34,200 nucleotides of DNA from Pseudomonadota bacterium (GTDB lineage: Bacteria; Pseudomonadota; Gammaproteobacteria; Burkholderiales; Burkholderiaceae_C), in assembly GCA_018261815.1 (NCBI GenBank), contig JAGTRL010000010.1, forward strand, positions 1 through 34,200, read 5' to 3'. The notes beneath the pieces are model-generated. The model was not told the origin of the DNA. It saw only the letters and a program-made list of their open reading frames with translations, and made no database searches. The position numbers were made by a program, and so were the translations under genes. Positions within the stretch are counted from its first letter, which is position 1. Every line of letters begins with the position of its first letter. Shown here in pieces: positions 1 to 34,200 of the stretch.

Positions 1-486
1 ATCTTCGTCTCGGCCACCGGCAACAAGGACGTCATCACCTACGCCCACATGGCGGCGATGAAGGACCAGGCCATCGTCTGCAACATCGGCCATTTCGACA
101 ATGAGATCGACGTCGCGTCGCTGGAAAAGTGCCAATGGGAGGAGATCAAGCCGCAGGTCGACCATGTGATCTTTCCGGACGGCAAGCGCATCATCCTGCT
201 GGCCAAGGGCCGGCTGGTGAACCTGGGTTGCGGCACCGGGCACCCGAGCTTCGTGATGAGCTCGAGCTTTGCCAACCAGACGATCGCGCAGATCGAGCTG
301 TTCACGCACAGCGATTTCTACGAGGCCGGCAAGGTGTACGTGCTGCCCAAGCACCTGGACGAAAAGGTGGCGCGGCTACACCTGAAGAAGGTCGGCGCGA
401 TGCTCAGCGAGCTGAGCGACGAGCAGGCCGCCTACATCGGCGTGCGCAAGCAAGGGCCTTACAAGCCCGATACGTATAGGTATTGA
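1..486 (+). CDS. ahcY: Adenosylhomocysteinase, C-terminal part (5' cut by window edge)
   Basis: S-adenosylhomocysteine hydrolase splits SAH into adenosine and homocysteine, using bound NAD; it is a cytosolic enzyme of the activated methyl cycle. The reading frame is open from base 1, so about the last 161 residues are present. Visible family features are the NAD-domain stretch [13 protein letters not shown], the [10 protein letters not shown] segment, the [21 protein letters not shown] block and the typical C-terminus KPDTYRY, whose last residues reach into the neighbouring subunit's cofactor site in the known family. The gene ends normally at TGA. metF, 134 bp downstream on the same strand, uses the homocysteine branch of the same cycle, so the pairing makes sense. 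A structured repeat begins directly at the stop codon. The 5' end and any SAH riboswitch would lie outside the window. Confidence 0.97.
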
Positions 487-568
487 CCCCCCGAAGCGCC
501 TTCGGCGCTCCCCCCAGGGGGCGACGCCAGCGGACCGGCGGAGCCGGATCCGCGGCGTCCACTTGATC
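484..568 (+). repeat. Structured intergenic repeat, copy 1 (after ahcY)
   Basis: About 85 bp starting at the ahcY stop codon. It holds a perfect hairpin, AGCGCC-TTC-GGCGCT (495-509), then a C-run facing a G-run (511-521), then CCGGC-GGA-GCCGG (535-547), followed by a tail ending CTTGATC (562-568). The same order of elements occurs at 22001-22095 and 32389-32481 on the other strand. It may act as a transcription terminator or mRNA 3' stabiliser between ahcY and metF, but no T-tract follows. Identity of the three copies is seen in the sequence; function is inference. Confidence 0.75.
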
Positions 569-620
569 GTGCGCCGCCCGCATGTTGCGCGTGGTTGCAT
601 TGCCGCGTTGGAGATCCGAC

Positions 621-1466
621 ATGAAGTCCGTACCGGTCAGCTTCGAGTTCTTTCCGCCCAACACCCCGGTCGGTGACCAAAAACTCAAGGACGTGGTGCA
701 GCAGCTCGGCGCGCTGCAGCCCGAGTTCTTCAGCGTCACCTACGGCGCCGGCGGCTCCACCCGCGACAAGACGCTGCACACCGTGCGCGCCATTGCCGCG
801 GCCGGCTTCGAGGCCGCACCGCACCTGTCCTGCGTGGGCTCCACCCGGACGGGTATCGCCGAGATCCTGGACACCTACCGTGCGCAGAAGATCCGCCGCC
901 TGGTGGCGCTGCGCGGCGACCTGCCCAGCGGTACGGCCACGGCCGGCGAGTTCCGCTATGCCGCCGAGCTGGTGCGCTTCGTGCGCGAGACCCAGGGTGC
1001 CGACTGGCACATCGAGGTCGCCGCCTACCCGGAGTACCACCCCGAGCAGCGCTACAGCCAGCGCGACCTGCAGCACTACGTCGACAAGGTGAAGAGCGGC
1101 GCCGATTCGTCGATCACGCAATTCTTCTACAACCCCGACGCGTACTTCCACTTCGTCGACCAGACGCGCCGCCTGGGTGCCGACGCGCCGGTGGTGCCGG
1201 GCATCATGCCCTTCCACAACTTCGCCAAGATCGCGCAGTTCGCGGCGCGCGACGGCATCGAGATCCCCCGTTGGGTGGCCTTGAAGATGGAAGGCTACAT
1301 GGACGACGCCGCTTCGATCCGCGCCTTCGGGCTGGACGTGGTGGCGGGCCTGTGCGAACGGCTGGTCGCCGGCGGCGCGCCGGGCATCCACTTCTACACG
1401 ATGAACCAGTCGGCGCTGACGCTGGAGCTGTGCACGCGCCTGGACCTGGGCGGCTCGGCGGGCTGA
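621..1466 (+). CDS. metF: Methylenetetrahydrofolate reductase
   Basis: FAD-dependent reduction of 5,10-methylene-THF to 5-methyl-THF, supplying methyl groups for methionine synthesis; cytosolic TIM-barrel enzyme. The 281-residue product begins MKSVPVSFEFFPP, with the conserved Glu of the FEFFPP motif near residue 9. It then shows YGAGGSTR, the SCVG segment, the ALRGD segment, ITQFFYN and PGIMP in the order expected for MetF. The start at 621 is chosen because GGAG at 610-613 lies 7 nt upstream and because the upstream in-frame codons do not belong to the family. It follows ahcY and faces the 5-formyl-THF cyclo-ligase gene with only 6 bp between the two stop codons, so three C1-folate or methyl-cycle genes sit together. 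Length is close to the usual 275-300. Confidence 0.96.
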   Translation: MKSVPVSFEFFPPNTPVGDQKLKDVVQQLGALQPEFFSVTYGAGGSTRDKTLHTVRAIAAAGFEAAPHLSCVGSTRTGIAEILDTYRAQKIRRLVALRGDLPSGTATAGEFRYAAELVRFVRETQGADWHIEVAAYPEYHPEQRYSQRDLQHYVDKVKSGADSSITQFFYNPDAYFHFVDQTRRLGADAPVVPGIMPFHNFAKIAQFAARDGIEIPRWVALKMEGYMDDAASIRAFGLDVVAGLCERLVAGGAPGIHFYTMNQSALTLELCTRLDLGGSAG

Positions 1467-1472
1467 AAAGGA

Positions 1473-2066
1473 CTATCGACGCTGGTAGACGACGCCGTCC
1501 TCGACCAGCATCGCATCCAGCGGCACGTCATGCGGCTCGGGCACCAGCCAAGGCACGTAGCCGTGCGCGAACCCCACACCGACGGTGAAGGGCCGCGGGC
1601 GCAGGGCCGCCAGCGTGCGGTCGTAGAAGCCGCCGCCGTAGCCCAGGCGCAGACCCTTCGGGCCGTAGCCGACGCAGGGTACCAGCAGCAGCTGCGGCTC
1701 GAAGGCCTCGGTGTCCTTGGGCTTGGGGATGCCGTAGGCGTCTTCTTCCATCGGGCAGCCCGGGTACCAGACATGGAAGCGCAGCTGCTTGGTCTCGCGG
1801 TCGATGACCGGCAGCCCGATGCGCCGGCCGGGCTCGGCCTCGCTCCAGCGAAACAGCGCCGGCAGCGCGTCGAACTCGCCCTTGATCGGCCAGTAGGCGC
1901 CGATGCTGCGCTCGCTGCGGCTGACCAGCCAGACGCGCAGCACCTCCTGCAGGTGCACCGAACGCTCGTGCCGGTCGGCCATAGCCAGGCGCTCGGCCTG
2001 CAATTGCTTGCGCAGCGTGAGCTTGTCGCGCGTCGGCTCGAAGGACATCTTGAAGTCATCGCTCAT
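1473..2066 (-). CDS. fau: 5-formyltetrahydrofolate cyclo-ligase
   Basis: Converts 5-formyl-THF to 5,10-methenyl-THF with ATP, recovering the inhibitory storage form of folate; cytosolic. The 197-residue protein has the RKQLQAERLAM N-terminal helix, the YWPIKGEFD strand, and the C-terminal signature GYGGGFYDRTLA that defines the family and its ATP/Mg site. The frame is open further upstream, but the family begins near MSDDFKMSFEPTRDK, so I start at 2066; no strong Shine-Dalgarno is seen, and ATG at 2048 (MSFEPTRDK) is an alternative. Convergent with metF, divergent from the slt gene. A TATAGA box lies just upstream. Confidence 0.93.
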   Translation of the reverse strand: MSDDFKMSFEPTRDKLTLRKQLQAERLAMADRHERSVHLQEVLRVWLVSRSERSIGAYWPIKGEFDALPALFRWSEAEPGRRIGLPVIDRETKQLRFHVWYPGCPMEEDAYGIPKPKDTEAFEPQLLLVPCVGYGPKGLRLGYGGGFYDRTLAALRPRPFTVGVGFAHGYVPWLVPEPHDVPLDAMLVEDGVVYQRR

Positions 2067-2079
2067 GGCAGCGTTCGAA

Positions 2080-2085
2080 TCTATA
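2080..2085 (-). promoter_or_regulatory. Candidate -10 box for the cyclo-ligase gene
   Basis: TATAGA on the minus strand ends 13 nt before the ATG, inside one of the few AT-rich patches of the 253-bp gap between the cyclo-ligase and slt genes. No good -35 hexamer is visible 16-18 nt upstream, so the call is weak. The rest of the gap (2086-2319) shows no convincing gene; a 63-codon minus-strand frame in it looks like GC-driven noise. Confidence 0.3.
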
Positions 2086-2319
2086 GCGAGCCCATTGTGA
2101 GGCTGCCAGCCATGGCCTGCGCGTCGACGGTAGGTGCATCGGGCCTCCCGGCCGTCGAAGGGCAAGGCCAGGGGCGCCAGGCCACGGGCCGAACGGCGCA
2201 AGGCCCCGGCCTCGCCGGCAGGCGGCGTGGAATGAGGGGATCGGCATCGGGCCGCAGGCAGTTCAGCGCAGAGTGCGAAAATGCCGGATGCATCGATGGC
2301 GAAGCGCTAGATTCCTGCA

Positions 2320-4371
2320 ATGAATGTCCTGCCGCTCCACATGATGCTGTGCACCCGGGCTTCGCGCTGGCTCCGCCGCGCTGCCCTGACTCTGGCCGTG
2401 CTGTCCGGCCTGCCCATGGCGTCGCTGGCCCAAAGCGAACACCAGGTGGTGCTGGACGCGCGTGAAGCCTTCCGCAAGAAGGACAAGGCCCAGTTGGTTG
2501 CCGCCACCGTGGCGGCGCGGCAGCACCCACTGGCCCCGTGGATCGAATACTGGGAGCTGAGCAACCGGCTGGGCGCAGCGCAAACCGACGAGATCGAGGC
2601 CTTCTACGCGCGCTGGTCCGGCACCTATGTCGAGGACCGGTTGCGCAATGACTGGCTGCTGGAGCTGGGCCGGCGCCGCGACTGGGCCAATTTCAGCCGC
2701 AACTACCCGCGCTTTCGGATGAACGACGACCGCGAGGTCACCTGCTACGCCCTGTTGACCCAGCACCTGGCCGGGCAGGACGTGCGCGAGTCCGCGCGCA
2801 ACGCCTGGCTTGCGCAACGCGACCTGGACGACGGCTGCAATCTGCTGGCCAGCACGTTGTTTGCGGCCGGCCAACTCACCGAGAACGACGCCTGGCAGGA
2901 GGCCCGCATTTCGATCGAGAACAACCGACCGCGTGCCGCTCGCGCGGCCGCCGGCTTCGTCAGCCCGGAGGCGGGCAACGCGGTGGCCGCGCTGGTGGAG
3001 AACCCGGCCCGTTACCTGGCGCGCAAGCCCGGCAACGACAACGGGCAAGGGGCGGAACTGGCCACACTCGCATTGTTGCGTCTGGCCGGCAATGATCCAC
3101 AAGCGGCCGCCGCGCAGTTGAAGGAGCGCTGGCAGTCGGCGTTGCCCAAGCACCTGGCGGCCCTGGCCTGGGCCGGTACCGCCAAGCAGGCGGCACTGAA
3201 GCTCATGCCCGAGGCGGTGCCCTACTACCAACGCGCCTGGGCCCTGTATCGCGAAGCGCCGACGATCAAGCGCGACCTGGCGCCGTGGTCCGACGACACG
3301 CTGGGCTGGCAGGTGCGCTCTGCGCTGCGCTTCGACGGTTCGGACGAGGAGCGCTGGGCGCTGGTGAACTCGGCGTTGCAGGCCATGAGTGCCGACGGGC
3401 AGAAGGATCCGGCCTGGGTCTACTGGCGTGCGCGCGCGCGGCAGGGCGCGGCAAAGGACGGACCCGACGGCGAGCCCGACCGGCTGGCAGCCCGGCAGAT
3501 GCTGGAGTCGATCTCGGGGCAGATGCACTTCTACGGCAAGCTGGCCCACGAAGACCTGGGCGGCACGGTGGCGCTGCCGCCCAAGCCCGCCGCGCTGTCG
3601 GCCGCCGAGCGCGACAGCGCGCGGCGTAATCCTGGCTTCGAGCGCGCGCTGCTGTTGATCAGCATCGGGCTGCGCAACGAGGGCGTGCGTGAATGGAACT
3701 TCACGCTGCGGGGCTTGAGTGATCGCGAGTTGCTGGCCGCTGCCCAGCTGGCCTGCGACCGCGAGGTTTGGGACCGCTGCATCAACACCAGCGACCGCAC
3801 CCGGCAAGAAGTGGACATGGCCCAGCGCTTTCCCACGCCCTTCAGGCAGGAAGTGATGGCGCAGGCCCGGGAAATCGGCCTGGATCCGGCTTATGTGTAT
3901 GGACTGATCCGGCAGGAGTCGCGCTTCATCATGGATGCCCGTTCGCACGTCGGTGCATCGGGCTTGATGCAGATCATGCCGGCCACGGCCCGTTGGACCG
4001 CCAAGAAGATCGGCATCGATTACAAAGCGGACATGATCACCGACCGGGGTGTGAACCTGAAGCTGGGCACCGCCTACCTGAAGCTGGTGTTGGATGACTT
4101 CGGCGGCTCGCAGGCCCTGGCGGCCGCTGCCTACAACGCCGGCCCCGGGCGACCGCGCCGCTGGCGCGACGGCCCGCTGATGGAGCCGGCCGCGTGGGCC
4201 GAGAACATCCCCTTCGCCGAGACCCGCGACTACGTCAAGAAGGTGCTGTCGAACTCGGTCTATTACAGCGCCTTGCTCGGCAGCAAGCCCACCTCGCTCA
4301 AGGCCCGGCTGGGCCCGCAGATCGGGCCGCGGGACTCGCACGCACCGGCATCAGACAAGGAACTGCCGTGA
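2320..4371 (+). CDS. slt: Soluble lytic murein transglycosylase (Slt70 type)
   Basis: Periplasmic enzyme that cleaves peptidoglycan between MurNAc and GlcNAc to leave 1,6-anhydroMurNAc. The 683-residue product begins with a signal peptide: positive RASRWLRR, then hydrophobic AALTLAVLSGLPMASLAQ to about residue 40. A long alpha-helical repeat region (the Slt70 superhelical ring) follows, and then the SLT catalytic domain from about residue 515. Its motif is GLIRQESRF, with the catalytic Glu at residue 533, then GASGLMQIMPATA and the AAYNAGPGRPRRW block. ATG codons at 2341 and 2344 would give a shorter leader and cannot be excluded. The 3' end overlaps a GTG start of the next gene (GTGA), so the two are probably translated from one transcript. 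Confidence 0.94.
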   Translation: MNVLPLHMMLCTRASRWLRRAALTLAVLSGLPMASLAQSEHQVVLDAREAFRKKDKAQLVAATVAARQHPLAPWIEYWELSNRLGAAQTDEIEAFYARWSGTYVEDRLRNDWLLELGRRRDWANFSRNYPRFRMNDDREVTCYALLTQHLAGQDVRESARNAWLAQRDLDDGCNLLASTLFAAGQLTENDAWQEARISIENNRPRAARAAAGFVSPEAGNAVAALVENPARYLARKPGNDNGQGAELATLALLRLAGNDPQAAAAQLKERWQSALPKHLAALAWAGTAKQAALKLMPEAVPYYQRAWALYREAPTIKRDLAPWSDDTLGWQVRSALRFDGSDEERWALVNSALQAMSADGQKDPAWVYWRARARQGAAKDGPDGEPDRLAARQMLESISGQMHFYGKLAHEDLGGTVALPPKPAALSAAERDSARRNPGFERALLLISIGLRNEGVREWNFTLRGLSDRELLAAAQLACDREVWDRCINTSDRTRQEVDMAQRFPTPFRQEVMAQAREIGLDPAYVYGLIRQESRFIMDARSHVGASGLMQIMPATARWTAKKIGIDYKADMITDRGVNLKLGTAYLKLVLDDFGGSQALAAAAYNAGPGRPRRWRDGPLMEPAAWAENIPFAETRDYVKKVLSNSVYYSALLGSKPTSLKARLGPQIGPRDSHAPASDKELP

Positions 4372-5327
4372 GTTCAATGAAGCGTGTCCTGCTGCTGGGT
4401 GGCACCGGCTTTGTCGGCCGCTCGGTCTGCGAACGCCTCGTCGAACGCGACACGGCAATGCGCCTGACCGTGGCCACCCGCCGCCTGGCACATGCCAAGG
4501 CGGTGCAGTTCCTGCCGACGGTCGACCCGGTCGAATGCGATGTGCACGACGACCCCCAGCTGGCACGCCTGGTGGCCGGGCACGACGCGGTGGTGAACCT
4601 GATCGCCATCCTGCACGGCAGCGCTGCCGACTTCGAGAAGGTGCATGTGCGGCTGGCGCGGCGCCTGGCCGGCGCCTGCGCAGCCGCCGGCGTGACGCGG
4701 CTGGTCCACGTCAGCGCGCTCGGCGTGGGTCCGGATGCGCCCTCCAACTACCTGCGCAGCAAGGCCGAGGCCGAGGCCATCCTGCGCGCGGCGCCGTTGG
4801 CGCTGAGCGTGCTGCGCCCCTCGGTGATCTTCGGCGCCGGGGACAGTTTTCTCAACCTGTTTGCAGCGCTGCAGTCGGTCTTCCCGGTGATGCCACTGGC
4901 CGGCGTCGACGCGCGCTTCCAGCCCGTCTGGGTCGAGGATGTGTCCGAGGCCCTGCTGCGCTGCCTGGAACGCAAGGACAGCATCGGCAAGACCTACGAA
5001 TGCGCCGGTCCGCAGATCTTCACGTTGGGCGAACTGGTACGGCTGGCCGGCCGGCTGTGCGGCCACGAGCGGCCGGTGGTGGCGCTGCCCGAATCGCTGG
5101 GCAAGCTGCAGGCGGCGGCGATGGAGCTGATGCCCGGGGTGCCGCTGATGTCGCGCGACAACATCCTGTCGATGCGCGTACCCAACGTCGCCACCGGACA
5201 GTGGCCCGGCCTGGACGCCCTGGGCATCACGCCGTCGTCTTTGCACGCCGTGGCGCCGAGCTATCTGTCCCCGGGCCAGGGCGTCGCCCGCTTCAACCGC
5301 TGGCGATCTCTTCGCGCCGGAGCCTGA
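4368..5327 (+). CDS. NAD(P)-binding SDR, NDUFA9-like (complex I accessory-type) family
   Basis: Atypical short-chain dehydrogenase. The glycine motif GGTGFVG sits in the first beta-alpha unit (KRVLLLGGTGFVGRSVCERL), with a VATRR segment after strand 2, HVSALG after strand 5, and a truncated active-site region (NYLRSKAEAE) that keeps a Tyr-x3-Lys spacing. Bacterial members are usually annotated as complex I NDUFA9 subunit family, but their substrate is unknown. Start choice: GTG at 4368 has AAGGA 6 nt upstream (4357-4361) and overlaps the slt stop; ATG at 4377 is the common alternative but has its Shine-Dalgarno 15 nt away. From GTG the product is 319 residues. It lies between slt and a glutathione S-transferase on the same strand. 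Confidence 0.85.
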   Translation: MSSMKRVLLLGGTGFVGRSVCERLVERDTAMRLTVATRRLAHAKAVQFLPTVDPVECDVHDDPQLARLVAGHDAVVNLIAILHGSAADFEKVHVRLARRLAGACAAAGVTRLVHVSALGVGPDAPSNYLRSKAEAEAILRAAPLALSVLRPSVIFGAGDSFLNLFAALQSVFPVMPLAGVDARFQPVWVEDVSEALLRCLERKDSIGKTYECAGPQIFTLGELVRLAGRLCGHERPVVALPESLGKLQAAAMELMPGVPLMSRDNILSMRVPNVATGQWPGLDALGITPSSLHAVAPSYLSPGQGVARFNRWRSLRAGA

Positions 5328-5394
5328 GCCGGCTTCGCCCGCGGCGGAGCTTGGCGGCGTACGATGCCGGCACCTTGCCATCGGGTGTCGGTAC

Positions 5395-6090
5395 ATGTCG
5401 CTACAGCTCTACATCGGGAACAAGAACTACTCGTCCTGGTCGATGCGGCCTTGGGTGCTGATGCGGCAACTCGGCATCGAATTCGAAGAGATCCAGCTGC
5501 GCCTCGACTTCAGCGAAGGCTCGCCGTTCCGCCAGGCCGTCGCCCGCGTCAGCCCGGCCAGCCGGGTGCCGGTGCTGGTGGACGAGGGCTTCGCGGTCTG
5601 GGACACGCTGTCGATTGCCGAGTACCTGCACGAGAAGTTCCCGGCCGCCGGCGTATGGCCGGAAAGCTCGCGTGATCGCGCGCGGGCACGCAGCCTGTGC
5701 GCGGAGATGCACTCCGGGTTCGGCGCCCTGCGCCAGCACTGCCCGATGAATGTCGAGGCCGACCTGCGCGACGTCGGCAAGAGGGTCTGGGTGGAACGCG
5801 AAGATGTCCGGCGCGATGTCGAACGCATCGACCGCATGTGGAGCGAGCAGCTGGCGGCCGGCAGCGGGCCGATGCTGTTCGGTCGATTCGGCGCGGTCGA
5901 TGCCTTTTATGCCCCCGTGTGCTCGAGGATCAGGACCTACGGCCTGCCGCTGACGCAGGCGGCCCTGGCGTATGTGCAGCGCGTGCACGAGCTGACCAGC
6001 GTGCAGGCCTGGAACGATGCGGCCTTGGTCGAGCACGACTTCCTGGACTTCGACGAACCCTACCGGCAAGCCGGGGATGTCCGACGATAG
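5395..6090 (+). CDS. Glutathione S-transferase family protein
   Basis: Cytosolic thiol transferase or glutathione-dependent reductase; substrate unknown. The 231-residue protein has a thioredoxin-like N-terminal domain (LYIGNKNYSSWSMRPWVLM, with candidate catalytic Ser residues in NYSSWS), the cis-proline motif SRVPVLVD, and the glutathione-binding DTLSIAEYLHEKFP block (equivalent of the ES/DS motif). A helical C-terminal domain follows. Length fits the family. The gene starts 67 bp after the SDR gene; the gap has no clear terminator. The next gene begins 9 bp after its stop, suggesting coexpression with a small membrane protein. Confidence 0.92.
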   Translation: MSLQLYIGNKNYSSWSMRPWVLMRQLGIEFEEIQLRLDFSEGSPFRQAVARVSPASRVPVLVDEGFAVWDTLSIAEYLHEKFPAAGVWPESSRDRARARSLCAEMHSGFGALRQHCPMNVEADLRDVGKRVWVEREDVRRDVERIDRMWSEQLAAGSGPMLFGRFGAVDAFYAPVCSRIRTYGLPLTQAALAYVQRVHELTSVQAWNDAALVEHDFLDFDEPYRQAGDVRR

Positions 6091-6099
6091 GACGCGTCG

Positions 6100-6480
6100 G
6101 TGAAGCTCGCTGCGGGCATTCGCAAACACGGCTTTCGCAAGTGGTACGAGCGCGAGTTGCTGCAAAGCCACGCGCACATGGCGCTGACCTTCCTCTGCAT
6201 GATCGGCGTGATGGCCGCGTTCGAGGCGGCATCCCGGTACCAGGGCTGGGTCGACCAGTTGATCGACGTGTTCGCGATCCTGGTCTGCGGCGGTGCCGGC
6301 CTGTGGGCGCTGCGCCGTTATCTATTCCTGCTGATGCATGCCGAGAACGCGGCCCACCAGGCCGTTTGCCCGTCGTGTGGGACCTATGCCCGCTTCAAGC
6401 TGGTCCAGGCGGATGCACTGGACGAACGGGCCCGCGTGTGCTGCCGCCAGTGCGGCCACGAATGGACGATCCAGAGCTGA
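6100..6480 (+). CDS. Small membrane protein with C-terminal zinc ribbon, function unknown
   Basis: I do not recognise a named family. The 126-residue product has a basic N-terminus (GIRKHGFRKWYEREL), two likely membrane helices (about residues 28-44 and 54-71), a short basic loop, and a C-terminal treble of Cys pairs: C90-x2-C93 and C115-x2-C118 followed by GHEW. This arrangement looks like a cytoplasmic zinc ribbon tethered to the inner membrane by a hairpin. The start is GTG at 6100, with AGGA (6089-6092) 7 nt upstream overlapping the GST stop codon, which argues for translation coupled to the GST gene. It is convergent with the DUF2905 gene 20 bp away. A redox or metal-linked role beside a glutathione enzyme is only a guess. 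Confidence 0.8.
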   Translation: MKLAAGIRKHGFRKWYERELLQSHAHMALTFLCMIGVMAAFEAASRYQGWVDQLIDVFAILVCGGAGLWALRRYLFLLMHAENAAHQAVCPSCGTYARFKLVQADALDERARVCCRQCGHEWTIQS

Positions 6481-6500
6481 TCGACCAGGGTCGGTTCACG

Positions 6501-6692
6501 CTACAGCAGCGCCCCGATGCCCATGGCCACCAGGCTGAGCAGCAGGCTGCTGGCCAAGGGCACGAACCACTCGCGTCCGGCAATCCGGAACGTGAAATCA
6601 CCCGGAAGGTGGCCCAGGCCGATGCGCGTCAGCCAGCCTTTCAAGCCATTGATCAGCAGGCAGGCCAGCAGGAAGACGATCAACCAGCGCAT
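6501..6692 (-). CDS. DUF2905 family small membrane protein
   Basis: A 63-residue protein with an N-terminal hydrophobic helix (RWLIVFLLACLLI), the family-specific core GLGHLPGDFTFR, and a second hydrophobic helix at the C-terminus (LASSLLLSLVAMGIGALL). This is the full length of the DUF2905 family; function is unknown. Its ATG shares one base with the TGA of the methyltransferase gene upstream (TGATG on the minus strand), so its translation is very probably coupled to that gene. Confidence 0.9.
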   Translation of the reverse strand: MRWLIVFLLACLLINGLKGWLTRIGLGHLPGDFTFRIAGREWFVPLASSLLLSLVAMGIGALL

Positions 6693-7786
6693 CACAGTCG
6701 GTGGCTGCGGTCGCCGCTGCCAAAGCCCAGTGCGTCGAGGCTGATGCCGCGGGCCAGCCCGACGACCTTGAACAGTTCGCCCATCTCGTGCTCGTGGATC
6801 AGACGCTGGGCGGCGATGCGCTGCTGCAGCGCAGCAGCCTGGATCAGCGCCGTCAATCCGCAGTTGATCAGGAAGCGCGCCTGCGAGGTGTAGCCCAGCA
6901 CCTCCAGTCCGGCGTCCTGCGCAGCCAGCGCGATGCCGCTGAAGTTGACATGCGATGTGATGTCCTTGAGCCCGACGTCCGCCAGCGGGTCGCCGTCGGA
7001 GCGGTGCGCACGGTGGCACATCAGCGTACCGCCGCTGCGCTGCGGGTGGTAGTACTCGGCCTCGGGAAAACCGTAGTCGATGAAGAAGGCCGCCGCGCAG
7101 CCCATGTGGCTGGCCAGCGTGCGCACGAAGGCCTCGGCCTGGGGGTGGATCTCGATCACCGTACCGGGCACGAAGTCGCCCGACGGCGGCCGCAGCGGCG
7201 TGGGCCGATCCTGCCAGGCGAAGGCAGCGCCGGCCGTGGCGACGCCGCGCTCGAACCAGCACTGTCCGTCCCAGTGCAGCAACTGCACCGGCATCGCGTC
7301 GAGCACCTCATTGCCCAGCAATACCCCGTCCATGCGCTCGGGCAGCTGGTCGTGCCAATGCACCCGGCCGGCCCAAGGCCCCAGGCGCTGCGCCTGGCGT
7401 TCGCGCAAGTCACCCGACAGCTCGATCACATGGTAGGCACTGACGCGATCGCCCAGCTCGCCCAGCAGTTGCGCTGCCAGCGCACCGGAGCCCGCGCCGA
7501 ACTCCCAGATCTCGCCCGACCCGCAGGCCTGCAGCGCCTGGGCCACCTGCACGGCCAGTGCGCGGCCGAACAGCGGCGACATTTCCGGTGCGGTGACGAA
7601 ATCGCTGCCCGATTCGGGCATGGCTCCGAACTTGCGGCTGCCATTGGCGTAATAGCCCAGGCCAGGCTCGTACAGCGCCAGGGTCATGAAGCGGTCGAAG
7701 GGCAGCCAGCCGTCGTTCGCCGCGATGGCCGCACGGAGCCGCTGTTGCAGCAGCGCCGATAAACTCGCGGACTGACTTTCCCCCAT
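6692..7786 (-). CDS. SAM-dependent methyltransferase, MidA/NDUFAF7-like (COG1565)
   Basis: The family includes the mitochondrial NDUFAF7, which methylates an arginine of a complex I subunit; for bacterial members the substrate is mostly unknown. The 364-residue product has the family N-terminus GWLPFDRFMTLALYEPGLGYY, the GSDFVTAPEMSPLFG motif, and the SAM-binding glycine motif in WEFGAGSGALA. LLGNEVLDAMP and the FFIDYGFPEAEYYHP segment follow in the expected order. I take MGESQSASL at 7786 as start; the longer open frame upstream lies antisense to the SDR gene and has no family similarity. Only 18 bp separate this start from the divergent SDR gene. An NDUFA9-like gene lies 1.4 kb away, but no complex I operon is in the window. 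Confidence 0.92.
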   Translation of the reverse strand: MGESQSASLSALLQQRLRAAIAANDGWLPFDRFMTLALYEPGLGYYANGSRKFGAMPESGSDFVTAPEMSPLFGRALAVQVAQALQACGSGEIWEFGAGSGALAAQLLGELGDRVSAYHVIELSGDLRERQAQRLGPWAGRVHWHDQLPERMDGVLLGNEVLDAMPVQLLHWDGQCWFERGVATAGAAFAWQDRPTPLRPPSGDFVPGTVIEIHPQAEAFVRTLASHMGCAAAFFIDYGFPEAEYYHPQRSGGTLMCHRAHRSDGDPLADVGLKDITSHVNFSGIALAAQDAGLEVLGYTSQARFLINCGLTALIQAAALQQRIAAQRLIHEHEMGELFKVVGLARGISLDALGFGSGDRSHRL

Positions 7787-7804
7787 GGATGGATTGTAGG
7801 AAGC

Positions 7805-8572
7805 ATGGAACTTCGTCCCGTCGCCCTGGTGACCGGAGGCGCTCGCCGCCTCGGGCGCGAGATTGCGCTCGAGCTGGCCGCGCAGGGCTGGGACGTGGCC
7901 TTGCACTACGGCCGTTCGCAGGCCCAGGCCCAGGACACGGTGCAGGAACTGCGTGCACTCGGCGCCGAGGCCCACGCCTTCGCCGCCGATCTGGCCGACG
8001 AAGCGGCCTGCCGCGCGCTGGTGCCGGCCGTGCTCAGCCACTTCGGCCGGCTCGGGGCGGTCGTCAACAACGCGTCGCTGTTCGAATACGACGACGTGCA
8101 GACCTTCGGCCATGCGCTGATGGACCGGCATTGGCGCAGCAACGTCGCCCCGGCCGTGCTGCTGGCCCAGGCGCTGCACGCCCATCTGGATGGCGGCACG
8201 GTCACGGGCTGCATGGTCAACCTGCTCGACCAGAAGCTGTGGAATCCGAATCCGGACTATCTGTCCTATACGCTGTCGAAGGCAGCGCTGGAAGCCGCCA
8301 ACACCTTGCTGGCCCAGGCGCTGGCACCGCGGGTGCGCGTCTGCGGTGTCGCGCCGGGCGTCACCCTGCCGTCAGGCCCGATGGACCAGGCCACCTTCGA
8401 GGCGGCGCACCGGCTGACGCCGCTGCAGCGTTCGTCCACTGGTAAAGACATCGCCCGCGCGGTGCGCTTCCTGCTCGAGTCCCCCGCCATCACCGGCACC
8501 ACGCTGCTGGTCGATGGCGGCCAGCACCTGTCGGCGCAGCCGCGCGACGTCATGTTCCTTGCCAAGGATTGA
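7805..8572 (+). CDS. SDR oxidoreductase of pteridine reductase (FolM/PTR1) type
   Basis: A 255-residue NADPH-type SDR. The cofactor motif is TGGARRLG (residues 10-17), that is TGxxxRxG as in pteridine reductases instead of the common TGxxxGxG. The structural motif is NNAS (88-91), not NNAG. The active-site set Asp142, Tyr155, Lys159 (in LLDQK and SYTLSK) has the 13- and 4-residue spacings of the Asp-Tyr-x3-Lys set of trypanosomatid PTR1. The likely reaction is reduction of dihydropterins (dihydromonapterin) or dihydrofolate. Context agrees: folB follows with one base between stop and start (TGAGATG). Shine-Dalgarno AGGAA lies 2 nt before the ATG, a little close. Family assignment is firm; substrate is inferred. 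Confidence 0.9.
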   Translation: MELRPVALVTGGARRLGREIALELAAQGWDVALHYGRSQAQAQDTVQELRALGAEAHAFAADLADEAACRALVPAVLSHFGRLGAVVNNASLFEYDDVQTFGHALMDRHWRSNVAPAVLLAQALHAHLDGGTVTGCMVNLLDQKLWNPNPDYLSYTLSKAALEAANTLLAQALAPRVRVCGVAPGVTLPSGPMDQATFEAAHRLTPLQRSSTGKDIARAVRFLLESPAITGTTLLVDGGQHLSAQPRDVMFLAKD

Positions 8573-8573
8573 G

Positions 8574-8975
8574 ATGAGCAGCCTGCTGCAACACCCCCAG
8601 CTTGCCGGCTGTCGCCGCCTGTTCCTGCGCGACTACGAGGTCTGGATCAACATCGGCGTGCACGACTTCGAGAAGAAGGGCGAGCAGCGCGTGGTCATCA
8701 ACGTCGACCTGTTCGTGCCGCTGGAGCAGTCCACCCCGCACAGCGACGAGCTGCACGAGGTGGTGGACTACGATTTCATCCGCCGCAGCGTCAGCGAGCG
8801 CGTGGCACGCGGCCACATCCACCTGCAGGAAACGCTGGCCGACGACCTGCTGCGGCTGATGCTGGCGCACCCCCGCGTGCGCGCTGCGCGCGTGTCCACC
8901 GAAAAGCCCGATGTCTACCCGGATTGCGACGCCGTGGGCGTCGAGGTCTTCGGGCTGCGCACCGACCCGAACTGA
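8574..8975 (+). CDS. folB: Dihydroneopterin aldolase
   Basis: Retro-aldol cleavage of 7,8-dihydroneopterin to 6-hydroxymethyl-dihydropterin and glycolaldehyde in folate synthesis; cytosolic, usually octameric. The 133-residue protein has the family's N-terminal LFLRDYEVWINIGVHDFEKK, the QRVVINVDL strand, the VVDYDFIRR motif, QETLADDLL (with the substrate-contacting Glu) and the C-terminal EKPDVYPDCDAVGVEVF strand containing the catalytic-site lysine in STEKPD. An N-terminal extension of about 15 residues precedes the core. Tightly spaced between the pteridine-reductase-like SDR and ttcA, so probably one operon. Confidence 0.95.
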   Translation: MSSLLQHPQLAGCRRLFLRDYEVWINIGVHDFEKKGEQRVVINVDLFVPLEQSTPHSDELHEVVDYDFIRRSVSERVARGHIHLQETLADDLLRLMLAHPRVRAARVSTEKPDVYPDCDAVGVEVFGLRTDPN

Positions 8976-8984
8976 AAGAGCGCG

Positions 8985-9914
8985 ATGCATACCGTCACCG
9001 AGCCCGCCGACGCGGGCCACGCCCAGCGCGACACTCGCAGGCAGGCCTTCGAGGCCAACAAGCTGAGCAAGAAGCTGCACCGCCAGGTGGGCCAGGCCAT
9101 AGCCGACTTCAACATGATCGAGTCCGGCGACAAGGTCATGGTCTGCCTGTCCGGCGGCAAGGACAGCTATGCGCTGCTGGACGTGCTGCTGTCGCTGAGC
9201 GAGCGTGCGCCGGTGCACTTCGACCTGGTGGCCGTCAACCTCGACCAGAAGCAGCCCGGCTTTCCGGCGCATGTGCTGCCGCAGTACCTGCGCAGCCGCG
9301 GCGTGCCCTTCCACATCGAGGACCAGGACACCTACAGCATCGTCAAGAAGTTGGTCCCCGAAGGCCAGACGATGTGCAGCCTGTGCTCGCGGCTGCGCCG
9401 CGGCATCCTGTACCGGGTGGCCGGCGAGCTGGGCGCGACCAAGATCGCGCTCGGCCACCACCGCGACGACATGGTGGTGACGCTGCTGATGAACATGTTC
9501 TTCGGCGGGCGGCTGAAGGGCATGCCGCCCAAGCTGGCCAGCGACGACGGCCGCCATGTCGTCATCCGCCCGTTGGCCTACGTGGCCGAGACCGACCTGG
9601 AACGCTGGGCCGCGCACCGGCAGTTCCCGATCATCCCGTGCACGCTGTGCGGCAGCCAGGACAGCCTGCAGCGCGTGCAGATCAAGGCCATGGTCCGCGA
9701 GTGGGAGCGCCAGTACCCCGGGCGCACCGACAACATGCTGCATGCCATGGGCCATGTGGTGCCCTCGCACCTGATGGACCGGCGCATCCATCCCTTCACC
9801 ACCTTGAAGGCCAGCGGCGTTCCCGATGCCGCGGGCGACAAGGCATTCGACGAGGACGACGAAGGCTGCGCCAGCCCCAGCGCCGCGGTGCCGATCCGCG
9901 TGGAGATCGGCTGA
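8985..9914 (+). CDS. ttcA: tRNA 2-thiocytidine(32) synthetase
   Basis: ATP-dependent, iron-sulfur-dependent thiolation of cytidine 32 in several tRNAs; cytosolic. The 309-residue protein carries the PP-loop SGGKDS at residues 56-61 and the two Cys pairs characteristic of TtcA, C131-SL-C134 (after QTM) and C219-TL-C222 (in PCTLCGSQ). The [14 protein letters not shown] and [13 protein letters not shown] motifs lie between. The N-terminal [14 protein letters not shown] and the C-terminal [14 protein letters not shown] agree with the family; the acidic tail (DEDDEG) is variable. It starts 9 bp after folB. The stop codon lies 2 bp from the convergent stop of the lipoprotein gene. Confidence 0.97.
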
Positions 9915-9916
9915 GA

Positions 9917-10828
9917 CTACAGCGCCGCGTCGCTGCGCGCCGGCGTCTTCTGCGTGGCCAGCGCGCGCAGGTCGTCTTCCCAGCCCTTGAGCTTGTTGCG
10001 TGCCGCCAGGCGCTGTGCCGGCGTGGTGCTGTTGTGCAGTTGGGCGATGAAGCTGCAGTTGTAGTCGGTCAGCCGCTGCTGGTAGCTGCGGTACGGGCCG
10101 GGCGGTGCGCGCTGCACCCGCGCGGCCAGTGCCTGCAGGCCGGCCAGGTTCGATTCGCGGTCGGCACGCGCCGGCCCGCCGGCCGTCAGCCGGGCCAACG
10201 TCTGCAGCGTCTCGACCTGCACCGCCTGGCGTTCGGCCAGCCAGGCCGTGGGGTCGAAGGGCGAAGCGGCCACGCCGACGGCGATCAGCTGACGTTGGCG
10301 CTCGTCGAGGCGGCCATAGAGCATCTCCGCCCGGTCGACCGTGCGCTCGACCGCGGCCTTCAGCCGCTGGTCTCGGTCCTGCTGCACGAAATCCTCTTCG
10401 AAGTCCCGGTTCGACTTGCGGTAGCGGCGCTCCAGGTGCGCGAGTTGTTCCGGCTTCAGTGCCGGCAGCAGCTCGGCCGCCAACGGCACGCCCTGTGCGA
10501 AGGCCGCGGCCAGCCGCATGCGCAGCTCATCGGACCAGCGGCACACCTGCTGCGGCGTGGCCGGCTGAAGCACCTGCAACTGCGCCGCGGCCAGCAGATT
10601 GGCATAGTCCGGCAGCTGGGTCGTGCGGTGCCAGGCGAACCAATGGTTCAGCGCCTCCTGCACCTTTGGCGCCTGCTCGCCATCAAAATCCATGTAGCCG
10701 TCGAGCCACCACCAGGCCAGCGTCGGTGCCTGGTTGTAGCCAATTCGTACCGCGCTGCAGCCGCCCAGCAGCAGGATCGACAGCAGCCACAACCCGATAA
10801 TCGCGGCTTTGGTCGTGGAAGATGGCAT
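9917..10828 (-). CDS. DUF6279-like lipoprotein, function unknown
   Basis: A 303-residue predicted lipoprotein: hydrophobic IIGLWLLSILL then lipobox LGGC with Cys24. After it come the conserved-looking GYNQAPTLAWWWLDGYMDFD segment and a long, mostly helical, Arg/Gln-rich body (about residues 60-290), as in proteobacterial DUF6279 lipoproteins. No enzyme motif is visible. The open frame reaches further upstream, but only the ATG at 10828 places the signal peptide at the N-terminus. That ATG overlaps the ATG of the divergent glmU by 2 bp (CATG), so promoter and leader must lie inside glmU. No good Shine-Dalgarno is visible; ATGs at 10840 and 10849 are alternatives that would add 4-7 residues. 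Confidence 0.85.
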   Translation of the reverse strand: MPSSTTKAAIIGLWLLSILLLGGCSAVRIGYNQAPTLAWWWLDGYMDFDGEQAPKVQEALNHWFAWHRTTQLPDYANLLAAAQLQVLQPATPQQVCRWSDELRMRLAAAFAQGVPLAAELLPALKPEQLAHLERRYRKSNRDFEEDFVQQDRDQRLKAAVERTVDRAEMLYGRLDERQRQLIAVGVAASPFDPTAWLAERQAVQVETLQTLARLTAGGPARADRESNLAGLQALAARVQRAPPGPYRSYQQRLTDYNCSFIAQLHNSTTPAQRLAARNKLKGWEDDLRALATQKTPARSDAAL

Positions 10829-12200
10829 GGCTCTGAACATCGTGATCATGGCGGCCGGCAAGGGCACCCGCATGAAGTCGGCGCGGCCGAAGGTGCTGCA
10901 CCGCCTGGGCGGCATCAGCCTATTGCAGCATGTTCTGAATACCTGCGTGCCGCTGCAGGCGGCTCGCACCGTGGTCATCACCGGCCATGAAGCCGAAGCG
11001 GTGGAAGCCAGCGCAAGCGGCGAGGGCCTGGCCTTCGTGCGCCAGGTGCCTCAGCTCGGCACCGGCCATGCCATCCAGCAGGCGGTGCCTGCGCTGGACG
11101 GCCGCGCCACCACCACGCTGATCCTCAACGGCGACGTGCCGCTGATCCGCGCCGACACCGCGGCCGCGCTGGCCCGCGCCTGCGGCGGCGAGAAGCTGGC
11201 GCTGCTGACCATCGAACTGGCCGACGCCACCGGCTACGGCCGCATCCTGCGCGATGCCGCCGGCGCCGTGCGCGGCATCGTCGAGCACAAGGACGCCAAC
11301 CCGGCGCAGCGCAGCCTCCGTGAGGTCTACACCGGCATGATGGCCGCGCCCACCGCCGCGCTGAAGCGCTGGGTCATGGCCTTGAAGAACGACAACGCGC
11401 AGCGCGAGTACTACCTGACCGACATCGTCGCCATGGCCGTGGCCGAAGGCGTGCCGGTGGTGGCCACCCAGCCCGACAGCGAAACCGAGGTGCTGGGCGT
11501 CAACAGCCCGGTGCAGCTGGCCGACCTGGAACGCCGCTTCCAGCGCGCCGGTGCCGAAGCGTTGATGGAGGCGGGCGTGCGCCTGGCCGACCCGGCGCGG
11601 CTGGACGTGCGCGGCGAGCTTCGGTGCGGCAGCGAGGTCGAGATCGACGTCAACTGCGTCTTCGAAGGCCGCGTCAGCCTGGGCGACGGCGTGCACATCG
11701 GTGCCCACTGCGTGATCCGCAATGCCGAGATTGGCGCTGGTGCCGAAATCCAGCCCTTCACCCACATCGACGGAGCGAAGATCGGGCCGAAGGCGACGGT
11801 CGGGCCCTTCGCCCGGCTGCGCCCGGGTGCCGAGCTCGGCGCAGAGGTGCACATCGGCAACTTCGTCGAGGTCAAGAACTCCACGCTGGCCGCCGGCGCC
11901 AAGGCCAACCATCTGGCCTACCTGGGCGATGCCACGGTGGGCGAGCGCGTCAACTACGGTGCCGGCAGCATCACCGCCAACTACGACGGCGCCCACAAGC
12001 ACCGCACCGTGATCGGCGCCGACGTGCATGTGGGCTCCAACTGCGTGCTGGTCGCACCGCTGACGCTGGGCGACGGCGTCACCGTCGGTGCCGGCTCCAC
12101 CGTGTCGAAGGACGTGCCGGCCGGCAAGCTGGTGGTGGCACGGGCAGGCCAGACGATCATCGAAGGCTGGCAACGGCCGACGAAGGCGAAGAAGGCCTGA
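10827..12200 (+). CDS. glmU: Bifunctional GlmU: glucosamine-1-P acetyltransferase / GlcNAc-1-P uridyltransferase
   Basis: Makes UDP-GlcNAc for peptidoglycan and lipopolysaccharide. The 457-residue protein has the N-terminal pyrophosphorylase domain with AAGKGTRMKS near residue 9, QLGTGHAI, NGDVPL, GYGRI and EYYLTDIV. The C-terminal left-handed beta-helix acetyltransferase domain has hexapeptide repeats from about residue 255 on, with PFARLRPG, IGNFVEVKNS, HLAYLGDA, NYDGAHKHRT and VAPLTLG. Length is the usual ~455. Start at 10827 with GGAAG (10817-10821) 5 nt upstream; the frame is open only 18 nt further up. The start codon overlaps that of the divergent lipoprotein gene. Confidence 0.97.
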   Translation: MALNIVIMAAGKGTRMKSARPKVLHRLGGISLLQHVLNTCVPLQAARTVVITGHEAEAVEASASGEGLAFVRQVPQLGTGHAIQQAVPALDGRATTTLILNGDVPLIRADTAAALARACGGEKLALLTIELADATGYGRILRDAAGAVRGIVEHKDANPAQRSLREVYTGMMAAPTAALKRWVMALKNDNAQREYYLTDIVAMAVAEGVPVVATQPDSETEVLGVNSPVQLADLERRFQRAGAEALMEAGVRLADPARLDVRGELRCGSEVEIDVNCVFEGRVSLGDGVHIGAHCVIRNAEIGAGAEIQPFTHIDGAKIGPKATVGPFARLRPGAELGAEVHIGNFVEVKNSTLAAGAKANHLAYLGDATVGERVNYGAGSITANYDGAHKHRTVIGADVHVGSNCVLVAPLTLGDGVTVGAGSTVSKDVPAGKLVVARAGQTIIEGWQRPTKAKKA

Positions 12201-12209
12201 GCGCCGGCA

Positions 12210-12995
12210 TCAGCCTGCCCGCGGCACGGCCGCATCGGCCGTCTGCGCGGCCAGGCACAGGTCGTCCCAGGCGCGCGACTTGTCGGCCAGGTTGCGCAGC
12301 AGATAGGCCGGGTGGTAGGTGACGACCAGCGGCACACCCTGGTAGCGGTGCACGCGCCCGCGCAGCTTGCCGATCGGCTCGCTGCTGCGCAGCAGCGAGT
12401 GCACCGCGAAGCGGCCCATCGCCAGGATCAGGCGCGGACGGATCAGCTCGATCTGCCGTACCAGGAAGGGCTCGCAGCGCGCCAGTTCCTCTGCTTCAGG
12501 GTTGCGGTTGCGCGGCGGACGGCACTTCAGCGTGTTGGCGATGTACACCTGCCGCTCGGGCGGCGCCTGCTCGCGCGTGAGATTCAGTGCGCGCAGCATG
12601 TTGTCGAGCAGGTGGCCGGCTGCGCCGACGAAGGGCTCGCCCTTCAGGTCCTCCTGCTCGCCAGGGGCTTCGCCGACGATCATCCAGTGAGCGTTCGGGT
12701 GGCCGACGCCAAACACCGTCTGCCGGCGCGACTGGCACAAGCTGCAGGCCGTGCAGGCCGCCACGGCCTCGCGCAGCACCGGCCAGGGCATCGTGGCGAT
12801 GGCGGTGCTGCGCTCGTCGGACGGCACGGTGGCCGGCAATGGCGGGCTCGCAACCGCGTCGACCGTCGGCGCCGGGGTCTTGGGCGCTTCTGCCGCAGCC
12901 TCGGCCTTGGGTATGGCCGGTTCCGCCACGACCGGCGCCCACAGACGAATGCCCATCTCCTGCAGCATCGACTTCTGGCGTTCGGTCCAACCCAT
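12210..12995 (-). CDS. Uracil-DNA glycosylase, family 4 (Fe-S)
   Basis: Removes uracil from DNA. The 261-residue protein has an Ala/Pro-rich N-terminal linker (about residues 20-60) and then the catalytic domain. It shows the 4Fe-4S ligands C84-x2-C87, C158 and C174 (x15 spacing), motif 1 GEAPGEQED (108-116), the NTLKCRPP strand, LAMGRFAVHSLL, and motif 2 HPAYLLRN (228-235). This pattern is family 4, distinct from E. coli Ung. It starts one base after the rimI stop, so it is the last gene of the tsaB-rimI-UDG transcript. The long linker is common in beta-proteobacterial members and may be flexible. Confidence 0.94.
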   Translation of the reverse strand: MGWTERQKSMLQEMGIRLWAPVVAEPAIPKAEAAAEAPKTPAPTVDAVASPPLPATVPSDERSTAIATMPWPVLREAVAACTACSLCQSRRQTVFGVGHPNAHWMIVGEAPGEQEDLKGEPFVGAAGHLLDNMLRALNLTREQAPPERQVYIANTLKCRPPRNRNPEAEELARCEPFLVRQIELIRPRLILAMGRFAVHSLLRSSEPIGKLRGRVHRYQGVPLVVTYHPAYLLRNLADKSRAWDDLCLAAQTADAAVPRAG

Positions 12996-12996
12996 C

Positions 12997-13473
12997 TCAA
13001 CCCTCGCCCAGCGGCAGGCTCATGACGATCGCGTCCTCGCGCTGCGCCTTGCCGGCCGGGTAGTAGCCGCGGCGCAGCCCCACTTCGGCAAAGCCGCGCC
13101 GGGCATAGACCTGTCGGGCGCGGGCATTGCTGGCTCGCACCTCGAGCCACAGTGTGGCCAGGTGGCGCTCGCGGCAACGGCGCTCCAGCGCGTCGAGCAG
13201 GCTGCGCGAATGGCCGCGCCGCTGCTGCGCCGGGGCCACCGTCAGGTTCAGCAGGTGCATCTCGTCGACGCCGGCCATGGCCACGTAGTAGCCGACCAGC
13301 CCGGCCCGGTCATCCAGCAGCATCTCGGCCAGGTAGCCGGCCGCCAGCGAATCGATGAAGTTGCCGCGGGTCCACGGGAAGCTGTAGGCCGCGCGCTCGA
13401 CTGCGAGCACCTGGTCCAGGTCGCCGTACTGCATCGGGTGCAGCTGCGGGCCGGGCTGAAGCAAGGCGCTCAA
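12997..13473 (-). CDS. rimI: Ribosomal protein S18 alanine N-acetyltransferase
   Basis: GNAT acetyltransferase that acetylates the N-terminal alanine of ribosomal protein S18. Visible are the family start region DLDQVLAVERAAYSFPWTRGNF, the LLNLTVAPAQQRRGHSRSLL acetyl-CoA pyrophosphate-binding loop (Q/RxxGxG-like, here QRRGHS), LWLEVRASNARARQVYARRGF and RRGYYP. I choose TTG at 13473: GGAG (13482-13485) lies 8 nt upstream and the codon overlaps the tsaB stop (TTGA), giving 158 residues, which fits the family's beta-strand before DLDQV. ATG at 13434 (145 residues) lacks a Shine-Dalgarno and would cut that strand. Middle gene of tsaB-rimI-UDG. Confidence 0.92.
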   Translation of the reverse strand: MSALLQPGPQLHPMQYGDLDQVLAVERAAYSFPWTRGNFIDSLAAGYLAEMLLDDRAGLVGYYVAMAGVDEMHLLNLTVAPAQQRRGHSRSLLDALERRCRERHLATLWLEVRASNARARQVYARRGFAEVGLRRGYYPAGKAQREDAIVMSLPLGEG

Positions 13474-14201
13474 GCGGCGTGCTCCGCACGGCGCAGCGCC
13501 TCGCGCTCGGCCACGGTCAGCGCCACCTTGTCGCGCAGGTACAGCGGCAGTGCCGCCGCGGCATCGATGCCAGCGCCGTCGATCCACAGTTGCTGCGCCA
13601 GGCGCAGCAGCGCGGCAGCGCGGTCGATGTCCGCGCCGATGCGCAGGGCCTCCCCGCTGCGCAGCCGCCCGCCCAAAGCCGCCAGCGCGGAGCCGGCCAC
13701 GCAACGCGGCGGCTGCAGTGCCCACGCAGCATGCAAGCCATCGAGCGAATACAGTGCCGGCGCGCGGCTGACCTGCCAGTGCGCCCCGTCCCAGCGGTAG
13801 CGGCCGGCGTAGACCTCGGCCATGCGCGCGTCCATCACCACGTCGATGTCGTCCGGCGCCCCCGGCTGTGCCACGCGTACGCCTTCGGCCACAATCATCA
13901 GGCTGTCCACCGGCAGTACCGGGAGTTCCGCCCCCAGTGCCAGGCCCTGGGCCACGGCACAGGCGGTACGCAGCCCGGTGAAGGCCCCCGGACCCCTGCC
14001 GAAGGCGATGGCCTGCAGCTGGCGAAGCTCTGCTCCGGCCTGTTGCAGCAGACGCCGCACCTGCGGCAGCAGCTGCGCCGAGGCCACCGCGCCGCTCGGA
14101 CCATTCCAGGTGAAGAGGTCCGCGTCGATTTGCAAGGCCACGGCCAGAGCCTCGGTCGAGGTGTCGAAAGCCAGCACGCGCGCGCTCACGAGCTCCCCCA
14201 T
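13470..14201 (-). CDS. tsaB: tRNA t6A biosynthesis protein TsaB
   Basis: Partner of TsaD and TsaE in transferring threonylcarbamoyl to A37 of ANN-decoding tRNAs. ASKHA-fold protein of 243 residues with VLAFDTSTEALAVAL at the N-terminus, the LLPQVRRLL helix, FGRGPGAFTGLR (the family signature), AQGLALG, and DARMAEVYAGRY. The frame is open upstream to the dacB start; I take ATG at 14201, but GTG at 14189 (preceded by GGGGAG) and ATG at 14216 are possible. TsaC, which makes the threonylcarbamoyl-adenylate for this pathway, is encoded at 17087. TsaB starts divergently from dacB across a 106-bp gap. Confidence 0.94.
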   Translation of the reverse strand: MGELVSARVLAFDTSTEALAVALQIDADLFTWNGPSGAVASAQLLPQVRRLLQQAGAELRQLQAIAFGRGPGAFTGLRTACAVAQGLALGAELPVLPVDSLMIVAEGVRVAQPGAPDDIDVVMDARMAEVYAGRYRWDGAHWQVSRAPALYSLDGLHAAWALQPPRCVAGSALAALGGRLRSGEALRIGADIDRAAALLRLAQQLWIDGAGIDAAAALPLYLRDKVALTVAEREALRRAEHAA

Positions 14202-14307
14202 CGGGTGGCGGCCCATGCGGCCGGACGCCTCGCACCCGGCCCTGGAAACTGCCACGGCGGGCATGTCGACAACATGGGCGCAGTGTAGCCGTGCGATCAT
14301 CGTCGGC

Positions 14308-15750
14308 ATGAGGCAGTGGGCCGCTCGATGGCGTGTGTTTCCGTGCCGGCGCGCTCCCTGGGTGTGGCTGTGGCTGAGCCTGTGCGCGTGGGCTGCGCAA
14401 GCCATGCCGCCGGAGGTGGACCTGGCGCTACAGCGCGCGCGCGTGCCGCACGACGCGGTGGCGGTGCTGCTGCAGGAAGCGGGCACCGGACGCACGCTGC
14501 TATCGCACAACGCGCAGACTGCCGTCAATCCGGCTTCGCTGGCCAAGCTGCTGACCACGCTGGCCGCGCTGGACCAGCTGGGCCCGGCCTGGACCTGGAG
14601 TACGCCGGTGTGGCTGCAGGGCAGCGTCAGCGAGGGCGTGCTCGACGGCTCGCTGGTCATCAAGGGCACGGGCGATCCCAAGCTGGTGGTCGAGCGCGTG
14701 TGGCTGCTGCTGCGCCGCGTGCAACAGTTGGGCGTGCGCGAGATCCGTGGCGACATCGTGCTCGACCGCAGCGCCTTTGCACCGCAGCAGACTGACCCGG
14801 CCGAGTTCGACGGCGATCCGACCCGCCCCTACAACGTGCAGCCCGATGCGCTGCTGCTCAACTTCAAGTCGGTGACCTACAGCTTCGTGCCCGACGTGCC
14901 GCGCGGCGTGGCCCTGGTCGGGGTCGATCCGGTGCTGGCCGGCACCCAGGTGGACCGTACGGTACGCCTGTCGGCCGGGCCCTGCGACGACTGGCGCAGC
15001 GGCTTGAAGGCCAATTTCGCCGACGCGCTGCGGGTGCGCTTTGCCGGCAGCTACCCGGCCGCCTGCGGCGAACTCAACTGGCCGGTGGCCGATGCCGATC
15101 CAGCCAGCTACAACGCGCGCCTGATCGAGGCGCTGTGGCGCGACATGGGCGGCAAGCTGACGGGCCGCATCGTCGACGGCAGCGCGCCAGCGGGCCTGAA
15201 GCCCAGTTTCGAGCTCAAGTCGTCGCCCCTGGCCGAGGTGGTGCGCGACATCAACAAGTTCAGCAACAACGTCATGGCGCAGCAGCTGTTCCTGACGCTG
15301 GCGCTGCAACGCCAGCCGGGGCAGCCGGCCACCGCGGACACAGCACGCACGGTGTTGCGCGAATGGCTGGTGGCGCGCACCGGCGAGCTGCCATCGGGCA
15401 TGCACCTGGACAACGGCTCGGGCCTGTCACGCGAGACCCGGCTCAGCGCCGCGCTGATGGTGCGGCTGCTGCAGCTGGCCTGGAGCAGCCCGGCCATGCC
15501 CGAGCTGCTGAGTTCGCTGCCGATCAACGGCCTGGACGGCACGATGCGCCGCTCACGCGCGACGCCGGGCCGCGCGCACCTGAAGTCCGGGTCGCTGCGC
15601 GACGTGGCCGGACTGGCCGGCTACGTGCTGTCCGACAGTGGCCGCCGCTACGTGCTGGTGGCCATCATCAACCACCCCAACGCCAACGCCGCGCGTCCCG
15701 CGCTGGATGCGCTGGTGCAATGGAGCCTGCGCGACGCCCCGTCGCGCTGA
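14308..15750 (+). CDS. dacB: D-alanyl-D-alanine carboxypeptidase/endopeptidase (PBP4)
   Basis: Periplasmic class C penicillin-binding protein that trims or cuts peptidoglycan peptides. The 480-residue protein has a signal peptide (RRAPWVWLWLSLCAWAAQA to about residue 32). The three penicillin-binding motifs are SLAK (nucleophile Ser77, Lys80), SNN (319-321) and KSG (426-428, replacing the usual KTG, as in PBP4s). The large insert domain between motifs 1 and 2 typical of PBP4 is present (about 100-290), and the NPNANAARP tail agrees. The start is the only sensible ATG before the signal peptide. The SemiSWEET gene follows 6 bp downstream. Confidence 0.95.
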   Translation: MRQWAARWRVFPCRRAPWVWLWLSLCAWAAQAMPPEVDLALQRARVPHDAVAVLLQEAGTGRTLLSHNAQTAVNPASLAKLLTTLAALDQLGPAWTWSTPVWLQGSVSEGVLDGSLVIKGTGDPKLVVERVWLLLRRVQQLGVREIRGDIVLDRSAFAPQQTDPAEFDGDPTRPYNVQPDALLLNFKSVTYSFVPDVPRGVALVGVDPVLAGTQVDRTVRLSAGPCDDWRSGLKANFADALRVRFAGSYPAACGELNWPVADADPASYNARLIEALWRDMGGKLTGRIVDGSAPAGLKPSFELKSSPLAEVVRDINKFSNNVMAQQLFLTLALQRQPGQPATADTARTVLREWLVARTGELPSGMHLDNGSGLSRETRLSAALMVRLLQLAWSSPAMPELLSSLPINGLDGTMRRSRATPGRAHLKSGSLRDVAGLAGYVLSDSGRRYVLVAIINHPNANAARPALDALVQWSLRDAPSR

Positions 15751-15756
15751 ACTCGC

Positions 15757-16047
15757 ATGGACCACAACCTGATTCCGAACAACTGGCTCGGCTACCTGGC
15801 CGCGTCGCTGACCACGCTGTCCTTCGTGCCGCAGGCTCTGCTGACGCTGCGCACGCGCGAGGTGCATGGCATCTCAGCCACCATGTACAGCGTGTTCACC
15901 GTCGGCGTGGCGCTTTGGCTCGCCTACGGCTGGCGGCTGGGCGAATGGCCGATCATCATCGCCAACGCCCTGACGCTGATGCTGGCGGCGACGATCCTGG
16001 TGACCAAGCTGGTCGTCGAGTGGCTCGCGCGGGCCGTGCCGCGTTAG
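15757..16047 (+). CDS. SemiSWEET-type (PQ-loop, MtN3-like) transporter
   Basis: A 96-residue membrane protein with three hydrophobic helices (about residues 10-29, 41-58, 65-88), the length of a SemiSWEET half-transporter, which works as a dimer to move sugars or small solutes down a gradient. The first helix carries the PQ motif (SFVPQ); TREVHGISATMY is the usual link to helix 2. Substrate cannot be told. It starts 6 bp after dacB. Its TAG stop overlaps the TAA stop of the convergent lipoprotein gene by four bases (TTAG), so neither gene has room for a separate 3' region. Confidence 0.92.
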   Translation: MDHNLIPNNWLGYLAASLTTLSFVPQALLTLRTREVHGISATMYSVFTVGVALWLAYGWRLGEWPIIIANALTLMLAATILVTKLVVEWLARAVPR

Positions 16048-17048
16048 CCACACCCGAAGGGGTTGCCCTGAGCGCGTTGCCGGGCGAAGCTGCCCAGGTT
16101 GGCATGGGCCTCCCAGCCGATCCAACGGTCGCTGGCCCAAAGCCAGGTCAGCGCATTGCCGCCAGTCACCAGATCGGCTGCGACATTGTTGCAGTTCGGC
16201 AGGTCCACCGCGCACACCCCCACGGTCCAGTTGGTAATGCCAAAGTCCCCAGGGTTGCGGACGGCAGCATTGATTAACGCATCCAGCTCGACCAGGCCCC
16301 AGCGCGAGCCATCGTTCGGAATATTGACGCGCAGCGCGGTGTTGAAGGCGGTACTGAACTCGTTCAGTACGCTTTGCACGTTCTTGCCGGGATGGAGGGC
16401 ATCCTGCAGCAGCCCATAGGGCGTCTGGTTGATCAGCGGGATCGTCGAGACGAGGATGTTCGAACCGTTGTTCGCGGTCAGCTCGGTGATCGCCCGGCCC
16501 AGCCGGGCACCGCGCGCGGACAGTTCGTTGGTGACGGCCTCGGCCGTGCTCGACGTCGGATTGGCAAGGTACTGCGTCTCGAACAGATCGATGACGTCGT
16601 TGGTGCCGATCAAGACCGACATCAGGTCGTTGCAGCCGACGCTGCCGTGCACCGCCCGGGCCGTGGCCAGTTGCGTCACGAAGTCGGCGGACATGGCGCC
16701 GGGTTTTGCATAGATGTAGCCGTTCGGCGTCAGTGCCGACGGATTGCATTCCTCGAACACAAAGCCGAAGGCATTGGCGACGACTTGAGTCCACAATCGC
16801 GACGGCTGGCTGGAGGTGTTGGTGTTGCAGGTCGCGGCGCCGTCACTGTCGACCGCATTCACCGTGTACTTCAACCCATTCGGCCCCGGCCTGGTCAGCA
16901 CGCTCATCTCGTCGCCGAACACCAGGTAGCGTGTCGGCTCGAAAGGCGTGATCTGCTCGGTGCCTCCGCCGCAGGCCGCCAGCAGCAGCACCAGCCCTGC
17001 GGCCACGGCGCACGAGGCGCGCCGCGTCCAATTGCCCATCGATTTCAT
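16044..17048 (-). CDS. SGNH/GDSL-hydrolase-like lipoprotein, probably catalytically altered
   Basis: A 334-residue predicted lipoprotein (LVLLLAAC, Cys26) with SGNH-fold traces. Block I is YLVFGDEMSVLT (residues 41-52) where GDSL enzymes have GDS; block III is IGTND (147-151, GxND intact); block V seems to be ASDRWIGWEAHANLGS (305-320). There the usual DxxHP reads D307-RW-I310-G, so both the nucleophilic Ser and the catalytic His appear replaced. It could be an inactive or differently working relative. KYTVN after block I and several Cys (74, 101, 139, 279, 286, 333) suggest a secreted, possibly disulfide-bonded protein. Start at 17048: GGAG 5 nt upstream; a second ATG lies one codon earlier. 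Monocistronic, 38 bp from the tsaC stop. Confidence 0.85.
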   Translation of the reverse strand: MKSMGNWTRRASCAVAAGLVLLLAACGGGTEQITPFEPTRYLVFGDEMSVLTRPGPNGLKYTVNAVDSDGAATCNTNTSSQPSRLWTQVVANAFGFVFEECNPSALTPNGYIYAKPGAMSADFVTQLATARAVHGSVGCNDLMSVLIGTNDVIDLFETQYLANPTSSTAEAVTNELSARGARLGRAITELTANNGSNILVSTIPLINQTPYGLLQDALHPGKNVQSVLNEFSTAFNTALRVNIPNDGSRWGLVELDALINAAVRNPGDFGITNWTVGVCAVDLPNCNNVAADLVTGGNALTWLWASDRWIGWEAHANLGSFARQRAQGNPFGCG

Positions 17049-17086
17049 CATCACTCCAGAATCTTGCATGGATCGGTGTGCCGCGC

Positions 17087-18073
17087 TCATTCGGCCGCGG
17101 CCCGCATCAAGCGATCGCGCACGCCTTCCCAGTCGGGCGTGTCGGGCGGTTGCTCCACCCAGATGAGCCGGACGCCCCGGGCGTCGAACTCGCGCAATGC
17201 GGCAAACAGCTCGTGCGCGGCAGCGACCGGGTGGTCGGGCATCCGCCGATGCTCGACGCCCCGCCCTGCGACCAGTCGGCTGCGCGAATATACCGCCAGC
17301 TTCAGGCCGGACGCCTGCGGTCCCAGCACCTCGAGTGCATCGCGCAACTGCTGCGCGTTCATCAGGCGCAGCCGGGCGGCTGGCGCATAGTGCGACTTCA
17401 GGCTGCCGCTGGCGCGCGGCGACTGGTCGTCGCGCTCGCGCAGCGGCGTGCCCAGCACCGCCTCGAGTTGCGCGCGCTGCAGCAACCCGGGGCGCAGCAG
17501 CGCCGGCGGCAGCGCCGTGCAATCCACGATGGCCGATTCGATGCCGCCCGGGCATTCGCCGCCGTCCAGCACTTTCAGCTCCGCCCCGAATTCCTGCACC
17601 ACGTGGGCTGCACTGGTGGCGCTGACCCGGCCGAAACGGTTGGCACTGGGCGCCGCCACCCCCGGCACGCCCAGGCGCAGCGCCTCGGCCAGCAGCGAGC
17701 GCGCCACCGGATGTGCCGGCACGCGCAGGCCGATGCTGCCCTGCCCACCGGCCGCCGCCTGGGCGAGGCTCGGCTCGCGCGGCACGATCAGCGTCAGCGG
17801 CCCGGGCCAGAAGGTCTGGGCCAGGGCCTCGGCCGCCGCCGGCCATTGCGATGCAAAGCGCCGAGCCTGCTGCGCGTCGGCGGCATGCACGATCAGCGGG
17901 TGCGCCGCTGGCCGGCTTTTGGCCGCGTAGATGCGCTGCACCGCGGCATCGTCGTCGGCACGCGCACCCAGGCCGTACACCGTCTCGGTCGGGAAGGCGA
18001 GCAGTTCGCCGGCCGCCAGCGCCTCGGCGGCGGCGCTCATGGCCGTCGGGTCGGCAGCGTCGAGCAGCGGCAT
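17087..18073 (-). CDS. tsaC: L-threonylcarbamoyladenylate synthase, Sua5 type
   Basis: Makes threonylcarbamoyl-AMP from threonine, bicarbonate and ATP, the first step of t6A tRNA modification. At 328 residues this is the long Sua5 form. The YrdC domain (about 1-200) has PTETVYGLG, KSRPAAHPL, GPLTLIVPR, IGLRVPAHP and APSANRFGRVS. It is followed by the linker GSLKSHYAPAARL and the C-terminal Sua5 domain with its Rossmann-like fold (LIWVEQPP near the end). It starts 23 bp after purK on the same strand and probably shares the purE-purK transcript, a common beta-proteobacterial order. Pathway partner tsaB is 3 kb away in another operon. Confidence 0.95.
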   Translation of the reverse strand: MPLLDAADPTAMSAAAEALAAGELLAFPTETVYGLGARADDDAAVQRIYAAKSRPAAHPLIVHAADAQQARRFASQWPAAAEALAQTFWPGPLTLIVPREPSLAQAAAGGQGSIGLRVPAHPVARSLLAEALRLGVPGVAAPSANRFGRVSATSAAHVVQEFGAELKVLDGGECPGGIESAIVDCTALPPALLRPGLLQRAQLEAVLGTPLRERDDQSPRASGSLKSHYAPAARLRLMNAQQLRDALEVLGPQASGLKLAVYSRSRLVAGRGVEHRRMPDHPVAAAHELFAALREFDARGVRLIWVEQPPDTPDWEGVRDRLMRAAAE

Positions 18074-18096
18074 GGCGGCAACCGGTCCGGGCAGTC

Positions 18097-19281
18097 TCAG
18101 AGCGCAGGCAGCGCAAGCCGCGACGCGGCTTCGCGCGCCACGCGCCGCGCCTCGGCGGGTTCAGCCGCGGTCACGGTCAGATGCCCCATCTTGCGACCGC
18201 GCCGCGCTTCGGCCTTGCCGTACAGGTGCAGGTGCACGCCAGGCAGCGCCAGCACCCGGTCCCACGGCGGTACGCTTGCGGCGTCGCTTCCGGCACCGAA
18301 CCACAGGTCGCCCAGCAGATTCAGCATCACCGCAGCCGAATGCTGGCGCGGCGCCACCAGCGGCAGGCCGGCCAGGCAGCGCGCCTGCAATTCGAACTGC
18401 GACACGTCGCAGGCATCGAGGCTGTAGTGGCCCGAGTTGTGCGGCCGCGGCGCCATCTCGTTGGCCACCAGCGAGCCATCATCGAGCACGAAAAACTCGA
18501 CGCAGAGCACGCCGACATAGTCCATCGATGCCGCCAGGCGCGCCGCCTGCTCCACCGCCTGCGCGGCCAGCGGCGGTGGCAGGTCGGGCGCGGGCGCTTC
18601 GGTCACCGCCAGGATGCCGTCGCGGTGCAGGTTCTGCTGCACCGGCAGGTGCACCCACTGGCCGTCGGCGGCACGCGCCACGATCACGCTGATCTCGCGC
18701 TGCAGCGGCAGGCGCTTTTCGAGCACGCAGGGCACGCGTTGCAGCGCTGTCCAGGCCGTCGCCAGGTCGGCGCGCGAGGCCACGCTGCGCTGGCCCTTGC
18801 CGTCGTAGCCCAGCTGCGTGGTCTTCAGGATGCCCGGGAACAAGCCGTCGTCCAGCGACTGCAGGTCGGCCTCGCCGGCCAGCACCGCATACGGCGCGCA
18901 GGGCACGCCGCAGCGCGCGAAATGAGCCTTTTCGGCGGCGCGCTGCTGGCAGATGGCCACCGCCTCGGCACGCGGCGCCACCGGCCGTTGCGTTGCCAGC
19001 CAGGCGAGTGCCGGCGCCGGCACGTTCTCGAATTCGGTGGTGAGGGCCACGCAGTGCCGCGCCAGTTGCGCCAGGCCGGCCGGATCGTCGTAGGCGCTGC
19101 GCACGTGCAGGTGCGAGACGCTGCCGGCCGGGCTGGCCGGGTCGGGGTCGAGCACTGCGGTGCGGTAGCCCAGAGTCTGCGCCGCATGCACGAACATGCG
19201 CGCCAGCTGGCCGCCGCCCATCACGCCGAGCATGGCCGGCGCGCCATCGGGCCCGGCCGATGCGGGCAGGTGCACGGGCAT
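18097..19281 (-). CDS. purK: 5-(carboxyamino)imidazole ribonucleotide synthase
   Basis: ATP-grasp enzyme converting AIR and bicarbonate to N5-CAIR in purine synthesis. The 394-residue protein shows LGVMGGGQLARM near the N-terminus, TTEFENVPA, ILKTTQLGYDGKGQ (ATP-grasp lysine and Gly loop), EKRLPLQREISVI, VEFFVLDDGSLVANEMAPRPHNSGHYS (cited in two parts: VEFFVLDD and EMAPRPHNSGHY) and LYGKAEARRGRKMGH. The ATG shares a base with the purE TGA (TGATG), indicating coupling with PurE, which takes its product. An N-terminal lead of about 15 residues before LGVMG is slightly longer than usual. Confidence 0.96.
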   Translation of the reverse strand: MPVHLPASAGPDGAPAMLGVMGGGQLARMFVHAAQTLGYRTAVLDPDPASPAGSVSHLHVRSAYDDPAGLAQLARHCVALTTEFENVPAPALAWLATQRPVAPRAEAVAICQQRAAEKAHFARCGVPCAPYAVLAGEADLQSLDDGLFPGILKTTQLGYDGKGQRSVASRADLATAWTALQRVPCVLEKRLPLQREISVIVARAADGQWVHLPVQQNLHRDGILAVTEAPAPDLPPPLAAQAVEQAARLAASMDYVGVLCVEFFVLDDGSLVANEMAPRPHNSGHYSLDACDVSQFELQARCLAGLPLVAPRQHSAAVMLNLLGDLWFGAGSDAASVPPWDRVLALPGVHLHLYGKAEARRGRKMGHLTVTAAEPAEARRVAREAASRLALPAL

Positions 19282-19790
19282 CACCCGGGGCCGCGACCGA
19301 GCTCGGCGCTCATCGCGCGAGCGGCTTCGGTCTGCCGCTCGCGCCAGGCGAGCAGCTTGCCGCGCAGCGCCGCATCGTGGCTCGCCAGCATGGCCACGGC
19401 AAACAGCGCCGCATTGGCCGCGCCGGCCGCACCGATCGCGAAGGTGGCCACCGGCACGCCCTTGGGCATCTGCACGATGGAATGCAGCGAGTCGACACCC
19501 TGCAGGTGGCGGCTGGCCACCGGCACGCCGAGCACCGGCACGATGGTCTTGGCGGCGAGCATGCCGGGCAGGTGCGCGGCGCCGCCGGCGCCGGCGATGA
19601 TGGCCTGCAGGCCGCGGTCGGCCGCCGATTCGGCATAGGCGAACATGTCGTCGGGCATGCGGTGGGCACTGACCACGCGCGCCTCGTGCGGCACGCCGAA
19701 CTCGGCGAGAATCTGCGTCGCGTGCTGCAGGGTTTCCCAGTCGCTGGACGAGCCCATCAGCACACCGACCACAGGGGCTGCGCTTGTCAC
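19281..19790 (-). CDS. purE: N5-carboxyaminoimidazole ribonucleotide mutase
   Basis: Interconverts N5-CAIR and CAIR in purine synthesis; forms octamers. The 169-residue protein shows [14 protein letters not shown], the [12 protein letters not shown] motif with the catalytic His, [33 protein letters not shown] and [12 protein letters not shown]. The start is GTG at 19790 with CGGAG 6 nt upstream; no ATG fits. Only 44 bp separate it from the divergent phospholipase-D-like gene. In many Burkholderiales purC lies just upstream of purE; here it is not present in the window. Confidence 0.96.
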
Positions 19791-19834
19791 GTGCGGCTCC
19801 GGGGAACGGGAAAGCCCGCATTGTAGAAGCCGTC

Positions 19835-20842
19835 ATGCCGCACCGCCTGATCGTCTTGCCCGATGACACCGCCAAGCCGCTGATCGCTGCGCTGGCCGGC
19901 GCCAAGCGCACGATCAACATCCGCATGTTCCTGTTCACCGACCCGGACATGGTGGCGGCAGTCAAGGCGGCGCAAGCGCGCGGCGTCAAGGTGCGCGTGA
20001 TGCTCAACCCGCAGCGCCGTGATGGCTCGGCCGAGAACGAGGAAACGCGCCAGGCACTGGCCGACAGCGGTGTCGAGGTGCGCGACAGCAGCCCGGCCTT
20101 CGCGCTGACACACCAGAAGTCGATGGTCATCGACGACGGGCTCGGCTACGTCGAATCGCTGAACTGGGAGACCCGCGACCTGACGCAGACCCGCGACTAC
20201 GCGGTGGAGACCACCGATGCGCTCGAAGTGTCGGAGATGCTGCGCTGCTTCGACACCGACTGGAACCAGGCGAAGTTCAAGCCCGACCCCAAGTCACGCC
20301 TGATCTGGTGCCCGAACAACGGCCGCTCGCGCATTGCCGCCTTCATCGATTCAGCCCGCATCTCGCTGTGGTTGCAGAACGAACGCTACCAGGACACGGT
20401 GATCATCGAACGCCTGGTGCGGGCGCTGGCGCGCGGCGTGCAGGTGCGCATCATGGCCAGGCCGCCGCACAACCTGAAGAAGGACAAGCTGATCGAAGGC
20501 GTTGGCGGCCTGCGCATCATGCGCGACGTCGGCGCCAAGGTGCACCAGCTCAAGCATCTGAAGCTGCACGGCAAGATGCTGCTCGCCGACGAGGGGCGCG
20601 CCATCATCGGCTCGATCAACCTGGCGCCGGGCAGTTTCGACGAGCGACGCGAACTGGCCATCGAAACCGACGCGCCCGAAGTGATCGGGCGATTGAAGGA
20701 AGTGACGCGGCACGACTGGAACAACTCGGTCGCGCTGGACCTCAGCGACGAAGGCGTGCTGGCCGACCTGAACAAGCACCACCAGGGCCATGCCGGCGCG
20801 AAGCAACTCGCGCTGAAGACCGGCAACGGCAAGAAGAAGTGA
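19835..20842 (+). CDS. Phospholipase D-like protein with two HKD motifs
   Basis: A 335-residue protein with two complete HxK(x)4D motifs: His93/Lys95/Asp100 in THQKSMVID and His245/Lys247/Asp252 in LHGKMLLAD, each followed by the downstream Ser/Asn element (ESLNW; GSINLAPGS). This is the internally duplicated PLD superfamily fold, whose members cleave or transfer phosphodiester bonds (phospholipases, cardiolipin synthases, nucleases). No signal peptide or membrane helix is present, so it should be cytosolic. The C-terminus is basic (KTGNGKKK), which might suit nucleic acid or acidic lipid binding, but substrate is not decidable. The frame is open upstream with TTG; ATG at 19835 fits best. Lies alone on the plus strand between purE (divergent) and fba (convergent). 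Confidence 0.88.
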   Translation: MPHRLIVLPDDTAKPLIAALAGAKRTINIRMFLFTDPDMVAAVKAAQARGVKVRVMLNPQRRDGSAENEETRQALADSGVEVRDSSPAFALTHQKSMVIDDGLGYVESLNWETRDLTQTRDYAVETTDALEVSEMLRCFDTDWNQAKFKPDPKSRLIWCPNNGRSRIAAFIDSARISLWLQNERYQDTVIIERLVRALARGVQVRIMARPPHNLKKDKLIEGVGGLRIMRDVGAKVHQLKHLKLHGKMLLADEGRAIIGSINLAPGSFDERRELAIETDAPEVIGRLKEVTRHDWNNSVALDLSDEGVLADLNKHHQGHAGAKQLALKTGNGKKK

Positions 20843-20845
20843 ACT

Positions 20846-20861
20846 GCCGGCGCGCGCCGGC
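20846..20861. terminator. Perfect 16-bp palindrome between convergent PLD-like gene and fba
   Basis: GCCGGCGCGCGCCGGC fills most of the 25 bp between the two facing stop codons. As RNA it could pair from either strand, though a realistic loop leaves a stem of about 6 GC pairs. No T-tract follows on either side, so it would be a non-canonical or weak bidirectional terminator. The palindrome is seen; the function is inference, and a short GC-only palindrome in such a genome can also arise by chance. Confidence 0.4.
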
Positions 20862-20867
20862 CGATGC

Positions 20868-21932
20868 TCAGACGACCTTCTGCGCCAGCTTGCCGCTGCG
20901 GTAGGCGCCGGCCACCTCCTGCAGGCTGGCAGGCTTGATCTTCGCCGCCTGGCCTTCGCAGCCGAACTCGCGGTAGCGCTGCGCGCAGATCTTCTTGGCC
21001 GCCTCGCGCGCCGGCTTCAGGTAGTCGCGCGGGTCGAACTTGCTGGGGTTCTCGGCCAGGTAGCGACGCACCGCACCGGTCATCGCCAGACGGATGTCGG
21101 TGTCGATGTTGATCTTGCGCACGCCGTGCTTGATGGCTTCCTGGATCTCCTCGACCGGCACGCCGTAGGTCTCCTTCATGTCGCCACCGAACTGGCGGAT
21201 CTCGGCCAGCAACTCCTGCGGCACGCTGGAGCTGCCGTGCATCACCAGATGGGTGTTGGGGATGCGGCGGTGGATCTCCTTGATGCGGTCGATAGCCAGG
21301 ATGTCGCCGGTGGGCTTGCGGGTGAACTTGTAGGCACCATGGCTGGTGCCGATGGCAATCGCCAGCGCATCGAGCTGGGTGCGCTTGACGAAGTCGGCGG
21401 CCTGCTCCGGGTCGGTGAGCAGTTGCTCGCGAGTCATCGTCGATTCGGTGCCGTGGCCATCTTCCTTGTCGCCGCGCATGGTTTCCAGGCTGCCCAGGCA
21501 ACCCAGCTCACCCTCGACGGTGACGCCCAGCGCGTGGGCCATGTCCACCACCTTGCGCGTGACGTCGACGTTGTAGTCGTAGCTGGCGATGGTCTTGCCG
21601 TCGGCTTCGAGACTGCCGTCCATCATCACCGACGAGAAGCCCAGGTCGATCGCGCCCTGGCACACCGCCGGGCTCTGGCCATGGTCCTGGTGCATGACCA
21701 GCGGCACCTGCGGCCAGGTCTCGATCGCGGCCTGGATCAGGTGCTTGATGAAGGCCTCGCCCGCGTACTTGCGCGCCCCGGCGCTGGCCTGCAGGATCAC
21801 CGGCGCGCCGACCTCGGCGGCCGCGCTCATCACTGCCTGCACCTGCTCCAGGTTGTTGACGTTGAAGGCAGGGATTCCGTAGCCGTTCTCGGCCGCATGG
21901 TCGAGCAGTTGGCGCATGGAGACGAGTGGCAT
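20868..21932 (-). CDS. fba: Fructose-bisphosphate aldolase, class II
   Basis: Zinc-dependent reversible cleavage of fructose-1,6-bisphosphate into DHAP and glyceraldehyde-3-phosphate. The 354-residue protein has [17 protein letters not shown] (catalytic Asp and zinc His), [36 protein letters not shown] and INIDTDIR, the complete class II set in the Calvin-cycle-type subgroup length (345-360). ATG at 21932 has GAGG (21939-21942) 6 nt upstream. It follows pyk on the same strand across 157 bp that hold repeat copy 2 and a candidate promoter, so it is likely transcribed on its own as well. Confidence 0.97.
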
Positions 21933-21965
21933 GTCGGACCTCGGCAGATAAGGGTGGAAACTGCG

Positions 21966-21971
21966 ATTTTA
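21966..21971 (-). promoter_or_regulatory. Candidate -10 box for fba
   Basis: TAAAAT on the minus strand, 33 nt before the fba ATG, in a short AT-rich patch that stands out against GC-rich surroundings. The -35 region 17 nt upstream is poor. It lies between repeat copy 2 and fba, which would fit an independent fba promoter behind a pyk terminator. Confidence 0.35.
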
Positions 21972-22000
21972 CCGAGCCGGCCGCCCGCGGACCCAGACCA

Positions 22001-22095
22001 GATCAAGCAAACGCCACGGATCCGGCTCCGCCGGGCCGTTGGCGTTGCCCCCTTGAGGGGGGCCGGCCGAAGGCCGTCACGGGGGTGGGTCAATT
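22001..22095 (-). repeat. Structured intergenic repeat, copy 2 (after pyk)
   Basis: Read on the minus strand it begins AATTGACCCACCCCC, which contains the last pyk codon and its TGA. It then has CGGCC-TTC-GGCCG, CCCCC-TCAA-GGGGG, CCGGC-GGA-GCCGG and the tail GGCGTTTGCTTGATC. The first hairpin keeps the TTC loop of copy 1 while its stem bases differ and still pair, as expected for a selected or recently structured RNA/DNA element. Probably ends pyk transcripts before fba; no T-tract. Confidence 0.8.
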
Positions 22096-23520
22096 GACTC
22101 GGCAAACCTTAAGCATGTTGGTGCCGCCGGGGTAGCCCATGGGCTCGCCGCAGGTGATGGCATAGGTGTCGCCAGGCATCAGCACGCCGCGCCCGACCAG
22201 CAGCCGCTCGGCGTCGGCCAGCGCCTCGTCGCGGTCGCTGTGCGCTTCCATCAGGATCGGACGCACGTTACGGTACAGCGCCATGCGTCGCTCGGAATTG
22301 GTCGACGAGGTGACACCGAAGATCGGCACGTGTGTGTTGTGCCGGCTCATCCACAGCGCGGTCGAGCCGCTTTCGGTGAGCGCGACGATGGCCTTGCAGC
22401 CCAGGTGGAAGGCCGTGAACAACGCGCCCATTGCAATGCTCTGGTCGATGCGACCCAAATGCTTGCGCGCAAAGTTGCCGTCCAGCTCCACATCCTCGGC
22501 GCGTTCGGCCTCCAGCGCGATCAGCGCCATCTGCTCCACGGTTTCCACCGGGTACTGACCGGCGGCGGTCTCGGCACTGAGCATGACCGCGTCGGTGCCA
22601 TCGAGCACGGCATTGGCCACGTCGCTGACTTCCGCGCGCGTCGGCACAGGGGCCTGGACCATGCTTTCCATCATCTGCGTGGCGGTGATGGTGATCTTGT
22701 CCATCGCCCGGGCCATGCGGATCATGCGCTTCTGAAGGGCGGGCACGGCCGCGGGGCCGACCTCGACCGCCAGGTCGCCGCGCGCCACCATGATGCCGTC
22801 GCTGGCCTTCAGGATGGCTTCCAGCTGCGGGATCGCTTCGCTGCGCTCGATCTTGGCGATCAGCGCCGGCTTGTGCCGATGGGGCTCGCCGGCCACGTTG
22901 GCCAGCTGCCGTGCCATCTCCATGTCGGTGGCATTCTTCGGGAAGCTCACCGCCAGGTAGTCGGCCTGGAAGCTCATCGCCGTCTTGATGTCTTCCATGT
23001 CCTTGGCGGTCAGCGCCGGCGCCGTCAGCCCGCCGCCCTGCTTGTTGATGCCCTTGTTGTTGGACAGCACGCCGCCTTGCTTGACCACCGTGTGCACCTG
23101 CTCGCCGCGCACCGCCTGCACGGTCAGCACGATCAGCCCGTCGTTGAGCAGCAGATTGTCGCTGGGCTTGACGTCGCGCGGCAGCTCCTTGTAGTCCAGG
23201 CCGACGATGCCGACATCGCCCAGCGCCTCGCGCGACGCGTCCAGCACGAACGCGGCGCCGTTGACCAGCATCACGCTGCCGCCCTCGAACTTGCCGACGC
23301 GGATCTTCGGACCCTGCAGGTCGGCCATCAGCGCCACCGGCTTGCCCACGCGCAGCGCCGTCTGGCGCACCATCTCGGCACGGTCGCGATGGTCCTGAGC
23401 CGTGCCGTGGCTGAAGTTCAGGCGCACCACGTCGACGCCGGCGCGCAGCAAGCGCTCCAGCACGGCGGGGTCGCTGGACGCAGGGCCGAGCGTGGCGACG
23501 ATCTTGGTGGCGCGGGACAT
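22090..23520 (-). CDS. pyk: Pyruvate kinase
   Basis: Transfers phosphate from PEP to ADP, giving pyruvate and ATP. The 476-residue protein starts MSRATKIVATLGPAS and shows RLNFSHG, ADLQGPKIRVG, the B-domain (about 70-170), SFPKNATDM, IAKIERSEAI (catalytic Lys), MVARGDLAVEVG, ITATQMMESM, and the C-terminal allosteric domain with TESGSTALWMSR. It ends TNMLKVCRVN; the final Asn codon and stop are the first bases of repeat copy 2. It follows maeB by 75 bp on the same strand; both enzymes feed pyruvate. Confidence 0.97.
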   Translation of the reverse strand: MSRATKIVATLGPASSDPAVLERLLRAGVDVVRLNFSHGTAQDHRDRAEMVRQTALRVGKPVALMADLQGPKIRVGKFEGGSVMLVNGAAFVLDASREALGDVGIVGLDYKELPRDVKPSDNLLLNDGLIVLTVQAVRGEQVHTVVKQGGVLSNNKGINKQGGGLTAPALTAKDMEDIKTAMSFQADYLAVSFPKNATDMEMARQLANVAGEPHRHKPALIAKIERSEAIPQLEAILKASDGIMVARGDLAVEVGPAAVPALQKRMIRMARAMDKITITATQMMESMVQAPVPTRAEVSDVANAVLDGTDAVMLSAETAAGQYPVETVEQMALIALEAERAEDVELDGNFARKHLGRIDQSIAMGALFTAFHLGCKAIVALTESGSTALWMSRHNTHVPIFGVTSSTNSERRMALYRNVRPILMEAHSDRDEALADAERLLVGRGVLMPGDTYAITCGEPMGYPGGTNMLKVCRVN

Positions 23521-23558
23521 GGCTTGGGCTTTCGGTGGTCGGGCGGCGGAGCGGGGCG

Positions 23559-23564
23559 ATTATG
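23559..23564 (-). promoter_or_regulatory. Candidate -10 box for pyk
   Basis: CATAAT on the minus strand in the 75-bp gap between maeB and pyk, 38 nt before the pyk ATG, matching the sigma-70 -10 consensus at five of six bases. The expected -35 position is GC-only, so pyk may be read from an upstream maeB promoter instead. Confidence 0.25.
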
Positions 23565-23595
23565 AGCGCCGCGCCGCCGCGTCGCGCGACCCGGC

Positions 23596-25908
23596 CTACT
23601 TCTGCGGCGCCACCGCCACGTCGGACACCGCCAGCGCGGTCATGTTGACGATGCGCCGCACCGTCGCCGCCGGCGCCAGGATGTGCGCCGGCAGTGCCGC
23701 GCCCAGCAGCATCGGGCCGACGGTGACGCCGTGGCCACCGGTCATCTTCAGCACGTTGAACAGGATGTTCGCGGCATCGATGTTCGGCAGCACCAGCAGG
23801 TTGGCCGTGCCGCTGAGCGTGGTCTCCGGCAGGTGGCTGCGGCGCACGCTTTCGGACAGGGCCGCATCGCCCTGCATCTCGCCGTCGCATTCGATGTCGG
23901 GGCAGCGCTGCACGAACAGGTCGCGCGCCGCACGCATGCGCCGTGCCGACGCGCGTTGCGACGAGCCGAAGACCGAATGCGACAGGAAGGCCACCTTGGG
24001 CGGGAAGCCGAAGCGGCGTACCTCTGCCGAGGCCATGACGGCGATATCGCACAACTCCTCGGCGCTGGGCTCCTCGTTGACGAAAGTGTCGGTGATGAAC
24101 AGCGTATGCTCCTCCAGCATCAGCGCGTTCATCGCGGCCAGGGTGCGTGTGCCCGGCTTCATGCCGATCACCGTGCGCACATGCTCCAGGTGGCTGTCGT
24201 AGCGGCCGACCAGGCCGCACAGCATGCCGTCGGCTTCGCCACGGCGCAGCATCAGCGACGAGATCAGCGTGTTCGAGCGCCGCACTGCCGCCTTGGCCGC
24301 CTCGGGCGTGACGCCGTCGCGGCCCATCAGCCCGAGGTAGGTTTCCCAGTAGGCACGGAAGCGCGGGTCGTCGGCCGGGTCGACGACCTCGAAATCGCGG
24401 CCCGGCATCAGCCGCAACCCGGCGCGCTCGATGCGCATGCGGATCACCTCGGGCCGGCCGACCAGGATCGGCCGCGCCAGGCCTTCGTCGAGCACGACCT
24501 GGACGGCGCGCAGCACGCGCTCGTCCTCGCCTTCGGCATAGGCCACGCGCGCCGCGCCACGAGCGCAGGCCGCCTTGGCCACGGCGAACACCGGCCGCAT
24601 GAACATGCCGGTCTGGTAGACGAAGCGGCTTAAGGACTGGCGGTAGGCCTCCATGTCGGCGATCGGCCGCGTGGCCACGCCGGAGTCCATCGCCGCCTGC
24701 GCCACTGCTGGCGCGATGCGCAGGATCAGGCGCACGTCGAAGGGTGTGGGGATCAGGTAATCCGGGCCGAACTTCAGTTCGCGCCCGGGATAGGCGGCGG
24801 CCACCTCGTCGCTGGTCTCGGCCTTGGCCAAAGCGGCGATCTCGCGCACGCAGGCCAGCTTCATCGCCTCGTTGATCTTGGTCGCGCCGCAATCCAGCGC
24901 GCCGCGGAAGATGTACGGGAAGCACAGCACGTTGTTGACCTGGTTCGGATAGTCCGAACGGCCGGTGGCAATGATGCAGTCGGGCCGCGCCGCCCGGGCC
25001 AGCTCGGGCCGGATCTCCGGCTCGGGATTGGCCAGCGCCAGGATGATCGGCTTGTCGGCCATGCTCTTGACCATCTCGACCGTCATCACACCGGCGGCCG
25101 AACAGCCCAGGAACACGTCCGCGCCCTTGACCACGTCGGCCAGCGTGCGCGCCTCGGTCTTCTGGCAGTAGCGCTGCTTCGATTCGTCGAGCCGGTCGCC
25201 ACGGCCTTCGCGCACGACGCCCTTGCTGTCGCAGACGAAGACGTTAGCCACCTTGACCCCCAGCCCGACCATCACGTCCAGGCAGGCAATGGCCGCTGCG
25301 CCGGCGCCGGACACCGCCACCTTGATGTCGCCGATGTGCTTGCCCACCAGCTCCAGGCCGTTCAGCAACGCCGCGGCGGAGATGATCGCGGTGCCATGCT
25401 GGTCGTCGTGGAACACCGGGATGTTCAGCCGCTCGCGCAGCTTCTTCTCGATATAGAAGCACTCCGGCGCCTTGATGTCCTCCAGGTTGATGCCGCCGAG
25501 TGTGGGCTCCAGCGCAGCGATGATGTCGACCAGCTTGTCCGGATCGCGCTCGGCCAGTTCGATGTCGAAGACGTCGATGCCGGCGAACTTCTTGAACAGG
25601 CAGCCCTTGCCTTCCATCACCGGCTTGCCGGCCAGCGGCCCGATGTCGCCCAGGCCCAGCACCGCGGTGCCGTTGGTGATGACGCCCACGAGGTTGGCGC
25701 GCGAGGTGTACTCCGCCGCCAGGTGCGGCTCCTTCTCGATCGCCAGGCAGGCATAGGCCACGCCCGGCGAATAGGCCAGCGACAGGTCGCGCTGGTTGGA
25801 CAACGGCTTGGTCGGCGTGATCGAGATCTTGCCGTGCACGGGCAGCCGGTGGTATTCCAGCGCGGCCTCGCGCAGCGCTTCCTCGGCGGGGGTCAACGGG
25901 GCGTTCAT
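23596..25908 (-). CDS. maeB: NADP-dependent malic enzyme with C-terminal phosphotransacetylase-like domain
   Basis: Oxidative decarboxylation of malate to pyruvate and CO2, giving NADPH. The 770-residue protein has the malic domain ([12 protein letters not shown] with catalytic Tyr, [19 protein letters not shown] near residue 95 with catalytic Lys, [20 protein letters not shown]) and the NAD(P) domain ([23 protein letters not shown]). From about residue 435 a phosphate acetyltransferase-like domain follows ([49 protein letters not shown]), which in MaeB-type enzymes is regulatory and binds acetyl-CoA rather than acting as Pta. ATG at 25908 has an excellent Shine-Dalgarno. It sits between pgk and pyk, at the pyruvate node. 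Confidence 0.97.
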
Positions 25909-25913
25909 CGGCT

Positions 25914-25919
25914 CTCCTT
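25914..25919 (-). promoter_or_regulatory. Strong ribosome binding site of maeB
   Basis: AAGGAG on the minus strand, 5 nt before the ATG at 25908. It is the best Shine-Dalgarno in the window and fixes the maeB start, excluding the 22 in-frame codons upstream. The remaining gap up to pgk (25920-26022) holds no gene and no clear terminator. Confidence 0.8.
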
Positions 25920-26022
25920 CGGCGTGTTCGGGACGCAGAAGGTTACGCCTTATTGGCGACCCATCGGGCCGCAACGGGGCTCGAGCAGTCCGACGGCCAG
26001 GGCGGCGTCCGACCCGCCGGGT

Positions 26023-27228
26023 TCAGCCGTCGGCGCGCCGGCCCAGGATCTCGAAAGCCGGCAGCGTCTTGCCCTCCAGCACTTCCAGGAACGCGCCGCC
26101 GCCGGTGGAGATGTAGCCCACGTCCTTGTCGATGCCGTACTTGGCAATCGCCGCCAATGTGTCGCCGCCGCCGGCAATGCTGAAGGCGTTGCTCTCGGCA
26201 ATGGCGCGGGCCACGGCCTCGGTGCCGCGAGCAAAGGCATCGAACTCGAACACGCCCACGGGCCCGTTCCAGACGATCGTGCCAGCGGCTTTCAGCTGCG
26301 CTGCCAGGATGGCCGCAGTTTGCGGGCCGATGTCGAGGATCAGGTCGTCGGCGGCCACGTCGGCCACCTTCTTGACCGTGGCCGGCGCGTCGGCCTTGAA
26401 CTCCTTGGCCGTGACCACGTCCACCGGGATCGGCACCGCCGCGCCGCGCGTCTTCATGGCCGCGATCACCGCCTTGGCCTCGTCCAGCAGCGCCGGTTCG
26501 GCCAGGCTCTTGCCGATGGGCAACCCCTCGGCCAGCAGGAAGGTGTTGGCGATGCCACCGCCGACGATCAGGCCGTCGACGTTCTTGGCCAGGCTCTGCA
26601 GGATGCTCAGCTTGGTGCTGACCTTGGAACCGGCCACGATGGCCAGCAGTGGCCGGCGCGGCTGAGCCAGCGCCTTCGTGATGGCGTCGATCTCGGCGGC
26701 CAGCAGCGGGCCGGCGCAGGCCACCTTGGCAAACTGTGCGATGCCGTAGGTCGTGGCCTCGGCGCGGTGCGCAGTGCCAAAGGCGTCGTGCACGAAGATG
26801 TCGCACAGCGCAGCCATCTTTCGGGCCAGCGCTTCGTCGTTCTTCTTCTCACCCTTGTTGACACGGCAGTTCTCCAGCAGCACCACCTGTCCGGGCTGAA
26901 CCTCGACGCCGTCCACCCAGTCGGCGCGCAGCGGCACCCCATCCTGATAGGGAGGGCCCAGCAGCTCGCCCATGCGCTGTGCCACCGGCGCCAGCGAGTC
27001 CTCGGGTTTGAAGGCACCCTCGGTCGGGCGGCCCAGGTGCGAGGTGACCATCACCGCGGCGCCGGCGTCCAGTGCCATGCGGATGCACGGCAGCGAGGCG
27101 CGGATGCGCGTGTCTTCGGTGATGCGGCCTGCGTCGTCCTGCGGTACGTTGAGGTCGGCACGGATGAAGACACGCTGGCCGGCCACCTTGCCGGCGGCGA
27201 CCAGGTCGCTGAAGCGGAGGACTTTCAT
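26023..27228 (-). CDS. pgk: Phosphoglycerate kinase
   Basis: Reversible transfer of phosphate from 1,3-bisphosphoglycerate to ADP. The 401-residue protein has [89 protein letters not shown] and the C-terminal [12 protein letters not shown] and [16 protein letters not shown], all in order. Length is normal. It is followed by maeB (114 bp), pyk and fba on the same strand; gap/gapA is not in the window. The Shine-Dalgarno is weak (GGAA about 9 nt upstream). Confidence 0.97.
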
Positions 27229-27357
27229 GATGGGGTTCCGAATGGAGACTGTTCCACGCGGCAGGCTCTGAGCGGCCCGCCGCGACCGAAGCGAATTGTG
27301 CAGCGGTGCCGCGGCGCGCTGCTGCGCCGCATCAAGGATTCATGCGGCCCGGCCAGC

Positions 27358-27747
27358 TCAGGATTCGTGAGCGACGCGCTTGCCCGGCGCCGGCTTGGCG
27401 GCCTTGTCCTCGGGCGCGGCCTTGGCATCGCCGGGCTCGACCTGCGCCGGCTTGGCCGCCAGTTCGGTAGCAGCGCCCAGCTGCGGTGCCACGACCTCGA
27501 TCTTGTTCTCGCGCATGTAGTCGTTCATCTCGCGCCAGCCGGCAAAGACCGCCGCCCGGTCGGCCTTGCGGTTGAGCGCGTAACAGTCCTCCAGGGCGCG
27601 TCCGGCATGTCGGCAGGCACCGCCAACGGCCTTGCCGTCGGACTCGCGACGCTCGGCCATGGCCTGGGTCGATTCGATGCCCAGCATGTCGCAGCCGGCG
27701 ACAAGCAGGGCGGCGGCGAGCAGGAGGGTCTGGCGAATCTGCGTCAT
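27358..27747 (-). CDS. Small lipoprotein with a C-x9-C pair, function unknown
   Basis: A 129-residue protein that begins TQIRQTLLLAAALLVAGC, a lipoprotein signal with lipobox Cys19. The mature part has a short conserved-looking core (GGACRHAGRALEDCYALNRKAD) with Cys45 and Cys55 spaced C-x9-C, then AAVFAGWREMNDYMREN. A low-complexity Ala/Lys/Pro tail (about residues 98-125) follows. I do not recognise a named family. The Cys spacing recalls half of a coiled-coil-helix motif and might form a disulfide or bind a partner in the periplasm; this is a guess. It lies between fmt and pgk on the same strand, 60 bp after fmt, and an inverted repeat stands right before its ATG. Confidence 0.8.
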   Translation of the reverse strand: MTQIRQTLLLAAALLVAGCDMLGIESTQAMAERRESDGKAVGGACRHAGRALEDCYALNRKADRAAVFAGWREMNDYMRENKIEVVAPQLGAATELAAKPAQVEPGDAKAAPEDKAAKPAPGKRVAHES

Positions 27748-27750
27748 GGC

Positions 27751-27778
27751 GGGCTGAAGCGGCGAGCGGCTTCAACCC
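27751..27778 (-). repeat. 10-bp inverted repeat just before the small lipoprotein gene
   Basis: GGGTTGAAGC (27778-27769 on the minus strand) pairs with GCTTCAGCCC (27760-27751) over ten positions, one a G-U wobble, with an 8-nt loop. The stem ends 3 nt before the ATG, so it occupies the place of the ribosome binding site. It could be an fmt terminator, a translation-blocking hairpin or an operator. No T-tract. Confidence 0.6.
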
Positions 27779-27807
27779 ATATCGGCGCCCGGACGTGACA
27801 ACTTAAA

Positions 27808-28815
27808 TCAGGCGGGGCCGGCCGGGTCCAGCGACACGCCTGCTGCCGGCGCCCCGGCGGGCAGCGACTGCAGCCACGCGGCAATGGGTTGGCGCCGCCC
27901 GCCCGGGCGCTGCAGCTCCAGCAGTTCCAACGCATCGTGCCCACAGGCGACCCGCAGCGTGCCCGGCGCCGATGGCAACACGCTGCCGGCGGGCCCTGCG
28001 ACGCCGGCCCGTACTGCCGCACGCCAGAGCTTGTGGCTTTCGCCCTGCCACTGGAAGCTGGCACCGGGAAAGGGGTCGAAGGCACGCACGCGGCGCTCGA
28101 TGGCGGCGGCGTCCTGGCGCCAGTCGATCGGCGCTTCGGCCTTGTCGATCTTGTGGGCGTAGCTCACGCCGTCGGCCGACTGGACTTGGCGCTCGGCCCG
28201 GCCTTCGGCCAGATCGCGCAGCGTGAGCAGCAGCAGCCGCGCGCCCAGCTCGGCCAGCCGCGGCGACAGGCTGGCACTGGTGTCGTCCGGCTCGATGGCC
28301 AGCGATTCGCGGCGCAGGATGGCGCCGGTGTCCAGCCCGACATCCATCTGCATGATGCAGATGCCGGTGTGGGTATCACCGGCCTCGATGGCACGTTGCA
28401 CCGGCGCTGCGCCGCGCCAGCGCGGCAGCAGCGAACCGTGGATATTGATGCAACCCAGTCGCGGCAGCGACAGCACCCATTGGGGCAGGATCAGCCCGTA
28501 GGCCGCGACCACCAGCACGTCGGGCCGTGCGTCGCGCAAGGCGAGTTCGGCCGCCGCCGCGTCCTGCGGGTACTTCCCGTCCAGCCGCAGGCTGCGCGGC
28601 TGCGCCACTGGCAGGCCGTGTGCCAGCGCCAGCTGCTTGACCGCCGAGGCCTGCAGCTTCAGCCCACGGCCGGCCGGCCGGTCGGGCTGGGTCAGCACCA
28701 GCGGCGGCCGGTAGCCAGCCTCGAGCAAATGCTGCAGTGCGGTGCGTGCGAATTCCGGCGTGCCGGCGAAGGCCACGCGCAAACCGGTCGGCGCCGCCGA
28801 CGGCTCAGGCGCCAC
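27808..28815 (-). CDS. fmt: Methionyl-tRNA formyltransferase
   Basis: Formylates initiator Met-tRNA with 10-formyl-THF. The 335-residue protein has [25 protein letters not shown] (substrate loop), [10 protein letters not shown], the catalytic [22 protein letters not shown] with the Asn-His pair, [17 protein letters not shown], and the C-terminal tRNA-binding domain after [14 protein letters not shown]. The start is GTG at 28815, with GAGGAG (28820-28825) 4 nt upstream; it overlaps the def stop by 11 bp. The def-fmt pair is the usual coupled set (formylation and later deformylation). Confidence 0.96.
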
Positions 28816-29320
28816 GCCGCTCCTCGCGCTGCCGCTTCAGCAGCTTGCTGCGGATGCGGCTGCGCTTGAGCATGCTCAGGTAGTCGACGAAGACCTTGCC
28901 GAGCAGGTGGTCCATCTCGTGTTGCACGCACACCGCCAGCAACTCGGCCGCTTCCAGGCCGAAGGGCTGGCCGCTGCGGTCGAGGGCGCGCACGTTGACC
29001 CGCGCATGGCGCTCGACCGAGTCGTAGATCGCCGGCACAGACAGGCAGCCCTCTTCGGCCATGACCATGTCCTCGCTGCGCCAGGTGATCTCGGGGTTGA
29101 TCAGCACCAACGGCTTGTCGCGCGACTCGGTCACGTCCATGACGATCACGCGCTCATGCACGTCCACCTGCGTGGCCGCCAGGCCGATGCCTTCGGACGC
29201 ATACATGGTCTCGATCATGTCGTCAACCAGACGGGCGATGCGCGCGTCGACTTCGGCCACGGCCCGGGCCACGGTGTGCAGGCGCGGGTCGGGGTAACGC
29301 AGGATGTTCAGCTGGGCCAT
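28805..29320 (-). CDS. def: Peptide deformylase
   Basis: Fe/Zn enzyme that removes the N-formyl group from new proteins. The 171-residue protein has the three family motifs: GLAATQV (residues about 46-52), EGCLSVP and [11 protein letters not shown] (metal-binding Cys and two His with the catalytic Glu). N-terminus [17 protein letters not shown] is typical. ATG at 29320 matches the family start; no clear Shine-Dalgarno precedes it. It overlaps fmt by 11 bp. It is divergent from the LysM gene across a 265-bp regulatory gap. Confidence 0.97.
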
Positions 29321-29354
29321 GGTCAGCGGTGGGGCGACGGAGCGTGACGAGCCG

Positions 29355-29443
29355 CAACGACCGTCAGCGCGGCACAACGCCACGATGCGTGACAGTCATC
29401 ACAGGCTGTGTCGTTGTGCGCCACTTTCGTTGCGATATCAACG
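29355..29443. promoter_or_regulatory. Cluster of five CAACG/CGTTG motifs in the def-LysM divergent gap
   Basis: CAACG occurs at 29355-29359, 29375-29379 and 29439-29443, and CGTTG at 29412-29416 and 29428-29432. The last pair forms CGTTG-CGATAT-CAACG, an inverted repeat overlapping the candidate -35 of the LysM gene. TGACAGTCA (29391-29399) is a further small palindrome. The pentamer is not GC-rich, so five copies in 90 bp exceed rough expectation. It may be a regulator site or chance; nothing else is seen in the gap 29321-29585 except a candidate promoter. Confidence 0.3.
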
Positions 29444-29458
29444 GTTTATGGGCAGAAT
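29430..29458 (+). promoter_or_regulatory. Candidate sigma-70 promoter of LysM-dprA
   Basis: TTGCGA (29430-29435) and CAGAAT (29453-29458) with a 17-nt spacer, in the most AT-rich stretch of the window, about 125 nt before the LysM ATG. Each box matches consensus at four of six bases. A weaker option is TTGAGC at 29471 with TATGGT at 29496. Confidence 0.35.
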
Positions 29459-29585
29459 CCTAGAAACTGTTTGAGCATTTGGTGGATGCATGCGCTATGG
29501 TGTGCCGAGTCCAACAGATGTCCAAACACATGGCGAGATTGTGGCACCCACCGGGGGCTTCAAGGTCCGCCGGGAGCTCGATCGA

Positions 29586-30755
29586 ATGAACCCACGACCT
29601 CTTCGTCGCCGCGCTGGCGCCCTTGCCGCCTTGTGGGCCGGCGCTTCGTTGCTGGCCGGCCCGGCCGCCGCAGCCGAGCCCAATTTTCCGATCACGCCCC
29701 AGCAACGCAGCACCGCGCAGCAGGTGGCGCAGGCCGGCATCCCGCTGTCGGAGCTGGCGCCCAACGCGCCCGACTCGCACACGGTGCAAAGCGGCGACAC
29801 GCTGTGGGACATCTCCAAGCTGTTCCTGAAGAGCCCGTGGCGCTGGCCAGAACTTTGGGGCATGAACCTCGATCAGGTGCGCAACCCGCACCTGATCTAT
29901 CCGGGCCAGGTCCTGGTGCTGGAAAAGACTGGCGACCGCGCCAGGCTGCGCGTGGCCCAGGCCGGCGGCGGTGCGCCGGAGAACACCGTCAGGCTGTCGC
30001 CGCGAGTGCGCAGCAACCTGCTCGACAACGGCGCAATCGGCTCGATCCCGCTGCACCTGATCGGGCCCTTCCTGACCGAGGCGATGATCTTCAACAACGA
30101 CGAGCTGAGCCGGGCGCCGCGCATCGTCGCCGCGCAGGAAGGTTATGTCGCCATGTCGCAAGGCCAGCTGGCCTACGTGCTGGGCGACGTGAACCGTTCC
30201 TCGGGCTACAGGCTGTTCCGTGAGCCGCAGCCGCTGTACGACTTCGACACCAACGAACTGCTTGGCTACGAGGCCCGCTACGTCGGCACCGCAGACTTCG
30301 TCCGTCCGGGGCGCAACTTCGAAGAAGACGGCACGCCGGTGGTGGTGCCGGCCACCGTGGCGATCAAGTCGGTGCGCATGGAGGTCAATGTCGGCGACCG
30401 TCTGGCGCCTCTGCCGGCGCGCGACCTGGATGCCTATGTGCCGCACCATCCGAACGTGCCGATGGCCGGCCGCGTGCTGCAGATCTATGGCGACGCGCTG
30501 AGCGCCGGCCAGAACCAGATCGTCGCGCTGAACCGCGGCGCGCGCGATGGTATCGAGCGCGGCCACGTGCTGGCGCTGTGGCGCCAGGGCGATCGCCAGG
30601 CCAAGCGCATTGATGGTGAGCGCGCGGTGCTGCAACTGCCGAACGAACAGAACGGCCTGCTGTTCGTCTTCAGCGTCTTCGAGCGCACCTCCTATGCGCT
30701 GATCCTGTCGGTAAACGTGCCGGTCTTCGCCGGCGACGCCTTTACCCAGCCTTAG
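29586..30755 (+). CDS. Secreted LysM-domain protein
   Basis: A 389-residue exported protein: signal peptide RPLRRRAGALAALWAGASLL to AAAA (about residue 30), then a LysM domain at about residues 65-112 (HTVQSGDTLWDISKLFL ... NPHLIYPGQVLVL), which binds peptidoglycan GlcNAc. The remaining ~275 residues form a beta-rich C-terminal region without a known catalytic motif; the family is common before dprA in Burkholderiales. The longer frame to 29490 is rejected because the signal peptide must be N-terminal; GGGAG (29572-29576) lies 9 nt before the chosen ATG. It ends with TAG, and dprA begins in the same frame one codon later. Confidence 0.93.
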   Translation: MNPRPLRRRAGALAALWAGASLLAGPAAAAEPNFPITPQQRSTAQQVAQAGIPLSELAPNAPDSHTVQSGDTLWDISKLFLKSPWRWPELWGMNLDQVRNPHLIYPGQVLVLEKTGDRARLRVAQAGGGAPENTVRLSPRVRSNLLDNGAIGSIPLHLIGPFLTEAMIFNNDELSRAPRIVAAQEGYVAMSQGQLAYVLGDVNRSSGYRLFREPQPLYDFDTNELLGYEARYVGTADFVRPGRNFEEDGTPVVVPATVAIKSVRMEVNVGDRLAPLPARDLDAYVPHHPNVPMAGRVLQIYGDALSAGQNQIVALNRGARDGIERGHVLALWRQGDRQAKRIDGERAVLQLPNEQNGLLFVFSVFERTSYALILSVNVPVFAGDAFTQP

Positions 30756-30758
30756 GGT

Positions 30759-31856
30759 TTGCTGGACGCCGACGAGTTCGCCGCCTGGTTCCGGCTGCTG
30801 GAAACACCGGGGCTGGGCAGGGAGGGCGCGCGGCGGCTGCTGGCCAGCTTCGGCTCGGCGGCGCAGGTGTTGCAGGCCCCGAAGTCGGCCTGGCAGCAGG
30901 TTGTCGGCCCCCAGCTGGCGCAGACCCTGGACACCGAGCCCGAGGCACTTCAGCCCCGCTTGCGCGCCGCCCGGGAGTGGCTGGCCGGCGGCGAGATGCG
31001 CCAGGTGCTGAGCATCGGCGATCGCGACTACCCGGCCGTGCTGCTGCAGACGCCCGACCCGCCGCTGCTGCTGTATGTGCAAGGCCAAATCGGGCTGCTC
31101 AACCGGCGCAGCTTGGCCATCGTGGGCAGCCGCAACGCCAGCGCGCAGGGCGTGGACAACGCCCGGTCCTTCGGCGCGCACCTCAGCCGACAGGGTTGGA
31201 CCATCGTCTCCGGCTTGGCCTTCGGCATCGACGGCGCTGCCCACGAGGGCGGGCTGGCCGGTCCGGGCAGCACCGTGGCGGTGGTCGGCACCGGGCTGGA
31301 CCGGGTATATCCCGCACGGCACCGCACACTGGCTCACCGCATTGCCACCGCCGGCGTGCTCGTCAGCGAGTACGCGCCGGGCACACCGCCGCTGGCACAG
31401 AACTTCCCGCAGCGCAACCGCATCATCGCCGGCCTGGCACGCGGCACGCTGGTGGTGGAGGCGGCGCTGAAGTCGGGCTCGCTGATCACCGCACGCCAGG
31501 CCGCCGACTACGGACGCGAGGTGTTCGCGGTGCCGGGCTCGATCCATTCGCCGCTGTCTCGCGGCTGCCACGCGCTCATCCGCCAGGGTGCCAAGCTGGT
31601 GGAAAGCGCCGAAGACATCCTCGAGGAACTGCAGGGTCTGTCCGCCGAGGTTTCAGCCGACCCGGCGCCCGCGCCGAGCGGGCGCGACGATCCGGTGCTG
31701 CAAGCACTGGGCCATGACCCGGCGACGCTGGACGCGTTGTGCGATCGCACCGGCTGGAGCGCGCAGGAGCTGAGCGCGCGGCTGCTGGAGCTGGAGCTCG
31801 AGGACCGGGTGGCCCGCCTGCCGGGCGGCCTGTATCAGCGCCGCAGCCACGTCTGA
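30759..31856 (+). CDS. dprA: DNA-processing protein DprA (recombination mediator)
   Basis: Loads RecA on incoming single-stranded DNA in natural transformation. The 365-residue protein has an N-terminal SAM-like domain (EFAAWFRLLETPGLGREGARRLLASFG) and the Rossmann-type core (IVGSRNAS, GWTIVSGLAFGIDGAAHEG, VVGTGLDRVYPARH, LVSEYAPGTPP, FPQRNRIIAGLA, SGSLITARQAADYGREVFAVPGSI in two parts). The C-terminal DprA winged helix (DPVLQALGHDPATLDALCDRTG) is also present. The start must be TTG at 30759, because the frame is closed by the LysM stop two codons earlier and later starts would cut the N-terminal domain. No properly spaced Shine-Dalgarno is seen (AGGG ends 1 nt before TTG), so reinitiation after the LysM stop is likely. 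Confidence 0.93.
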   Translation: MLDADEFAAWFRLLETPGLGREGARRLLASFGSAAQVLQAPKSAWQQVVGPQLAQTLDTEPEALQPRLRAAREWLAGGEMRQVLSIGDRDYPAVLLQTPDPPLLLYVQGQIGLLNRRSLAIVGSRNASAQGVDNARSFGAHLSRQGWTIVSGLAFGIDGAAHEGGLAGPGSTVAVVGTGLDRVYPARHRTLAHRIATAGVLVSEYAPGTPPLAQNFPQRNRIIAGLARGTLVVEAALKSGSLITARQAADYGREVFAVPGSIHSPLSRGCHALIRQGAKLVESAEDILEELQGLSAEVSADPAPAPSGRDDPVLQALGHDPATLDALCDRTGWSAQELSARLLELELEDRVARLPGGLYQRRSHV

Positions 31857-31900
31857 GCCGGCGACAAGGTAACCGCGGCCATGCTGCACGCGGGGTACGC

Positions 31901-31906
31901 TATAGT
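31901..31906 (+). promoter_or_regulatory. Candidate -10 box of smg, suggesting a leaderless mRNA
   Basis: TATAGT ends 6 nt before the smg ATG, so initiation 6-8 nt downstream would place the transcript start at or next to the start codon. No Shine-Dalgarno is visible before the ATG. No good -35 hexamer is present at 16-18 nt. Confidence 0.35.
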
Positions 31907-31912
31907 GTTTTC

Positions 31913-32365
31913 ATGTTTGAAGTACTCGTGTACCTGTACGAAAACTACTGGCGCCCGGACGCCTGCCCGAGCCACCAGCAGCTGTCCAGGAAGTTGTCTG
32001 CGGTCGGCTTCGAAAGCGACGAGATCCAGGACGCGCTGAAGTGGCTGGACGGCTTGGCCACCAGCGCAGAGTCGTGCGCCGGCCACCAGGGCGAAGAGAG
32101 CCTGCGGGTCTATTCAGACGCCGAGCGCGACCTGCTCGGCGACGAATCCATCGGCTTCATCAGCTTTCTCGAATCGGCCGGCGTGCTGCCGCCGACGATG
32201 CGCGAGATGGTGGTCGACCGGGCCACCGCCATCGGCAACGGACCGGTGGAACTGGAGGATCTGAAGATCATCGTGCTGATGGTCTTCTGGAGCCTGGGCG
32301 AAGAGCCTGACGCGCTGATCCTCGACGAACTCTTCGTCGCCCCGGAAGAGCGCCTGCTCCACTGA
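31913..32365 (+). CDS. smg: Smg/DUF494 family protein
   Basis: A 150-residue cytosolic protein of the Smg (DUF494) family, named for its place near dprA (smf) in E. coli; molecular function is unknown. It begins MFEVLVYLYENYW and contains LSRKLSAVGFESDEIQDALKWLDGL, LRVYSDAERDLL, GFISFLESAGVL and the acidic C-terminal half ending ALILDELFVAPEERLLH, which match the family in order and length. It lies 56 bp after dprA on the same strand. No Shine-Dalgarno is visible. In many relatives a topoisomerase gene follows; here a repeat and a convergent DUF1631 gene follow instead. Confidence 0.95.
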   Translation: MFEVLVYLYENYWRPDACPSHQQLSRKLSAVGFESDEIQDALKWLDGLATSAESCAGHQGEESLRVYSDAERDLLGDESIGFISFLESAGVLPPTMREMVVDRATAIGNGPVELEDLKIIVLMVFWSLGEEPDALILDELFVAPEERLLH

Positions 32366-32388
32366 AGTCCGGGCGACGCCTGCTCTCC

Positions 32389-32481
32389 CTTCAGGCAGAC
32401 ACCGCGGAACCGGCTCTACCGGGCCGCCGGTGGCGCCGCCTTCAGGGGAAGCGCCGCGGCCGCTGCGGGGGTGGGTCAATT
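32389..32481 (-). repeat. Structured intergenic repeat, copy 3 (after the DUF1631 gene)
   Basis: Read on the minus strand it begins AATTGACCCACCCCCG, identical to copy 2 over this stretch and including the last codon and TGA of the DUF1631 gene. It continues with a GC-rich hairpin region (GCGGCCGC), a degenerate C-run/G-run, CCGG-TAGA-GCCGG and the tail GGTGTCTGCCTGAAG. It is the most diverged copy. It fills nearly all of the 110 bp between the convergent smg and DUF1631 genes, where a terminator would be expected. Confidence 0.7.
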
Positions 32482-34200
32482 CAGCAGACGGGACGGGTCG
32501 ACGTCCAGCTTGGCCAGGGCGCTGCGCGTGGCGCGCACGCTCAGGCTTTCGTCCTGCGCCGGCAGCAGCAACCCGGCCTGCAGGAAGGACGCCAGCCGCT
32601 GCTGCTGGAACAGCACGCAGCGACCCTGCGCGGTGACGAACATCGACAGCTGCTTGCGCAGGCCCAGCCAAGCCAGCTGCACCGCCTCGTTGCGGCCGCG
32701 GTAGTCGAGCATGTACCAGCCGCCGACCTGCAACTCGCGCGCCCAGGCGATCATCGCCGGCGTCGGCATCGAGCCGCCTTCGGACACCACCTCCAGTTCG
32801 GAGCTCTCGTGGCCCGACAGGTCGAAGACGATCGAGTCGTCGATGGTCACGTCGGCGGCGTCGGGCAGCAGCTCTTCCAGCGACTCGAGCCGTTCGGCCA
32901 GCTCTTGCAGCCGTTCGTGCGGGATCACTGGCGCCTTGGCCGTGAAGGCTGCGGCCAGCGAGTTGTTGAGGATCTGGATGTGCTCGTCCTGCCGGGCCGG
33001 ATCCATGCCGGCCGAGGACATGCCGTCGCGCAGCGTCTTCAGCAGCGGCGTCAGCCGGCGGATGACTTCGGCCCGCTCCTCGCGGGTGACCTTGGCACTG
33101 GCCGACCAGATCAGGTCGGAGGCGGCGCGCTTCATCGCGCGGGTTTCGTCGCTCTGCGAGCCGTAGCGCACCGCGGTGGTGGCCAGCACGTCGGCCCACA
33201 CCTGGAACAGGAAGGCACGCACGCTTTCCTGCACCGGCATCTCGTTGAGCATGCGGCGCAGCTCGATGGTGTACTGGATGGCCATGGTTTCGCGCTGCTC
33301 GACCTGCTGGGCCAGCGACACGCCCTTGCGCGTGGCCTCGTTCTCGTTGCTGAAGTAGTGCTCCAGGAACTTCTCGAACTCGGTGAGCACGGTCTGGAAG
33401 ACACGCCGGCCGGTGTCGGGATAGGCCTCGACCACCTGCACGACGCGCTTGATCTCCTTCTCCAGCGCGTCGCCGACGCTGCGCGTCGAGCTGTCGAAGC
33501 CCATCACGCAGGCGCCCATGCGGTCGATCAGCCGCCGCGCGGGGTGGTCGACGGTGGCAAAGAAGTCGGGCTCGGTGACGGCCACGCGCAGCACCGGCAT
33601 CTGCAGCCGCGCGAACCACACGCGCACGCTGGCTGGGATGCGGTCTTCGGTGAGGATGCTCTGGAACAGCAGCGCGACGATCTCGATGGTGGCCCGTTCC
33701 TCGGGTGTGGCCGCCGACTGCTTCAGCGCCTGCTTGCGCTGGTGCAGCTCTTCCAGCAGCGCCGGCGTGGTCACCGTCGGCTCGCCGGCGCGCTTCGTGC
33801 TGGCAGCGACCCGCCGGCGGATGCCCTGCTGCGCCTGGTCGATGGCCTGGGCCAGCCCGGGCGACAGTTTGTGCGCGCGGCTGGTGTCGCTGAAGGACGG
33901 CAGGTGCCGGCCGACCAGCCGGTTCAGCCGGCCGAGCACTGCCTCGGAATGCTCGCCGCTGCGCGCCAGCGGCGCCGCACGGGTCATCATGCGGGTTTCT
34001 TCGCCGACGCCACCGCGGCCCGGGAAACTGCCATCGCCCGACGCCCCGGCATGCGAGCCGGCCCAGTACGCCGAGTTCGAACTGCGCCCGGCACCCGAAC
34101 TGGTGGTCGGCCTGGCACCCGGACCGGTGCCGCGGCCCGATGTGCCGCCGCCTGCGCCGACGCCGTAGCCGCTGCCACCGCCACCGCCACCGCCACCGCC
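32476..34200 (-). CDS. DUF1631 family protein (5' part beyond window edge)
   Basis: The frame stays open from the internal ATG at 33990 to the right edge, so I treat it as 5'-partial; 574 residues are visible. The first ~70 are Gly/Ser-rich low complexity (a run of nine Gly at the very edge), a probable linker. The rest is the mostly helical DUF1631 region: ARLQMPVLRVAVTEPDFFA, DHPARRLIDRMG, FLEHYFSNENEATRKGV, NEMPVQESVRAFLFQVWADVLA. It ends in a smaller beta-rich end domain (GGWYMLDYRGRNEAVQLAWLG ... GRCVLFQQQRLASFLQ) that resembles a PilZ-like barrel in its W-x-R-G-R pattern, though that likeness is by eye only. Function is unknown; some members are wrongly named thymidine phosphorylase. 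The last codon (Asn) and stop come from repeat copy 3. Confidence 0.88.
   Translation of the reverse strand, partial: GGGGGGGGGSGYGVGAGGGTSGRGTGPGARPTTSSGAGRSSNSAYWAGSHAGASGDGSFPGRGGVGEETRMMTRAAPLARSGEHSEAVLGRLNRLVGRHLPSFSDTSRAHKLSPGLAQAIDQAQQGIRRRVAASTKRAGEPTVTTPALLEELHQRKQALKQSAATPEERATIEIVALLFQSILTEDRIPASVRVWFARLQMPVLRVAVTEPDFFATVDHPARRLIDRMGACVMGFDSSTRSVGDALEKEIKRVVQVVEAYPDTGRRVFQTVLTEFEKFLEHYFSNENEATRKGVSLAQQVEQRETMAIQYTIELRRMLNEMPVQESVRAFLFQVWADVLATTAVRYGSQSDETRAMKRAASDLIWSASAKVTREERAEVIRRLTPLLKTLRDGMSSAGMDPARQDEHIQILNNSLAAAFTAKAPVIPHERLQELAERLESLEELLPDAADVTIDDSIVFDLSGHESSELEVVSEGGSMPTPAMIAWARELQVGGWYMLDYRGRNEAVQLAWLGLRKQLSMFVTAQGRCVLFQQQRLASFLQAGLLLPAQDESLSVRATRSALAKLDVDPSRLLN
34174..34200. 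repeat. GCCACC hexamer tandem repeat (poly-Gly codons)
   Basis: Four and a half copies of GCCACC reach the window edge. On the minus strand they read as alternating GGC and GGT glycine codons in the linker of the DUF1631 protein, so length changes would alter the linker by two residues per unit without shifting the frame. Confidence 0.8.

Follow-up and report, generated by a model that had tools for sequence, protein, structure and literature searches.

Genomic context

The window, by which is meant the whole stretch of DNA that was analysed, comprises 34,200 nucleotides of contig JAGTRL010000010.1 from the assembly of a Pseudomonadota bacterium (GCA_018261815.1). The gene considered here lies between tsaC/sua5 and a convergent PQ-loop gene, in the following arrangement.

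15757–16047, plus strand: PQ-loop/SemiSWEET-like gene, convergent, with a 4-base tail-to-tail overlap with the 3' end of the lipoprotein gene
16044–17048, minus strand: CDS of a predicted non-catalytic SGNH lipoprotein, an ORF without interruption (334 aa plus stop)
17087–18073, minus strand: tsaC/sua5 (PF01300, PF03481), same strand, 38 bases upstream of the lipoprotein gene
18097–19230, minus strand: purK (PurK_C, ATP-grasp), start approximate
19281–19790, minus strand: purE (AIRC, PF00731)

A GGAG motif lies 5 bases 5' of the lipoprotein ATG, and a second in-frame ATG immediately precedes that start codon. A promoter scan returned no candidates, no terminator-like site is listed at the 3' end of the gene, and the window gave no match to Rfam at gathering scores. 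A tRNA-Ala (TGC) gene is located at nt 31659–31733 on the minus strand.

The lipoprotein has an orthologue in 32 of the 36 congeners searched. For close comparison, a near set of 97 aligned rows was used, consisting of the window, 29 congener loci and 67 loci from named genomes (Rubrivivax, which belongs to the Sphaerotilaceae, Ideonella, Aquabacterium, Leptothrix, Paucibacter and less closely named assemblies), the sources of which overlap in species. The order purE-purK-tsaC-lipoprotein is repeated in this set, many loci having the convergent PQ-loop gene and/or dacB downstream, and some relatives have a canonical SGNH gene between the lipoprotein and PQ-loop genes. One contig carrying the family gene was deposited as a Bordetella parapertussis MAG (L077), a label that may denote a misclassified bin.

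Protein features and fold

The protein consists of a signal helix, the lipobox LAAC-G, the motifs GDEMS and GTND, and a C-terminal WASDRWIGWEAH. Its lipobox and two cysteine pairs are placed as follows.

16971–16982, minus strand: lipobox L23-A-A-C26, with Gly at +2
16746–16829, minus strand: C74 and C101, probable acidic-type disulfide
16191–16214, minus strand: C279 and C286, probable disulfide common to canonical relatives

A signal peptide with a lipobox cysteine (LAAC at 23–26) identifies the product as a bacterial lipoprotein, and the cysteine is found in 97/97 near rows and in 117/117 rows of the wider family set described below; the motif as such would imply a lipid anchor only, and not the surface position given in the initial annotation. 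The signal region appears in the predicted model as a low-confidence helix (residues 8–24). In E. coli, lipoprotein sorting follows the +2 rule, and the Gly after the lipobox Cys suggests that the protein is probably located on the inner face of the outer membrane.

The window protein scores 29.6 bits with Pfam Lipase_GDSL (PF00657; cut-off 23.6), and a model predicted from 66 aligned sequences (mean pLDDT 90.7, pTM 0.87) has the three-layer SGNH fold. Structure comparison gave a Z-score of 25.0 to the Photobacterium J15 GDSL esterase (5xtu; 242 residues, 3.5 Å, 18% identity), and scores of 24.4 to PlaA (8a26), 24.4 to ChoE (6uqx) and 24.1 to EstA (3kvn). As Pfam score, model and Z-scores agree, the SGNH homology is sound, and together with the lipobox they bear out the SGNH-fold lipoprotein proposed in the initial annotation. 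Searching solved structures by sequence was unproductive (best E-value 0.028, to an unrelated protein), and the window protein stayed below the cut-off of every NCBIfam model (PlaC, 15.1 bits where 700 are required; PlaA, 14.3 where 450 are required). The NCBIfam esterase EstP is not among the models listed for the window protein; it matches 5 of the 18 members of alignment A4 (E ≤ 0.01). PF00657 matches 55 of the 66 members of alignment A2 (E ≤ 0.01).

Beyond the lipobox Cys, the mature part carries six cysteines (C74, C101, C139, C279, C286 and C333), as the initial annotation had counted, but the disulfides it attached to them are plausible for only four, since C139 and C333 are not conserved. 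C74, C101, C279 and C286 are each conserved in 97/97 near rows; C333 occurs in the window copy only among these rows, and C139 and C333 in 0/117 family rows. The protein terminus lies six residues past the last model helix (312–328), with no C-terminal beta-barrel. P330 and F331 of an NPF end are present in all 97 near rows, and the window copy extends beyond them with GCG, including the extra Cys.

Catalytic motifs

The mechanism described in the available parts of PMC9487903 and PMC10779480 employs a Ser nucleophile and the His and Asp of block V, with a Gly and an Asn as oxyanion donors. The register of these positions was taken from MAFFT multiple alignments and from a hhalign profile-profile alignment against canonical SGNH lipoproteins.

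16902–16916, minus strand: block I, G45-D46-E47-M48-S49 replacing GDSLS, with Glu47 at the nucleophile position
16695–16712, minus strand: block II, Y113-A-K-P-G117-A (canonical YAxGGA), G117 retained
16596–16607, minus strand: block III, G148-T-N150-D151, retained
16104–16139, minus strand: block V, W304-A-S306-D-R-W309-I-G-W-E-A-H315, catalytic Asp replaced by Ser306 and His by Trp309
16389–16403, minus strand: decoy D216-A-L-H-P220, a literal DxxHP in a variable stretch

MAFFT and hhalign agree in pairing block V with the canonical F-A-D-S-V-H-P-T-P-G-G-H. The window copy has therefore lost the catalytic Ser, His and Asp, and of the residues needed by an active enzyme only the two oxyanion donors, the block II Gly (Gly117) and the block III Asn (Asn150), are present. 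The ORF and the alignments thus uphold the earlier observations that GDEMS stands in place of GDS with GTND retained, and that both Ser and His are missing (Glu47 and Trp309 occupy their positions), to which the loss of Asp is now added. Two details required correction: the Glu is residue 47 and not 46, and, while there is indeed no DxxHP at the canonical place, the D-R-W-I-G register given for block V was one residue off, so that the His position is held by Trp309 rather than Ile310.

An ordinary esterase the active site of which has been misplaced by alignment would find its residues either in Ser49 and His315, the pair that the initial annotation had named as the case that would overturn its reading, or in the DALHP string at 216–220, all of which do occur in the window protein. 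Both members of the putative dyad, however, align with residues that have no catalytic part in canonical proteins, and neither is constant within the family. Ser49 aligns with the latter Ser of GDSLS (Ser 21, Thr 4 and Asn 1 in 26 canonical rows) and is replaced in 25/117 family rows; at residue 315, these 117 rows have mostly His (53) or Gln (51). Alignment thus gave no sign of a canonical pair here. DALHP was likewise rejected as a moved block V, as D216 with H219 is found in only 1/97 near rows, and an ordinary esterase is scarcely credible. The string itself, which among the 97 rows is confined to the window copy, might mislead motif scans.

Conservation among near relatives

An alignment of close homologues had been proposed as the check on conservation of the Glu, and in the near set position 47 is acidic in 97/97 rows (Glu 75, Asp 22) and never Ser. 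The substitution of GDSLS by GDEMS goes beyond chance. D46 and D151 are invariant, and Asn150 is present in 79/97 rows; residue 309 is most often Arg (46), His (24) or Trp (13). Dereplication of sequences 90% or more alike left 66 rows, in which position 47 is again always acidic (Glu 51, Asp 15), Gly117 is found in 58/66, Asn150 in 54/66, and both in 49/66. In 13/66 of these rows, Gly117 and Asn150 are combined with Asp306 and His309.

Two forms of the gene across the family

An 18-row profile was searched in 399 genomes from 141 genera of the family to which the window genome belongs (E ≤ 1e-25). Matches were obtained in 280/399 genomes and 102/141 genera, which are upper bounds, as in two of the matched genera the hit proved canonical on reading (L242, L243). 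In L242, a canonical GDSLSD protein beside tsaC occupies the place of the pseudoenzyme. At this threshold 119/399 family genomes gave no match, so that some lineages either lack the gene or have a fast-diverging version of it. In the order sample, matches from beyond the family (E ≤ 1e-28) came from 14 genomes, and in all 14 the protein is canonical; several appear to be of EstA-like autotransporter length. The best of these E-values was 8.2e-41, compared with 1.3e-91 or better for the listed family orthologues.

The family set comprised 117 rows of at least 150 bits from 100 genera, some genera being represented several times, and was compared with 26 aligned rows below 150 bits (L108–L130, L242–L244), all canonical. 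Since tsaC is found in the fetched stretch of 113/117 family rows, although the search used a protein profile, these rows can be taken as orthologous. Ser, Asn and His occur together in 0/117 family rows and in 26/26 canonical rows. Position 47 is Glu in 63, Asp in 2, Gly in 29, Ala in 18 and Ser in 5 of the 117, and the tsaC-linked gene accordingly exists in two forms, an acidic type (GD[E/D]xS, 65 rows) and a small type (GD[G/A], 47 rows). Gly117 and Asn150 are kept jointly in 47/65 acidic rows and in 0/47 small rows, where Gly117 survives in 6/47 and Asn150 in none, the latter being replaced by Ser (33) or Ala (9). Residue 309 is Tyr in 41/47 small-type rows, and His309 is still present in 14/65 of the acidic type. 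The cysteine pairs follow the same division: C74 and C101 are both present in 64/65 acidic, 0/47 small and 0/26 canonical rows, which points to a type-specific disulfide, and C279 with C286 in 64/65, 47/47 and 26/26, respectively. Small-type C-termini are RW or RF in five aligned proteins.

The five Ser rows are heterogeneous. In L184 (Asn to Asp) and L205 (Asn to Gln), the Ser, Gly, Asp and His are retained and only the Asn is altered, so that, judged from their residues, these two proteins may be active, which counts against the pseudoenzyme reading; the others (L177, L182, L235) lack more residues.

The pattern at position 47 bears on whether the acidic type could be a new SGNH enzyme class, with Glu47 or Asp47 acting as nucleophile or general acid/base in a retained oxyanion pocket. 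Such an enzyme would parallel, within the SGNH fold, the Ser-to-Asp nucleophile switch in alpha/beta hydrolases, exemplified by the haloalkane dehalogenases. The invariably acidic residue of the near set speaks for it, the more so as only Asp occurs among the one-step codon neighbours of Glu, and so do the dereplicated rows that keep both oxyanion donors or, in addition, Asp306 and His309. Against it, the candidate partner residues vary in the near set (309 = R/H/W/N/L/Q, 306 = D/S/G/T, 150 = N/H/W, 315 = H/Q), and position 47 is Gly or Ala in orthologues from the same locus, so that whatever the two forms do in common can be done without the carboxylate. New chemistry is thus improbable, and the new catalytic set suggested earlier (the Glu or Ser49) appears disfavoured on these residue patterns, given also that Ser49 varies.

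Phylogeny and selection

A tree was computed from 89 proteins, with the motif columns removed: 27 acidic and 24 small-type sequences (both random samples), the five Ser rows, and 33 canonical proteins (21 neighbouring and 12 other). In this unrooted tree, the bootstrap of which is not fully settled, the 33 canonical proteins are split from the 56 others with support of 100/100, and the split was present in 200/200 bootstrap trees checked. The acidic clade, which includes one Ser row, received 100/98, and the small clade, which includes the other four, 99/86. The separation from canonical relatives supports the subfamily status that had been suggested for the protein.

Both forms are under purifying selection. 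Values of dN/dS (NG86) ranged from 0.07 to 0.54 and were below 1 in 25/25 close pairs (23 acidic, 2 small), although the values for L133/L134 and L050/L051 are identical and so probably represent the same species pair. Decay of a single copy was rejected on the strength of these values and of conservation across the 97 and 117 rows.

The adjacent canonical SGNH gene

Of 66 named loci with enough flank, 23 have a same-strand canonical SGNH lipoprotein gene (GDS, GxND, DxxHPT) immediately downstream; the count becomes 24 if L072, in which the frame begins exactly at the boundary, is included. A neighbour of about 390–400 aa (GDSLSD, GxND, DxxHPT) is seen in L032, L037, L043, L065, L066, L070 and others, and a second kind (MGDSLADVG) directly downstream in L042, L061, L072 and L088. 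Within the fetched stretch, a canonical SGNH gene accompanies 13/65 acidic and 23/47 small rows, in the latter mostly on the opposite strand. These neighbours resemble the pseudoenzyme in their lipoprotein signal, fold family and, in many relatives, locus; they differ in keeping GDS, GxND and DxxHP, in branching as canonical proteins and in being absent from many genomes. The 21 neighbours in the tree fall with the canonical proteins, in one clade (92/83) that also contains four other canonical rows. As they do not group with the pseudoenzyme, a recent tandem duplication was rejected as their origin, though an ancient one may be involved, the tree being unrooted.

Such proximity raises the possibility that the pseudoenzyme regulates, chaperones or pairs with the canonical esterase often encoded beside it. 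In the genus, close relatives of the neighbour (E ≤ 1e-60) were found in 15/33 genomes with the pseudoenzyme, the window genome being counted among the 33, and in 2/4 without it; of the 15 congeners that carry both genes, 11 have the two near each other on a single contig. The pair is therefore recurrent but not obligate, and an obligate partnership was rejected for want of any association. The remaining 18/33 genomes have the pseudoenzyme without a close canonical relative, though some of them are incomplete, and the window genome has none at E ≤ 1e-60. It does carry two other PF00657 genes above cut-off elsewhere, including a canonical one (L099) for which the neighbour profile gives 200 bits. 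While the recurrent adjacency and the canonical gene L099 favour a partner function, the independent occurrence of the two genes makes it rather unlikely.

Predicted role

The best explanation, to which we would give a probability of about 70%, is that the protein is a catalytically silent SGNH/GDSL-fold lipoprotein, a predicted pseudoenzyme retained for binding or scaffolding and not for ester hydrolysis. After the corrections given above, the pseudo-esterase of the initial annotation appears to be the best reading of the sequence. The catalytic residues have been lost across orthologues that remain conserved, and a disarmed protein kept at one chromosomal spot across a large family probably has a non-enzymatic job. 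Besides the two possibly active Ser rows and the family genomes that gave no match, a further observation sits poorly with the pseudoenzyme: residue 47 is more tightly restricted to acidic side chains than a purely structural function would require.

The two forms may have disarmed the site in different ways. In the acidic type, the carboxylate of Glu47 or Asp47 would occupy the old nucleophile site, held by the block II Gly and block III Asn, and the pocket would thereby be locked or ligand-holding, with Glu47 perhaps capping a vestigial oxyanion hole. A carboxylate in the oxyanion hole is suggested by the way in which Gly117 and Asn150 persist together where residue 47 is acidic and are jointly lost where it is Gly or Ala. 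In the small type, both nucleophile and oxyanion donors are gone, as if the site had been given up. With two such different pocket states, a task common to both would have to involve a different surface or employ the pocket for binding; an acyl chain, a glycan or a protein are candidate ligands.

Relation to known SGNH proteins

The protein shares with the canonical EstA, PlaA, ChoE and Photobacterium J15 esterases (PF00657) its fold (Z 24–25), block order and the C279–C286 pair, but differs from them in lacking Ser, His, Asp and a beta-barrel, in its lipid anchor and in forming a separate clade. Blocks II–V also vary in real enzymes of the SASA, AlgX/AlgJ and PatB1/DHHW SGNH families, which, according to the available part of PMC9487903, retain the Ser and His that the window protein has lost. 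GDSL sequences without catalytic residues can be pseudoenzymes (PMC10779480, available in part). Searches of open-licence papers listed no description of a comparable pseudoenzyme family among bacterial SGNH proteins, and the best precedent, by analogy, seems to be the plant protein ERMO3/MVP1/GOLD36 (At1g54030), at least as it is presented in the accessible portions of PMC4757993 and PMC3498303. Like the small type, this Arabidopsis protein has Gly for the block I Ser, and it shows no lipase activity; it has another cellular function and interacts with components of the PYK10 complex. In contrast to the window protein, it is carried to the vacuole, has no acidic replacement and, in the same portions, is not described as lipid-anchored. 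It is one of three dead sequences among 116 A. thaliana GDSL sequences, and an essential motif is missing in 171 of 820 Pfam-annotated plant GDSL sequences (both figures from the available part of PMC4757993).

A disarmed hydrolase that 100 genera maintain at a single locus, with two solutions for its pocket, amounts to a natural experiment in the conversion of a lipase fold to an apparently non-enzymatic envelope protein. As most of these sequences receive the Pfam GDSL lipase label while none of the family rows has the full residue set, that label is doubtful as a statement of function in many genomes.
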